Assembly (NCBI GenBank): GCA_021828285.1
Contig: JAKASG010000014.1
Location: 1 to 52,516, forward strand
DNA: 52,516 bases
Source of the DNA: Acidobacteriota bacterium
Lineage (GTDB): Bacteria; Acidobacteriota; Terriglobia; UBA7540
Direction of reading: 5' to 3'
The notes beneath the pieces were generated by a model. It was not told the DNA's origin, did not search any database, and worked only from the letters and a program-made list of their open reading frames with translations. Position numbers and translations under genes: made by a program. Positions 1 through 52,516 of this stretch are shown here, one piece after another. Every line of letters starts with the position of its first letter. Positions within the stretch are counted from its first letter, which is position 1.

Positions 1-40
1 GCTTGAACTCCTTCGTGAACTGCCGTCGAGACAAACCCAT
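1..40 (-). CDS. IS3-family transposase OrfA, N-terminal fragment
   Basis: Only 13 codons are present, starting at the ATG at 40-38 on the minus strand and running off the window edge. A purine-rich ribosome-binding site (AAGGGAGATG) lies just upstream, 7 bases from the start. The residues match the typical OrfA opening of IS3-family elements, where this protein binds the terminal repeats. The family assignment rests on a short peptide plus the terminal repeat. Confidence 0.6.
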   Translation of the reverse strand, partial: MGLSRRQFTKEFK

Positions 41-125
41 GACTCATCTCCCTTCGATGGCATTTTCATACCATTCGCTGAATTTTGAGTCTTAACCGTT
101 TGTCTCAAATTTGGGGACAAGTCCA
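1..125 (-). mobile_element. IS3-type insertion sequence, left end fragment
   Basis: Bases 1-125 are the exact reverse complement of 52390-52514. The inner edge reads TGGACTTGTCCCC on the minus strand, which resembles the terminal repeat of IS3-family elements. The first 13 codons of a transposase (ATG at 40, reading leftward) read MGLSRRQFTKEFK, like the start of an IS3 OrfA helix-turn-helix protein. The rest of the element is outside the window. Identity to the other end stops sharply after position 125, which fixes the IS boundary. Confidence 0.8.
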
Positions 126-177
126 TTTCCACTCTGTCTCACTGCTTCTATGATGCTTCAGCCGGCTGCCATTTAAA

Positions 178-191
178 GTGACGCGCGTCAC
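178..191. promoter_or_regulatory. CRP/FNR-type palindromic operator candidate
   Basis: GTGACGCGCGTCAC is a perfect 14-bp palindrome with the GTGA-N6-TCAC core of CRP-family sites, flanked by A on both sides. It lies 53 bp inside the IS boundary and upstream of a possible promoter (TTGTCG at 202-207, TAACAT at 226-231, spacer 18) for the zinc-ribbon gene. The regulator is not in the window. Confidence 0.45.
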
Positions 192-287
192 AGGGCAAGC
201 GTTGTCGGGCCCGGGCGCCGTTCGTTAACATAAGTATTGCCCAGGAATTAACTGATTTGTTAAGCTCGGTAAGCTTCGTTAGGACCC

Positions 288-656
288 ATGGCGACTCCAT
301 GCCCGCGCTGCGGCGCGACAAAAACCGAACCGGTCCGTCACGGCTTCCGCCACTGGCTTGCGAAGCGGTTTGGATATCGGCTTCGCAAGTGCGCCGTCTG
401 CTCACGGTTCCGGCTTGTTCCGCGCCACCCGAAAGCGGAGCAAAAGGACCAGGACTTTGAAGCCGCAGTCAATCTTCCGGCCGAGGGGGCGGCGCCTGGA
501 GATCAGTCCACTGCTTTTCACTGCCCGGGGTGCGGCAGTTCGGATTACCGGCGTTCGCGGCGGCGTTGGTACGAGCGCGCATTGGGGCGGCCGCCCATGG
601 CTCGATGCCGGCGTTGCCAAAGACGCTTCCCGCGGCCCGCGGCGAATTCCGAATGA
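288..656 (+). CDS. double zinc-ribbon protein, function unknown
   Basis: A 122-residue basic protein with two cysteine quartets. C5-x2-C8 pairs with C35-x2-C38, and C79-x2-C82 pairs with C107-x2-C110, so two zinc ribbons are joined by a charged linker at about residues 45-75. Many arginines surround each ribbon, which suggests nucleic-acid contact, but this is inference. An AGGA precedes the ATG by 4 bases. It stands alone between the IS end and carD, and no family name is recognised. Confidence 0.7.
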   Translation: MATPCPRCGATKTEPVRHGFRHWLAKRFGYRLRKCAVCSRFRLVPRHPKAEQKDQDFEAAVNLPAEGAAPGDQSTAFHCPGCGSSDYRRSRRRWYERALGRPPMARCRRCQRRFPRPAANSE

Positions 657-828
657 AGGTTTCCAGAATTCAGTCAGCCCTTTCTGAAAGCGAAGAACTC
701 GCCCAATCGTCTCCCGTTTCCCGCTCGATTCCCGACGCAATTTTGCTCCTGCCAAAGGCGCTCTTGGAGGGAGGAACTTGCCGATTTGCCTCGTTGAAAT
801 GGGCCTTTGTTCCGGGCTTTTGTTCTGC

Positions 829-857
829 TTGACTGCGCACAGATTGTGAATTAGGCT
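829..857 (+). promoter_or_regulatory. promoter of carD
   Basis: TTGACT (829-834) and TAGGCT (852-857) are separated by 17 bp, which fits a housekeeping sigma-factor promoter. The predicted transcript start is near 864, about 29 bases before the chosen carD start, and it excludes the upstream TTG at 863 as a sensible start. Confidence 0.5.
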
Positions 858-892
858 GGAAATTGAATTCAGTCACAGGCGAGGGGGAAGCA

Positions 893-1402
893 ATGGACTT
901 TCGGGTGGGGGAAAAGGTTGTTTATCCAAATCAAGGAGTCGGAATCATCGAGCAGATTTCCACACGCAATCTCACGGGCCAATCGGAAGTCTTCTACCTT
1001 CTGCGGTTGAACACGAGCACGCTGCGGGTGATGGTTCCGCGTAGCAACGTCGGGAACGTCGGTTTGCGCCGAGTCACCCGAGGTCCCGAGATCGAGCCCG
1101 TGGTGGATTATTTGCAGAAAGGTTCTTGCAAGACGGGCGGAGATTGGAAAGGCCGTTTCAAAGCCAACTGCGAAAAAATGCGAAGCGGATCGCTCAAGGA
1201 AGTAGCAGAAGTTTTCAAGAGTCTGGTGACGCTCAGCCAAGCGAAACCGCTCTCCTTTCGGGAAAAGAAGATGTTTGACCGCGCATGGAACTTACTGGTT
1301 GACGAGATTACGATTTCGCGCGGGCAATCGCGCGAGACGACGGAAGCCCAACTGTTGCGCGTCCTCGGGAAAGCAAACCTCAGAGTCCAACTTCCGAGCT
1401 GA
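893..1402 (+). CDS. carD: CarD family transcriptional regulator
   Basis: A 169-residue CarD-type protein. CarD proteins bind the RNA polymerase beta subunit and stabilise open promoter complexes, often at ribosomal RNA genes and in stress responses. Residues 1-65 (starting MDFRVGEKVVYPNQGVG) form the Tudor-like RNA-polymerase-binding domain, and the rest is the helical DNA-binding part. The length is normal for the family. The ATG at 893 is chosen because it gives the family N-terminus and follows a GAGGGGGAA ribosome-binding site. It appears monocistronic. Confidence 0.93.
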   Translation: MDFRVGEKVVYPNQGVGIIEQISTRNLTGQSEVFYLLRLNTSTLRVMVPRSNVGNVGLRRVTRGPEIEPVVDYLQKGSCKTGGDWKGRFKANCEKMRSGSLKEVAEVFKSLVTLSQAKPLSFREKKMFDRAWNLLVDEITISRGQSRETTEAQLLRVLGKANLRVQLPS

Positions 1403-1452
1403 ACCACCCATTTGCTGCCGGGATATCGAGGGTCGGTGTGTCCATCGCATTC

Positions 1453-1499
1453 ACACTATATATTGGGGTAGCCTGAAAACACTCTCCAATGCTTAGTAG
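1453..1499. promoter_or_regulatory. probable NrdR operator (two boxes) upstream of nrdJ
   Basis: Box 1 (1453-1468, ACACTATATATTGGGG) matches the published NrdR-box pattern acaCwAtATaTwGtgt at 14 of 16 positions. A weaker second box at 1484-1499 keeps the CaAt...TaGt core. The two start 31 bp apart, the three-helical-turn phase typical of NrdR sites. A TATATT -10-like element (1459-1464) lies inside box 1, and a second promoter candidate follows (TTGACA 1509-1514, TTTAAG 1531-1536). NrdR is an ATP/dATP-sensing repressor of ribonucleotide reductase genes. Confidence 0.65.
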
Positions 1500-1715
1500 G
1501 TTTTTCCCTTGACAAGGCTGGGGCGTTGGGTTTAAGGTTTGGCGGGTTGAGGGGAAATGGCGAGTTGGGAAGCTTCGCAAGGCGTTCCAAGAGACATTCA
1601 CTGCGGAATGAAGCAGCGCATCGAGGACCAACCCGGTCCGGGAGTAACCGCGCTCATCCGGCTTCTCAAACATCTAAATCCTTAGGGGCAGCGCCAGTCG
1701 AAGAAGGAGAACACG

Positions 1716-4703
1716 ATGGCGGAAGGCGATATTTTTCGGATGGAAGCACGAGGCGCGGCCTCAACGACGGAAACCAATGCGGCGAGCCGGAATCGCGCGA
1801 GTTCACCCGCTCAAGCGGGACGGGGTCTTGCCATCACGCGCCTGTTCACAAAGCCCGGCGTGCATCCTTTTGACGAGATCGAGTGGGATCTTCGCACGGC
1901 TTCGATCCAAAACGAGAAGGGGCAGAACATCTTCGAGCAACGCAACGTGGAAGTGCCGAAGGACTGGTCCATGACGGCCACGAACATCGTGGCGTCGAAA
2001 TACTTCCACGGCAAGCTTGGGACGGCGGAGCGCGAATCGAGCGTGAAGCAGCTCATCAGCCGCGTCGCCGATACGATTGCCGAATGGGGTTTTCAGGGCG
2101 GCTATTTCCGCAGCGAAGCAGACGCGGAGATTTTCAACGCCGAACTGACTCATTTGCTGGTTCGGCAAAAAGCGGCATTCAATTCGCCCGTTTGGTTCAA
2201 TTGTGGATTGTGGCACAAGTACCACCGAAGCTCGAAAGGGACCGGATGGTATTGGGACGCCGCCACATCCAGCTTGAAGAAGGAGACCGAGGCCTACCGT
2301 CACCCGCAGTGCTCCGCCTGCTTTATCAACTCCGTCCAAGATGACCTCGAAAGCATCCTGGATCTCGCCAAAGTGGAAGGGATGCTCTTCAAATGGGGTT
2401 CGGGCACGGGAACGAACCTCTCGCCTCTGCGTTCCTCTATCGAAACACTGTCGGGTGGAGGCGTGGCCTCGGGTCCCCTTTCGTTTATGAAAGGCTATGA
2501 CGCCTTTGCGGGGGTCATCAAATCCGGCGGAAAGACGCGCCGCGCCGCGAAAATGGTGATTCTGAACGTTGACCATCCCGACGTCGTGGACTTCATCGAG
2601 AGCAAAGCCAAGGAAGAGCGGAAAGCCTGGGCGCTCGTGGACGCCGGCTACGATGCCTCGATTGACGGCGATGCTTATAGCTCGATCTTCTTTCAGAACG
2701 CGAACAACAGCGTTCGTGTGACCGACGACTTCATGCGGGCCGTGGGGGAAGACAAGGATTGGGTGACCCGGCGTGTGACGAACGGCGAGCCGATGAAGGC
2801 CTACCGGGCGCGCGATCTGATGCGGAAAATCTCTGAGGCCGCCTGGCAGTGCGGCGACCCGGGCATGCAGTTCCATGCCACCGTCAACAAATGGCACACC
2901 TCGAAAGCGACGGCGCCCATCAACGCGTCGAATCCCTGCTCGGAATATATGTTCCTCGACGATTCGGCGTGCAATCTGGCGTCGCTCAACCTGATGAAGT
3001 TCGCCGGCGCGGACGGCAAATTCGACACGGAAGCTTTCCGCCATGCCGTGGACATCGTGATCACGGCGCAGGAAATCATCGTCGATAACGCGAGTTATCC
3101 GACGGAACGGATCGGGCGCAACTCGCATGACTTCCGTCCGCTCGGGCTCGGCTACGCAAACCTTGGAGCCCTGTTGATGGCGAACGGGCTGCCTTACGAT
3201 TCCGATGGCGGGCGCGATTACGCCGCCGCGATCACGGCGCTGATGCACGGCCAGGCCTATTTGACCTCATCAAAGATTGCCGGGGAGCTGGGCCCGTGCC
3301 CGGGCTACGCGGCGAATCGCGAGTCCTTCCTTGAAGTGATTTCGATGCACCGCGGCGCGCTCGGAGGCATCAACACCCGCAACGTCCCGGAAAATCTTTG
3401 GGCGACCTCCAAGAAAGTCTGGGACGAATGCCTGCAAAGCGGCATGAAGCAAGGCTATCGCAATGCTCAAGTGACCGTGCTCGCGCCCACCGGAACCATC
3501 GGATTCATGATGGACTGCGACACGACGGGAGTTGAGCCGGACCTTGCGCTCGTGAAGTACAAGAAGCTCGTCGGCGGCGGCCTTATCAAGATTGTGAACA
3601 ACGTCGTGCCGGCGGCGCTCTTGAAACTCGGCTATAACGAACAGCAGGCCTCCGAAATCGTGGGACACATTGATCAGAACGGAACCATCGAAGGCGCCCC
3701 CCACTTGAAGCCCGAGCACCTTCCCGTCTTCGATTGCTCGCTCAAGCCCGCGAACGGCAAGCGCGCAATCCACTGGATGGGCCACATCCGGATGATGGCC
3801 GCCGTGCAGCCGTTCATCTCGGGCGCCATCTCAAAGACCGTCAATATGCCCGAAGAATCCACGGTCGAAGACATCGAAAAGGCCTATATAGAAGCCTGGC
3901 GCCTCGGGCTCAAGGCGATCGCTATCTATCGCGACGGTTCGAAACGCGTGCAGCCGCTCAATACCAAGAACGCGGAATCGAAGAACATGGAAACCGAAAA
4001 AACTCCCGAGGGCGGTCTCCGAGCACCGGGCATGGAGCGCCACGAAGTCAAAGTCGAGCGCCGCGCCGGCTCGGATCCCGCCAAGGCGCGCCGCCGTAAG
4101 CTCCCCGACGAGCGCCGCGCGTTTACGCATAAGTTTTCGGTCGGCGGGCACGAAGGTTACCTGACCGTCGGGCTTTACGAAAACGGCCAGCCCGGCGAGA
4201 TCTTCATCACCATGGCGAAGGAAGGCTCGACGGTTTCGGGTCTGATGGATTCTTTTGCCACGGCCGTCTCTCTCGCGCTCCAGTACGGCGTGCCGCTCAA
4301 AGTGCTGTGCGACAAATTCAGCCACACAAGGTTTGAGCCGAGCGGCTGGACGCCGAATCCCGAAATCCGTTACGCCAAATCGGTGATGGATTATATCTTC
4401 CGCTGGCTCGCGTTTAAGTTTCTGCCACTGGACGCTCAGCCGCGCGAAGCGGCAAGCGTCGAGGCGCCGAACAGCGCGGAAGTCTCGAAAGCCTCGAAAC
4501 TCGCGTCGGAATTTTCGCGCGCGGCGCGTCCCGCTCCTGACGTTCAAGGGCCCGGACCGCAAGGCACCGTCGTGCAGCCGCAGCTTGCCGGCGTCGAAAC
4601 CGATGACGACGCGCCCAGTTGCCCCGATTGCGGCGCCATCATGGTCCGCAACGGTGCTTGCTATCGCTGCATGAATTGCGGATCAACCAGCGGATGCTCG
4701 TAA
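1716..4703 (+). CDS. nrdJ: adenosylcobalamin-dependent ribonucleotide reductase (class II)
   Basis: A 995-residue class II ribonucleoside-diphosphate reductase that makes deoxyribonucleotides in the cytosol, using adenosylcobalamin to create the active-site thiyl radical, so oxygen is not needed. Diagnostic segments are present: the N-terminal AFNSPVWFNCG region, the CSACFINSV cysteine region, NPCSEYMFLDDSACNLASLN, and the PTGTIGFMMDCDTTGVEPD loop. The C-terminus ends in a Cys4 zinc ribbon (CPDCG...CYRCMNCG), typical of this NrdJ group and probably the part that re-reduces the enzyme. A GAAGGAG ribosome-binding site sits before the ATG. I saw no cobalamin riboswitch upstream; control probably comes from the NrdR boxes at 1453-1499. 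Confidence 0.97.
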   Translation: MAEGDIFRMEARGAASTTETNAASRNRASSPAQAGRGLAITRLFTKPGVHPFDEIEWDLRTASIQNEKGQNIFEQRNVEVPKDWSMTATNIVASKYFHGKLGTAERESSVKQLISRVADTIAEWGFQGGYFRSEADAEIFNAELTHLLVRQKAAFNSPVWFNCGLWHKYHRSSKGTGWYWDAATSSLKKETEAYRHPQCSACFINSVQDDLESILDLAKVEGMLFKWGSGTGTNLSPLRSSIETLSGGGVASGPLSFMKGYDAFAGVIKSGGKTRRAAKMVILNVDHPDVVDFIESKAKEERKAWALVDAGYDASIDGDAYSSIFFQNANNSVRVTDDFMRAVGEDKDWVTRRVTNGEPMKAYRARDLMRKISEAAWQCGDPGMQFHATVNKWHTSKATAPINASNPCSEYMFLDDSACNLASLNLMKFAGADGKFDTEAFRHAVDIVITAQEIIVDNASYPTERIGRNSHDFRPLGLGYANLGALLMANGLPYDSDGGRDYAAAITALMHGQAYLTSSKIAGELGPCPGYAANRESFLEVISMHRGALGGINTRNVPENLWATSKKVWDECLQSGMKQGYRNAQVTVLAPTGTIGFMMDCDTTGVEPDLALVKYKKLVGGGLIKIVNNVVPAALLKLGYNEQQASEIVGHIDQNGTIEGAPHLKPEHLPVFDCSLKPANGKRAIHWMGHIRMMAAVQPFISGAISKTVNMPEESTVEDIEKAYIEAWRLGLKAIAIYRDGSKRVQPLNTKNAESKNMETEKTPEGGLRAPGMERHEVKVERRAGSDPAKARRRKLPDERRAFTHKFSVGGHEGYLTVGLYENGQPGEIFITMAKEGSTVSGLMDSFATAVSLALQYGVPLKVLCDKFSHTRFEPSGWTPNPEIRYAKSVMDYIFRWLAFKFLPLDAQPREAASVEAPNSAEVSKASKLASEFSRAARPAPDVQGPGPQGTVVQPQLAGVETDDDAPSCPDCGAIMVRNGACYRCMNCGSTSGCS

Positions 4704-4771
4704 GGAGGAGTGCTTTAGGGCAACCTTTGAAGCGATTCGAGACTCGAAAATCACGGATTGGCAGTCTGGAG

Positions 4772-4809
4772 GGGCTGCTCCGATCTCTCGGGGCGGCCCT
4801 TTCTGTTTT
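4772..4809 (+). terminator. intrinsic terminator after nrdJ (or attenuator of the next gene)
   Basis: A 12-bp stem (4772-4783 with 4788-4799, two G-U pairs, TCTC loop) is followed by a T-rich run (TTTCTGTTTT, 4800-4809). It ends just before the ribosome-binding site of the gene at 4821, so it could end nrdJ transcripts or limit read-through into that gene. Confidence 0.75.
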
Positions 4810-4820
4810 CGGGAGGATTT

Positions 4821-5066
4821 ATGAAGGTTGATCAAGCGCTGCGGGCGATTTGCTCGACGGGGAAAGGGCGCTGCTGGTATTGCGACGCGAAATTGCCTCA
4901 CGCACGCGAAGCGATTCAAACGGGCTGGGACGTTCAGCGGATTGATCAGCACCCCGTGGCCAGCATTATCCTGGTTTGTCCCACCTGCTTGCAGCTGAAA
5001 GCCGAGCTTGGCGAAGCGGGTTTTCTGCGTAACCTCTCGCTGCGCGTGACCAGTGTGACGTGCTGA
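4821..5066 (+). CDS. small CxxC/CxxC zinc-binding protein, unknown function
   Basis: An 81-residue protein with C18-x2-C21 and C53-x2-C56, the pattern of a small zinc site, in the context GRCWYCDAKL and LVCPTC. The ATG at 4821 follows a strong GGGAGG ribosome-binding site at 4811-4816, directly behind the terminator-like hairpin of nrdJ. Its stop overlaps the annotated start of the next gene, suggesting coupling. The spacing resembles an HNH-type zinc knuckle, but no HNH catalytic histidines are visible. Function is not known. Confidence 0.7.
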   Translation: MKVDQALRAICSTGKGRCWYCDAKLPHAREAIQTGWDVQRIDQHPVASIILVCPTCLQLKAELGEAGFLRNLSLRVTSVTC

Positions 5067-5413
5067 TTATCGGGGCGGGATTCGCGGGCCTGTGCGGCCC
5101 CATTGAAACCAACGTGGACGAAAACCGAATCAAACGGTACTTTCTCGCGCAAATCCAGTCGCTCATTGAGCGCGGAGCGAGTGATTCGGATGGTTTCCTC
5201 GCCTACTTCGCAGGCCACAATCCGCGCGACGAGGAGATCCTGGGCCTTCTCGCCATTCAAACCATGCTGAGCGGAAAATACCGGCTTGCCGACCGCTTCC
5301 CGGCGCCTGCCGAAGCTCTTGCCGCGCTTTCCTATGAAGCCCGCGCGGAAATCTGCCGGGCTTTCCGCGACCAGATCAAACAGCCTCAGCAGTCCCATTT
5401 GTCCGCCGCGTAG
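5060..5413 (+). CDS. hypothetical protein with Rossmann-like start
   Basis: A 117-residue frame opening at GTG 5060, overlapping the previous gene by 7 bases. The first residues, LIIGAGFAGL, look exactly like the FAD-binding GxGxxG turn of a flavoprotein, but nothing else of a flavoprotein follows. The remaining ~100 residues are a helical, acidic/basic mix (VDENRIKRYF... to a polar C-terminus) with no family I recognise. The true start may be the GTG at 5114, giving 99 residues; neither start has a clear ribosome-binding site. Confidence 0.5.
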   Translation: MLIIGAGFAGLCGPIETNVDENRIKRYFLAQIQSLIERGASDSDGFLAYFAGHNPRDEEILGLLAIQTMLSGKYRLADRFPAPAEALAALSYEARAEICRAFRDQIKQPQQSHLSAA

Positions 5414-5548
5414 TCCCGCCTTTTGCGCCATAATAGTATTTGCAACGCATTTTCCATTGCGCCTCCGAGGTTATCACCACCGGAAAGCGGACGCGGCGCA
5501 TGCACGGCAAGCGTTGCACTGCGGCACAGCATTCACTTGGAGGGAATC

Positions 5549-5695
5549 ATGAAGGTCACCGATCCGGTTTGCAAAATGCAGATTGATTCTGAGAAGGCTG
5601 CGGCAACGAGCGAATATAAAGGCCAGAAGGTTTATTTCTGCGCGCCCGGCTGCAAGGCGAAGTTCGATAAAGAGCCCGAAAAATATCTCAAGTAG
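5549..5695 (+). CDS. YHS domain protein (metal binding)
   Basis: A 48-residue stand-alone YHS/TRASH-like domain. DPVCKM holds C8, and YFCAPGC holds C31 and C35, which are the metal-ligand positions of this domain in copper-ATPases and related proteins. YHS domains bind transition metals and may pass them to a transporter or sensor, but no metal pump is adjacent here. The ATG at 5549 follows a GGAGGGA ribosome-binding site and leaves the canonical MKVTDPVCKM start. It is a cytosolic protein that converges with pgsA. Confidence 0.9.
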   Translation: MKVTDPVCKMQIDSEKAAATSEYKGQKVYFCAPGCKAKFDKEPEKYLK

Positions 5696-5724
5696 CCTGA
5701 CGGCCTTCGATCAGATCACTCCGC

Positions 5725-6306
5725 TCAGGGTTTTTCCGCGGTCGCTTCTTCCTCATCGTGCGGGGCATACCGCTGGCGAAGAACGTAGAGATAGTGCAGG
5801 CCCGAAGCGATGGTGAGGGTCGCGGCCGTGACGATGCACGCCTTAAGCAAACCGTGCGTCACGACCGTCCAGTGGATTTGAACCGCGAGCGCAGCAAGCG
5901 GCGTGACCATCTGCACGAGCGTACACGCCTTGCCCAGCACCGACGGCGGGAAGGGCCGGTATCCGGCCACGAGAATGATCAGTAAAGCCGTCAGCAGGAT
6001 GCCCACGTCGCGGCTGATCACGAGAATCGTCAGCCACCACGGAAGGACCGCTCGAAAAGAAAGCGTCACGTAAGCGGTCGTCAGCAGAATCTTATCGGCG
6101 ATCGGATCGAGCGCCACTCCGATTGGCGTCACTTGATGGAAGTGGCGGGCGATCGCGCCGTCGGCCGCGTCCGAAGCGCCCGCCGCAATCAGGACCAGCA
6201 GCGCGAGTCCGTAATCGCCGTTGACGGTGAGAATCGCAAAAATCGGCACGAACACCAGTCGCAGGAGGGTGATTTCGTTTGCCGGAGTCAGCGCGCGGGA
6301 GGCCAT
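5725..6306 (-). CDS. pgsA: CDP-alcohol phosphatidyltransferase (PgsA-like)
   Basis: A 193-residue integral membrane enzyme that joins an alcohol phosphate, probably glycerol 3-phosphate, to CDP-diacylglycerol, the first committed step to phosphatidylglycerol. The complete signature D46-x2-D49-G50-x2-A53-R54-x8-G63-x3-D67-x3-D71 is present; it binds two metals and the CDP moiety. About five hydrophobic segments follow. The exact alcohol substrate cannot be read from sequence, so another CDP-alcohol transferase is possible. It is the last gene of the long minus-strand block. Confidence 0.85.
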   Translation of the reverse strand: MASRALTPANEITLLRLVFVPIFAILTVNGDYGLALLVLIAAGASDAADGAIARHFHQVTPIGVALDPIADKILLTTAYVTLSFRAVLPWWLTILVISRDVGILLTALLIILVAGYRPFPPSVLGKACTLVQMVTPLAALAVQIHWTVVTHGLLKACIVTAATLTIASGLHYLYVLRQRYAPHDEEEATAEKP

Positions 6307-6439
6307 CGGAATTTGAAAATATATCGGTGCATCACGGCCCTGTCAATTCGCCTGCCCGGGTCGCGCATCGCACGACACCGGTCTGCCATTCGGCCATTTC
6401 GGGCCGAGACGCGTTTCCGCGGGAAGGCGCGCGCGGCGA

Positions 6440-6757
6440 CTATACGCGCGGGGTTTCAAGGCCCAGGTATTGCTCGACGCTGATGCCGACCTTCTGCCGG
6501 AACCGGCCGGCGAGCGAAGGGATGGGGCCGCTCGGCTCATCGAGGGCGATTCGCTCGATTCGGTGCATGGGATAGAAAACCATTGCCATCGCCATCGCCA
6601 GCTCTTCCTGCGCGAGAATTTGCCGCACGAAATCGTCAAATAGTTCCACCGAGAGGCCGCGCAACGTCGCGCCCGCCGCGTTCAATCCCAATAATTGTCC
6701 CCAAATTTTCTCCTTCGGGCCGGTGAGGCTGACGATCACGATGGAATTGATCTCCAT
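6440..6757 (-). CDS. conserved hypothetical protein (105 aa)
   Basis: A 105-residue soluble protein beginning MEINSIVIVSLTGPKEKIWG. It ends in a helical part that contains FYPMHRIERIALDEPSG. The start at 6757 is preferred over the longer frame because a purine-rich AAAGGACGAG lies just before it and the upstream residues look like non-coding arginine-rich translation. It resembles a small protein I associate with Acidobacteriota genomes, but I cannot name the family. It sits between pgsA and the CMD gene, on the same strand as both. Confidence 0.65.
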   Translation of the reverse strand: MEINSIVIVSLTGPKEKIWGQLLGLNAAGATLRGLSVELFDDFVRQILAQEELAMAMAMVFYPMHRIERIALDEPSGPIPSLAGRFRQKVGISVEQYLGLETPRV

Positions 6758-6867
6758 ACTCGTCCTTTGGGATTCATGCGGAAGTCTAATCGCAATCCCG
6801 GGCCAATACAATAGCCTGCCGACTCGTCGTCCGAGGCGGGCCCGTGCGCCACGCTGGCAGCCGCGAA

Positions 6868-7458
6868 TCACCGTTGAGCGGGCCGTTCCAACTCAGCCGG
6901 CGGGCGCTCTGGCAAGACGCAGAAGGCGCCTTCGGTGAAATTTTGCGACTCGATTCCCAGCGCATGATCGAACCGCGCGCGAAAATTCTCCCATGCGATC
7001 GCAGCCGCGAGTTCAACGATTTGCGCTTCATTGAAGTGTCGGCGCAATCGCTCGAAAAGCGCGTCGGAAATTTCGACCGGCGTAGCGGTCATGCGCTCGC
7101 CGAATTCGATCACCAATTTCTCGAGGTCGCTGAACGCCGCGCTTTCGCGATAATGCGGCAACTCACGGAGCTGTTCTTCGGTCAAACCGATTTTTCTGCC
7201 CACGGCAGAACCAATGTCCATTCAAAACGGGCAGCCGGCGAGCGTTGCAGCTTTCAGCCCCCCAAGCGCTTTCAGCCGCTCGTCAACTTTGTGGCTCTTC
7301 ATCAGCGCCATCTCGAAGGCCACATTCCCCGCGAATAACTTCCCGTGATGCGCGAGGATGGTCATCGGCTCCGGAACTTTCCCCAAAATCTTCTTTGTTT
7401 GCGAATACGCATATCGAATGAAAATCCCCGGCTTCTCGAACGCTTTGATTCTTGCCAT
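6868..7458 (-). CDS. carboxymuconolactone decarboxylase / AhpD-like protein, probable selenoprotein
   Basis: Read through one in-frame TGA (7224-7222), this is a 196-residue CMD/AhpD-fold protein, a normal length for the family. These all-helical proteins use a CxxC pair for thiol redox or peroxide chemistry. Here the pair reads LAGC76-P-F-[TGA79]-MDIG, so the stop replaces exactly the second cysteine. Both halves are intact and family-like: LGGLKAATLAGC before, and GRKIGLTEEQLRELPHY and IVELAAAIAWENFRARF after. A SECIS-like hairpin lies at 7210-7194. Start ATG 7458 has a GGAGGGG ribosome-binding site. Alternatives are a fresh nonsense mutation or a sequencing error, but the hairpin argues for selenocysteine. 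No sel genes are in the window. Confidence 0.8.
7194..7210 (-). promoter_or_regulatory. bacterial SECIS-like hairpin after the in-frame TGA
   Basis: The minus-strand RNA folds as UUCUGCC (7210-7204), loop GUG (7203-7201), GGCAGAA (7200-7194), a perfect 7-bp stem. The loop begins 18 bases after the UGA and its first base is G. Bacterial SECIS elements recognised by SelB have a short apical loop with an early G about 16-37 bases after the UGA, so stem, loop and distance all fit. Confidence 0.75.
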
Positions 7459-7596
7459 CAGTCCCCTCCGTCCTGAATGCTCGCCTATTGGATTCCTTGC
7501 CGCGCAAGCGGGTTACTCCGCTTATTGGCAATTAGACAGCGCGTTCCCTGCTTCCTCCGGGCATCGGCTGTCGAGGCCAAAGCCAACGAGTTTGAG

Positions 7597-8250
7597 CTAT
7601 AGACGATACACGCCGGCGCCCGAGGCCAATTCGGTCGGCGGCTCGGTGAGCCTTCGGACGTCGTCGAGGCTCACACCCGGGGCGAGTTCTTTCAGGACCA
7701 GGCCTTTGGGCGTCACCTCCATGTAAGCAAGCTCGGTGACAATCGAATGGACCACGCGCGTACCGGTGAGAGGAAGCGTGCACCGCTTCAAAATTTTTGG
7801 CCGGCCGTCGCGCGTGGTGTGTTCCATGGCGACGATGACGCGCTTCGCGCCGGCAACCAAATCCATGCTGCCTCCCATCCCTTTGACCATTTTCCCGGGA
7901 ATCATCCAACTGGCGAGGCTGCCTTGTTCGTCAACTTCCATCGCCCCCAAAACCGTGAGGTCAATGTGCCCGCCGCGGATCATGGCGAAGGATTCGGCGC
8001 TTGAAAAATACGCTGAGCCGGGAACTTCGCTGACGGTTTCTTTTCCCGCGTTGATGAGGTCAGGATCTTCTTCGCCCTCGAAAGGAAACGGGCCGGCGCC
8101 GAGCATTCCGTTTTCCGATTGCAAAACGACTTCGATGCCGGAGGGCATATAGTTCGAGACAAGCGTCGGAATTCCGATGCCGAGATTGACGTAATATCCA
8201 TCGCGCAACTCCTGCGCCACGCGCCGCGCAATGATTTCGCGTTTGTCCAT
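7597..8250 (-). CDS. scoB: 3-oxoacid CoA-transferase subunit B
   Basis: A 217-residue beta subunit of a succinyl-CoA:3-ketoacid (or acetate/acetoacetate) CoA-transferase. It moves CoA between acyl groups through a glutamyl-CoA thioester; the catalytic glutamate is E46 in the SENGMLG motif. Other family marks are LGIGIPTLV near the N-terminus and the [13 protein letters not shown] segment. It follows scoA by 67 bp on the same strand, and the two form the alpha2-beta2 enzyme used in ketone-body or acetoacetate use. The precise acyl substrate is not certain. Confidence 0.94.
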
Positions 8251-8317
8251 GGGAATCTCGGAGATCGTGGACGGAGCATTCAGGAATTCAACCGCTTTCC
8301 CGCCTGCCGAACGCCGT

Positions 8318-9016
8318 TCACGACCGACGCCTCACCGTTCTATTTTCAATGCGCTTCTCGTAATTCGTTCCCTCGAAAATTCGCTTGACGTAAACGCCGG
8401 GGGTTACGATGGCGTTCGGATCGAGCGCCCCCGGCTCGACAAGTTCTTCGACCTCGGCAATCGTCACCTTTGCCGCCGTCGCCATCACGGGATTGAAGTT
8501 CCGCGCCGTCTTGCGATAAAGGAGGTTGCCCCATCGGTCGCCTTGCCACGCCTTGACGCAGGCGAAATCCGCCGTGAGCGCGCGTTCCAGCAGGAAAGCG
8601 CGGCCGTCGAATTCGCGCGTCTCTTTCCCCTCGGCGACCACCGTGCCGGCGCCCGTCGGCGTGTAGAAGGCCGCGATGCCTGCGCCGCCCGCGCGGATGC
8701 GTTCGGCGAACGTTCCCTGCGGCATCAATTCAAGTTCGATCGAACCGGAGAGCGCGAGGCTTTCGAGCAGTTTGTTTTCGCCGACATAAGTGCCGATGAC
8801 TTTGCGAATTTGGCTTCCCTTGAGCAGGAGGCCCAGGCCGAAATCATCCACGCCCGCGTTGTTGCTGATAACCGTGAGGTCCCGCACGCCCTTGCGAGCG
8901 AGCGCGGCAATCGCGTTTTCAGGAATGCCGCACAAGCCGAATCCCCCGAACATGACGACGGCTCCGTTGGGCACGTCGGCAACGGCCGCCTCGGCATCCG
9001 GAAAAACCTTGTTCAC
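8318..9016 (-). CDS. scoA: 3-oxoacid CoA-transferase subunit A
   Basis: A 232-residue alpha subunit of the CoA-transferase completed by scoB. The glycine-rich [10 protein letters not shown] (residues 24-33) is the CoA/oxyanion motif of this subunit, followed by [11 protein letters not shown] and [17 protein letters not shown], all standard. The length is typical. It lies directly downstream of the DinB-like gene (29 bp) and upstream of scoB. No thiolase or hydroxybutyrate dehydrogenase gene lies nearby, so the pathway partner must be encoded elsewhere. Confidence 0.94.
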
Positions 9017-9045
9017 CGGTGCTCCTTCATGGCGCTCGGCGGACG

Positions 9046-9552
9046 CTATCCGAAGTTGTAAAACTTTTTCATGTTGCCGATCCTCGGAAAGAGCGCGTAC
9101 CGCTTGACCTCTATGATTTGACGGATGTGGCCGAGATCATGGAAAGCCCACTCCGTCACGATTTCTTCAAGCCTGATTTCTCCGGCTTCCGGGTGAACGC
9201 CGGCGCGTTTCCACTCCTGTGGCTTGACGCGGCTGAATAACTGCAGGTTCGCGCGCCGGCGGCGCACAAACTGGGTGAGCGTACGATGAGGGTCCGTGCG
9301 GTCGTAATGCAATTCCGCCGCCCGCTGCTCCTGCTCGAACGGAATGAGCGTTGGAACATCATTCTGCAGAATCGCCTGAACCCGGTTCTTTCGGTAAAAC
9401 TCTTCGAGATCGCTGAGGTGCGCGAGAATCATCTGAATGGACCATTTCTCAGGCCGCGGCCGCTGCTTCAGCTCGCGCGGCGAAAGGCCGGCAATTTCAA
9501 GCTTCAATTTCTGCGGGGTTGCCGCGAGAATCTTGAACACGTCATTGAGCAT
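9046..9552 (-). CDS. DinB superfamily protein
   Basis: A 168-residue four-helix-bundle protein of the DinB/YfiT kind. Histidines at the usual metal positions are visible: H45 in LAHLSDLE, and the pair in AFHDLGHIRQI near residue 140. Members bind a divalent metal, and some are thiol-dependent transferases, but most have no known reaction. The opening MLNDVFKILAATPQKL and PRPEKWSIQMILAH segments are classic for the family. The ATG at 9552 is the only sensible start. Function here is not predictable from context. Confidence 0.85.
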   Translation of the reverse strand: MLNDVFKILAATPQKLKLEIAGLSPRELKQRPRPEKWSIQMILAHLSDLEEFYRKNRVQAILQNDVPTLIPFEQEQRAAELHYDRTDPHRTLTQFVRRRRANLQLFSRVKPQEWKRAGVHPEAGEIRLEEIVTEWAFHDLGHIRQIIEVKRYALFPRIGNMKKFYNFG

Positions 9553-9642
9553 AGGATTCGACTCCGCGCGCCAGTATAGCGCAAAGAATTATCGCCGAGG
9601 GAATTCCAAAACCGTGCGAACCGGTTTCGCCGGCCCCGGGGC

Positions 9643-10509
9643 TTACTTAGCTCCGCGCAATCGCCGGCGCAATTTCGCCGCCCGCTCAAATTCAGCGGCG
9701 AGCGCCTCGCCGCCCAGATGCGCTTTAATCGTCCGGAGTTTCATGATCAGCAGGTCAAGCGCCGCGCCGATGTTCTCGCGATTGGTCGCGCTGATGTCCT
9801 TCCAAAGTTCGAAACGGCTTTCGGCCAGACGCGTCATATCGCGAAAGCCCGAAGCGGAGAAATCGAGCGGCAGGTCTCCGCGCTCCACATCCCTGGCGAC
9901 GACGCTCGCAAGTCCCGTCGAGAGCAATTGCGGCATATGCGAAAGGAACGCGGCCGCGCGGTCGTGCGTAGCCGCGTCCGTGACGAGAGGCCGGGCGCCC
10001 ACGGCTCGCACGAGCTTCTTGAAATTTCGAACCCGCGGGTCTGTTTCATCGCGAGCCTCCAGCGGCGCCAGCGCGTAGCGCGCGCCTTTAAAGAGCGCCG
10101 CGTCGGCTTCGCGAAATCCTGAAAGCTCCTTGCCGGCGAGCGGATGTCCGCCGAGAAACAGAGGACCGCCGGAAAAAAGTTTGCGAGCACGCGCGCAGAT
10201 CGCTTCTTTGGTGCTGCCCGTATCCGTCACGAGCGCATGCGGCGATACGTGCGGCTTCAATTGGGAAAGCTGTTCAAGGATGGTTCCTACCGGCGCCGCC
10301 AGAATGACGAGATCGGCGCCGCGAACGGCGGCAGCGAGATTCGTCCAACCCTCATCAATAGCGCCGATGGAAAGTGCGAGCCGCAGCACCGCTCGCCGGT
10401 CGCAGCCCACTCGCCGGGCGCGAATCCGGAGCCTCTTGAGCCCGAGCGCCCAGGAGCCGCCGATCAATCCGAGCCCGACAATGGCGATTCTCTGAAAGGG
10501 GCTGTCCAT
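9643..10509 (-). CDS. tyrA: prephenate dehydrogenase
   Basis: A 288-residue enzyme that oxidatively decarboxylates prephenate to 4-hydroxyphenylpyruvate with NAD(P), the route to tyrosine. The nucleotide motif is G12-L-G14-L-I-G17-G18; LVTDTGSTKEAI, FLGGHPLAGKE and the HDRAAAFLSHMPQL helix are diagnostic. There is no fused chorismate mutase or ACT domain, consistent with the separate mutase gene at 11657-11950. It is the last gene of the aromatic cluster, 124 bp behind the DAHP synthase gene, and may have its own promoter there. Confidence 0.95.
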   Translation of the reverse strand: MDSPFQRIAIVGLGLIGGSWALGLKRLRIRARRVGCDRRAVLRLALSIGAIDEGWTNLAAAVRGADLVILAAPVGTILEQLSQLKPHVSPHALVTDTGSTKEAICARARKLFSGGPLFLGGHPLAGKELSGFREADAALFKGARYALAPLEARDETDPRVRNFKKLVRAVGARPLVTDAATHDRAAAFLSHMPQLLSTGLASVVARDVERGDLPLDFSASGFRDMTRLAESRFELWKDISATNRENIGAALDLLIMKLRTIKAHLGGEALAAEFERAAKLRRRLRGAK

Positions 10510-10559
10510 GAACTCAGTAGACCGGAGGCATGCGACGTCGCGCTGGGTTTGCGGTCATT

Positions 10560-10582
10560 ATGAATCGCGAATGATGATTCAT
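10560..10582. repeat. inverted repeat between DAHP synthase gene and tyrA
   Basis: ATGAATC (10560-10566) and GATTCAT (10576-10582) form a 7-bp inverted repeat with a 9-base centre, about 50 bp upstream of tyrA. It could be an operator or a small RNA hairpin; no T-run follows, so it is not called a terminator. Confidence 0.35.
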
Positions 10583-10633
10583 AAAACTTCGGAGCCGCCG
10601 GTTACGTCTGCGGGGCAATTCAGAATTCATCAT

Positions 10634-11650
10634 TTAGAGGGTGCGTTCCACCGCCGGCGCGATCATTTTCAGTTCCTTCATCAATTGCTCGAGTTCGCCC
10701 GGATAGAGCGACTGCGCGCCGTCGCTCAGCGCATTTTCAGGATCGTGATGAACCTCGATGAGCAAGCCATCGGCGCCAGCCGCCACGGCCGCGCGAGCCA
10801 TGGGCGGAACCTTGTCCCGCCGCCCCGTGCCGTGCGAAGGGTCGGCGATGATCGGCAAATGGGAGAGCTTCTTGACGACGGGAATGGCTGAAAGATCGAG
10901 CGTGTTGCGCGTGTAACTCTCAAACGTCCGAATTCCGCGTTCGCAGAGCACCACATTGTAATTTCCGCCGGACATGATGTATTCGGCGGAGAGCAGCAAT
11001 TCCTCGACGGTCGCGGAAATTCCGCGCTTGAGCAGCACGGGCTTCGGCGTCTTGGCCAGCTCCTTCAGGAGATTATAGTTCTGCATGTTGCGCGCGCCGA
11101 CCTGCAGCACGTCCACCAATTCGATCATCATCGGAATCTGCGTCTGGTCCATCACTTCAGAAACCACGAGCAGCCCGTGGCGATCGGCCGCCTGGCGCAT
11201 CCATTCGAGTCCCTTGGCGCCCACGCCCTGGAAACTGTAAGGCGACGTGCGAGGCTTGAACGCTCCGCCCCGCAGCACCTTCGCGCCGAGCGAAGCGACA
11301 ATCCCGGCAATCGTCTCAATCTGTTCCGCACTTTCGACGCTGCAAGGGCCGGCCATGACCACCACTTCCGTCCCGCCGATCGCGACGCCTTTGCCAAGCT
11401 GAAGGATGGAGCCTTCCGGCCGGAAATGGCGGCTGACGAGCTTGTAGGGCGAGGAAATCCGGACGACTTCCGCAACGCCTTCGAGCAGCTCGATATCCCG
11501 CGTGTCGAAATCCGGCTTGACGCCGACGGCGCCGAGCACCGTCTGGCGCGCGCCGGTCGAGCGATGGATGTCGAAGCCCAATCCCATGAGCCTGTTGATG
11601 ACGCGCTGGACATTCTCTTCCGACGCGCCTTCCTGCATCACAACGACCAT
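10634..11650 (-). CDS. aroF: 3-deoxy-7-phosphoheptulonate synthase (type I beta)
   Basis: A 338-residue DAHP synthase, which condenses phosphoenolpyruvate with erythrose 4-phosphate to start the shikimate pathway. Residues 1-70 are the ferredoxin-like N-terminal regulatory domain of the I-beta class, which mediates feedback inhibition by tyrosine or phenylalanine in relatives. The TIM-barrel follows, with metal cysteine C103 in GPCSVES, the [15 protein letters not shown] loop and the metal histidine in DPSHGTGRR. It is 6 bp downstream of the chorismate mutase gene. The symbol follows common usage for this class. Confidence 0.96.
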
Positions 11651-11656
11651 CTCGCC

Positions 11657-11950
11657 TTACTCCTTCCTCGATTGCGGCGCGCCATCCATCGCGTGGCGCT
11701 CGAGCGATCGCGCCTCGTCAATGATGCGCTCAAACAAGCGGCGAATGGCGGCGTCGTCGAGCGGCCCGCGGTTCGACTTGACGATGTTGCGCAGGATTTC
11801 CGCTTCGCGCTGCGGCTGCCACGCCGGCTGATTCAGGGTCTTCTTGATGTGCCCGATTTCGACCGCGCATTTCGAGCGTTCGTTCAAAAGCTCCACGAGC
11901 CTTTGGTCGATCTCGTCAATGCGCTTGCGCCAATCCTCGATTTCCGTCAT
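11657..11950 (-). CDS. aroQ: chorismate mutase, AroQ type
   Basis: A 97-residue all-helical chorismate mutase that converts chorismate to prephenate, feeding tyrA two genes downstream. The pattern of WRKRIDEIDQRLVELLNER in helix 1, then IGHIKK and the REAEIL helix, is the AroQ signature with its active-site arginines and lysine. The ATG at 11950 overlaps the trpA stop (ATGA), which decides the start and implies translational coupling. It is a stand-alone mutase, probably paired in function with the neighbouring DAHP synthase, as is common when the two are adjacent. Confidence 0.93.
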   Translation of the reverse strand: MTEIEDWRKRIDEIDQRLVELLNERSKCAVEIGHIKKTLNQPAWQPQREAEILRNIVKSNRGPLDDAAIRRLFERIIDEARSLERHAMDGAPQSRKE

Positions 11951-12765
11951 GCCGAGTTCGCCTCCGATCCTGCCTTCAGCCATCGGACGAACTCCTCCAC
12001 GGCCCGCGCGCCGCCCTTCGGATACTTTTCTTCGATCGCGTGGACGACGGCGCTGCCGATGACCGCCGCATCCGCGAGCGATTGCACCGCGCGCACCTGC
12101 TCGGGGGTCGAAATGCCAAACCCCACGGCGAGCGGCAGCCGCGTGAACCGGCGCGTCCGCTCGATCAGCTCGCCCAAGCTCGCGGCGAGCCTATCGCGTT
12201 CGCCCGTCACGCCCATGCGGGAAACCTGATAGAGAAATCCCGTCGAGGCTTTTCCCACGCGCGCCAGGCGCTCGTCGCTCGAAGTCGGCGAGGCGAGAAA
12301 AACTGTGTCCAGCTTGTGCCCATGCAACGCTGCGATGTAATCGTCCGCCTCTTCGGGCGTCAAATCCACGGCCAGTACGCCGTCCGCACCCGCCGCGCCC
12401 GCGTCGCGCGCAAATGCCTCGAGGCCGTATTGCAAAATCGGATTGTAATAGGTGAAGAGGACCATCGGCGCGCGCACCGCCGCTCTCCAATGCGGCAGAG
12501 CCTTCAGGATTTTCCTGAGCGTCGTTCCCGCCTTCAGTGCCCGCTCGGAAGCGCGCTGAATCACCGGTCCGTCGGCGAGCGGATCAGAAAAGGGCACGCC
12601 CAGCTCGATCACATCGGCGCCGCCGCGGTCAATGGCGGCAACCAGCTCCGCCGTCGCCTCGAGCGTCGGGTCGCCCGCCGTCAGGTAGATGATCAGTCCC
12701 TTCCTGTGCTGTTCGCTCAACTCGCGAAAGCGCGCTTCAATCCGGGATTCAAAAGTAACCGGCAT
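11947..12765 (-). CDS. trpA: tryptophan synthase alpha chain
   Basis: A 272-residue TIM-barrel subunit that cleaves indole-3-glycerol phosphate and passes indole to TrpB. The catalytic pair is visible as E54 in DVIELGVPFSDP and D65 in LADGPVIQ. Further marks are PMVLFTYYNPI and the phosphate-binding GFGIS strand. It starts 5 bp behind trpB and its stop overlaps the chorismate mutase start by 4 bp. Normal length, nothing missing. Confidence 0.97.
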   Translation of the reverse strand: MPVTFESRIEARFRELSEQHRKGLIIYLTAGDPTLEATAELVAAIDRGGADVIELGVPFSDPLADGPVIQRASERALKAGTTLRKILKALPHWRAAVRAPMVLFTYYNPILQYGLEAFARDAGAAGADGVLAVDLTPEEADDYIAALHGHKLDTVFLASPTSSDERLARVGKASTGFLYQVSRMGVTGERDRLAASLGELIERTRRFTRLPLAVGFGISTPEQVRAVQSLADAAVIGSAVVHAIEEKYPKGGARAVEEFVRWLKAGSEANSA

Positions 12766-12770
12766 ACGAA

Positions 12771-13984
<1,214 letters not shown>

Positions 13985-13988
<4 letters not shown>

Positions 13989-14293
13989 TTCCTCCGGCCG
14001 TCCCCTCCTTGCGTCTGCGATACAAGATCAATATGGCAATTGAGCTTGATATCCACTTCGTGAAGATGCTTGCTCACTCGTTTGGGGTTCGCATCCGTCG
14101 CAGCCAGGTTTCCTTCGATTCTTCGAACCTCACTGCGCAATGAAGCGCCAAAGGGTGCAAGTAGCGCAAGCAGACGATTATTCTGCGCGCCGATCCTTTC
14201 CATGCGGCTCAGTCTTTCTTCGGCTTTGGCGAATCGCGCTTCGAACCGCGGCTGATCCTCCAGCAAACATCCGATTGTGCGCTCAACGTCCAT
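13985..14293 (-). CDS. small coiled-coil protein inside the trp operon
   Basis: A 102-residue protein without a catalytic family. Residues 15-75 carry heptad-like repeats ([18 protein letters not shown], then [15 protein letters not shown]), suggesting a coiled coil, and a polar tail follows. The start at 14293 overlaps the trpF end by 11 bases, and the stop overlaps trpB by 4 bases, so it is embedded in the trp operon and probably translated with it. Similar short coiled-coil proteins occur in Acidobacteriota, but a role in tryptophan synthesis is only a guess from position. Confidence 0.65.
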
Positions 14294-14960
14294 TCCCGGT
14301 CCCCGTGAAGGGTTCAATTCTATCATCCCCGAAGCCGTGGTCGGTCCTGGCGACCGCCGCAAAGAACGCCCGCAGCTTATGAGGGTCCTTGACGCCCGGC
14401 GCCGACTCGACTCCGCTCGCGACGTCCACAGCGAAAGGGCTTGCCTGCCGAATCGCCTCCGCAACGTTTTCCGGCGTCAGCCCTCCCGCGAGAATCACGG
14501 CGCCATATTTCTTCGCTTCGCGCGCCACCGGCCATGGAAACGGCCTGCCGGTTCCTCCTTTCAAAACCGAATCGAACGTGTCGAGCAGGAAGGCCGCGGC
14601 TTTCAAATCCGCCAGACTTTCCGCTCGGAAATCCTGGCCCACGGGCACGGCTCGAATGATCGGGAAACCGGCGAGCGCGCCATCGAGCATTGGAAAGCGC
14701 GGCCCGTGGAATTGCAGCAGGTCGACGCCTGCTTCGCGCGCCACATCGAGCGCGCGATCCGCGTCCGCCTGATCGGCAAAAATTCCAACCGTTGTGACGA
14801 AAGGCGGAAGACGGCGAATGATGGCTCGTGCTCGCGCCGGATCAATGGAGCGCGGCGACGGCGCGTAAAAGTTGAATCCCAGCGCCGCCGCGCCCAGCTC
14901 GACGGCGAGGTCGGCGTCTTCGATGCGCGTCACGCCGCAAATTTTCACTCGCGTCGGCAT
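14283..14960 (-). CDS. trpF: phosphoribosylanthranilate isomerase
   Basis: A 225-residue TIM-barrel enzyme that converts phosphoribosylanthranilate to the carboxyphenylamino-deoxyribulose phosphate used by TrpC. The general base cysteine is C8 in VKICGVT, and the general acid aspartate lies in AVDVASGVE. FALGFNFY-like and DLLQFHG segments fit the family. It starts 4 bp after trpC. The C-terminal ~12 residues (GFGDDRIEPFTG...) run past the usual end and overlap the next gene. Confidence 0.95.
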   Translation of the reverse strand: MPTRVKICGVTRIEDADLAVELGAAALGFNFYAPSPRSIDPARARAIIRRLPPFVTTVGIFADQADADRALDVAREAGVDLLQFHGPRFPMLDGALAGFPIIRAVPVGQDFRAESLADLKAAAFLLDTFDSVLKGGTGRPFPWPVAREAKKYGAVILAGGLTPENVAEAIRQASPFAVDVASGVESAPGVKDPHKLRAFFAAVARTDHGFGDDRIEPFTGTGNGR

Positions 14961-14964
14961 CGCG

Positions 14965-15801
14965 TCACCTTTGCTCGCCGCCCTTGCCGGGCGCGGCCGC
15001 CGAAATCATCGCTTCGAGCATTCGCCCGAGTTCGCCTCCAGGATCCTGCGCGCTCATCAACCGCTCGCCAATCAGCGCGGCGTTGAATCCTGCGTCCTTG
15101 AGGCGCCTCAGATCCTCCGCCGTTTTGATGCCGCTTTCGGCCACGGCGAGGCAGTCCGCTGGAATCTTCTTTCGCAATTCGAGCGAGGTCTCAATCCGCA
15201 CCGCCATTGTCTTGAGGTTCCGGTTATTGATGCCGATGATGCGCGCTCCGGCGTCAACCGCCCGCGCGACTTCCTGCTCCGTGTGGACTTCAACCAAAGC
15301 AGCCAATTGGAGTTCTTCCGCGAGCCCGATGAGCGCGCGCAAGTCCCTGTCGCCGAGCGCCGCGACGATGAGGAGCGCCGCATCGGCACCCGCCGCCGCC
15401 GATTCGTGCATCTGGTAGGGGTCGAGGATAAAATCCTTCCTCAACACCGGCAGCTTGACGGACCCGCGCACCACCTTCAAGTCGTCGAGCGAGCCGCGAA
15501 AATATAATTCTTCTGTCAGCACGGAAATCGCCGCCGCGCCCGCCGCCTCATACGAGCGCGCGATCTCCCGGCGGCGGTAATTCCTGCAGATCAGGCCGCG
15601 CGTGGGCGATGCCCGCTTCATTTCGGCGATCACGCGCAGCCCCGGCCCCGAAATTGCCCTGGCGAAGTCGCGCGAAGTCCGGTCGCGCTCCTGCGCAATC
15701 CGCTTCAATGTCTCGAGCGGAACGAGCTGGCGCGCGCGCGCGATCTGTCGCCGGCGCGACTCCAGAATCTCACCGAGGCCGATAACCGGTTGCTCCGCCA
15801 T
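14965..15801 (-). CDS. trpC: indole-3-glycerol phosphate synthase
   Basis: A 278-residue TIM-barrel enzyme that closes the indole ring. Recognisable parts are the N-terminal helices with ILESRRRQIARAR, VIAEMKRASPTRG with the catalytic lysine, VLTEELYFRGS, LRKDFILDPYQ, IGINNRNL and the AESGIK strand. It is the first gene of the minus-strand aromatic operon, 52 bases behind a predicted transcript start. No Trp-rich leader peptide lies in that interval. trpE, trpG and trpD are not in the window. Confidence 0.96.
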   Translation of the reverse strand: MAEQPVIGLGEILESRRRQIARARQLVPLETLKRIAQERDRTSRDFARAISGPGLRVIAEMKRASPTRGLICRNYRRREIARSYEAAGAAAISVLTEELYFRGSLDDLKVVRGSVKLPVLRKDFILDPYQMHESAAAGADAALLIVAALGDRDLRALIGLAEELQLAALVEVHTEQEVARAVDAGARIIGINNRNLKTMAVRIETSLELRKKIPADCLAVAESGIKTAEDLRRLKDAGFNAALIGERLMSAQDPGGELGRMLEAMISAAAPGKGGEQR

Positions 15802-15859
15802 GATCCGTGTCCCGAGCGCAAACTCAGCTCTTTCCGCCGCCGCATCGAGGGGTTAAGAC

Positions 15860-15889
15860 AGTCTAAGTTTCTGCGCGGACTCGTGTCAA
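15860..15889 (-). promoter_or_regulatory. promoter of the trpC-tyrA supraoperon
   Basis: On the minus strand, a perfect TTGACA (15889-15884) is followed 18 bp later by TAGACT (15865-15860). The predicted start is near 15853. The same TAGACT hexamer serves the sugar-isomerase promoter at 41627. No Trp codons or attenuator hairpin were seen in the 52-base leader, so control is probably at initiation or by feedback. Confidence 0.65.
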
Positions 15890-16175
15890 CGCTTCAAGCC
15901 GGTTGCAGACGCCGGGCCGCGCGCCCGTTGTGTCTGTTTCGGAAACCGCCGCTCCTGCTTCTGTTGCGGGCGAGACTCGAGAGAGGGATTCAATCGGCTG
16001 GAGCAAGGAGCCGTCCGGCGGCGGCTTGCCGCGCTCACGATCCAACTCTTCCGGCGCGGCCGCATCCAACCCTTGTGCCGCGGGAAACAGCCTTTCCCTT
16101 TGACTGGCGAAGGAATCAGTGGTGGAATAGGGAATGATCGTGGGAACAGGGAACGCTCAACTTCGGGGGATACGG
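15890..16175. other. intergenic region between the trp operon and an exported-protein gene
   Basis: Divergent interval beyond the trp promoter. I see no gene with family features, no tRNA and no clear terminator. A GGGGGA ribosome-binding site for the gene at 16176 is the only recognisable element near its right end. Confidence 0.5.
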
Positions 16176-16874
16176 ATGGTTCGAAATTCTTTTGCAGTCG
16201 CATTCGCCGCCGCGCTGGCACTCGTGTTTGCGCCCGCTCTCCATGCGCAGCTCAACTACGAGACTTCGCTGGCCAATGCGATCAATGAGGTGACCATCCC
16301 CGAAGGCACCGAATTCAAGCTCGATTTACACACCGATATCAATTCCAAGACGGCGCGAGCGGGCGATGTCGTGATCACGACGCTGATCGATCCGGTCTAT
16401 GTCGAAGACCAGGAGGTTCTGCCCAAAGGACTCCGCGTTGACGGCCGAATCATCCAGGTCAAGAAAGCCAAGCGGCGGGGAAGAGGCGGCCGTCTTTCGA
16501 TCAGCTTTAACACCGTGACCTTGCCGAACGGCCAGAAAATCGCCATCCTCGGCTCGCTGGCGGACATTTTTTCAACCCCTGGGAGCGACAACTCGACGGT
16601 CGGCATCGAAGGTGATTTGAAAGGCTCCGGTGCTTCGAAGAAGGAGCAAGTGGCCATCTTCCTCGGCGCGGCGGGCGCTGGCGCTACGGGCGGCATCGGG
16701 ACGGGAATTGCCGCGGGCGTCGGGGGATTGGTTGCCGCCCTCGTTCTTCCGCGCGGCAAGCAAGCCTTTCTTTCCGCGGGTTCGCTCATCGGCATGCGCC
16801 TGGATGAAGACGTCAGCTTCATCATGCCGCACAAATCGAAAAAATCTTCCGCGCCCCCCTCCACGAAACATTAG
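16176..16874 (+). CDS. exported protein with glycine-zipper-like segment
   Basis: A 232-residue secreted or periplasmic protein. Residues 1-25 (MVRNSFAVAFAAALALVFAPALHA) are a signal peptide ending at an AxA-type site. The centre (about 40-140) is beta-rich with alternating charged strands, like proteins that cap hydrophobic loads. Residues ~165-195 are a Gly/Ala-rich stretch (GAAGAGATGGIGTGIAAG) that could insert in a membrane. The start at 16176 is preferred over 16134 because it follows GGGGGA and begins the signal peptide. Function unknown. Confidence 0.75.
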   Translation: MVRNSFAVAFAAALALVFAPALHAQLNYETSLANAINEVTIPEGTEFKLDLHTDINSKTARAGDVVITTLIDPVYVEDQEVLPKGLRVDGRIIQVKKAKRRGRGGRLSISFNTVTLPNGQKIAILGSLADIFSTPGSDNSTVGIEGDLKGSGASKKEQVAIFLGAAGAGATGGIGTGIAAGVGGLVAALVLPRGKQAFLSAGSLIGMRLDEDVSFIMPHKSKKSSAPPSTKH

Positions 16875-17018
16875 CCCATCGGTCCGGCCGGGTTTCTTTT
16901 TGAACCGGCGCACTCTTGCGTTTTAGGGCGCGATGCGCCGTAGCCCCGGCACGCAAAGTTCTCTCTTCGCGACCGGCGCTGCGTAAACGGTCTGGTTCGT
17001 TCGCTTGCCTTCCGTTCT

Positions 17019-18350
<1,332 letters not shown>

Positions 18351-18440
18351 CAAAGCACCCTTCAGGCGTGGCTCCGTGACGAAAACAATGCGCGTCCCCG
18401 CTCCCGCGCGGCTTCGTTCCCTGCGCCGCGCCATCGGAAA

Positions 18441-18449
18441 TGGTAGAAT
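18441..18449 (+). promoter_or_regulatory. extended -10 promoter of yggS
   Basis: TGGTAGAAT (18441-18449) is a TGn-extended -10 of the same kind as that of eno. It overlaps the ATG at 18440, which makes that ATG unlikely as a translation start and supports the GTG at 18488. Confidence 0.45.
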
Positions 18450-18487
18450 GTCGCCGCGCCCGCGAGGACGGATGGGCGGACGGTCCG

Positions 18488-19171
18488 GTGGGGATTCGCG
18501 ACAACATCGCGAGCGTTGAAGAGCGTATTCAGGCGGCCTGCCGTCGCGCGGGGCGCGCGCGCTCGGACGTGACGCTCGTCGCTGTTTCAAAAACCGTTGA
18601 GCCGGAGCGGATTCGCGAAGCTTGCCAGGCCGGCCTGCGAGACTTCGGCGAGAACCGCGTGCAGGAAGCCGCGGCCAAGCGTCCGGCGCTCGCAGATTTG
18701 CCGGTGACGTGGCATTTGATCGGCCATTTGCAGTCGAATAAAACGCAGCGCGCGCGCGAACTCTTCGATTGGATTCATTCTGTTGATTCCCCGCATCTCG
18801 CGGCGCGTCTCGGCGCGGTCAGCGCGCCGGCCGCGCGGCTGCCCGTCCTCCTTCAGGTCAACCTGGGCGGAGAAGCTTCCAAATCGGGCGTGCCTGAAGA
18901 CGAACTCCTGAGTCTCGCGGAGAAAGCAAGCCAGTTCGAGAATCTCGAAGTTCGGGGCGTGATGGTGATTCCGCCGTTCTCGGAAGACCCGGAAAAATCA
19001 CGGCCGTTCTTCCGCCGGCTCAGGGAACTTGCGGCTGAGCTTCAGCAGAGACATTTGCCGAAGGTCGTCATGCGCGAGCTTTCGATGGGCATGTCGAACG
19101 ACTTTGAAATTGCCATTGAGGAAGGTGCGACGATCGTCCGCGTCGGAACGGCCATCTTTGGCCCGCGATGA
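18488..19171 (+). CDS. yggS: YggS family PLP homeostasis protein
   Basis: A 227-residue PLP-binding TIM-barrel protein of the YggS/PLPBP family. These proteins hold pyridoxal phosphate without known catalysis and keep vitamin B6 and amino-acid pools balanced. The PLP lysine is in [10 protein letters not shown] near the N-terminus; [20 protein letters not shown] and the phosphate-binding [15 protein letters not shown] segment are all present. The GTG at 18488 gives the family start ([13 protein letters not shown]); the in-frame ATG at 18440 would add 16 unlike residues inside the promoter. Confidence 0.93.
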
Positions 19172-19308
19172 CTTCGCGGATGGAATCAGGGATTTTTCGC
19201 CCGTTCAGCGTTTGCTGAGGAGCCCTGAAGGGGATGTCATTCTGTGCGAAGCGAAGAAACTGCTTCATTCTTGCGGCTCATCGAAGCCTGCGCTCGGCGA
19301 AAAGCGTC

Positions 19309-19602
19309 ATGCCCTTGCGGATTGAAGACGGCGATGTAACTTTCTGGCTGCGAGTGAATCCGCGCTCATCGCGGGAGAGGCTGCGCCTGGATGACGCGGG
19401 CGAGCTGAGGCTCGACGTGCACGCTCCTCCTTCCGAGGGCCAGGCGAACAGAGCGTGTGTGGAATTTTTGGCACGCGTCGCGAAGGCGCCGCGGTCGAAA
19501 ATCGAGATTGTTTCCGGCGCAAAGGCCCGGCGCAAGCTGATCCGCATTCGGGAAGCCCCGGGCGCCCTCGAGCGTATTCTTTCGGCCGCGGAAAAGCGAT
19601 GA
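19309..19602 (+). CDS. DUF167 / YggU family protein
   Basis: A 97-residue YggU-like protein, a small alpha/beta fold of unknown role often found near yggS, as here. The core motifs are LRVNPRSSRERL at the start, LDVHAPPSEGQANRACVEFLA in the middle, and the IEIVSGAKARRKLIRI strand. The start at 19309 (MPLRIEDGDVTFW) is chosen because the preceding 25 residues of the open frame are not family-like. Confidence 0.88.
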   Translation: MPLRIEDGDVTFWLRVNPRSSRERLRLDDAGELRLDVHAPPSEGQANRACVEFLARVAKAPRSKIEIVSGAKARRKLIRIREAPGALERILSAAEKR

Positions 19603-19644
19603 TGCAGGAGCGCGCAAAGAAGAGATGCAGGACAGGAGACTCGT

Positions 19645-20919
19645 TTGAGTCTTAAGCGGCGATTTCGAGAAATCCTCGAGGGATTCACGCCGCCCTTTTG
19701 GGTGGCGAACACGACGGAGCTTTTCGAGCGGCTCGCTTACTATGCTGCGACCGCGGTCCTCGCCGTGTACTTGAACGAGAGGCTCGGCTTTTCGACGGAG
19801 CTGACCGGATGGATGATGGGCATCTTCGGCTTCGTCGTGTGGTTTCTGCCGGTGCTCGGCGGAGCCCTCGCCGACCGCTTCGGATTCCGGCGCGCGCTGT
19901 TGTTTGCTTACGCCGTGATGACCGCCGGCTATTTTCTTCTCGGCTCGCTCGAGTCGCCGTGGATGAGGTCGGCGCGGCATGCCCTCGGAGATAAAGGCCT
20001 GGTGCTCGCCGTCCTGATGATCCCCGCCCTCGGCCCGGCGGTGGTCAAGCCCTGCGTTGCCGGAACAACCGCGCGAGCGTCCGCGGAAAGCGTTCGCTCG
20101 ATGGGCTATTCCATTTACTACACGATCGTCAATGTCGGCGGGCTGCTCGGCCCTGTGGTCGCCTGGCTCGTCCGCAAGCGATGGGGGCTCGGCATGGCCG
20201 ATGTCTTTCGCGTCGCTTCGCTCAGCGTTTTCCTGATGTTTATTGTCACGCTCATTTTTTTCAGGGAGCCGCGCCAGCCGGGCGAGCAGCAGGTCCTCAG
20301 CGTTCGCGAAGCTCTCGGAAACATGTTCGAGGTTCTCGCGAATTTCCGCTTCGTCCTGTTCCTGCTGATCTGGTCGAGTTTCTATGTCGTCTTCTGGCAG
20401 GAATTTATTTCCGCGCCGCTTTTCCTAAGGACTTTCGTCAGCCCCCACGCCGACTTCGATCTCGTGCTGGCCGTGGACCCGGGGGTGGTCATCTGTTGTC
20501 AGATCGTGGTCAGCTACCTGACGCGGAGAATCGCCGCATTCCCCGCCATGACCCTCGGCCTGGTGATTACGAGCCTCTCGTGGGTGTGTTTGGCTGTTCA
20601 TCCCTCGATGGCGGCAGCCATCGTCGGATTCGCTATTCTCGCCCTCGGCGAAGTGACGCAGTCCGCCCGCTACTATGAATATATTTCGCGCCTTGCGCCC
20701 TCTGGCCAGCAGGGACTCTACATGGGTTACGCTTTTCTGCCCATCGCTGTCGGTTACTTGATCGCCGGGCCGCTCGGCGGATGGCTGTTGCATTATTTCG
20801 GAAATGTCCTTGGCCGGCCGCAGCAAATGTGGTGGGCCGTCGCCGCCGTCGGCCTCGCCGGCGCGGCGCTCATGGTCGTCTATAACAGAATTTTCAAGCC
20901 CGGAGAGGTCTCGAAATGA
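19645..20919 (+). CDS. POT/PTR family peptide transporter (MFS)
   Basis: A 424-residue major-facilitator protein with about 12 membrane helices. The E25-x2-E28-R29-x2-Y32-Y33 signature in helix 1 is the hallmark of proton-coupled oligopeptide transporters, which import di- and tripeptides with protons. The basic loop after helix 2 (ADRFGFRRALLFAY) fits the MFS pattern. Translation seems to start at TTG 19645 behind AGGAG. It is joined by a 4-bp ATGA overlap to an M24 aminopeptidase, a sensible import-and-cleave pair. Confidence 0.85.
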   Translation: MSLKRRFREILEGFTPPFWVANTTELFERLAYYAATAVLAVYLNERLGFSTELTGWMMGIFGFVVWFLPVLGGALADRFGFRRALLFAYAVMTAGYFLLGSLESPWMRSARHALGDKGLVLAVLMIPALGPAVVKPCVAGTTARASAESVRSMGYSIYYTIVNVGGLLGPVVAWLVRKRWGLGMADVFRVASLSVFLMFIVTLIFFREPRQPGEQQVLSVREALGNMFEVLANFRFVLFLLIWSSFYVVFWQEFISAPLFLRTFVSPHADFDLVLAVDPGVVICCQIVVSYLTRRIAAFPAMTLGLVITSLSWVCLAVHPSMAAAIVGFAILALGEVTQSARYYEYISRLAPSGQQGLYMGYAFLPIAVGYLIAGPLGGWLLHYFGNVLGRPQQMWWAVAAVGLAGAALMVVYNRIFKPGEVSK

Positions 20920-22112
20920 AAAAGCCGCTCGATTTGCCGGCCATCCAAACGGAGCTTTCGAGAGCGAAGCTCGACGGTTGGCTGTTCTACGATCATCATC
21001 ATCGAGACGCGATCGCCTACCGCGTGCTCGGCGTCGAGCCCGCGCTCGTGACGCGCCGGTGGTATTACTTCATTCCCTCCGCTGGCGAGCCTTCAAAACT
21101 CGTGCACCGCATCGAGCGCGGCAATCTCGAAGGACTGCCGGGCATGCTTCAGGAATATTCCTCGTGGCAGGAGCAAAACGAGTGCCTGGCTGCGATGCTC
21201 CACGGCGTGAAGCGCGTGGCCATGCAGTATTCGCCCTCGAACGCGATTCCTTACGTCGGCCTCGTGGACGCAGGTACGGTTGAACGGGTGCGAAGCCTGG
21301 GCGTTGAAGTCGTGACCTCGGCGGATCTCGTGCAGCTCTTTGAGGCGCGCTGGTCGGCCGAGCAGCTTGCGTCGCACCTGGAAGCGGGAAAGACGGTTCA
21401 CGAGGGAGTTCGGCGCGGTTTTGAGGCTGTTCGCCGGGCGATCTTAGCGGGCAAAACCATTCGGGAATATGATGTCGCGCACGAAATCATGCGGCTGTTC
21501 GAGTCGCGCGGCTTGACGACGGAAGGCGAGCCGCTGATCGTCGCCGTGAACGCCAATTGCTCGAACCCGCATTACGCGCCCGCGGCTGGAAATTCCTCGC
21601 CCATCCGGCGCGGCGATTTGGTTTTGCTCGATCTCTTCGCGAAATGCAATCGGCCCGGAGCGGTTTATTTCGATATCACGTGGATGGGCTTCGTCGGCGA
21701 AGAACCGCCCGCGAAGTTCGCCGAAATCTTTGAAGTCGTGCGCGCAGCCCGCGATGCGGCCATCGCAAAGGTCGAAAGCTCGGTGCACGCGGGGCAGCCG
21801 CTTCAAGGCTTTGAGGTGGACGATGCGGCCCGCGGCGTGATCGCAGGAAAAGGCTATGGCCAATACTTCACGCATCGCACGGGCCATTCCATCGGCGAAG
21901 ATGTCCACGGCAACGGCGCGAACATGGATAATTTCGAGACCCACGATGAGCGAAGCGTCATCCCCCGGACTTGCTTTTCCATCGAGCCCGGCGTTTATCT
22001 GCCGGATTTCGGTGTGCGGAGTGAAGTGAATGTCTACGTCGAGGAGCGAAGCGCGCGGGTTACCGGAGAGATTCAGCAGGAGATTGTACCGATTCTTGCC
22101 GCCTCCGCGTGA
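20916..22112 (+). CDS. M24 family metallopeptidase (Xaa-Pro aminopeptidase-like)
   Basis: A 398-residue creatinase-fold peptidase, probably removing residues ahead of proline from peptides. The N-terminal domain (1-160) is followed by the pita-bread fold. Its metal ligands are visible as the two aspartates in LVLLDLFAKCNRPGAVYFDITW, the histidine in HRTGHSIGEDVHG, and glutamates in SIEPGVY and SEVNVYV. It overlaps the peptide transporter gene by 4 bp, so transport and hydrolysis are likely made together. Exact peptide preference is unknown. Confidence 0.9.
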   Translation: MKKPLDLPAIQTELSRAKLDGWLFYDHHHRDAIAYRVLGVEPALVTRRWYYFIPSAGEPSKLVHRIERGNLEGLPGMLQEYSSWQEQNECLAAMLHGVKRVAMQYSPSNAIPYVGLVDAGTVERVRSLGVEVVTSADLVQLFEARWSAEQLASHLEAGKTVHEGVRRGFEAVRRAILAGKTIREYDVAHEIMRLFESRGLTTEGEPLIVAVNANCSNPHYAPAAGNSSPIRRGDLVLLDLFAKCNRPGAVYFDITWMGFVGEEPPAKFAEIFEVVRAARDAAIAKVESSVHAGQPLQGFEVDDAARGVIAGKGYGQYFTHRTGHSIGEDVHGNGANMDNFETHDERSVIPRTCFSIEPGVYLPDFGVRSEVNVYVEERSARVTGEIQQEIVPILAASA

Positions 22113-22125
22113 GATGTGATAGCGT

Positions 22126-22593
22126 GTGAAAACAGGGAAAGATAACGGCGGCATGGGCAGAAAAGCTCTCGAAGCGGAAGCCAAGATTGAACCCAAGCCC
22201 GAAAAGCAACAGGCGGTCCGCCCTAAGCCGCGCGCCCTCATCTGGATTTGCGTTGCTTCATGGCTGATTCCCGGCCTCGGCCATTTCGTGCAAGGCCGCA
22301 AAGTCCGCGGCGCGATCTTGTTCGCTTCCATCATTGCGATGTTTGCGCTCGGCGTGGCGATGAAAGGCCAGTTTTACCCGTTGGCCTCGCTCTCGTACCT
22401 CGAGTCGCTCGGCGGGCTCGGTGAAATGGCCGTCGGCGTTGTGATGCCGGCGACGAGCTTTTTCGGTTATAGTGGCGGCAAACCGCTGTTTGCCAGCGCC
22501 GATTACGGCACGGCATTCTTGATTTCCGCCGGCATGCTCAACCTGCTTGCCCTTCTTGACGCTTACGATATCGCGATTGGAAGGAAGAAATGA
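22126..22593 (+). CDS. DUF6677 family membrane protein
   Basis: A 155-residue protein with a charged N-terminus (MKTGKDNGG... to ~35) and three or four membrane segments: WICVASWLIPGLGHFVQG, GAILFASIIAMFALGV, and a C-terminal pair ending LLALLDAYDIAIG. WLIPGLGHFVQGR matches the DUF6677 / TM2-like pattern of a membrane hairpin with a Gly-rich turn. The GTG at 22126 is kept as start; an ATG at 22153 is possible. It is the first of three overlapping small genes. Function unknown. Confidence 0.75.
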   Translation: MKTGKDNGGMGRKALEAEAKIEPKPEKQQAVRPKPRALIWICVASWLIPGLGHFVQGRKVRGAILFASIIAMFALGVAMKGQFYPLASLSYLESLGGLGEMAVGVVMPATSFFGYSGGKPLFASADYGTAFLISAGMLNLLALLDAYDIAIGRKK

Positions 22594-22742
22594 TTTTTGA
22601 TCCCGGACGATCGCGGAGCGTGACCGTGGGTTTCAAGCCGCGAACGCTTGCGGGATTCCTGAACGCCGGAGGAAACAGTTTCCGGGAACGTGATCCAATT
22701 CCCGCTCGCGCCATGATCCCTCGGGACGAACTCACATGGTAA
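22590..22742 (+). CDS. small ORF (50 aa), coupled to the DUF6677 gene
   Basis: A 50-residue frame whose ATG overlaps the stop of the DUF6677 gene (ATGA) and follows GGAAGGA. It starts MIFDPGRSRS, is basic and polar, and has no membrane segment or recognised family. The stop TAA shares its last base with the ATG of the next small gene. The good ribosome-binding site and double overlap support translation; homology is unknown. Confidence 0.45.
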   Translation: MIFDPGRSRSVTVGFKPRTLAGFLNAGGNSFRERDPIPARAMIPRDELTW

Positions 22743-22912
22743 TGCCCCATTTTGCAGCACTTGTCCTCTACGCCTTTTTCGTTTCCGTCGTGTTTGCGGT
22801 CATCAGCCGCGACACTCCGCGCGCCTGTTTCCTCTACGGATTGAAAGTCTTCGGCGCCTTTGTGGGTGTGGCCATCCTGCTCGGCTGGATCATGGTTCCG
22901 TTTCCACGATGA
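22742..22912 (+). CDS. small membrane protein (56 aa)
   Basis: A 56-residue protein with two hydrophobic helices, FAALVLYAFFVSVVFAVIS and GAFVGVAILLGWIMV, separated by a short charged loop (RDTPRA). The ATG at 22742 overlaps the previous stop (TAATG); an upstream ATG at 22736 would add two residues. Strong hydrophobic patterning makes it a convincing gene despite its size. It probably acts with the DUF6677 membrane protein, but this is only inferred from the operon. Confidence 0.65.
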   Translation: MPHFAALVLYAFFVSVVFAVISRDTPRACFLYGLKVFGAFVGVAILLGWIMVPFPR

Positions 22913-23117
22913 GCTTCTCTCCCCTTAACCTTCCGAATTCCATGTAGGCACGCGCGCGACCTGCCCGCCTCCCATGAGATCAGCGCCCATCGCCGCTGCG
23001 CATTCAGAGGCGGTTTTTGGCCTTGACGGTCGGGGCTCGAGCGCGTTAGAAATAAGGGTTACGAAATATTACGATTTCTTGCGTCAGATTCCGTATGCGT
23101 TCCGGACAAAAATACGA

Positions 23118-23123
23118 TAGAAT
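23118..23123 (+). promoter_or_regulatory. -10 element upstream of the pfkB-type kinase gene
   Basis: TAGAAT at 23118-23123, 33 bases before the TTG start at 23156; the -35 is poor. The hexamer matches those of eno and yggS. The rest of the 22913-23155 interval shows an AT-rich stretch but no gene. Confidence 0.35.
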
Positions 23124-23155
23124 TCGGCGCTGCGAACAAGCCGGGGTGAGCGCCA

Positions 23156-24139
23156 TTGGAAAAGATCATCAAAACGATTGACGTGGCCGTTGCAGGCGAG
23201 CTGAACATGGATTTGATCCTTTACGGCTTGCCGGAGACGCTGGATCCTGAACGCGAGCACCTCGCGGACCGAATGACGCTGACGCTCGGCAGTTCTTCCG
23301 CGATTTTTGCGCACAACCTGGCCGCTCTCGGAAGCCGCGTCGGTTTCATCTCGCGGATTGGCAACGACGGTCTCGGCGAGGCGGCGCGCCGATGGCTCGA
23401 AGAAGGAGGCGTTGACGTCTCGCAGGTCCATCGCGGCGCGGGTTCGTGCCCGACGGGCTTGACCGTGATTCTCGCCCACGACCGCTACCGAAACATCCTG
23501 ACTTATCCCGGAACCATCTTCGAGCTTTGCTTTGAAGATATTGATCTTGATTATGTGGTCTCCGCGCGGCATTTCCACATGGCGTCGTTTTTCCTCCACC
23601 GAGCGCTGCGGCCGCGGATGCGCGAACTGTTCCGAAAGGTCAAAGAAGCCGGGCTCAGCGTTTCACTCGACACGAACGACGATCCGGATGACCGCTGGGA
23701 CGGCGAGATTTCGCAGGTCCTCGAGTTTGTGGATATCATTTTGCTCAATGAGAGAGAAATCAGGAAACTGGCCGGCGCGGAGGATTTGAGCGAAGCGATG
23801 GGACGGCTTGCGGCGCGCATTCCTCTGGTTGTGGCGAAGCTCGGCGAGCGCGGGGCTATGGCGCGTCGGGGAAACGAGCACTGGCAATCGTCCGCAGTCC
23901 CCGTCACGGCGGTTGATTCCGTCGGGGCGGGCGACAGCTTCGACGCGGGTTTCATCCATCAATATCTTCGTGGCGCCGACGTCGAGACGTGCCTGAGCTT
24001 CGGCAATCTCGCTGGAGCGCTTTCTGTCACGCGCGCCGGGGGCACGGAAGCTTTTCGCGACCGCGAATACGCCGGAAATTTCTTGGCGAGCCGCTGGCGG
24101 CAGCAGAAAGCTCCCGAACGCGCGCCGGCGATCGAGTGA
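23156..24139 (+). CDS. PfkB family carbohydrate kinase
   Basis: A 327-residue ribokinase-fold kinase that phosphorylates a sugar or nucleoside. The catalytic region DSVGAGDSFDAGFIHQYL holds the anion-hole glycines and the catalytic aspartate, and the N-terminal AVAGELNMDLILYGLPE strand is typical. Start is a TTG after GGGGTGAG. It opens an operon with two amidohydrolases and a YjbQ protein, which may belong to one pathway for a modified sugar or nucleoside. The substrate is not readable from sequence. Confidence 0.88.
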   Translation: MEKIIKTIDVAVAGELNMDLILYGLPETLDPEREHLADRMTLTLGSSSAIFAHNLAALGSRVGFISRIGNDGLGEAARRWLEEGGVDVSQVHRGAGSCPTGLTVILAHDRYRNILTYPGTIFELCFEDIDLDYVVSARHFHMASFFLHRALRPRMRELFRKVKEAGLSVSLDTNDDPDDRWDGEISQVLEFVDIILLNEREIRKLAGAEDLSEAMGRLAARIPLVVAKLGERGAMARRGNEHWQSSAVPVTAVDSVGAGDSFDAGFIHQYLRGADVETCLSFGNLAGALSVTRAGGTEAFRDREYAGNFLASRWRQQKAPERAPAIE

Positions 24140-24145
24140 GGTCTC

Positions 24146-24994
24146 ATGATTGATTTCCATACGCATCCCGTTCTCGTCCGCGAACTCGTGGAGAAATACC
24201 CGCGCTTCGGCCGCGCGGCACGCGAGGTGTTTTATATCGGCAACAATTTTCAGCCGCTCGAAACCTTTTTCCTTCAGATGGACGCGGCGGGCATCGAACG
24301 CGCCGTCCTGCTGCCCGTGGATTGCCGCCGCGCGCGGAAAGATCCTGTCGCAACCAACGAGCAGGTCGCAGAACTTTCCCGGATGAGCCCGCGGTTCATC
24401 GGCTTCGCCAGCGTTGATCCGCTGACGAAAACGGCGCCGAAAAATCTCGCGCTCGCCGTCAAGAATCTGAATCTCCGCGGCCTCAAGCTCGACCCCGCGC
24501 TTCAGGATTTCGATTCCGGCGGCAAAGCGGCGTTTGCGGTTTATGAAGCCGCGGAGCACCTGAAAATTCCCGTTTTGCTCCACACCGGCATGAGCTGGGC
24601 GCCAGGCTCGGCGATCGCGCCCGGCCATCCCATGCGGCTCGAGCCCGCCATCCGGCGATTTGCAGGCTTGAATTTCGTCCTGGCGCACTTCGCCTGGCCG
24701 TGGGTTTGGGAAGCCGTGGCCCTCGCGATGAAATACCCGAACGTCTATCTCGATACTTCGTGCCTTTATTACGACAGTCCGAAGGAATTCTTCGATTTCG
24801 TATTCACGCGGCAGATTCCGCTCACGATCATCGAGCGGACGCTGCGCAACCAGGTGGTCTTCGGCTCGAATTACCCGCGAGTCGAGATCAAGAACATGGT
24901 GCACGCGCTCAAGAGCCTTCCGCTCACCGAAGGTTGCAAGAACAAGATTCTGCGTGAGAACGCCGAGCGCCTGCTCGAGAAAACGGACGAGTGA
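24146..24994 (+). CDS. amidohydrolase family protein (TIM-barrel)
   Basis: A 282-residue metal-dependent hydrolase or decarboxylase of the amidohydrolase-2 type. The metal pair H5-x-H7 is in MIDFHTHP; IPVLLHTGMS carries a third ligand histidine and VVFGSNYPR the usual late loop with Asn where Asp is common. A GAGGT site lies before the ATG, 6 bp behind the kinase gene. The stop overlaps the next start. Reaction type (C-N hydrolysis or decarboxylation) is uncertain. Confidence 0.83.
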   Translation: MIDFHTHPVLVRELVEKYPRFGRAAREVFYIGNNFQPLETFFLQMDAAGIERAVLLPVDCRRARKDPVATNEQVAELSRMSPRFIGFASVDPLTKTAPKNLALAVKNLNLRGLKLDPALQDFDSGGKAAFAVYEAAEHLKIPVLLHTGMSWAPGSAIAPGHPMRLEPAIRRFAGLNFVLAHFAWPWVWEAVALAMKYPNVYLDTSCLYYDSPKEFFDFVFTRQIPLTIIERTLRNQVVFGSNYPRVEIKNMVHALKSLPLTEGCKNKILRENAERLLEKTDE

Positions 24995-25428
24995 CGATGA
25001 TGATTAAGCTCGAACGAGTCAAGCTGCAAACGCGGAAATCCGAAGAGGCCGTGAATATCACGCCGGCCGTCGAGGAAATCGTCCGGAAGAGCGGCGTGCG
25101 CAACGGCCTCGTCAACGTCATGACGCAGCACACATCCTCCGGATTGCTGGTCACGGAAGGCATTCCCTGCCTTGAGGAGGATATCCTCACGCACTTCGCG
25201 CGGCTTTTTCCCGAAGACGAAAACTATCATCACCGGCGCTATCTCGATTACGACGGCCGGCTGGGCTTCAACGCAGACGCGCATCTGAAGAGCGTCATCG
25301 GCGGGATCAGTTGCAGCTTTCCGATTGAAGATGGAAAAGTGGTGCGAGGCTCGCGCCAGACGATTTATTTCATGGAGTACGATGGACCGCTCGAAAGAAC
25401 TTACATGGTCCAAATCATCGGCGAGTGA
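24991..25428 (+). CDS. yjbQ: YjbQ / UPF0047 family protein
   Basis: A 145-residue beta-rich protein of the YjbQ family, reported as a secondary thiamine-phosphate synthase in some bacteria, though its usual role is unsettled. The signature stretches are NVMTQHTSSGLLVTE, the HHRRYLDYDG region and NADAHLKSVIGG, with the conserved histidines intact. It starts at GTG 24991 (or ATG 24997), overlapping the upstream hydrolase stop. It sits between two amidohydrolases, an arrangement worth noting. Confidence 0.9.
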   Translation: MTMMIKLERVKLQTRKSEEAVNITPAVEEIVRKSGVRNGLVNVMTQHTSSGLLVTEGIPCLEEDILTHFARLFPEDENYHHRRYLDYDGRLGFNADAHLKSVIGGISCSFPIEDGKVVRGSRQTIYFMEYDGPLERTYMVQIIGE

Positions 25429-25465
25429 ACCGCCGCGAGTATCTCGAGCGACCGGTGCTTCGCCT

Positions 25466-26557
25466 ATGCCGATTGATCTGAGCGATTACGAACCGAAGAC
25501 CACGCTGAAAGTCGCGGTGACGCACGTTCCTCGCGCGCTTTTTCCCTCGATTGATTTCCACACCCATCTCACTTTCCCGGCCGTCGTCAAGAACGGCGTA
25601 GGTTTGGGCGAACGCCTGAGTTTTCTCGCAACGGCTGAAGAGGCGCTCGACGTGATGGACCGGTGCAATCTTCGGATGCTCGTCAACGTAACGGGGGGAG
25701 CGGGCAAAGGACTGGAGGAAGCGATCCGGCGATTTCCCGCCGCGCATCCCGGCCGTTTCATGGTCTTCACCGAGCCGCGGTGGGAGCACACGAATGAGCC
25801 GGGCTACGCGAAATTCCAGGCCGATGAAATCGAGCGAGCGCTGCGGCAGGGCGCACGAGGGCTCAAAATCCTGAAGACGCTCGGCCTCTACCTGCGCGAA
25901 AACATCACTTCAGGCCCGCTCGTCAAGATTGACGATCCGCGATTCGACCCGATGTGGGAAACGTGCGGCGGTCTCGGAATGCCGGTCGCCATTCACACGT
26001 CCGATCCGGACGCCTTTTTTCTCCCCACCGACCGCGTGAACGAGCGGATCGAAGAGCTAGGCAACCACCCCGACTGGTCGTTTCATGGGCAAGATTTCCC
26101 TGCGAAGCGTGAACTGCTCGAAGCGCGCAACCGAGTCTTCGCGCGCCATCCGAAAACGCGTTTCGTCGCGCTGCACGTCGCAAATCATCCCGAGGATTTA
26201 TCGGATGTGGCGAGCGTTCTCGACCGTTTCCCGAACGTGGACGTGGATATCGCCGCGCGCATCAACGAGCTGGGGCGGCAGCCGCGCAACACGCGGAGAT
26301 TTTTTGAAAGGTATCAGGACCGCATTCTTTTCGGAACGGACGCCACTCCGAACCAGGACGAATTTCCGCAGCAGATTTTCGGCCCCGAACTTTACGAGAT
26401 TTATTTCCGCTTTCTCGAGACCGAAGACGAATCTTTCGATTACGCTCCCGCGCCCAAGCCGCCACAGGGCCGCTGGCAGATTTACGGTCTCGGCCTGCCC
26501 GAGAACACCCTGCGAAAAGTGTATTTCGAGAACGCCGCGCGGCTGCTTGGACTGTAA
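25466..26557 (+). CDS. amidohydrolase family protein (second, longer)
   Basis: A 363-residue TIM-barrel hydrolase. Metal ligands appear as HTH in FPSIDFHTHLTFP near residue 30, a histidine in GMPVAIHTSDPD, another in FVALHVANHPED and the aspartate in ILFGTDATPN, so all four classic positions are occupied. The start at 25466 (MPIDLSDYEP) is chosen because the frame before it has no family features. It is the last gene of the pfkB-led operon. It differs from the first hydrolase and probably acts on another intermediate. Confidence 0.83.
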   Translation: MPIDLSDYEPKTTLKVAVTHVPRALFPSIDFHTHLTFPAVVKNGVGLGERLSFLATAEEALDVMDRCNLRMLVNVTGGAGKGLEEAIRRFPAAHPGRFMVFTEPRWEHTNEPGYAKFQADEIERALRQGARGLKILKTLGLYLRENITSGPLVKIDDPRFDPMWETCGGLGMPVAIHTSDPDAFFLPTDRVNERIEELGNHPDWSFHGQDFPAKRELLEARNRVFARHPKTRFVALHVANHPEDLSDVASVLDRFPNVDVDIAARINELGRQPRNTRRFFERYQDRILFGTDATPNQDEFPQQIFGPELYEIYFRFLETEDESFDYAPAPKPPQGRWQIYGLGLPENTLRKVYFENAARLLGL

Positions 26558-26587
26558 ACTCCATGGGCCAAATGGGGCCAAATGCGA

Positions 26588-26617
26588 GTTGACTCCTCAT
26601 GTCAACTATGCTATTGG
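26588..26617 (+). promoter_or_regulatory. promoter with inverted repeat before the GH18-like gene
   Basis: GTTGAC (26588-26593) and GTCAAC (26601-26606) form an inverted repeat that includes a TTGACT -35 (26589-26594); TATTGG (26612-26617) follows 17 bp later. A 9-bp direct repeat GGGCCAAAT lies immediately upstream. The repeat may be an operator. Confidence 0.4.
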
Positions 26618-26644
26618 AGTAAACACCCTCGGAGGGGCACGGAG

Positions 26645-27715
26645 ATGAAAAAGATGATGAGTCAATCTCGCGGGAGTCTTGCTGTCCTTCTCGCGCCCGT
26701 TGCGCTGCTCTGGCTCGCGGCCGCCCCGGCGCAGGCTCAGATGCAAGTCTACGGCGTTTGGCATTGTTACAGCGACGCTTGCAGTTGGGCATCCGTCCCG
26801 GACATGACGACCTTCGCGACGGACAACAACTGGATCATCGATCGCGGCAACGGGTCCCCGTCGGTGAATCTCGTCGTTCTGAGCTTTGTGAATCCGGTGA
26901 AGCTCATGAACCTCACCACGGATTCGACCGACACGAACGGCATTCCGATCGGCATGGACACGGCCGTGATCAATTACTTCGAGAGCCACGGCGTCCGCGT
27001 GATGATGTCTATCGGAGGACAAAGCTATACGAAAGACTGGGACAAGGCGCTCTCGAGCAATCCCACCCAGCTTGGAATCAACGCCGCCAATGCCGCCAAG
27101 CAGTTCAACGTGGGGATGGAAATTGATTATGAAAAGAGCAGCAACCCCAATTTGACCGGCTTGCAGGCTTTCGTGAGCGCATACCGCTCGGTGATTCCTT
27201 ATGACCCGACCGGCCAGAACTATGCCGCGCGGCTGACGATTGATCTTGGCGATGGCGACACCTACTTGACTTCGCTCGCCGCCTACGCCACGGCCAACTG
27301 GCTCACGACCACCAATCCCGTTCTCGATTACGCGAACGCCATGGTCGCCTCGCAGAAGACGAGCGTCTCGACGCTCGAAAGCGGCTGGCAGCAGCACGTG
27401 GACGGTGACGGCACAACCGTTGCGCCGCTCGCCCCCGCGAAACTGGCCGGAAGCCTTTGGCTCATCGGCACGGAGCCGAACTGCAACTCGTTCACGAGCT
27501 CCGATCAGCTCGCTGCATCCAACTTCGTCGAGACCATTCCGCCCGGCGGCGCGGGCTCGACCTCAGGATTGCTCGGCTACATGTTTTGGGCGGCGGGCTG
27601 CCAGGGCAACTGTACAGGCTGCACCTACCCTCCCGATACTTGCGAGAATGGGGTGGGCGGCGGCGCAACGTCCTTTAGCATTCCGATTCCCATGTCGGCG
27701 CTGCGCCAGCAATAG
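26645..27715 (+). CDS. secreted GH18-like (chitinase-fold) protein
   Basis: A 356-residue exported protein. Residues 1-32 (MKKMMSQ... hydrophobic core ...AQAQ) are a signal peptide. The mature part reads as a GH18 barrel: VYGVWHCYSD first strand, VRVMMSIGGQSY (the SxGG motif) and VGMEIDYEKS, which keeps the terminal D-x-E of the DGxDxDxE catalytic motif with the first aspartate replaced. It may cut chitin-like or N-glycan chains, or be a binding-only relative. A cysteine-rich C-terminus (CQGNCTGCTYPPDTC) suggests disulfides outside the cell. Start 26645 follows GGAGGGG. Confidence 0.75.
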   Translation: MKKMMSQSRGSLAVLLAPVALLWLAAAPAQAQMQVYGVWHCYSDACSWASVPDMTTFATDNNWIIDRGNGSPSVNLVVLSFVNPVKLMNLTTDSTDTNGIPIGMDTAVINYFESHGVRVMMSIGGQSYTKDWDKALSSNPTQLGINAANAAKQFNVGMEIDYEKSSNPNLTGLQAFVSAYRSVIPYDPTGQNYAARLTIDLGDGDTYLTSLAAYATANWLTTTNPVLDYANAMVASQKTSVSTLESGWQQHVDGDGTTVAPLAPAKLAGSLWLIGTEPNCNSFTSSDQLAASNFVETIPPGGAGSTSGLLGYMFWAAGCQGNCTGCTYPPDTCENGVGGGATSFSIPIPMSALRQQ

Positions 27716-27936
27716 ATCGTTGTCTCTGAGGCTTCAACCTCTGTGAATTTCCCTGTGCGTCGCGATTGAGAGCTGATGTGTCCCCATAACGCTCGATAAT
27801 ACTCATCCGGGGAGAGTGCTTAAGCGCATCGCAGGCCGGGTGTGAAGTCTTTCCCTGCAATTGCCAGGTGGATGCTGTAGATTCGTGTGCGATCAGGATA
27901 GCAGAGTATCATCGGCCGGACTCATCTCAGCCGGTG

Positions 27937-27942
27937 TATAAT
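27937..27942 (+). promoter_or_regulatory. -10 element of the Ser/Thr kinase gene
   Basis: A perfect TATAAT (27937-27942) 52 bases before the chosen ATG at 27994; no clear -35. This supports the shorter kinase start. The rest of 27716-27936 holds no gene I can recognise. Confidence 0.45.
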
Positions 27943-27993
27943 CTCTCAAGCGTTCTTAATATTGCCGGAACACTGAGGAGCTGGCGCAGCAGG

Positions 27994-30264
27994 ATGATCG
28001 GCCGTCACATCGGGCATTACGAAATCATCGAAAAGCTCGGCGAGGGCGGAATGGGCATGGTTTTCAAGGCCCGCGACACGCGCCTCGACCGCTTCGTCGC
28101 GCTCAAGCTTCTGCCCACCGAGAAGCTCGCCAATCCCGAACGGAAACGCCGGTTCGTCCGTGAAGCGAAGGCAGCTTCCTCCCTGAATCACCCCAACATC
28201 ATTACGATCCACGACATCGGTGAAGAAGACGGCGTGGATTACATCGTGATGGAGTTTGTCCAGGGGGAAACGCTCGAAAAGATCATCCCGACGAAAGGGA
28301 TGGCCCATGAGCGAACGCTGAAGTACGCCATCCAGATTTCGGACGCGCTCTCGAGAGCGCACGGCGCCGGAATCGTCCACCGTGACTTGAAGCCGAGCAA
28401 CATCATGGTGGATGAAGAGGGGAGGGTGAAAGTGCTCGACTTCGGCGTGGCGAAGCTTCTCGGTCCCACCCCGGAAGATTCCGAAACGGAAGCGGGAACG
28501 GCTCTTCAAACCGAAGAAGGAACCATTGTCGGGACGGTCGCTTACATGTCCCCCGAGCAAGCCCTGGGAAAGAAGCTGGACGGCCGGTCCGACATTTTCT
28601 CCCTGGGCCTCATCCTCTACCAGATGCTCACCGCCCGCCACGCTTTTGAAGGAACGACCAAGATGTCCATTCTTGCGGCGATCCTTCATGAAGACCCTCC
28701 GCCGATTCGCCAGCTTGTCGGCGACCTGCCCGCTGATTTCGAGAAGGTCGTTGAGCGGTGCCTTCAAAAAGACCCCACGCAGCGCTTTCAGCAGGCCGAA
28801 GACCTTCGCCAGGCGCTCAAGAAATTGCTCGCGGAAAGAACGGACGAGCGGACGGCAGCTCGCGCGACTCCTTCGATTGCCGTGATGCCCTTCGAAAACC
28901 TCAGCCCGGACAAGGAGAACGAGTACTTCAGCGACGGGTTGGCGGAGGAAATCATCAACTCTCTTGCCAAAGCGCCCGGTTTCCGCGTGGTCGGCCACAC
29001 GTCATCGTTCACTTTCCGGGGCCGGCAATTCGGAATTCGCGAGATCGGGGAAAAACTCCACGTCGAAACGCTGCTTGAAGGCAGCGTGCGCAAAGCCGGC
29101 AACCGGCTTCGAATCAGCGCGCAATTGGTGAATGTGAGCGACGGCTATCAAATCTGGTCGGAACGGTACGACCGGACGATGAACGACATCTTTGAAATCC
29201 AGGATGAGATTTCAGGGGCCATCGTCGCGGCCTTGAAATCCAAATTCGCCGGCGGCGGGGAGAAGACGGAAGCCGCGGCGGAGGCGCCGAAGCCTGCGGC
29301 CCGAGGCGGAAACCTTGAAGCGCATGAAGCTTACCTTCGCGGGCGATACTATTGGAATCAGCGGACCTGGACCAGCTTGAAGAAGGGAATTGAAAACTTC
29401 AATCAGGCGATTTCAAAAAACCCGCTGCAGGCGCAGGCCTATGTCGGCCTCGCGGATTCCTACAATCTCTTTGGCTATTACAATGAGCGCCCGCCGCGCG
29501 ATGCTTATCCCAAAGCCAAAGCCGCCGCCTTGCAGGCCCTCCAAATTGATGAAGAGCTTGCGGAAGCCCATGCGTCGCTCGGTTACGCAATTCTGTTTTT
29601 CGATTGGGATTGGGCCGAGAGCGAAAAAGCTTTCAAGCGCGCGATCGAGCTGAATCCGGCCTATGCGAGCGCCCATCAATGGTACGGATGGTATTTCTTC
29701 GCCACCGGCCGGCTCGAAGAAGCGATTGAGACGATGAACCGCGCCCACGCCCTTGACCCCTTGGCGCCGATCATCAATAACCACCTGGGGCTGGCGCTTG
29801 CCACAGCGGGAAAAGATGAGGAGGCAATTGTCCAGCTCCGCCAGTCCATTGAAATGAGTCCCTCCTTCGCGCTGCACTATATCGTTCTCGGCTCCGTCTA
29901 TCTGAAGCAAAAGAAAAATGACGTTGCGATCGAGAATTTTCTGAAAGCCGTCGAACTTACGCCCGACAAGCAACTGCTCGGCTGGCTCGGCCACGCTTAC
30001 GCGGTTTCCGGAGATGAGAGCGATGCCCGGTCCGTTCTTGCGCAGCTCGAGGACCTCGCGCAACAGCAGTGCGTCTCGCCCTTATCCTTCGCGCTCATTG
30101 AAGCAGGCCTCAATGAAAACGACCGCGCCTTTGAATGGCTGGAACACGCCTGTGAGGAGCGCACCAGCGATTTGGTCCGATTCAAACTCTATCCCTGGCC
30201 CGAGCCTATGCGGCTGGATCCGCGCTTCAACGATCTGGCAAAGCGAATCGGTCTGCCGGCTTAA
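27994..30264 (+). CDS. Ser/Thr protein kinase with TolB-like domain and TPR repeats
   Basis: A 756-residue Hanks-type kinase. Residues 9-270 carry GEGGMG (16-21), lysine K38 in VALK, catalytic HRDLKPSN (129-136) and DFG (149-151). About 295-430 is a TolB N-terminal/FlgO-like part (PSIAVMPFENLSPDKENEYFSDGLAEEI, GSVRKAGNRLRISAQLVN, QIWSERYDR), and about 440-720 are TPR repeats. No membrane helix separates these parts, unlike PknB-type kinases, so it probably works in the cytosol as a signalling hub. This architecture is common in Acidobacteriota. The start at 27994 begins the kinase fold. Confidence 0.92.
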   Translation: MIGRHIGHYEIIEKLGEGGMGMVFKARDTRLDRFVALKLLPTEKLANPERKRRFVREAKAASSLNHPNIITIHDIGEEDGVDYIVMEFVQGETLEKIIPTKGMAHERTLKYAIQISDALSRAHGAGIVHRDLKPSNIMVDEEGRVKVLDFGVAKLLGPTPEDSETEAGTALQTEEGTIVGTVAYMSPEQALGKKLDGRSDIFSLGLILYQMLTARHAFEGTTKMSILAAILHEDPPPIRQLVGDLPADFEKVVERCLQKDPTQRFQQAEDLRQALKKLLAERTDERTAARATPSIAVMPFENLSPDKENEYFSDGLAEEIINSLAKAPGFRVVGHTSSFTFRGRQFGIREIGEKLHVETLLEGSVRKAGNRLRISAQLVNVSDGYQIWSERYDRTMNDIFEIQDEISGAIVAALKSKFAGGGEKTEAAAEAPKPAARGGNLEAHEAYLRGRYYWNQRTWTSLKKGIENFNQAISKNPLQAQAYVGLADSYNLFGYYNERPPRDAYPKAKAAALQALQIDEELAEAHASLGYAILFFDWDWAESEKAFKRAIELNPAYASAHQWYGWYFFATGRLEEAIETMNRAHALDPLAPIINNHLGLALATAGKDEEAIVQLRQSIEMSPSFALHYIVLGSVYLKQKKNDVAIENFLKAVELTPDKQLLGWLGHAYAVSGDESDARSVLAQLEDLAQQQCVSPLSFALIEAGLNENDRAFEWLEHACEERTSDLVRFKLYPWPEPMRLDPRFNDLAKRIGLPA

Positions 30265-30499
30265 GAGCGCCAATGTCGCGCCGATCAGCGCGAGCGAGCG
30301 CAATTCGTTTTTCCCAAGCGACCCCCGCTCAATAATCTCCAGTTCAAAATATCGTCGGGTCACGATAATCCTCGGCGGATTGGGCCAAAGGGCCCGGCAG
30401 CGACTTGCGGAGCATCGGGCGCCCTGACGAGCGACACGTCGCACAAGCACGCGCGGGATCCCGAAGGGCGGCGGGCGGCGATTGCGGCTTCGGAAAATC

Positions 30500-31672
30500 T
30501 CAGCGAGGATGAACTTGGGATTGATGGCTAGGGGCGGAGGGCGGGTGGATGACGCCAGCGGCGCGCATTTGCTGCATGATTTGGCGCAGGCGCGGCGCGA
30601 AAGGCCCTTCCGGCGCGGTGTGAAGATAATCGGCCATCTGGTCGTAGGCTTCGTCGAAGGATTCGAGCTTGACGTAGGAGTTGGCGAGCTTGACGTGAAT
30701 GTCGGCGGGCGGTGGCGGCGTCATCTGCTCGGCCTTGCGAAACTCGCCGACGGCGCGATGATATTTCCCCAAGCCGTAATCGGCGACGCCCAACTGATAA
30801 TAGAATTGCCATGAGCCGGGCGCCTGCCGCAAGCCGCTGCGGAGCACGGTTTCACTTTCGGCATAGCGCTTTTCGGCGTTCAAGAGCTGGCCGAGCATGG
30901 GATACGAGTCGAGGAAGCCCGGGTCGCAGTGGATGGCCTTCCGCAGCGCGCTCTCGGCGGCTTTATAATGGTGCAACGCGCTCAAAGTCAGGCCGAGGTC
31001 CGTCTGCGCACGCGCGTAACAAGGATAATCCTTTACCGCGGCTTCGAAATCATCCCGCGCCTGCCGAGCTTTTTTGCTCCGCAGTGCGCGCCGGCCTTTT
31101 GCGAACTCTCTGCGGGCCGCCTTGGGCGCTTTGAGATCGGTGACGGCGGGAGCGGGGCGGCGAACCTCGGTGGAAATGGGATTCATGACGACGTCCACGT
31201 ATTCCTCGGTGACCGTATAGCGCAGATCGATTCGCCGGTCGTAAGTCTCGAAACCGGGCGCCGTCACAGACATGTCGTAATTGATTCTGGCCAAACCCTG
31301 AATGTGAAAGGCTCCCGTCGCGTCCACAGGAACCTGCGCGGCGACGTTGCCTTCGAACGTCGTCAGCGTCACCGTTACGCCGGCGGAAAGGGCTTGACCT
31401 TGATCAGTCCGGACCCGGCCATCGAGTTCAGCGACGGATTGAGCGGAAGCGATGGCAGGGAATTGCGAAATCAGCGTCCCCCACAAGAAAAGCGTCGCGG
31501 TGAAAGCGCAGGCTGCGAGAAGGCGCCGGCGCACGGAAGACGGGATGAGTTTCGAAGGGTGCGGCGCGGGACTTCCGCTTGAGGAATTGATGCCGCCTGC
31601 AGGCTTAAGGGGACGGCGGGCGCGCAATCGAACGCCCGGCATAGGCCGTCGCCAGCAGAAGAGGCGCATCAA
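30500..31672 (-). CDS. exported TPR protein with carboxypeptidase-regulatory-like domain
   Basis: A 390-residue protein with a long basic N-terminus and a hydrophobic segment (LLAACAFTATLFLWGTLI, about 51-68) that acts as signal or anchor. Residues ~80-165 form a beta-sandwich carboxypeptidase-regulatory-like domain (VAELDGRVRTDQGQALSAGVTVTLTT). TPR repeats follow from ~185 to 370 with repeated A-x2-DLGLTLSAL-type helices. It faces the TonB receptor across the 31673-32085 interval and probably works at the cell envelope as a scaffold. Start uncertain. Confidence 0.75.
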   Translation of the reverse strand: MMRLFCWRRPMPGVRLRARRPLKPAGGINSSSGSPAPHPSKLIPSSVRRRLLAACAFTATLFLWGTLISQFPAIASAQSVAELDGRVRTDQGQALSAGVTVTLTTFEGNVAAQVPVDATGAFHIQGLARINYDMSVTAPGFETYDRRIDLRYTVTEEYVDVVMNPISTEVRRPAPAVTDLKAPKAARREFAKGRRALRSKKARQARDDFEAAVKDYPCYARAQTDLGLTLSALHHYKAAESALRKAIHCDPGFLDSYPMLGQLLNAEKRYAESETVLRSGLRQAPGSWQFYYQLGVADYGLGKYHRAVGEFRKAEQMTPPPPADIHVKLANSYVKLESFDEAYDQMADYLHTAPEGPFAPRLRQIMQQMRAAGVIHPPSAPSHQSQVHPR

Positions 31673-31871
31673 TCATTCCTCGACAACCGAAGATCCGCCG
31701 CTCACTTTCTCAGTCGCGAGCTTGGCCTGACTCTACCACCGGCTATCGCCAATGACAACTGCTTTGCGGGCCGCCCGGTTTTTAGGGCGCGCTCACACGA
31801 GGGATCGGAGGACTCTGGCGAAGCGAGGCTCGCGAGGGTTCGGAGGTAATTGAAAAATATTAAAAAAAAGC

Positions 31872-31900
31872 TTGACAAGAAATTACAGAGGTGTTAAACG
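31872..31900 (+). promoter_or_regulatory. promoter of the TonB-dependent receptor gene
   Basis: TTGACA (31872-31877) and TAAACG (31895-31900) with a 17-bp spacer. An A/T-rich tract at 31849-31870 just upstream could act as an UP element. Transcription would start near 31907, giving a leader of about 180 bases. Confidence 0.55.
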
Positions 31901-31906
31901 CATAGG

Positions 31907-32085
31907 AGCCGGGTCTATGGGCGCCATTTAGGCGCGAGGTTTTTTTGAGTAAGCTGCTGGCAATTCCTAAGCAGCAGCCGCAGTAAAGGCAGTCCGCAGG
32001 CAGTCACTGCAGCACTTGCACCTTGGAAGTTTCTACGTCGGGTTGATCAGCGGTCTAAGAACAAAAAAGAGGGAAGGGAGATCCC
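31907..32085 (+). promoter_or_regulatory. structured 5-prime leader of the TonB receptor mRNA
   Basis: The leader holds a small hairpin GCGCC-ATTTA-GGCGC (31921-31935) followed four bases later by seven T (31940-31946), like a weak terminator or attenuator. A four-codon mini-ORF (ATG GGC GCC ATT TAG) runs through the hairpin. A run of GCAG repeats lies at about 31970-32010. No known riboswitch is recognised. Confidence 0.4.
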
Positions 32086-35000
32086 ATGCGGAAATCGAAT
32101 CTTTGGTCTCGAGGGCTTGTTTTCGTCGTTGCGGCCATGCTGGGCCTGGCGGTAAACGGCTTGGCGCAATATGGCACGGCGAACCTGGTCGGAACGGTTA
32201 CCGACGCATCAGGCGCCGTGGTTCCGAACGTTAAAGTGACCGTGGTGAACGGTTCCAAGGGTTACGTGCGAAACCTGGTCACGGACGCGACGGGGAGCTA
32301 CGCAATTACCAACATTCCCATCGGCACTTACTCGCTCACCTTTGAGGCGAAAGGCTTCGAGAAGGTTGTGCAGACGGGGGTCAGCCTGACCACGGGTCAG
32401 ACTCAGCGCGTGAACGCCAAGCTGAAGGTCGGTGCCGTGACGACGGAAGTCACGGTCCAAGGCAATCTCCCGCACGTGCAGACGGAGACGGCGGCCATTT
32501 CGAGCGTGATCACCGGCCAGCAGATCTCGCAACTTGAGATCAACGGCCGCGACTTCGTTCGCCTGGCGCTGCTGGTTCCCGGCGCGACGCCGGAGCCCGG
32601 CTTGAATACGACCACGGTCGGCGTCTATGCCAACAACAGCATCTCGTTCAACGGCAGCCGCATGCAATATAACAACTGGACCGTGGACGGGGCGCCGAAC
32701 ACCGATGAGGGTTCCGCGAGCACGTTCAACACCTACCCCAACCTCGATAGCATCGCCGAGTTCCGCATCTCGACCTCGAACTACGGCGCGGAATACGGAC
32801 ATCACGCTGGCGCGCAAATTGACGTGGTCACGAAATCAGGCACGAGCAAGTTCCACGGCGACGTCTCGGAGTATTTCCGCAACGACGCGCTCGACGCCCA
32901 GAACTTTTTCACCAACCGCAACAACGCCGGCAGCCTGGCACCGCCCTCAAGGGCTGAACTGCGGCAGAACGAATACGGCTGGACCCTCGGCGGGCCGTTC
33001 TTCATTCCTGGAATCTACAACACCAAGAAGAACAAAACGTTTTTCTTCTGGTCGGAAGACTGGCGCAAAATCATTCAGGGCAATGTGCTGGGTGGTAGCG
33101 TGCCCTCGCTGCCCGAGCGCACCGGTGACTTCAGCCAGTGCGATCCTTACGCACCGGGCGGCCCGAAGTTCGGTACAGGAGCCATGGGCGTCGGCAATGA
33201 CGCATCTTACAATGCGACGGTGGCCTCGGGTTGCACTTTGCCGAAGGTCAACGGGGTAGTCTACGACAACATCAACTCGGTTCCCGGGATAAACCCGCAA
33301 GCGGTGACGAACGCTAACGATTTCATGGCCGCTTACTTCCCGAAGCCGAATATCGGTACGAATCCCATCGGCTGGACATCGTCCACGCCTTCCAGCACCA
33401 ACTGGCGCGAAGATCAGATCCGTGTGGACCAGAACATCGGCTCCAAGACGCGCGTTTTCGTGCGCTTCACTCATGATGCGTGGAACACCGTGGTGGTCCC
33501 GACCATGTGGAACTGGAACTCCTATGACACGGTGCAAACCGGATTCCTCGGCCCCGGCAAGAGCGCGGTGCTGAACATTACCAACACGTTCAGCCCCACG
33601 GTGATGAATGAGTTCATCGCCGGTTACACGGAGGACTGGATTACGCTGCACGACATCGCCGGCGCGGATTCCGCCGGGCTTAACCGCCCTTCGAACTTCC
33701 AATTGGCGCACTTCTTCCCGGCAAACAACGCCAATCCGGAGCTTCCGAACCTCGCGGTTTGCGGCGGGCAGACGACCTGCGTCAACCTCGGGGGCTATTA
33801 TTCAGGCAGCCCCTGGAACAATTCCAACCCGATCGTGGACTTGCAGGACAACATAACCGTCGTTCACGGCAACCACATTCTGAAATTCGGCGCCTTCCTT
33901 GAGGATTACCACAAGAACGAGCAATTTGGCGCCGTGAACGAAGGCGCTCTGCAATACGGCGGCGGCTGGGACGCCCTCAGCAGCGGCAACGGATTGGCTG
34001 ACCTGTTCCTTGGCCAGACGGCGAACTACACTGAAGGAACCAACCTTGTAAACGGCATTCCCTTGGGCGGTTACGGAAAAGGCCACTACCAGGACTACGA
34101 CTTCGAGCCTTACTTCGAAGACGACTGGCACGTCACTCCGAAGCTGACCCTCAACCTCGGGTTGCGTTACTACCTCTTTACCCACACTCGCGACATCAGC
34201 GCAACGCAGGAAGGCGCGAATTTCCTGCCTCAGTTTTACAAGGCCGCGAACGAAGCTACTTACAGCGACGCGAGCGGCAACACTCTGGCGCAAGGCACGG
34301 GATTCCTGCCGATCCAACCCGGTAACGGACTGGTGGTGTGCGGGCAGAACGGCATTCCGATCAGTTGCCAGACGAACCGTTTCAACAACTGGGCGCCGCG
34401 CTTCGGATTCGCATATCGCCTGGGCCACAACACATCCGTTCGGGGCGGCTACGGCATCTTCTACGAAATCGGCAACGGCAACGAGTCGCAGGTGGAAGGC
34501 GGCGAGGGGAACCTGCCCGTCTATTTCAGCGCCTCGGGCGGGGACTACCCGAACCTGGCGGCCATCCAGCCGGTCTTCGATCCCACCACGAAACAGTACA
34601 CCGTGGGTATTCCTCCTGGGAGCATGAATGCGGCGTTCCCTTACAGCCAGAAATGGCCTAGCGAGCAGCAGTTCAGCATGAGCGTCGAGCACCAGTTCGG
34701 CAATGCCAATCTGTTGTCCCTGGCATACGTGGGCGAACTGGGCCGTCATCTGGCTCGGGGCGTGGCGCTCAATTATCCTGCGCTTGGGCTGGGGACCGTG
34801 AGCGTGCCCCAACTGGCAGGAAACTCCTTTTGCCCGAGTGGCAATTGCGACGTGCAGAACTATCTGATCCACGAGGCAGGGAGCGCTAACTTCTTCACCC
34901 CCTATCGCGGTTATGTCAACAGCGGCGTTACCCAGAAAGGGAACAGCGCGACCTCCAACTACAATTCTCTCCAGGCTGAGTTCCGGCATACCTTCGGCCA

Positions 35001-35781
35001 TGGCTTGACGGCAGACCTCTCGTACACGTGGGCTCACAACCTGGACAACCAGAGCACCACCTACACCAATCAGAACGGCAACTGGACGGAAGTTAACCCA
35101 ACCAACTACTCACGCTTTTACGGCACCTCCAGCCTGAACCGGACGCAGGTCTTCACCGCAAGCTACATTTACTACCTGCCGTTCTTCAAGAATGCATCCA
35201 ATGCGTTCGTGCGCGAGGCCGTGGGCGGCTGGGAAGTAAGCGGTATTACCAGCCTGTTCACCGGCACGCCAACCAGCATCCTTTGCGGTGTCAGCGGCTA
35301 TAGCACCGGCATCGGGGGCAACGTGATGTGCAACACGGTGGGTCCGCTCAAGATCAGCAAAGGAACTGACACAACCTCCTTGAACGCCACCACGAACTAT
35401 GGGCCAATCACGAGCTGGTTCAACCCCGCGGTTATTGCCCAGCCGAATTTGTCCCAGTTTTACTCTAATAGCGAGCCTGGCATGTTCGGATATTCGGGCC
35501 GCAATGTGATTACCGGTCCGGGTTCGGACAGCACTGACCTGGCCCTGTTGAAGAACTGGAAGATACCGCAGCTCGGTGAGGGCGGCTTGATCCAATTCCG
35601 TTGGGAGACGTTCAACACCTTCAACCAAGTGAACTGGACAGGCTTCAACGCCGGCTGCAGTTCGAACGACACCTTCGGTCAGACCTGCAACCAGGTGACT
35701 GGGAACGACAACGGCAACGGCGACGTCAATTCGGCGGGGCCTGCTCGCGTCATGCAGTTCGGACTCGAAATAAAGTGGTAA
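32086..35781 (+). CDS. TonB-dependent receptor, Oar-type with carboxypeptidase-regulatory domain
   Basis: A 1231-residue outer-membrane beta-barrel that should import a large nutrient, often a carbohydrate, with energy from TonB/ExbBD. Residues 1-28 are a signal peptide (MRKSNLWSRG...LAVNGLAQ). About 30-115 is the carboxypeptidase-regulatory-like domain (LVGTVTDASGAVVPNVKVTV, GSYAITNIPIGTYSLTF). The plug follows (SVITGQQISQLEINGRDFVRLALL), then the barrel with many aromatic strands, closing in VMQFGLEIKW with a terminal aromatic. A GGGAGATC site precedes the ATG. It is monocistronic, ending in a strong terminator. Confidence 0.95.
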   Translation: MRKSNLWSRGLVFVVAAMLGLAVNGLAQYGTANLVGTVTDASGAVVPNVKVTVVNGSKGYVRNLVTDATGSYAITNIPIGTYSLTFEAKGFEKVVQTGVSLTTGQTQRVNAKLKVGAVTTEVTVQGNLPHVQTETAAISSVITGQQISQLEINGRDFVRLALLVPGATPEPGLNTTTVGVYANNSISFNGSRMQYNNWTVDGAPNTDEGSASTFNTYPNLDSIAEFRISTSNYGAEYGHHAGAQIDVVTKSGTSKFHGDVSEYFRNDALDAQNFFTNRNNAGSLAPPSRAELRQNEYGWTLGGPFFIPGIYNTKKNKTFFFWSEDWRKIIQGNVLGGSVPSLPERTGDFSQCDPYAPGGPKFGTGAMGVGNDASYNATVASGCTLPKVNGVVYDNINSVPGINPQAVTNANDFMAAYFPKPNIGTNPIGWTSSTPSSTNWREDQIRVDQNIGSKTRVFVRFTHDAWNTVVVPTMWNWNSYDTVQTGFLGPGKSAVLNITNTFSPTVMNEFIAGYTEDWITLHDIAGADSAGLNRPSNFQLAHFFPANNANPELPNLAVCGGQTTCVNLGGYYSGSPWNNSNPIVDLQDNITVVHGNHILKFGAFLEDYHKNEQFGAVNEGALQYGGGWDALSSGNGLADLFLGQTANYTEGTNLVNGIPLGGYGKGHYQDYDFEPYFEDDWHVTPKLTLNLGLRYYLFTHTRDISATQEGANFLPQFYKAANEATYSDASGNTLAQGTGFLPIQPGNGLVVCGQNGIPISCQTNRFNNWAPRFGFAYRLGHNTSVRGGYGIFYEIGNGNESQVEGGEGNLPVYFSASGGDYPNLAAIQPVFDPTTKQYTVGIPPGSMNAAFPYSQKWPSEQQFSMSVEHQFGNANLLSLAYVGELGRHLARGVALNYPALGLGTVSVPQLAGNSFCPSGNCDVQNYLIHEAGSANFFTPYRGYVNSGVTQKGNSATSNYNSLQAEFRHTFGHGLTADLSYTWAHNLDNQSTTYTNQNGNWTEVNPTNYSRFYGTSSLNRTQVFTASYIYYLPFFKNASNAFVREAVGGWEVSGITSLFTGTPTSILCGVSGYSTGIGGNVMCNTVGPLKISKGTDTTSLNATTNYGPITSWFNPAVIAQPNLSQFYSNSEPGMFGYSGRNVITGPGSDSTDLALLKNWKIPQLGEGGLIQFRWETFNTFNQVNWTGFNAGCSSNDTFGQTCNQVTGNDNGNGDVNSAGPARVMQFGLEIKW

Positions 35782-35850
35782 CCGCCATGGCCGCTCAGGG
35801 CTTGGCTTCCTAGCCCAGAGCGCCAGCCAAGGTGGTACAATCAACAGTGA

Positions 35851-35884
35851 AAGGCCCTGGGTGAAATCACCCAGGGCCTTTTTT
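35851..35884 (+). terminator. strong intrinsic terminator of the TonB receptor gene
   Basis: A perfect 13-bp stem (35851-35863 with 35868-35880) around a 4-base loop, ending in six T (35879-35884). It lies 70 bp behind the receptor stop codon. Confidence 0.93.
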
Positions 35885-36020
35885 ATTGGGGTGCAGCCTG
35901 GAGAGGGATCTGCCTTATCCTGATAACAAGGCAGACTTCTTGGAGCCGTCCAGCGGAACGACACCTCAGCCTTATAGACAGCAAGCCCTTTGTAAACAAT
36001 TGGTTGGGAGGGGTACGAGG

Positions 36021-38345
36021 TTATGGCCGGGCCGGAGGCTTCTGCTGTGCCCCTCGCAATGTCTGGTCCTGCTTTTCAATCTGTTCGGCCTGCAGCTTTT
36101 GATTCTCCGCGAATTCCCGTTGCGCCTCCGCTCGCTTGCCGAGCCGCATATAAACCTGCCCCAGTTGGAAGTGGTAATCCGCTTCGTTTGGAAGGATTGC
36201 CAGCGCTTTCAGGTAGTACCGGACGGCTTCCTGATATTTGTTCTCCAGGGCGTAAGCTCTGCCGATCCCTGCAAGGGAAACCGGCAGCCTGCGATCGCGC
36301 GCCAGGGCTTCGTGAAACATCAGGATGGCGTGTGCCGGGTCGTGGAGGGCAATGTCCACCAAGCCCCTTCTCTGATAACTCCATTGAGAGCTTGGGTCGA
36401 GTTTGATTTCTGCGTCGAACTGTTCTCCCGCCTGTTTGTAGAGCTTGAGCCGCATATCCACTACGCCCAGTTCATAATGCGCCTCGGGGAACTTGGGGTC
36501 GCCCGCGACGACCTTCTCAAGTTCCTCCCGCGCGAGCTCGTTGCGGGAAAGACCTTCGTAAGCTTTGCCGAGGAAAAAATGGAAGTGAGGGCTGTCGCCT
36601 CCCACTTGAACCAGCCGCTGAAATACTTCGGCAGACTCTTGCGAGCGGTTCAGCTTGCCGTAGGAAATCCCCAAAACGAAAAGGTAATCGAGGTTGTTGT
36701 TTTCCAGGCTCCAGAGCGGCTTGAGAGTCGCGACGGCCGGGCCGTATTGATTGAGCATGAATTGGCACAGCCCTTTCAAAAATGAGGCCTGCGTATTGTG
36801 AGGGTCTGCCGCAAGCACCGCGGTAAATTCCGGAATGGCTTTTTCGAAATCCTTTTTCTGATAATAGGCGAGTCCCAGATTCAGATCGATCCCGGCCAAT
36901 TTCGGATCGAGCTTACCCGCGGTCTGAAGATCCTGGATTGCCTGGTCAATCCGCTTCGTCCGCAGGCAAATCACCCCCAGGTCGCAATAGGCGGCGGCCG
37001 AATTAGGCTCGGCTTTCAAAACCTTCTGAAAGCCGGCTTCCGCCCGCGCGTAATCGCCTTTGCGCAAGTCCTGTTCGGCCCTGTCGAAAATCGCCTTCAT
37101 TGCGGCGTTTCCAGCCGAGGGGGTGGCGGCTGAATTGACGGGGGTCGAATTGTTTTCCTGAACGTGTAGGGGAAAGGGCGCGGCCACCGTAGGCTCCTGC
37201 TTAAGCTTGTTGAAAAGGTTCCACTCGCGCAAAGCCGCCTGTTTATCTCCCGTCTTGAGATAAGCTCGCGAAAGAGCGTAATGGGCTTGCGGGCTGTTCG
37301 GAGCAAGCTGGACCGCCGTTTTAAGCTCCGCAAGGGATTGCGGATAATGATCCAGACGGAAAAGCGTCAGGCCCAGCGTGTAGTGTGACGCAAAAAGTTC
37401 GGGCGCCAGGCGAACGGCTTTTTGAGAGTACGGCAAGGCGCGATCCAACTGATTCAGTTTGATTTCGGCCATGGCTGCTTGCAGCATCGCCATCGCGTCA
37501 TCAGGATTCAGCTTCAGTTCGTCCTGCATCTGGACCAGCCCCTGCCGGTACTGGGCGCGATCAAGGAGATAAGCGCCGAAAGCATAGTGAAGGCCGCGGG
37601 TATGGGGATGCCGGCGAATGATCGCCTGATATGCCGGAGAGATTTTCCCGAGCGGCGCCTGGACCGCCTGGAAAGCGATCTGCCCCACTTGCGTGACCAG
37701 TTTTTCCTGCTGCGGATTCGACCAATCACCCGGCAGCCGGGATAGGCGCAGGGAGGCCAGCCCAAAAGCCTCCACCAATTGCGGGTCGGTGACGCCCTGG
37801 CGCGCGAGTTGGACAAGGAGCTGTTGGGCAACTTCAAAATCGCCCTTCAAAATGAAAACGAGCGCTGCATGGAACGTGGCAAGCTCTTGAAGCGCAAGGT
37901 TGCTCACACCCAATTCCCGGCCGTCCTGAAGATCGCTCAGGGCCTCGGGATAGCGCCGGAGTTCGAATTCGGACATGCCTCGAAGCGCCCACACGTTTCC
38001 GTCCTTCGGCTTGAGCCGGAGATAATGTCCGAAGGCCCAACTCGCGCGGGAGTAATCGGCCTGCTGGGCAAGCAAAATTCCGGCATTCTTCCATCCCTCC
38101 GCCCAATTCGGCCGGAGGCGAAGCGCCTCGAGATAAAGGCTCACAGCTTCGGCCGGCTTGCCGAGCTTTGACGCTTCATTTGCCTTACGCGCAATTTGCT
38201 CGAAGCTTTGAGTGGAAGATTGGTGCGGAGGTTCCTTTTGCGCCCAGACCGATACCGGCAGCAAAAGCCCGAAGCACAGAATTGCTCCCGCGCTTCTCCC
38301 TCGATTTGCCGATCTCAGGGCCGGAAGCTTATTTCGAGAGGGCAT
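36021..38345 (-). CDS. exported protein with many TPR repeats
   Basis: A 774-residue protein made almost wholly of tetratricopeptide repeats (about 17; for example ALRLRPNWAEGWKNAGILL and KLDPKLAGIDLNLGLAYYQ). Residues 1-35 (MPSRNKLP...ILCFGLLLPVSVWAQ) are a signal peptide. It is a protein-binding scaffold in the periplasm. The start at 38345 is preferred: the frame extends to a TTG at 38384, but that TTG is part of a likely -35. It is the third gene of a TPR-CRTAC1-TPR operon. Confidence 0.85.
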   Translation of the reverse strand: MPSRNKLPALRSANRGRSAGAILCFGLLLPVSVWAQKEPPHQSSTQSFEQIARKANEASKLGKPAEAVSLYLEALRLRPNWAEGWKNAGILLAQQADYSRASWAFGHYLRLKPKDGNVWALRGMSEFELRRYPEALSDLQDGRELGVSNLALQELATFHAALVFILKGDFEVAQQLLVQLARQGVTDPQLVEAFGLASLRLSRLPGDWSNPQQEKLVTQVGQIAFQAVQAPLGKISPAYQAIIRRHPHTRGLHYAFGAYLLDRAQYRQGLVQMQDELKLNPDDAMAMLQAAMAEIKLNQLDRALPYSQKAVRLAPELFASHYTLGLTLFRLDHYPQSLAELKTAVQLAPNSPQAHYALSRAYLKTGDKQAALREWNLFNKLKQEPTVAAPFPLHVQENNSTPVNSAATPSAGNAAMKAIFDRAEQDLRKGDYARAEAGFQKVLKAEPNSAAAYCDLGVICLRTKRIDQAIQDLQTAGKLDPKLAGIDLNLGLAYYQKKDFEKAIPEFTAVLAADPHNTQASFLKGLCQFMLNQYGPAVATLKPLWSLENNNLDYLFVLGISYGKLNRSQESAEVFQRLVQVGGDSPHFHFFLGKAYEGLSRNELAREELEKVVAGDPKFPEAHYELGVVDMRLKLYKQAGEQFDAEIKLDPSSQWSYQRRGLVDIALHDPAHAILMFHEALARDRRLPVSLAGIGRAYALENKYQEAVRYYLKALAILPNEADYHFQLGQVYMRLGKRAEAQREFAENQKLQAEQIEKQDQTLRGAQQKPPARP

Positions 38346-38354
38346 CCTTTGCTT

Positions 38355-38384
38355 ATCATACCGTCGCACCCGACGACCCGGCAA
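38355..38384 (-). promoter_or_regulatory. possible promoter just ahead of the large TPR gene
   Basis: On the minus strand TTGCCG (38384-38379) and TATGAT (38360-38355) are 18 bp apart. Transcription would start about 3 bases before the ATG at 38345, giving an almost leaderless message. Confidence 0.35.
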
Positions 38385-38408
38385 GCGACCAAAGTCTTAT
38401 GAACACCT

Positions 38409-40178
38409 TTAAGGCCGCTGTTGATTTCGAACGATCCCCTTGCCTTCCACAATCGTTACGAAGCGGTCGGATTCGAGATTGGAAAAGGTCTCCATCGCTC
38501 CGTTAGGCCACCGAATCACGAGCTTTTGGACTTTTGATTCCGAACCCAGTCCGAAATGCTGGCGAAGGTCGCTTTGTGAAATGTAACTCGATCCGCTCTG
38601 GATTTCGCGGATTTGACGGCCGTGAGAAGTCTGGAGGATCAGACGTGCCCCGATGGCGGTGCGGTTCGAGCGCGAACCTTTGAGCTTGACGATCAACCAG
38701 TGATTCGTGTTGGGGCCGTCGTTGCGAAGAAGGGAAGGATGCTCATCTTCGTTCATGATGAGCGCGTCCACGCGGCCGTCGTTGTTGAAATCGCCGAAGG
38801 CGCAGCCGCGGCTCGAATGGCGCGCGCGAATTCCCGGCCCGGCCAGGAAGGAAACATCCTCGAAATCGCCGTTGCCCAGATTGCGGAAAACGACTCGCGG
38901 CGTCTTGAAGGGATAATCGGGATGCGTCTTTTCGACGAGGGGATAGACCGAGCCCGTGACTTCGAGAAGATCGAGCCAACCGTCGTTGTCGAGATCCACA
39001 AAGCCCGCCCCCCAACTGACGTATTGAGTAATCACCGCGAGGCCGGCGGCATAGGTCAGGTCGTCAAAGAACTGTCCCTGATCGTTGCGCAGCAGGCCCG
39101 GAGTATCGCCACTGAAGTGCGTGAGAAAGAGATCAAGGAAACCCTTGTTATCGTAGTCGCCGACAGCTACGCCCATGTTGGCTTGCTCCTGACCGTCGCC
39201 GTTCACCGCGACCCCGACGTCGAGGGCGACGTTCGTAAACGTGCCGTCGCGGTTGTTATGAAACAGAAGATTGGGCGTTGAATCGCAGGCCGCAAACAAA
39301 TCCGGCCAGCCGTCGTTATCGTAATCGAAAGCCACGGCCGTCAGGCCATACCGCCCGCCGGGCTTCAGAATGCCCGCGGCAAGCGATACATCGGTGAAAG
39401 TGCCGTTCCCGTTGTTGTGATAAAGTGCGCAATGCTCCTTAGGCAAGCCGAGGGGTCCGCAGGCCACCGCAACGCCTTCGAACTCGCAATAGCGATTGCT
39501 TCCCGCCGCCGGAACGGGCGTTCCATTGAGGTTGATATAGTTCGCGACGAACAAGTCCAGATGGCCGTCGCGGTCGTAATCCACAAAAGTGCAGCCTGTG
39601 CCGAAGCGCGGCTCCGACTGCGCGAGCCCGGACGCCTTCGTCACATCGGTAAAGGTTCCGTCGCCGTTGTTGTGGTAGAGAACGTTCTTGCCGTAATAGG
39701 TGAGGAAGAGGTCGTCGTTCCCGTCGTTGTCGTAATCGCCAACACAAACGCCGTAGCCCCAGCCCGTGTGGATGAGGCCGGCTTTCTCCGTGACGTCCGT
39801 GAACGTTCCGTCGCGGTTATTGTGATAAAGGCGGTTCGTGGGCTCGGACGAATCGGCAGCGGCTTTCAACCGCTTTCCACTGACCTCGAAGATATCCAGC
39901 CAGCCGTCGTTGTCGTAGTCGAAGAAAGCGATGCCGGAGCCATTGGACTCGTAGATGTATCGCTTGCGATGGGCGCTGCCATAGATGATCGGCGCGCGCA
40001 ATCCAGCGCTCCTGGCGACGTCCGTCAAGGTGACGGGAAAAGGACGGCCGGAAAACTTCGGGCGCGGCGCGGGGCTGACGCCGCGCGAGGCCATGCCCTG
40101 TCCGAAAAGGCGGCTCGCGCCAAGCGTCAGGCCCGAAGCAGCGAGCCATTTCAGCATTTGGCGGCGTTCGCGGATCAT
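38409..40178 (-). CDS. CRTAC1 family FG-GAP/ASPIC-UnbV protein
   Basis: A 589-residue exported beta-propeller. The N-terminus RERRQMLKWLAASGLTLGASRLFG looks like a Tat signal. About ten FG-GAP/VCBS calcium-binding repeats follow, each with DYDNDG or a variant (FFDYDNDGWLDIF, GDYDNDGNDDLF, VDYDRDGHLDLF). The last ~90 residues are the ASPIC/UnbV domain (RSNRTAIGARLILQTS, QSDLRQHFGLG). Such proteins are thought to bind sugars or proteins at the cell surface. It sits between two TPR genes. Confidence 0.93.
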   Translation of the reverse strand: MIRERRQMLKWLAASGLTLGASRLFGQGMASRGVSPAPRPKFSGRPFPVTLTDVARSAGLRAPIIYGSAHRKRYIYESNGSGIAFFDYDNDGWLDIFEVSGKRLKAAADSSEPTNRLYHNNRDGTFTDVTEKAGLIHTGWGYGVCVGDYDNDGNDDLFLTYYGKNVLYHNNGDGTFTDVTKASGLAQSEPRFGTGCTFVDYDRDGHLDLFVANYINLNGTPVPAAGSNRYCEFEGVAVACGPLGLPKEHCALYHNNGNGTFTDVSLAAGILKPGGRYGLTAVAFDYDNDGWPDLFAACDSTPNLLFHNNRDGTFTNVALDVGVAVNGDGQEQANMGVAVGDYDNKGFLDLFLTHFSGDTPGLLRNDQGQFFDDLTYAAGLAVITQYVSWGAGFVDLDNDGWLDLLEVTGSVYPLVEKTHPDYPFKTPRVVFRNLGNGDFEDVSFLAGPGIRARHSSRGCAFGDFNNDGRVDALIMNEDEHPSLLRNDGPNTNHWLIVKLKGSRSNRTAIGARLILQTSHGRQIREIQSGSSYISQSDLRQHFGLGSESKVQKLVIRWPNGAMETFSNLESDRFVTIVEGKGIVRNQQRP

Positions 40179-40205
40179 GCGATTAGAAATTGCAAACGGT
40201 GTTCG

Positions 40206-41459
40206 TCATTGCTCGCGCAGAGGCGGCTTGTCAGCGGGCGCCTGGTGCGGTTCGCCCTGGAATCCGCGGCGAACCTTCATTTTCTTCGCTTGCTCGGCTT
40301 TGAAGAAACGCCGGTAGAGGGCGAGTTCGCGGTCTGCCTCCTGCTTGCGGCCGAGGTGGAGGAATACCATGCCCAGCTCATAGTGCGCGGTGGCATCGCT
40401 GGGCGAAGCTCGGACGGCGGCTTCAAGCGGGTGAAGTGCAGACGCCGCTTGCCCTGCCGAAAGGTACGCCTTGCCGAGCGCCACCAGGATGCGCGAAGAG
40501 TCGGGGTCAAGTTGCGCCGCGCGCCGAAGGCGTTTAATCGCTCCATTCCAATCGCGCGCCCGCCAAGCCATGAGCCCAAGCTGGTAGTCCGCCGCGGCGC
40601 TTGAGGGATTCACTCGAAGCTCTTTTTCAAACTGTACTTTTGCGGCCTGATAGCCGGCATCGCCGCTGGAAGTTAGGAGGAGAAGCTTCCCGAGGCGGTA
40701 ATGGATGTTCGGGGCGGAGGGATCAATCTCTAACGCTTTCCGATATTCGGCTTCCGCATCGGACAATTTTCCCTCGACTTCGAGCGCCTCAGCATTGAAT
40801 TCATGCGCCTGAAACGAGCCCGGCGCAACGGCGAGCAGCCGCTCGGAGGTGCTCGCCGCGAGGTCGGAATAAACGTGACTCGCAACATAGAGCACTTCCG
40901 GATCGTCCGGGAAAGCCCGGATGAGTTCGTCCGTGAGCGCAGTCTCCTGCCCAATGTGTCCGGTCGCGCTGGCGCAGTTGACGCCATCCAATCCGAGTTG
41001 GCGCTTCATCGGTGATTGGCGCGCCGAATGGAACAAAGGGACAAGCCTCGGAAGAGCCTGGCTGCACTGGCCGCTTTCCGCCAGGCTCAGGGCCAGGAAA
41101 TAACGAGGGGCTTCAAGAGAAGGATCGAGTGCAAGCGCCTTCCGGCAGGCCGCGGCGGCCTGGGGGAACTGTTTGGCGGAGTAACGCGCGACGCAGAGAT
41201 TCGACCGAAACTGAGCCACCCGCGGGTCGGCACGAGCAAGCTTTTCGAAGGCCGCTGCGGCTGCGACGAAGTCGCCTGCTCTCATGGCCTTGCCGGCTTG
41301 CGTCTCCAGCGCCTGCAGGTCTGCGTTCGAGCGAGCTGCACTCCCGGCCCGGTGCGACGATTCGGCCTGCGGGGCGCCCGCTGCCGCAGCCGTTGCGATC
41401 AGAGCCGCTCCTAACCCGAAGTACCGCAAACTGCATTTTCGGAACTGCCGCTCGGTCAT
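40206..41459 (-). CDS. exported TPR protein
   Basis: A 417-residue protein with an N-terminal signal segment (MTERQFRKCSLRYFGLGAALIATAAAAGA) and TPR repeats over most of its length (for example LARADPRVAQFRSNLCVARY and AAQLDPDSSRILVALGKAYLSAG). The ATG at 41459 follows GGGAGAAA and begins the signal; the 53 residues upstream in frame overlap the promoter. It is the first gene of the TPR-CRTAC1-TPR operon, 27 bp ahead of the CRTAC1 gene. Probably a periplasmic scaffold or recruiter. Confidence 0.85.
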   Translation of the reverse strand: MTERQFRKCSLRYFGLGAALIATAAAAGAPQAESSHRAGSAARSNADLQALETQAGKAMRAGDFVAAAAAFEKLARADPRVAQFRSNLCVARYSAKQFPQAAAACRKALALDPSLEAPRYFLALSLAESGQCSQALPRLVPLFHSARQSPMKRQLGLDGVNCASATGHIGQETALTDELIRAFPDDPEVLYVASHVYSDLAASTSERLLAVAPGSFQAHEFNAEALEVEGKLSDAEAEYRKALEIDPSAPNIHYRLGKLLLLTSSGDAGYQAAKVQFEKELRVNPSSAAADYQLGLMAWRARDWNGAIKRLRRAAQLDPDSSRILVALGKAYLSAGQAASALHPLEAAVRASPSDATAHYELGMVFLHLGRKQEADRELALYRRFFKAEQAKKMKVRRGFQGEPHQAPADKPPLREQ

Positions 41460-41525
41460 CGTTTTCTCCCGAAAATTCACCCTGGGCTTGCCGTCTTCGG
41501 CGGGATTTTTGCTCGTCAACAGGTA

Positions 41526-41554
41526 TTTATAACACCACTCAACCGCGCCTGCAA
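41526..41554 (-). promoter_or_regulatory. promoter of the TPR-CRTAC1-TPR operon
   Basis: On the minus strand TTGCAG (41554-41549) and TATAAA (41531-41526) are 17 bp apart. Transcript start near 41519, with a 60-base leader to the ATG at 41459. Confidence 0.5.
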
Positions 41555-41603
41555 TCCATCTCCAAACGTCATAGGATGCGCCCCGCCAAAATGAATTTAC
41601 GGG

Positions 41604-41632
41604 TTGAAGGCGTTTCATGATTCCGATAGACT
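41604..41632 (+). promoter_or_regulatory. promoter of the sugar isomerase-like gene
   Basis: TTGAAG (41604-41609) and TAGACT (41627-41632) with 17 bp between, facing away from the TPR operon promoter. Its -10 equals that of the trp operon. Start near 41639, 19 bases before the ATG. Confidence 0.5.
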
Positions 41633-41657
41633 ATGCGGGCACGCGAAGGGAACCGAT

Positions 41658-42620
41658 ATGAATAACGTCTCACGGCGTAAATTCTTAGGCTTTTCTTTGG
41701 TTTCAACTTTGGGTGTATCAGGCTTGATAGATGCGAAAACCCTCCTGGGAAGTCAGCGAGCGCCAGACTTGAAGTTTCCGACGATTCCCCGTGAACGCCT
41801 GGCGGTGACGACGTGGCCGTTCCGCAAGTATATGGAGAGCCCGACAAACCGCTGGCGCGATCCCAAGCTGCCAGGAATGGCGCTCGAAGCTTTTCCGGCG
41901 ATGGTGGCGGCGAAGTTCGGTCTCCACAATGTCGAGCTGCTCGCGGATCATTTCCCATCCACCGATCCCGCATATCTTCGAAAGTTACGGGAAGCTGTGG
42001 CGAAGGCAGATTCGCAGATCGTGGATCTTCCTGTCGGAGCCAAGGCGAGTTTTTACGACCCTTCGGCGGCGAAACGCAAGGAGGCCGTCGCTTACGGCGA
42101 GAAATGGATTGACGTTGCGGTTGAGGTGGGCTCGCCGAGCGTTCGCCTGCACATTGCGCGCGCACACGGCGCCGCTCCCAATCCCGACCTCGCGGCCGAT
42201 AGCCTCGCGCAAGTGGCGGCGCACGGCGCGGACCGGAACGTCATTGTGAACCTCGAGAATGACGACCTCGTCGCAGAAGACGCTTTCTTTGTGGTTAGGG
42301 TTATTGACGATGTTGGGAGCCCTTATCTCCACGCTCTCCCTGATTTCGCGAACTCCATGTTGAGCGGAAATGCGGCGTTCAACTACGACGCGCTGGCGCT
42401 CATGTTCCGCCACGCCTACAACATCTCCCACATGAAGGACTCCGAAGTGGGGCCGCACGACAAGGACTTCAAGGTCAATGTGGGCCGGATTTTCAAAATC
42501 GCTGAAGCCGCCCATTATCGCGGATATTATTCGCTCGAATGGGAAGGGCGCGGCGGGCCTTACATGGGCGTCCACAGGTTGCTCGAGGAAAGCCTCCACT
42601 ATCTCGGCGGGCAGGCTTAG
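41658..42620 (+). CDS. Tat-exported sugar phosphate isomerase/epimerase-like protein
   Basis: A 320-residue xylose-isomerase-like TIM-barrel protein. Residues 1-30 are a twin-arginine signal (NNVSRRKFLGFSLVSTLGVSG), so it acts outside the cytosol after folding. Barrel features include HNVELLADHF, VIVNLENDD with a metal-type glutamate, HALPDFANS, NISHMKDSE with a histidine, and GYYSLEWEG at the end. Likely an epimerase or isomerase of a free sugar or derivative. The start at 41658 gives the Tat motif. It is followed by the GMC dehydrogenase gene on the same strand. Confidence 0.82.
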   Translation: MNNVSRRKFLGFSLVSTLGVSGLIDAKTLLGSQRAPDLKFPTIPRERLAVTTWPFRKYMESPTNRWRDPKLPGMALEAFPAMVAAKFGLHNVELLADHFPSTDPAYLRKLREAVAKADSQIVDLPVGAKASFYDPSAAKRKEAVAYGEKWIDVAVEVGSPSVRLHIARAHGAAPNPDLAADSLAQVAAHGADRNVIVNLENDDLVAEDAFFVVRVIDDVGSPYLHALPDFANSMLSGNAAFNYDALALMFRHAYNISHMKDSEVGPHDKDFKVNVGRIFKIAEAAHYRGYYSLEWEGRGGPYMGVHRLLEESLHYLGGQA

Positions 42621-42727
42621 CGCGCATGCGCGCTCGTGCAAGTGATAGCCAGGCGTGGGCGGACCGGCGACGCGCGCGGGACTTTATATTTGAGTTATCG
42701 GTCTAAGAGACCCGGGGGAAATGAATC

Positions 42728-44398
42728 ATGCCTAAAGTTTATGACGCGGTCGTCGTTGGGTCCGGAGCCGCCGGTGGAATGGCGGCGACCGAGCTGTGCC
42801 TGAAGGGCCTCGAAGTCCTGATGCTCGAACGCGGTCCCGAATATAATCTCGCCACGGACTTTTATCACCATAAAAAGCGCTATGAATTTCCTTTTCGCGG
42901 TGAAATTCGGCCCTCCGAGCGCGCCATGTACAATTACACGGCGAACGCCTGGAACAAGAAACAATTCGTCAACGAGCTGGAAAACCCTTACACCGGGAAG
43001 AAATTTGCCTGGGTGCGCGCGCAGGCGGTGGGCGGCAACACGCTCCATTGGGGGCTCGTATCTCTTCGCTTCAGCCCGCGCGACTTCAAAGCGGCGAGCT
43101 ACGATGGCGCCGGCGAGGATTGGCCGCTCGCTTACGAAGATGTCGAGCCGTATTATTCGCGCGTCGAAGAGATGATCGGCATTTGCGGCCACGCCGACCA
43201 CTTGCCGAATAATCCCGACAGTCACTTTCTGCCGCCCGTGCCTTTTACCTGCGCCGAAGAGCTTTTCAAGAGCGGTGTGGAACATGCGAATTCCGAATGG
43301 CACGTCATCCACGGCCGCTCGGCCACCGTGACGGTTCCTAATTTCAGAGGACGCGCGCCCTGCCACTACTGCGGCCACTGCGGGCGAGTCTGCAACGTGG
43401 GTGCGTCGTTCAGCTCCGCAGCGGTTTTGCTCCCCATCGCGCGGCAAACCGGCCGCTTGACGCTGCGCACGAATGCGATTGCATGGAAAGTGCTGACCGA
43501 TAAAGAAGGCCGCGCCCAAAGCGTTCTTTTCGTGGATCGCTTGACGCGACAGCTCGAGGAAGTATACGGAAAGGTCATCGTGATGGGCGCGGGCACGCTC
43601 GATACCACGAGGATTCTGCTGAATTCCAAGAACGAAGATCATCCGAATGGCCTGGGCAACTCGAGCGGCGTGCTGGGAAAATATTTCTGCGAGCAGATTA
43701 TGGCCGGCAACATCACCGGCCTCATCCCGAAGCTCAAGGGCAATTCCAATCGCGGCGGCGATGCGCGGCCGGAAGGCACGGGCTTCTACATTCCCCGCTT
43801 TCGAAATCTTGGGAAACCGCGCAAGGATTTCCTGCGCGGCTATGGCTTTGAAGGCGGAGGCGGAAGCATGGAAGTGCCCGGCTTCGCCCTCAAAATCCCC
43901 GGGTTCGGCGCGAACTTCAAATCGGAAGTTCTCAAGTATTACGCCACCGTCGTCGGCATCGGATCGTTCGGCGAATTGATTCCGCGCGCTGAAAATCACC
44001 TCGAAATCGATCCGGTGGTGCGCGACGCCTGGGGCATTCCGGTGGTGAAGTTCGAAGTGCAATGGGGCCCGAATGAGCTGGCGATGGCCCGGGATGCGAA
44101 CGATACGCAGAGAGAAATCTTCAAAAAGGCCGGCATCGAGATCATTGACGAGCGGACGGAGCCGCTTCCGCCCGGATGGAGCATTCACTCCGCCGGAACC
44201 GCGCGCATGGGCAACGATCCCAGGACTTCGTTCCTCAACAAGTTCAATCAGTCGCATGACATCAAGAATCTTTTCATCGCGGATGCCGCGTGTTTCGTCT
44301 CCTCGACGGAGAAGAATCCGACGCTCACGATCCTTTCCTTGTCCATGCGAACCGCCGATTACATTGCCGAGCAGATGCGCCACGGCGAGCTTGCTTAG
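42728..44398 (+). CDS. GMC family FAD-dependent sugar/alcohol dehydrogenase
   Basis: A 556-residue large subunit of the gluconate/glucose dehydrogenase kind. The FAD motif is VVVGSGAAGGMAATELCLKG (8-27), then GGNTLHWGLVSLRF. A cysteine-rich APCHYCGHCGRVC (about 215-225) is the place where relatives hold an iron-sulfur cluster that relays electrons. The C-terminus has the active-site histidine in WSIHSAGTARMGNDP and the FAD-closing AACFVSSTEKNPTLTI. It lacks its own signal and is probably exported with the Tat-carrying small subunit next door. Confidence 0.93.
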   Translation: MPKVYDAVVVGSGAAGGMAATELCLKGLEVLMLERGPEYNLATDFYHHKKRYEFPFRGEIRPSERAMYNYTANAWNKKQFVNELENPYTGKKFAWVRAQAVGGNTLHWGLVSLRFSPRDFKAASYDGAGEDWPLAYEDVEPYYSRVEEMIGICGHADHLPNNPDSHFLPPVPFTCAEELFKSGVEHANSEWHVIHGRSATVTVPNFRGRAPCHYCGHCGRVCNVGASFSSAAVLLPIARQTGRLTLRTNAIAWKVLTDKEGRAQSVLFVDRLTRQLEEVYGKVIVMGAGTLDTTRILLNSKNEDHPNGLGNSSGVLGKYFCEQIMAGNITGLIPKLKGNSNRGGDARPEGTGFYIPRFRNLGKPRKDFLRGYGFEGGGGSMEVPGFALKIPGFGANFKSEVLKYYATVVGIGSFGELIPRAENHLEIDPVVRDAWGIPVVKFEVQWGPNELAMARDANDTQREIFKKAGIEIIDERTEPLPPGWSIHSAGTARMGNDPRTSFLNKFNQSHDIKNLFIADAACFVSSTEKNPTLTILSLSMRTADYIAEQMRHGELA

Positions 44399-44425
44399 AC
44401 CGATTCGTGAAGGAGAAGATTTTCC

Positions 44426-45046
44426 ATGAAAAGCAAAGATGAGAATCTGAATTCGGGACGGCGGGATGCTCTGAGAACGATCGTCGGAGGCGCAGGCGGT
44501 TTTGCCGCGCTTCCGATTCTCGGACAAAAGCCGGCTTCAATCTCGCCGCTTCAGTCCGCCGCGGCGCAAGCGAACCCTGCCGCTGCCGATGAATCCGCGG
44601 CGCAGTGGAAGCCGCTCTTCTTCGACGATCATCAAAATGAGACCATTGTGGCGCTGACGGATCTGATTATTCCCGCGACCGATACTCCCGGCGCCAAGGC
44701 GGCGCAAGTGAACCGCTACGTGGATTTGCTCTATAGCGAACAGCCTGCGGCCGACCAGGAAAAGCTCATTCGAGGCTTGGGATGGCTCGATGGCCGCAGC
44801 TATTCCCTGCGCAACAAATCCTTCATCGAGCTCGAGCCTGCCGATCAAACCGCGATTCTCGAGTCCATTGCCGACCCGAAGAATCACAACCCGCAAGACC
44901 TGCCGGGTGTGGAATTGTTCCAGACAATGAAGTGGCTGACGATCTTCGGCTATTATACGTCGGAGATAGGCCAGGTGCAGGAACTCAAATATCAGGGCGA
45001 CAGGTATAACACCTCATTCCCGGGCGCCTGCACCAACTCTCACTAG
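44426..45046 (+). CDS. gluconate 2-dehydrogenase subunit 3 family protein
   Basis: A 206-residue small subunit. Residues 1-45 carry a Tat-type signal (GRRDALRTIVGGAGGFAALP). The body matches the subunit-3 family: FFDDHQNETIVALTDLIIPATDTPGAKAAQVNRYVD, then FFIELEPADQ-like helices and TMKWLTIFGYYTSEIG at the end. In relatives this subunit carries the FAD subunit through the Tat pathway and steadies it. It lies 27 bp behind the GMC gene. A cytochrome subunit is not visible in the window. Confidence 0.92.
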   Translation: MKSKDENLNSGRRDALRTIVGGAGGFAALPILGQKPASISPLQSAAAQANPAAADESAAQWKPLFFDDHQNETIVALTDLIIPATDTPGAKAAQVNRYVDLLYSEQPAADQEKLIRGLGWLDGRSYSLRNKSFIELEPADQTAILESIADPKNHNPQDLPGVELFQTMKWLTIFGYYTSEIGQVQELKYQGDRYNTSFPGACTNSH

Positions 45047-45066
45047 CTCTGAATAAGCTTCCTTCC

Positions 45067-45180
45067 TCAATTCCCGTCGAGCGCGAGGCGGCGTTCAAGG
45101 TCCTCGGTCTGGCCAATCTAGATTTTGCCTTGCGGGTTCAGCAGGACATAAACGAAAAAGTGCCGCTCGCTCCCGGACGA
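45067..45180 (-). pseudogene. GIY-YIG endonuclease remnant
   Basis: Read on the minus strand the frame gives HFFVYVLLNPQGKI-stop-IGQTEDLERRLAL and then a TGA. This is the N-terminal half of a GIY-YIG nuclease domain: FVYVL as the GIY strand, then KI(Y)IGQT and DLERRL. The tyrosine codon of YIG has become TAG, there is no start codon, and the C-terminal part is missing. It begins 3 bases behind the encoded CCA of tRNA-Asn. A decayed gene, perhaps brought by an element that used the tRNA as target. Confidence 0.65.
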
Positions 45181-45182
45181 AT

Positions 45183-45257
45183 TGGCTCCTCGGGCAGGAC
45201 TCGAACCTGCAACCCTTCGGTTAACAGCCGAATGCTCTACCATTGAGCTACCGAGGA
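45183..45257 (-). tRNA. tRNA-Asn(GTT)
   Basis: The minus strand from 45257 gives TCCTCGG, a D-arm with GCTCAATGGTAGAGC, an anticodon loop CTGTTAA (anticodon GTT), the TTCGAGTCC T-arm, and CCGAGGA closing the acceptor stem, with discriminator G at 45186 and an encoded CCA at 45185-45183. All four arms pair. A TAGAAT -10 (45299-45294, minus strand) lies about 37 bases upstream. Confidence 0.95.
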
Positions 45258-45365
45258 GTACGGTGCAAAGCCGGCGTGTTCCGTTCGGGCTCGATTCTAC
45301 TCGTATAACACACCAGGAAAACTCCCGTCAATCGAATTCACGAACGGGCGGCCGGCGTTTGCCAG

Positions 45366-45394
45366 TTGGCGCAGGAATGAGTCTTCGATATAAT
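45366..45394 (+). promoter_or_regulatory. promoter of the fatty-acid-hydroxylase gene
   Basis: TTGGCG (45366-45371) and a perfect TATAAT (45389-45394) with 17 bp between. Predicted start near 45401, giving a 96-base leader without recognised structure. Confidence 0.6.
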
Positions 45395-45496
45395 TGCATT
45401 TATGCTTCAGGCTGTGCGGGTCCCGTTTTCGAGCGCATGAATGGAACTCTCATCCGTGCTAAGGTCGGGCTGACTTGAGCGTGACGGAGCGAGTGA

Positions 45497-46237
45497 ATGG
45501 GAGCAACAACGACCGGGATTGAGGCGGTTGAAGCGCAGCGGAACGAGGTTGCCGCCCGGGTTGACATTCCGTTTGGCGCTTACAAGCGCCAGCAAGCGGC
45601 AATCTCAAGGCGCCGGCTTTATCCGGTGACGTTTTTTTATTCGCTATACTCGGCCGTCGTGCTTATTTACGCTCTGCGCTCCGCCCATCCACGGATCGCG
45701 CTGGGATTTTACCTTTTCGGTATCCCGGTTTGGACCTTTGTCGAATATCTGTTTCATCGCTTCGTGCTGCACGGCCGGTTCCGGGCGGGAAAGGGACCGA
45801 TTCGAAAGTTCCTTCACAAACGGCTCGACCCGCTGCACTGGGAGCACCACGCGCATCCCTTTGACGGAAACCACATCAACGGCGAGATCAAAGACTTGCT
45901 TCCGCTCTTCTTTGTCACCGCGCCCGTCAGCTTCATCGCTCCGATTTATACGCTGCCCGTAATGCTTGCCGGCGTGGTTGAGTTTTACGTCCTCGAAGAA
46001 TGGATCCATCATTCCTGCCATTTTTACAAGTTCCGCAACCCCTATTTCCGGTACATCAAACGCCACCACTTCTACCATCACAGCCCAAAGGGCATGGAAA
46101 AAGGGTACGGACTGACCAATGGCTTCTGGGACATCGTCTTCAAGACTCGGTACCCAAGGTCCGTGCGCCAGGCGCTTTATCACCGCCCGAACGCATCCGC
46201 CGCACAGGGACGTCGGGAAGTTGCAAGGGAAGCCTGA
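45497..46237 (+). CDS. fatty acid hydroxylase / sterol desaturase family protein
   Basis: A 246-residue integral membrane di-iron enzyme. The eight-histidine pattern is present in order: YLFHRFVLHG, LHWEHHAHP, EEWIHHSCHF and HHFYHHSPK, which ligate two irons and insert oxygen in an acyl chain. The closing WDIVFKTRYP segment is typical for fatty-acid 2-hydroxylase-like members. About four membrane segments lie between the histidine boxes. It starts a + strand series with an SDR enzyme, probably serving lipid modification. Substrate unknown. Confidence 0.92.
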   Translation: MGATTTGIEAVEAQRNEVAARVDIPFGAYKRQQAAISRRRLYPVTFFYSLYSAVVLIYALRSAHPRIALGFYLFGIPVWTFVEYLFHRFVLHGRFRAGKGPIRKFLHKRLDPLHWEHHAHPFDGNHINGEIKDLLPLFFVTAPVSFIAPIYTLPVMLAGVVEFYVLEEWIHHSCHFYKFRNPYFRYIKRHHFYHHSPKGMEKGYGLTNGFWDIVFKTRYPRSVRQALYHRPNASAAQGRREVAREA

Positions 46238-46258
46238 CCGCGGTCGCTGCTCCGTCTC

Positions 46259-47047
46259 ATGAATCATTCGCGCTTCGCCTTGATCACCGGCGCATCGAGC
46301 GGCATAGGCAATTGCTTTGCACGCGCCCTTGCCGAGCGCGGCAAGAGCGTCATTCTGGTGGCTCGCTCGGAAGATAAACTGCATCGCTTAGCTGCGGAGT
46401 TGGGCGGCGCTCATCAAGTCCGGATTGAAGTGATGCCCTTCGATCTGAGTGTGGCGGGAGCGGGAAAAGCGCTGGCCGATGCAATCAAGGCGCGGCGCCT
46501 CGAAACGGATTGGGTGATCAATAACGCGGGATTTGGAGCGCGCGGCGAATTCTGGAAAATCCCGCTCGCGCGACAGCTCGACATGATTCATCTCCATCTC
46601 AATGCGATGATGGAGCTGACGCACGCCTTTGTGCCGGCCATGGTCGAATGGCGCGAGGGAGGAATCATCAACGTTTCTTCCATGACCAGCTTTCAACCCA
46701 TGGGGTACTTTGCGATGTATGCGGCGACCAAAGCCTTTATGACCAGCTTTTCGATGGGCCTGGCGGAAGAGCTTCGTCCATACGGCGTCCGGGTGGTGAC
46801 ACTCTGCCCGGGCGGAACGCGGACGAATTTCGTGGTTGAAGGAGATACTGCGAACCGGCGAAGATTTCCAGGAGGGCCGCAGCCTCCGGAAGAAGTCGTC
46901 AGGGAGGCGCTCGCGTCGCTCGATCAGGGCGGAGGGCTGGTCGTACCGCGCTGGCCGAATAAGCTGACTGTTTTCGCGCAGCGGTTCCTGCCGCGTGAAA
47001 CGGTAGCCAAAATGGCCGCCCGCTTCAGCGCTCCGCCACGCCCATGA
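46259..47047 (+). CDS. short-chain dehydrogenase/reductase (SDR)
   Basis: A 262-residue classical SDR. The NAD(P) motif is TGASSGIG (10-17), NNAG lies in WVINNAGFG, and the catalytic Ser-Tyr-Lys set is in NVSSMTSFQPMGYFAMYAATK. The arginines after the first strand (LVARSEDKL) favour NADP. C-terminal PRWPNKLTVFAQRFLPRETV resembles membrane-associated SDRs acting on acyl or ketone lipids. It follows the hydroxylase gene by 21 bp, suggesting work on the same lipid, but this is inferred. Confidence 0.92.
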   Translation: MNHSRFALITGASSGIGNCFARALAERGKSVILVARSEDKLHRLAAELGGAHQVRIEVMPFDLSVAGAGKALADAIKARRLETDWVINNAGFGARGEFWKIPLARQLDMIHLHLNAMMELTHAFVPAMVEWREGGIINVSSMTSFQPMGYFAMYAATKAFMTSFSMGLAEELRPYGVRVVTLCPGGTRTNFVVEGDTANRRRFPGGPQPPEEVVREALASLDQGGGLVVPRWPNKLTVFAQRFLPRETVAKMAARFSAPPRP

Positions 47048-47109
47048 ACACGCCGGGCACGGGTATTCCGCGGCTGTTCCCGCGAAAGGCGTGACTGACC
47101 ATTGGCCCT

Positions 47110-48081
47110 ATGAACGAGCCGTCCAAAGGTGTCTCCTGGCTCCATCGCTTTGCCGCGCTGATTGCAGTGCTGGGATTTTTCCTGGTTGTGTTCGGCACGC
47201 CGGCCGTGCAGTCCCGCGGCCACTGGCAAGCTCCAGCGGCGAATGCGATGAGGCTTCCGGCCAACGGGACGCCCGCAATCCATCGCGGAGCTCATTCCGC
47301 TCTTTTGAACGACCCCCGCAATGCGGCGCCGAGTCCGTTGAAGAGCCCCGGCGGCCCCGATCGCGCGGCCTACAAATGGTCGGTGCTGTCGGTCGGCGCG
47401 CTTACGCTGATCCTAGCACTATGGCTTTCCCGAGCGAAATCGCGCGGGTACATTAAGGGATTCGGCTGGCTGGCGGTGCTGGGCATTGCGGGATTAGCGC
47501 TTCTCGATGGAAACGGGGTTCTCGCGGGGCATCCGGCCGCAGCGACGGTGGCGCAAGGGGTCGCGGCTGAGACCTTTTTCTGTCTCGCCGTGTGTCTCGC
47601 GCTCTTTACGCGCACGGACTGGCATTGGGGCGGATCGGGAGTTGCGGATTTAAAGCAGCCCTCTTTCCGCGCGCTCAGCGTTGTCGTCGCAGCGGTACTC
47701 TTCGCGGAGCCGGTGCTGGCCGATTTTTTCTCCGCCGGTTCGTTTCGCATGGCGCCCCACTTGGTTGTGGGCATGGTGCTGTTCGCCTGCGTTTTGTGGA
47801 TGCTGGAAATGGTCTTCAATGAATTTCCCACCGTCGCCGGGCTAAAAATTCCGACGGTGCTTTTGGCGGAGCTGGTTGGACTCGCATTCTTTGTGGGATT
47901 GATCGCGTACGGCATCGAGCTCGAAGCAAGACGAACGACAGGGAGGCATCCCGGGCTGGTCATCATCAGTGCAACGCATGCCGCCCTGGGCACGCTCGCG
48001 CTGGCGGCCGGATTATTCGTCACGTTTCAAGCATTTAAACATCTTGCAAGTCTTGAAGAGTCGTCTACAATAGCTAAGTGA
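47110..48081 (+). CDS. CtaA/COX15-like membrane protein
   Basis: A 323-residue protein with about seven or eight membrane helices. WLHRFAALIAVLGFFLVVFG at the start and SATHAALGTLALAAGLFVTF near the end are like the heme-facing helices of heme A synthase, each with a histidine, and VLAGHPAAATVAQG could hold a further one. A soluble insert (residues 35-85) is longer and lower in complexity than in true CtaA. It may be a divergent heme-binding oxidase. No cytochrome oxidase genes lie nearby, so the CtaA role is not assured. Confidence 0.6.
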   Translation: MNEPSKGVSWLHRFAALIAVLGFFLVVFGTPAVQSRGHWQAPAANAMRLPANGTPAIHRGAHSALLNDPRNAAPSPLKSPGGPDRAAYKWSVLSVGALTLILALWLSRAKSRGYIKGFGWLAVLGIAGLALLDGNGVLAGHPAAATVAQGVAAETFFCLAVCLALFTRTDWHWGGSGVADLKQPSFRALSVVVAAVLFAEPVLADFFSAGSFRMAPHLVVGMVLFACVLWMLEMVFNEFPTVAGLKIPTVLLAELVGLAFFVGLIAYGIELEARRTTGRHPGLVIISATHAALGTLALAAGLFVTFQAFKHLASLEESSTIAK

Positions 48082-48173
48082 GTGCAATTGAGGGGTAAAC
48101 GGACGGGAGTGCGGCTGGAACTGTAAACTCTCACTCCACGAGTGAAAACGCATCTTCAGGAGGACATCAAGAG

Positions 48174-49463
48174 ATGGCTGAGGTACAAGATTCATCCCAA
48201 AATACGGGCGGTTCGACCCCATTTCGAATTGACATTCAGGTTCACGATCTATTGATGAATCCGGCGCAGAAACAGGCGATTCCTCCTTCTTTGGCGCCGA
48301 AGGATGACACCGCACCGGGCCTGCCGGTGCCCGTCTATCCACAGGGGCAATACGTGGATGGGCAGGAAATGACGCTGCGCGAGTACCAGAACCTCAATAC
48401 GAAGCGAACGCTCAAAGCCTGGGCGTGGCCGTTCGTCAAATCGCGCTTCCACGGCGATGAATTGCGGCCCATCATCACCTACCTGTTCACCGAATTCAAA
48501 TGCAACGTAGACTGCCATTATTGCTGGTCGTTCAACAACGCAGTAAAAGGCATGACGGAGCAGACGGCGCGCGCTTCGATTGATTGGATCCACTCCATCG
48601 GAGGCCGCGTCCTGGCGCTCATGGGCGGCGAACCTTTGCTTCGCCCTGACTTCGTCCATAAGATCACTTATTACGCTGCGAAGAAAGGTTATTACGTCTA
48701 TCTGCCGACGAACGGACGGCTGATGCGGCCGGAAGTCATTGACCGGATTGGAGACGCGGGCGTGGGCATTTTCAATCTGGCGATTGACGCCGTTGAGGAA
48801 AAGCCGGGGCTGCCCAAGGCGCTGAACCGGATCCGGCCGTACTTTGAATATCTGGTCAAGAACCAGCACAAGTATGGCTACGCGGTCATGGTCAATATCA
48901 ACATCACCCACATCAATATGGCCGACGTCCGCGAGCTCACTGAAATTGCCCGCGATCACGGCGTGGCTACAGACTATCACATCAACGAAGCGCCCATGCT
49001 TGAGCAGAGCCACTTCCGGCATTTGGAGGACAACAGTACCTACTTGACGCCGGATGATTTTCCGAAAGTGGATGCCCTGCTTGACGAGCTGATGGAGAAG
49101 AACACTCACGGTTACAAGATGGCGAATCCGGTCCAGCACATGCGCAAGATGAAGCTGCTCATGCGGGGCAAGATCGAGCCATGGAGCTGCCGCGCGGGCC
49201 AGAACAACCTGATTATCCGCACTGATGGAACGCTCGCGCCTTGCTTCCCGATGTATTCGGCGACCTACGATTGGGGAACTGTGGGCCACCACAAATTCGA
49301 CGTCAAGCAACTCACGGAAATGAAGAAATCGTGCTCGACGGGCTGTCTTTCGACGTGCAATTTCATCCTCTCCCACGCTTACGACACCGGACGTGTCATC
49401 AAGTGGGGAGTGCGGCAGGCGATGCACGGCTTCCGCGGAGCGACAGGCAGCTTCGCCGACTAG
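48174..49463 (+). CDS. radical SAM protein with SPASM-like C-terminus
   Basis: A 429-residue radical SAM enzyme. The cluster motif is C110-x3-C114-x2-C117 in FKCNVDCHYCWSF, followed by LMGGEPLLRPDF for SAM binding. A cysteine-rich tail (PWSCRAGQ..., LAPCFPMYSAT, KKSCSTGCLSTCNF) could bind extra iron-sulfur clusters, as in SPASM/twitch enzymes. No neighbouring precursor peptide was found. Its neighbours are lipid-type genes, so a lipid or cofactor substrate is possible. The start follows an AGGAGGACAT site. Confidence 0.9.
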   Translation: MAEVQDSSQNTGGSTPFRIDIQVHDLLMNPAQKQAIPPSLAPKDDTAPGLPVPVYPQGQYVDGQEMTLREYQNLNTKRTLKAWAWPFVKSRFHGDELRPIITYLFTEFKCNVDCHYCWSFNNAVKGMTEQTARASIDWIHSIGGRVLALMGGEPLLRPDFVHKITYYAAKKGYYVYLPTNGRLMRPEVIDRIGDAGVGIFNLAIDAVEEKPGLPKALNRIRPYFEYLVKNQHKYGYAVMVNINITHINMADVRELTEIARDHGVATDYHINEAPMLEQSHFRHLEDNSTYLTPDDFPKVDALLDELMEKNTHGYKMANPVQHMRKMKLLMRGKIEPWSCRAGQNNLIIRTDGTLAPCFPMYSATYDWGTVGHHKFDVKQLTEMKKSCSTGCLSTCNFILSHAYDTGRVIKWGVRQAMHGFRGATGSFAD

Positions 49464-49478
49464 CTGGCGCGAATCAGT

Positions 49479-50450
49479 TTAGTTTTTTTCCGGGACAGGC
49501 GGCGGAGCTTTCGGGGAGGCCCCGGGGGCGGGGCCCGCTGTCGCGAAAATCGCGCCACGCGTTGCTGCCATTGTACCCCGAACGGTCGCCTGGGCGACGC
49601 GGGAGACGAGAGGCCCCACCAGCCAATTGAGCCCGAAGGGAATCGTCCTCGAAAGCGCGACAATTTCCATTTCCACGAGGACACCGCCCCGCCATTCTTC
49701 AAGCGCCCAATAGGTGTTCATTCGCCAAATGTAACCGCTCCCTTGCCCCGGCGGATCCTCATGCTCGTCAGGCTTGCCGGCGTCTTCAACCTGCGCGATC
49801 CGATAGGACCGCGTCCATAGGGCGGCGTGGGTTGAGTCGAGTTCTCTCAACTGCGCGTCTTCCAGCATGTCAACCGTAAAATTGACCGGCGACGTCCTTT
49901 GCAACCGCAGGTAGACCTTGAAGTCATTCCCACTCCGGCTCAGAATTTTTCCTCGAATAATCTCGGGACGGTAATAATCGGGAAAACGGCTGAAGTCGAG
50001 CAACACGCCAACGGCATTGCTCACCGAGGCCCGCGGCACAAATACGTCTCCTACGAAATCGTGGATCCAGCCGCCGGGAACGGGAATAGCTTGCCCTGCA
50101 GGATTTCGCGCGTGGACGTGGCGAATCTCAATCCCCCCTTCGCGGAGCATTGTGAGCACGGCGCTCTGTCGGGGTGAGGGGAGATTCTGAATGCTGAGAA
50201 AAGTTGAGGGAAAATGCTCCTCACGAGTAAGCCGGGCTTCAAGCGCCGCAATATATTGGTCGAAAGCCCGGGCCGTGCGCCGTTGGAGTTCGGCGGGAAA
50301 AGCCTTTGAAGTGGAAAGGCCAAAAAACGCCGCCATGAAGCAAACCACAAAGCGCGCGATGTGCTTCCAAAAATTGCGGCGGCTCAAAGACAAGTGATGC
50401 GCGGCTTTGCAATTTGCTCTCTTGGCGCAAGGCGCCTCTGACACAAACAT
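49479..50450 (-). CDS. exported SRPBCC/START-like protein
   Basis: A ~323-residue protein whose N-terminus holds a basic stretch and hydrophobic helix (WKHIARFVVCFMAAFFGLSTSKAFPAE, about residues 28-54), a signal or anchor. Residues ~145-290 look like a START/polyketide-cyclase fold (SNAVGVLLDFSRFPDYYRPEI, then KVYLRLQRTS and a long amphipathic helix near the end). It may bind a lipid in the envelope. The start at 50450 is uncertain; the open frame reaches 50651 but its first 67 residues look non-coding. Confidence 0.65.
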   Translation of the reverse strand: MFVSEAPCAKRANCKAAHHLSLSRRNFWKHIARFVVCFMAAFFGLSTSKAFPAELQRRTARAFDQYIAALEARLTREEHFPSTFLSIQNLPSPRQSAVLTMLREGGIEIRHVHARNPAGQAIPVPGGWIHDFVGDVFVPRASVSNAVGVLLDFSRFPDYYRPEIIRGKILSRSGNDFKVYLRLQRTSPVNFTVDMLEDAQLRELDSTHAALWTRSYRIAQVEDAGKPDEHEDPPGQGSGYIWRMNTYWALEEWRGGVLVEMEIVALSRTIPFGLNWLVGPLVSRVAQATVRGTMAATRGAIFATAGPAPGASPKAPPPVPEKN

Positions 50451-50654
50451 CCATAATTTCAAATTAGATCCATTTCTCCTCGGCCTCGATTCCTTCCATT
50501 CCCGCACGGCATTTGCTTTACGGAGTTCTTCGTACGGCAACATATCAAGGAAATATTTTGTATGAATGGGGTAATCTTCCGGCGCCGGCGGAGCCTCTAA
50601 CTTATCGAAGAAGCGACTCAATGGCCGAAGGTAACGATCGATCCTGCCCAAGCG

Positions 50655-51671
50655 TTAGCGGCCGTTCCAGCCGCCCGCTGCGAGGGCGCCAAAAAGCCTC
50701 GCAAGCCGCCTGGTGACGGCAGCGTGATTCGCGAGCGCATAAGACAAAGGGCGCGGTTCGAGCCTTCCTCCGAGGGCACCTGTGTTTTCCGCCAGCAGGA
50801 AAAGCCCGCGCCGGCCGACCCAAAGCGGCTTGCCTTCCGAGCTCCACAGCTTGACGACGACAGTGGTTGCCGGAACGTCGGCCTTGACGTAGGTAACGGC
50901 GAATCGATCGAGCACCCGCCCCATCTTCGATCCCACCGCTTGCTTCACGCCGTCCCATTGCACGTCGCCGCGCTCGCTATTGTACTGGACGGGAACCTTC
51001 TCGATCCAGACTTCGACCACTGCATCCACGCGCGCGTTCGCGGCAATGCGGCGAATCACGTCCGCATGGCTCGGGGCATACTTGGCGATGTCGAACGCTC
51101 CCGTCTGCGGGTTCATCGCATCCAGAACGGATTGCTGCTCCATCGTCCGGCGAATCTCCTTCGCCAAGTCGGGCGGAGGCAGATACCAATTGAAGTGAGT
51201 TCGAAGATAACTCGTCATCTGATCGAATAACGCCCCGCCGCCTTCCACGCCGGAGTGCGGTAGAAGAATGGCTTTGTGGATGTTCCCGAGGAATTCACCC
51301 GGCGGAACGAGAAATTCGTTCAGAGGAGGTTCGATCCGCGTAACGACTTTCGCACCCCGCGCGACGCTGTACCAGGCCGTGATTTGTTCGCCTTTCACGA
51401 GGTCCGGTGACCAATCGTGAGTGGTCTCCAGTGTCAGGCTCGATCCCGTGGAAGTCATGAGCACGATTTGCGAAGAATGAATTTCGGTCACGAGTCCCAG
51501 CGCCTTTTTCACGGATATCTTTGTGCGGGGTTGATTCTTTCGTGCCAGCGAGGGGCCGGCCGAAATCAGAAAGGCCGCGCACGCGAAAAGGCAGGGAACG
51601 ATGAATCTGCGCGGCCTCTTGCGGCGCCTCGCCGCGCCCGCCGAGGCTCGTTCGAGCCGGCCGCCTTCCAT
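50655..51671 (-). CDS. exported hypothetical protein (338 aa)
   Basis: A 338-residue protein with a basic N-terminus and hydrophobic signal (RRFIVPCLFACAAFLISAGPSLA, about 21-43). Residues ~55-100 form a small beta-barrel-like stretch (GLVTEIHSSQIVLMTSTGSSLTLETT). The rest is mixed alpha/beta, ending in TRRLARLFGALAAGGWNGR. I recognise no catalytic motif. Its start at 51671 is decided by the signal peptide. It lies downstream of the gene ending at 51691, and both are probably in one operon. Confidence 0.7.
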   Translation of the reverse strand: MEGGRLERASAGAARRRKRPRRFIVPCLFACAAFLISAGPSLARKNQPRTKISVKKALGLVTEIHSSQIVLMTSTGSSLTLETTHDWSPDLVKGEQITAWYSVARGAKVVTRIEPPLNEFLVPPGEFLGNIHKAILLPHSGVEGGGALFDQMTSYLRTHFNWYLPPPDLAKEIRRTMEQQSVLDAMNPQTGAFDIAKYAPSHADVIRRIAANARVDAVVEVWIEKVPVQYNSERGDVQWDGVKQAVGSKMGRVLDRFAVTYVKADVPATTVVVKLWSSEGKPLWVGRRGLFLLAENTGALGGRLEPRPLSYALANHAAVTRRLARLFGALAAGGWNGR

Positions 51672-51690
51672 TTTTTCGTCCCGGAATCGC

Positions 51691-52251
51691 TCAGCGGGAG
51701 GTGCGAATCTCAACCCAGTATCTCCCCAAATAGAGCCGCGCAGCGTCGCCCGCCCCCGGAACAATCTGCAAAGGCCGAGGGGCGCGAAGCTTCAGATCCT
51801 GCTTTGCGACGCAACCCGCCACTCGAGTTCCGGCCTGATTGTATAGCGTAAAATACCCATTGGCTTTGCTCGGCGGCGCGGGACTCTTCAACCCGAAGCC
51901 GTAGCTGCCCGTTCCGACTCTCCGCCCGCAAAGCTCAAGGCCACCCTCGGTGATCAGCATTCCCGCGTATTTCTCCTGCACTTGCGAAGAGTAACCGCTT
52001 GTATCGAGCAGGCCGAAGATCATCTGCTTCCCCTCCGGTGTGATCGCCAAATCGGAATTGAGTTTCTCGACGGGAATGGCGTTTCCCTCGAGATAAAAAT
52101 CTTTGGGGATGGCTCCCGCCGCTGCTTGCGGCGTCTCAATTCGAAAGCCCTTCGAATGCTGACCCGCGCACAATGTTCCAGGAAAAGCCAACGCCAGCGC
52201 GATGGGCACTCCGCACAATGTTGAAAGCACAGCGAATCGTTTCCTTGTCAT
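51691..52251 (-). CDS. exported hypothetical protein (186 aa)
   Basis: A 186-residue secreted protein. Residues 1-29 (MTRKRFAVLSTLCGVPIALALAFPGTLCAG) are a signal peptide, and a cysteine near its end leaves a lipoprotein start possible. The body is beta-rich with GMLITEGGLELCGRRVGTGSYGFG and ANGYFTLYNQAGTRVAG, and two cysteines that may pair. A GGAGGGAG ribosome-binding site lies about 10 bases before ATG 52251. Family unknown. It is next to the right IS end. Confidence 0.7.
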   Translation of the reverse strand: MTRKRFAVLSTLCGVPIALALAFPGTLCAGQHSKGFRIETPQAAAGAIPKDFYLEGNAIPVEKLNSDLAITPEGKQMIFGLLDTSGYSSQVQEKYAGMLITEGGLELCGRRVGTGSYGFGLKSPAPPSKANGYFTLYNQAGTRVAGCVAKQDLKLRAPRPLQIVPGAGDAARLYLGRYWVEIRTSR

Positions 52252-52389
52252 GATTCGAAACTCCCTCCCTCGGCATGGATAGGCTGCAACTGTTCCTTAT
52301 CGAACTTTCCATTCTAACCTAAAGCCGGGCCATGCGCGCGCTCGAAGGGCGCGGGCCGCGTCAAGAAACTTTTTCAAGAGGTGTCCGTG

Positions 52390-52516
52390 TGGACTTGTCC
52401 CCAAATTTGAGACAAACGGTTAAGACTCAAAATTCAGCGAATGGTATGAAAATGCCATCGAAGGGAGATGAGTCATGGGTTTGTCTCGACGGCAGTTCAC
52501 GAAGGAGTTCAAGCTG
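52390..52516 (+). mobile_element. IS3-type insertion sequence, right end fragment
   Basis: The sequence begins with TGGACTTGTCCCC at 52390 and is the exact inverted copy of 125-1 at the other end of the window. It includes the leader and the first codons of the transposase. The two copies point outward from the window. Confidence 0.8.
52475..52516 (+). CDS. IS3-family transposase OrfA, N-terminal fragment
   Basis: Fourteen codons (MGLSRRQFTKEFKL) run from the ATG at 52475 to the window edge, with AAGGGAGATG as ribosome-binding site. It is identical in the shared part to the left copy. Confidence 0.6.
   Translation, partial: MGLSRRQFTKEFKL

Follow-up and report, generated by a model that had tools for sequence, protein, structure and literature searches.

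A divergent AhpD/CMD-type gene of an Acidobacteriota bacterium whose internal TGA is very probably read as selenocysteine

The locus and its reading frame

The window analysed here, that is, the whole stretch of 52,516 nucleotides of contig JAKASG010000014.1 from an Acidobacteriota bacterium (assembly GCA_021828285.1), carries on its minus strand a gene for a protein of 196 amino acids with an AhpD/CMD fold (6868..7458, read-through translation). The gene starts at an ATG (7458-7456), which follows a probable ribosome-binding site, GGAGGGG, recognised by inspection of the minus strand at 7463..7469, and ends at a TGA stop (6870-6868). When the sequence was re-read, the layout given in a first-pass annotation of this DNA was recovered, with 78 open codons, a TGA at 7224-7222 and 117 further codons, and the translation (MARIKAFEKPG...AGCPF-U-MDIGSAVGRK...PAQR) contains this one internal TGA. 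The codon (7222..7224, minus strand) is number 79 and occupies, as that annotation had claimed, the second position of a CxxC motif, C76-P-F-U79; the aligned residue in homologs is Sec or Cys, except in one distant clade with Thr/Ser.

Downstream lies a conserved hypothetical gene of 105 amino acids with no Pfam match (6440..6757, minus strand), which is also linked to the selenoprotein gene in two further genomes, G300 and G303 (tblastn, 63-66% identity), and its product is a possible functional partner of the selenoprotein. A neighbouring CDP-alcohol phosphatidyltransferase gene is kept in the same two genomes. Upstream, a gene for CoA-transferase subunit B (7597..8250, minus strand; PF01144) serves as context only; a CoA-transferase gene also lies upstream of the ortholog in G297, and at locus L070 the corresponding neighbour is 80% identical. 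We identified no reductant or operon partner of the selenoprotein.

Conservation of the TGA and of a hairpin behind it

Searches of the phylum and its relatives, together with four loci from a genome collection, gave 73 distinct homologs. Alignment at residue 79, which the first-pass annotation had proposed as a check, returned TGA in 55 of these and Cys in most of the remainder, with one distant Thr/Ser clade as the exception, and the homologs with TGA are spread over many families of the phylum. In a tree of 72 rows (55 Sec, 12 Cys and 5 Thr/Ser at codon 79) the window gene falls inside a clade of 18 rows with support of 100/100, all of them Sec in that sample. A class-wide profile search, in which this clade scored 177-275 bits and the next group at most 136 bits, added more members, and all the clade members examined (n=54) comprise 52 with TGA and two with TGC (L127 and L128). 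The generalisation from the 18 sequences, that the clade is entirely Sec and never carries the relay His of AhpD, was given up after the wider search, which returned the two Cys members and eight members with His. One TGA-bearing member of the clade (L009) comes from a MAG labelled Klebsiella pneumoniae, and this label looks doubtful for the gene.

The nearest orthologs belong to the same taxonomic family and are 56-59% identical to the window protein. Amino-acid identity to the three nearest is higher after the TGA (61-63%) than before it (50-51%), and third codon positions are the most variable in both halves of the gene in this comparison, a pattern incompatible with a second half that has decayed or does not code for protein.

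Behind the TGA the RNA is predicted to form the hairpin UUCUGCC-GUG-GGCAGAA (7194..7210, minus strand), with one side of the stem at 7210-7204, the GTG loop at 7203-7201 and the other side at 7200-7194. The hairpin claimed earlier, with a 7-bp stem and a loop that starts with G 18 nt after the UGA, was found as described, and it lies within the published limits for bacterial SECIS elements, namely a loop of 3-9 nt, a stem of 4-16 bp, a spacing of 16-37 nt from the UGA, a G as first or second loop base and an MFE of -7.5 or below (PMC13188914): the loop is the 3-nt GUG, the stem has 7 bp, the spacing is 18 nt and the 42 nt that follow the UGA fold with an MFE of -10.8. The use of this hairpin alone as proof of a selenoprotein was dropped, as 32 of the 1,600 TGA triplets of the window (2%) are followed by an equally good or better hairpin and its single-sequence folding z-score is -0.94. 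What decides the selenoprotein reading is instead the conservation of the TGA codon and of the place of the hairpin, and the covariation of its stem.

Assignment of the hairpin as a SECIS element rests, besides the published limits, on covariation in two groups of homologs. Within the window's clade the seven pairs are formed in 91% of cells and five of them show double-sided changes, which gives a covariation score of 0.42 compared with 0.195 in shuffles; none of 500 shuffles reached the observed value, and the score fell to at most 0.13 when the partner was shifted by 1-3 columns. The sister clades carry the loop 20 nt from the UGA rather than 18; here the pairs form in 98% of cells and the covariation score is 0.61 compared with 0.24 in shuffles, again unmatched by any of 500, in an alignment in which two outlying sequences are handled apart or misaligned. 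In the wider clade set at least five of the seven pairs are kept in 50 of 51 distinct sequences, and the first loop base is G in 48 of the 51. The two Cys members of the clade have an interrupted helix with four and five of the seven pairs, and the homologs without TGA are, as a group, far weaker, with a mean hairpin score of 6.9 compared with 18.1. Taken together, these sequence comparisons show the TGA, the hairpin and the downstream frame to be maintained by selection.

One Cys homolog (L081, G329:C306) has a TGT near aligned codon 79 together with a complete hairpin, GCCGCCTT-GGC-AAGGCGGT; its genome is 77% complete and has no SelA over the cut-off. This looks like a recent change from Sec to Cys with a leftover SECIS element.

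Selenocysteine machinery and competing readings of the codon

The window's genome (2.97 Mb, 93% complete, 119 contigs) encodes all four components of selenocysteine insertion, selA, selB, selC and selD, whose presence the first-pass annotation had named as a check, and each exceeds its curated cut-off: a tRNA-Sec with anticodon TCA scores 72.7 bits (gathering score 47), SelA 561.3 bits (cut-off 268), SelB 349.8 bits (242) and SelD 377.7 bits (125). The gene for SelD (L069, G000:C9:300-3500) has an in-frame TGA of its own in the context ...VKAAG-U-AAKLSP..., which makes SelD itself a probable selenoprotein. A second AhpD-like paralog on another contig (L050, G000:C84:27000-29600) has a TGA at the same CxxU codon (CKYULNSH) and the hairpin ACCGCCTT-GGC-AAGGCGGT.

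SelA was also found over the cut-off in all 28 tested genomes with a TGA member of the window's clade. Among the genomes with Cys forms it is absent from G171, G273 and G147, which are 99-100% complete, and present in G622, G461, G337, G332, G334 and G314. Cys members had been expected to come from genomes lacking Sec machinery, which proved true only in part: SelA presence tracks the codon imperfectly, and the two Cys members of the clade (L127 and L128) belong to near-complete 9.5 Mb genomes, G622 and G461, that combine SelA with the Cys form.

Three other readings of the internal TGA would have to account for these observations. It could be a nonsense mutation or an assembly error that turned the TGC or TGT of an ordinary Cys enzyme into TGA, for which the existence of homologs with TGC or TGT at codon 79 and the origin of the window in an assembly of 119 contigs can be adduced; the identical TGA of 55 distinct homologs from many families makes a base-call error implausible, however, and with coding constraint that persists past the codon and a hairpin that covaries, a broken gene is extremely improbable. 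Another reading is that the TGA ends a first polypeptide and that the ATG directly behind it in the window (7221-7219) starts a second by translational coupling, and the downstream frame (6868-7221) is indeed open from this ATG. In the homologs, though, the TGA is followed by ATC, ATT, GTG, CAG, ACC or other codons, so that there is no conserved start for a second polypeptide, and the break would split the predicted catalytic helix; we regard this arrangement, too, as hardly credible. A reassigned code, in which TGA is read as Trp, Gly or Cys, has nothing in its favour except the open frame and is the least probable of the three: the gene's own stop is a TGA, the genome has the complete Sec machinery, and homologs without TGA have Cys at position 79, or Thr/Ser in one distant clade, and never Trp or Gly.

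The comparative sequence evidence argues that the internal TGA of this AhpD/CMD-type redox gene is almost certainly read as selenocysteine and that the gene encodes a genuine bacterial selenoprotein. SelB would recognise the hairpin 18 nt downstream and bring Sec-tRNA-Sec, with which the ribosome would decode UGA-79 as selenocysteine. In this genome and dozens of related ones, automated gene callers unaware of Sec would break the gene in two or cut it short at the TGA, and reading through the codon recovers a common branch of selenoenzymes.

Fold, active site and relation to known selenoproteins

Membership of the CMD superfamily is indicated by a match to PF02627 (Pfam CMD; E 5.6e-9, 36.3 bits, gathering score 23), and the model of the peroxidase-related enzymes, TIGR01926, gives 40.2 bits, under its curated cut-off of 81.8. 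The AlphaFold model is all-helical with a mean pLDDT of 90.7 and a predicted catalytic helix at residues 77-89. Its best PDB matches are the AhpD-like peroxidase-related proteins 2prr, 3c1l and 6k40 (TM about 0.8), with the debrominase Bmp8 and an alkyl hydroperoxide reductase of D. radiodurans as near-best matches. Alignment and the predicted fold place Cys76-Pro-Phe-Sec79 at the start of a helix, where AhpD has its two catalytic cysteines. In the AhpD of Mycobacterium tuberculosis and in PA0269 of P. aeruginosa, the structure of which matches the model with a TM of about 0.9 by target length, CxxC stands at the corresponding place; the window protein differs in having Sec for the second Cys, and Ala64 and Gly83 in place of the relay Glu and His.

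The relay of AhpD and PA0269 consists of Glu, Cys, His/Tyr, Cys and His (PMC3141380). On the basis of the same paper, the classical arrangement was taken to combine Cys-x-x-Cys(Sec) with a His at +4 and a Glu at C-12, and of these the window protein has the CxxU alone. Across the clade (n=54) Cys76 and Cys/Sec79 are invariant, the residue at U+4 is Asn in 26, Gly in 20 and His in 8, and Glu at C-12 is not conserved (5 of 54). Glu157, on the last helix, is present in all 54 members, and the aligned residue in the sister clades inspected is mostly Phe. With the relay Glu and His missing, it is not certain that the window protein acts as a peroxidase in the textbook AhpD manner.

The product would be an all-helical thiol-redox protein of the AhpD-like/peroxidase-related family (COG2128, TIGR01926-like), in which the selenolate of Sec79 most likely attacks an oxidised substrate, for example a hydroperoxide. 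Cys76 would resolve Sec79 as a selenenylsulfide, which cellular thiols or a partner of the thioredoxin type may then reduce, and the lower pKa of the selenol may explain how the classical relay could be lost. This peroxidase or thiol-oxidoreductase chemistry is the one that we favour, with some reserve. Alternatively, the selenoprotein may have a job other than with peroxides, such as a selenol-based reductive dehalogenation by analogy with the Cys-dependent debrominase Bmp8, which is among the closest solved structures (sequence E 1e-5, fold TM 0.76); the window's branch has mostly lost the relay residues of AhpD, and deiodinases use selenocysteine for dehalogenation. However, a number of further AhpD-like peroxidase-related structures equal or exceed Bmp8 as matches, the likeness to Bmp8 is one of overall sequence and fold, and Pfam analysis of the neighbours recognised no halogen-metabolism gene adjoining the selenoprotein gene; we consider such a role outside peroxide reduction unlikely. 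A broader idea, that in this nearly purely Sec-dependent branch (52 TGA, 2 Cys), with its mostly lost His/Glu relay and its invariant Glu157, selenium may have let the active site be rebuilt for a non-classical chemistry, of which reductive dehalogenation would be one example, is speculative, if somewhat less so. This branch is a natural setting in which to examine the role of selenium in an AhpD-type active site that lacks the usual proton relay.

The first-pass annotation had called the gene a probable new selenoprotein, and while the conserved TGA, the hairpin and the machinery bear out the selenoprotein, listed families and NF053654 speak against its being new. Its remark that CMD/AhpD-like proteins are among known bacterial selenoproteins is borne out by the catalogues: a report of 2005 already described AhpD-like and CMD-like selenoproteins with CxxU (PMC1088965), and the same CxxU families recur in those of 2022 and 2026 (PMC9312934, PMC13188914). 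The window gene is a divergent addition to these already known CxxU AhpD-like selenoproteins and not a new kind of system. It shares with the AhpD-like selenoprotein TIGR01926/COG2128 (YciW) of the Sargasso Sea set the CMD/AhpD superfamily, Sec as second residue of CxxC and a bacterial SECIS element after the UGA, and it differs from that type in its motif, which is CxFUxD[I/A][N/G] in the window's clade and CxYUxxxH in the sister clades of our homolog set. The CMD-domain selenoprotein of PF02627 (PMC13188914), likened here by description only, is similar in exceeding the PF02627 cut-off and in its CxxU. The best NCBIfam match is NF053654, 'GroundWater_YciW' YciW-related (seleno)protein (E 8.1e-35, residues 13-174), yet the window protein, at 120.2 bits, falls well short of the curated cut-off, 310. 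Another member of the clade, L024 (CVFUQDINAA), reaches 256.8 bits, which indicates that NF053654 describes a sister branch.
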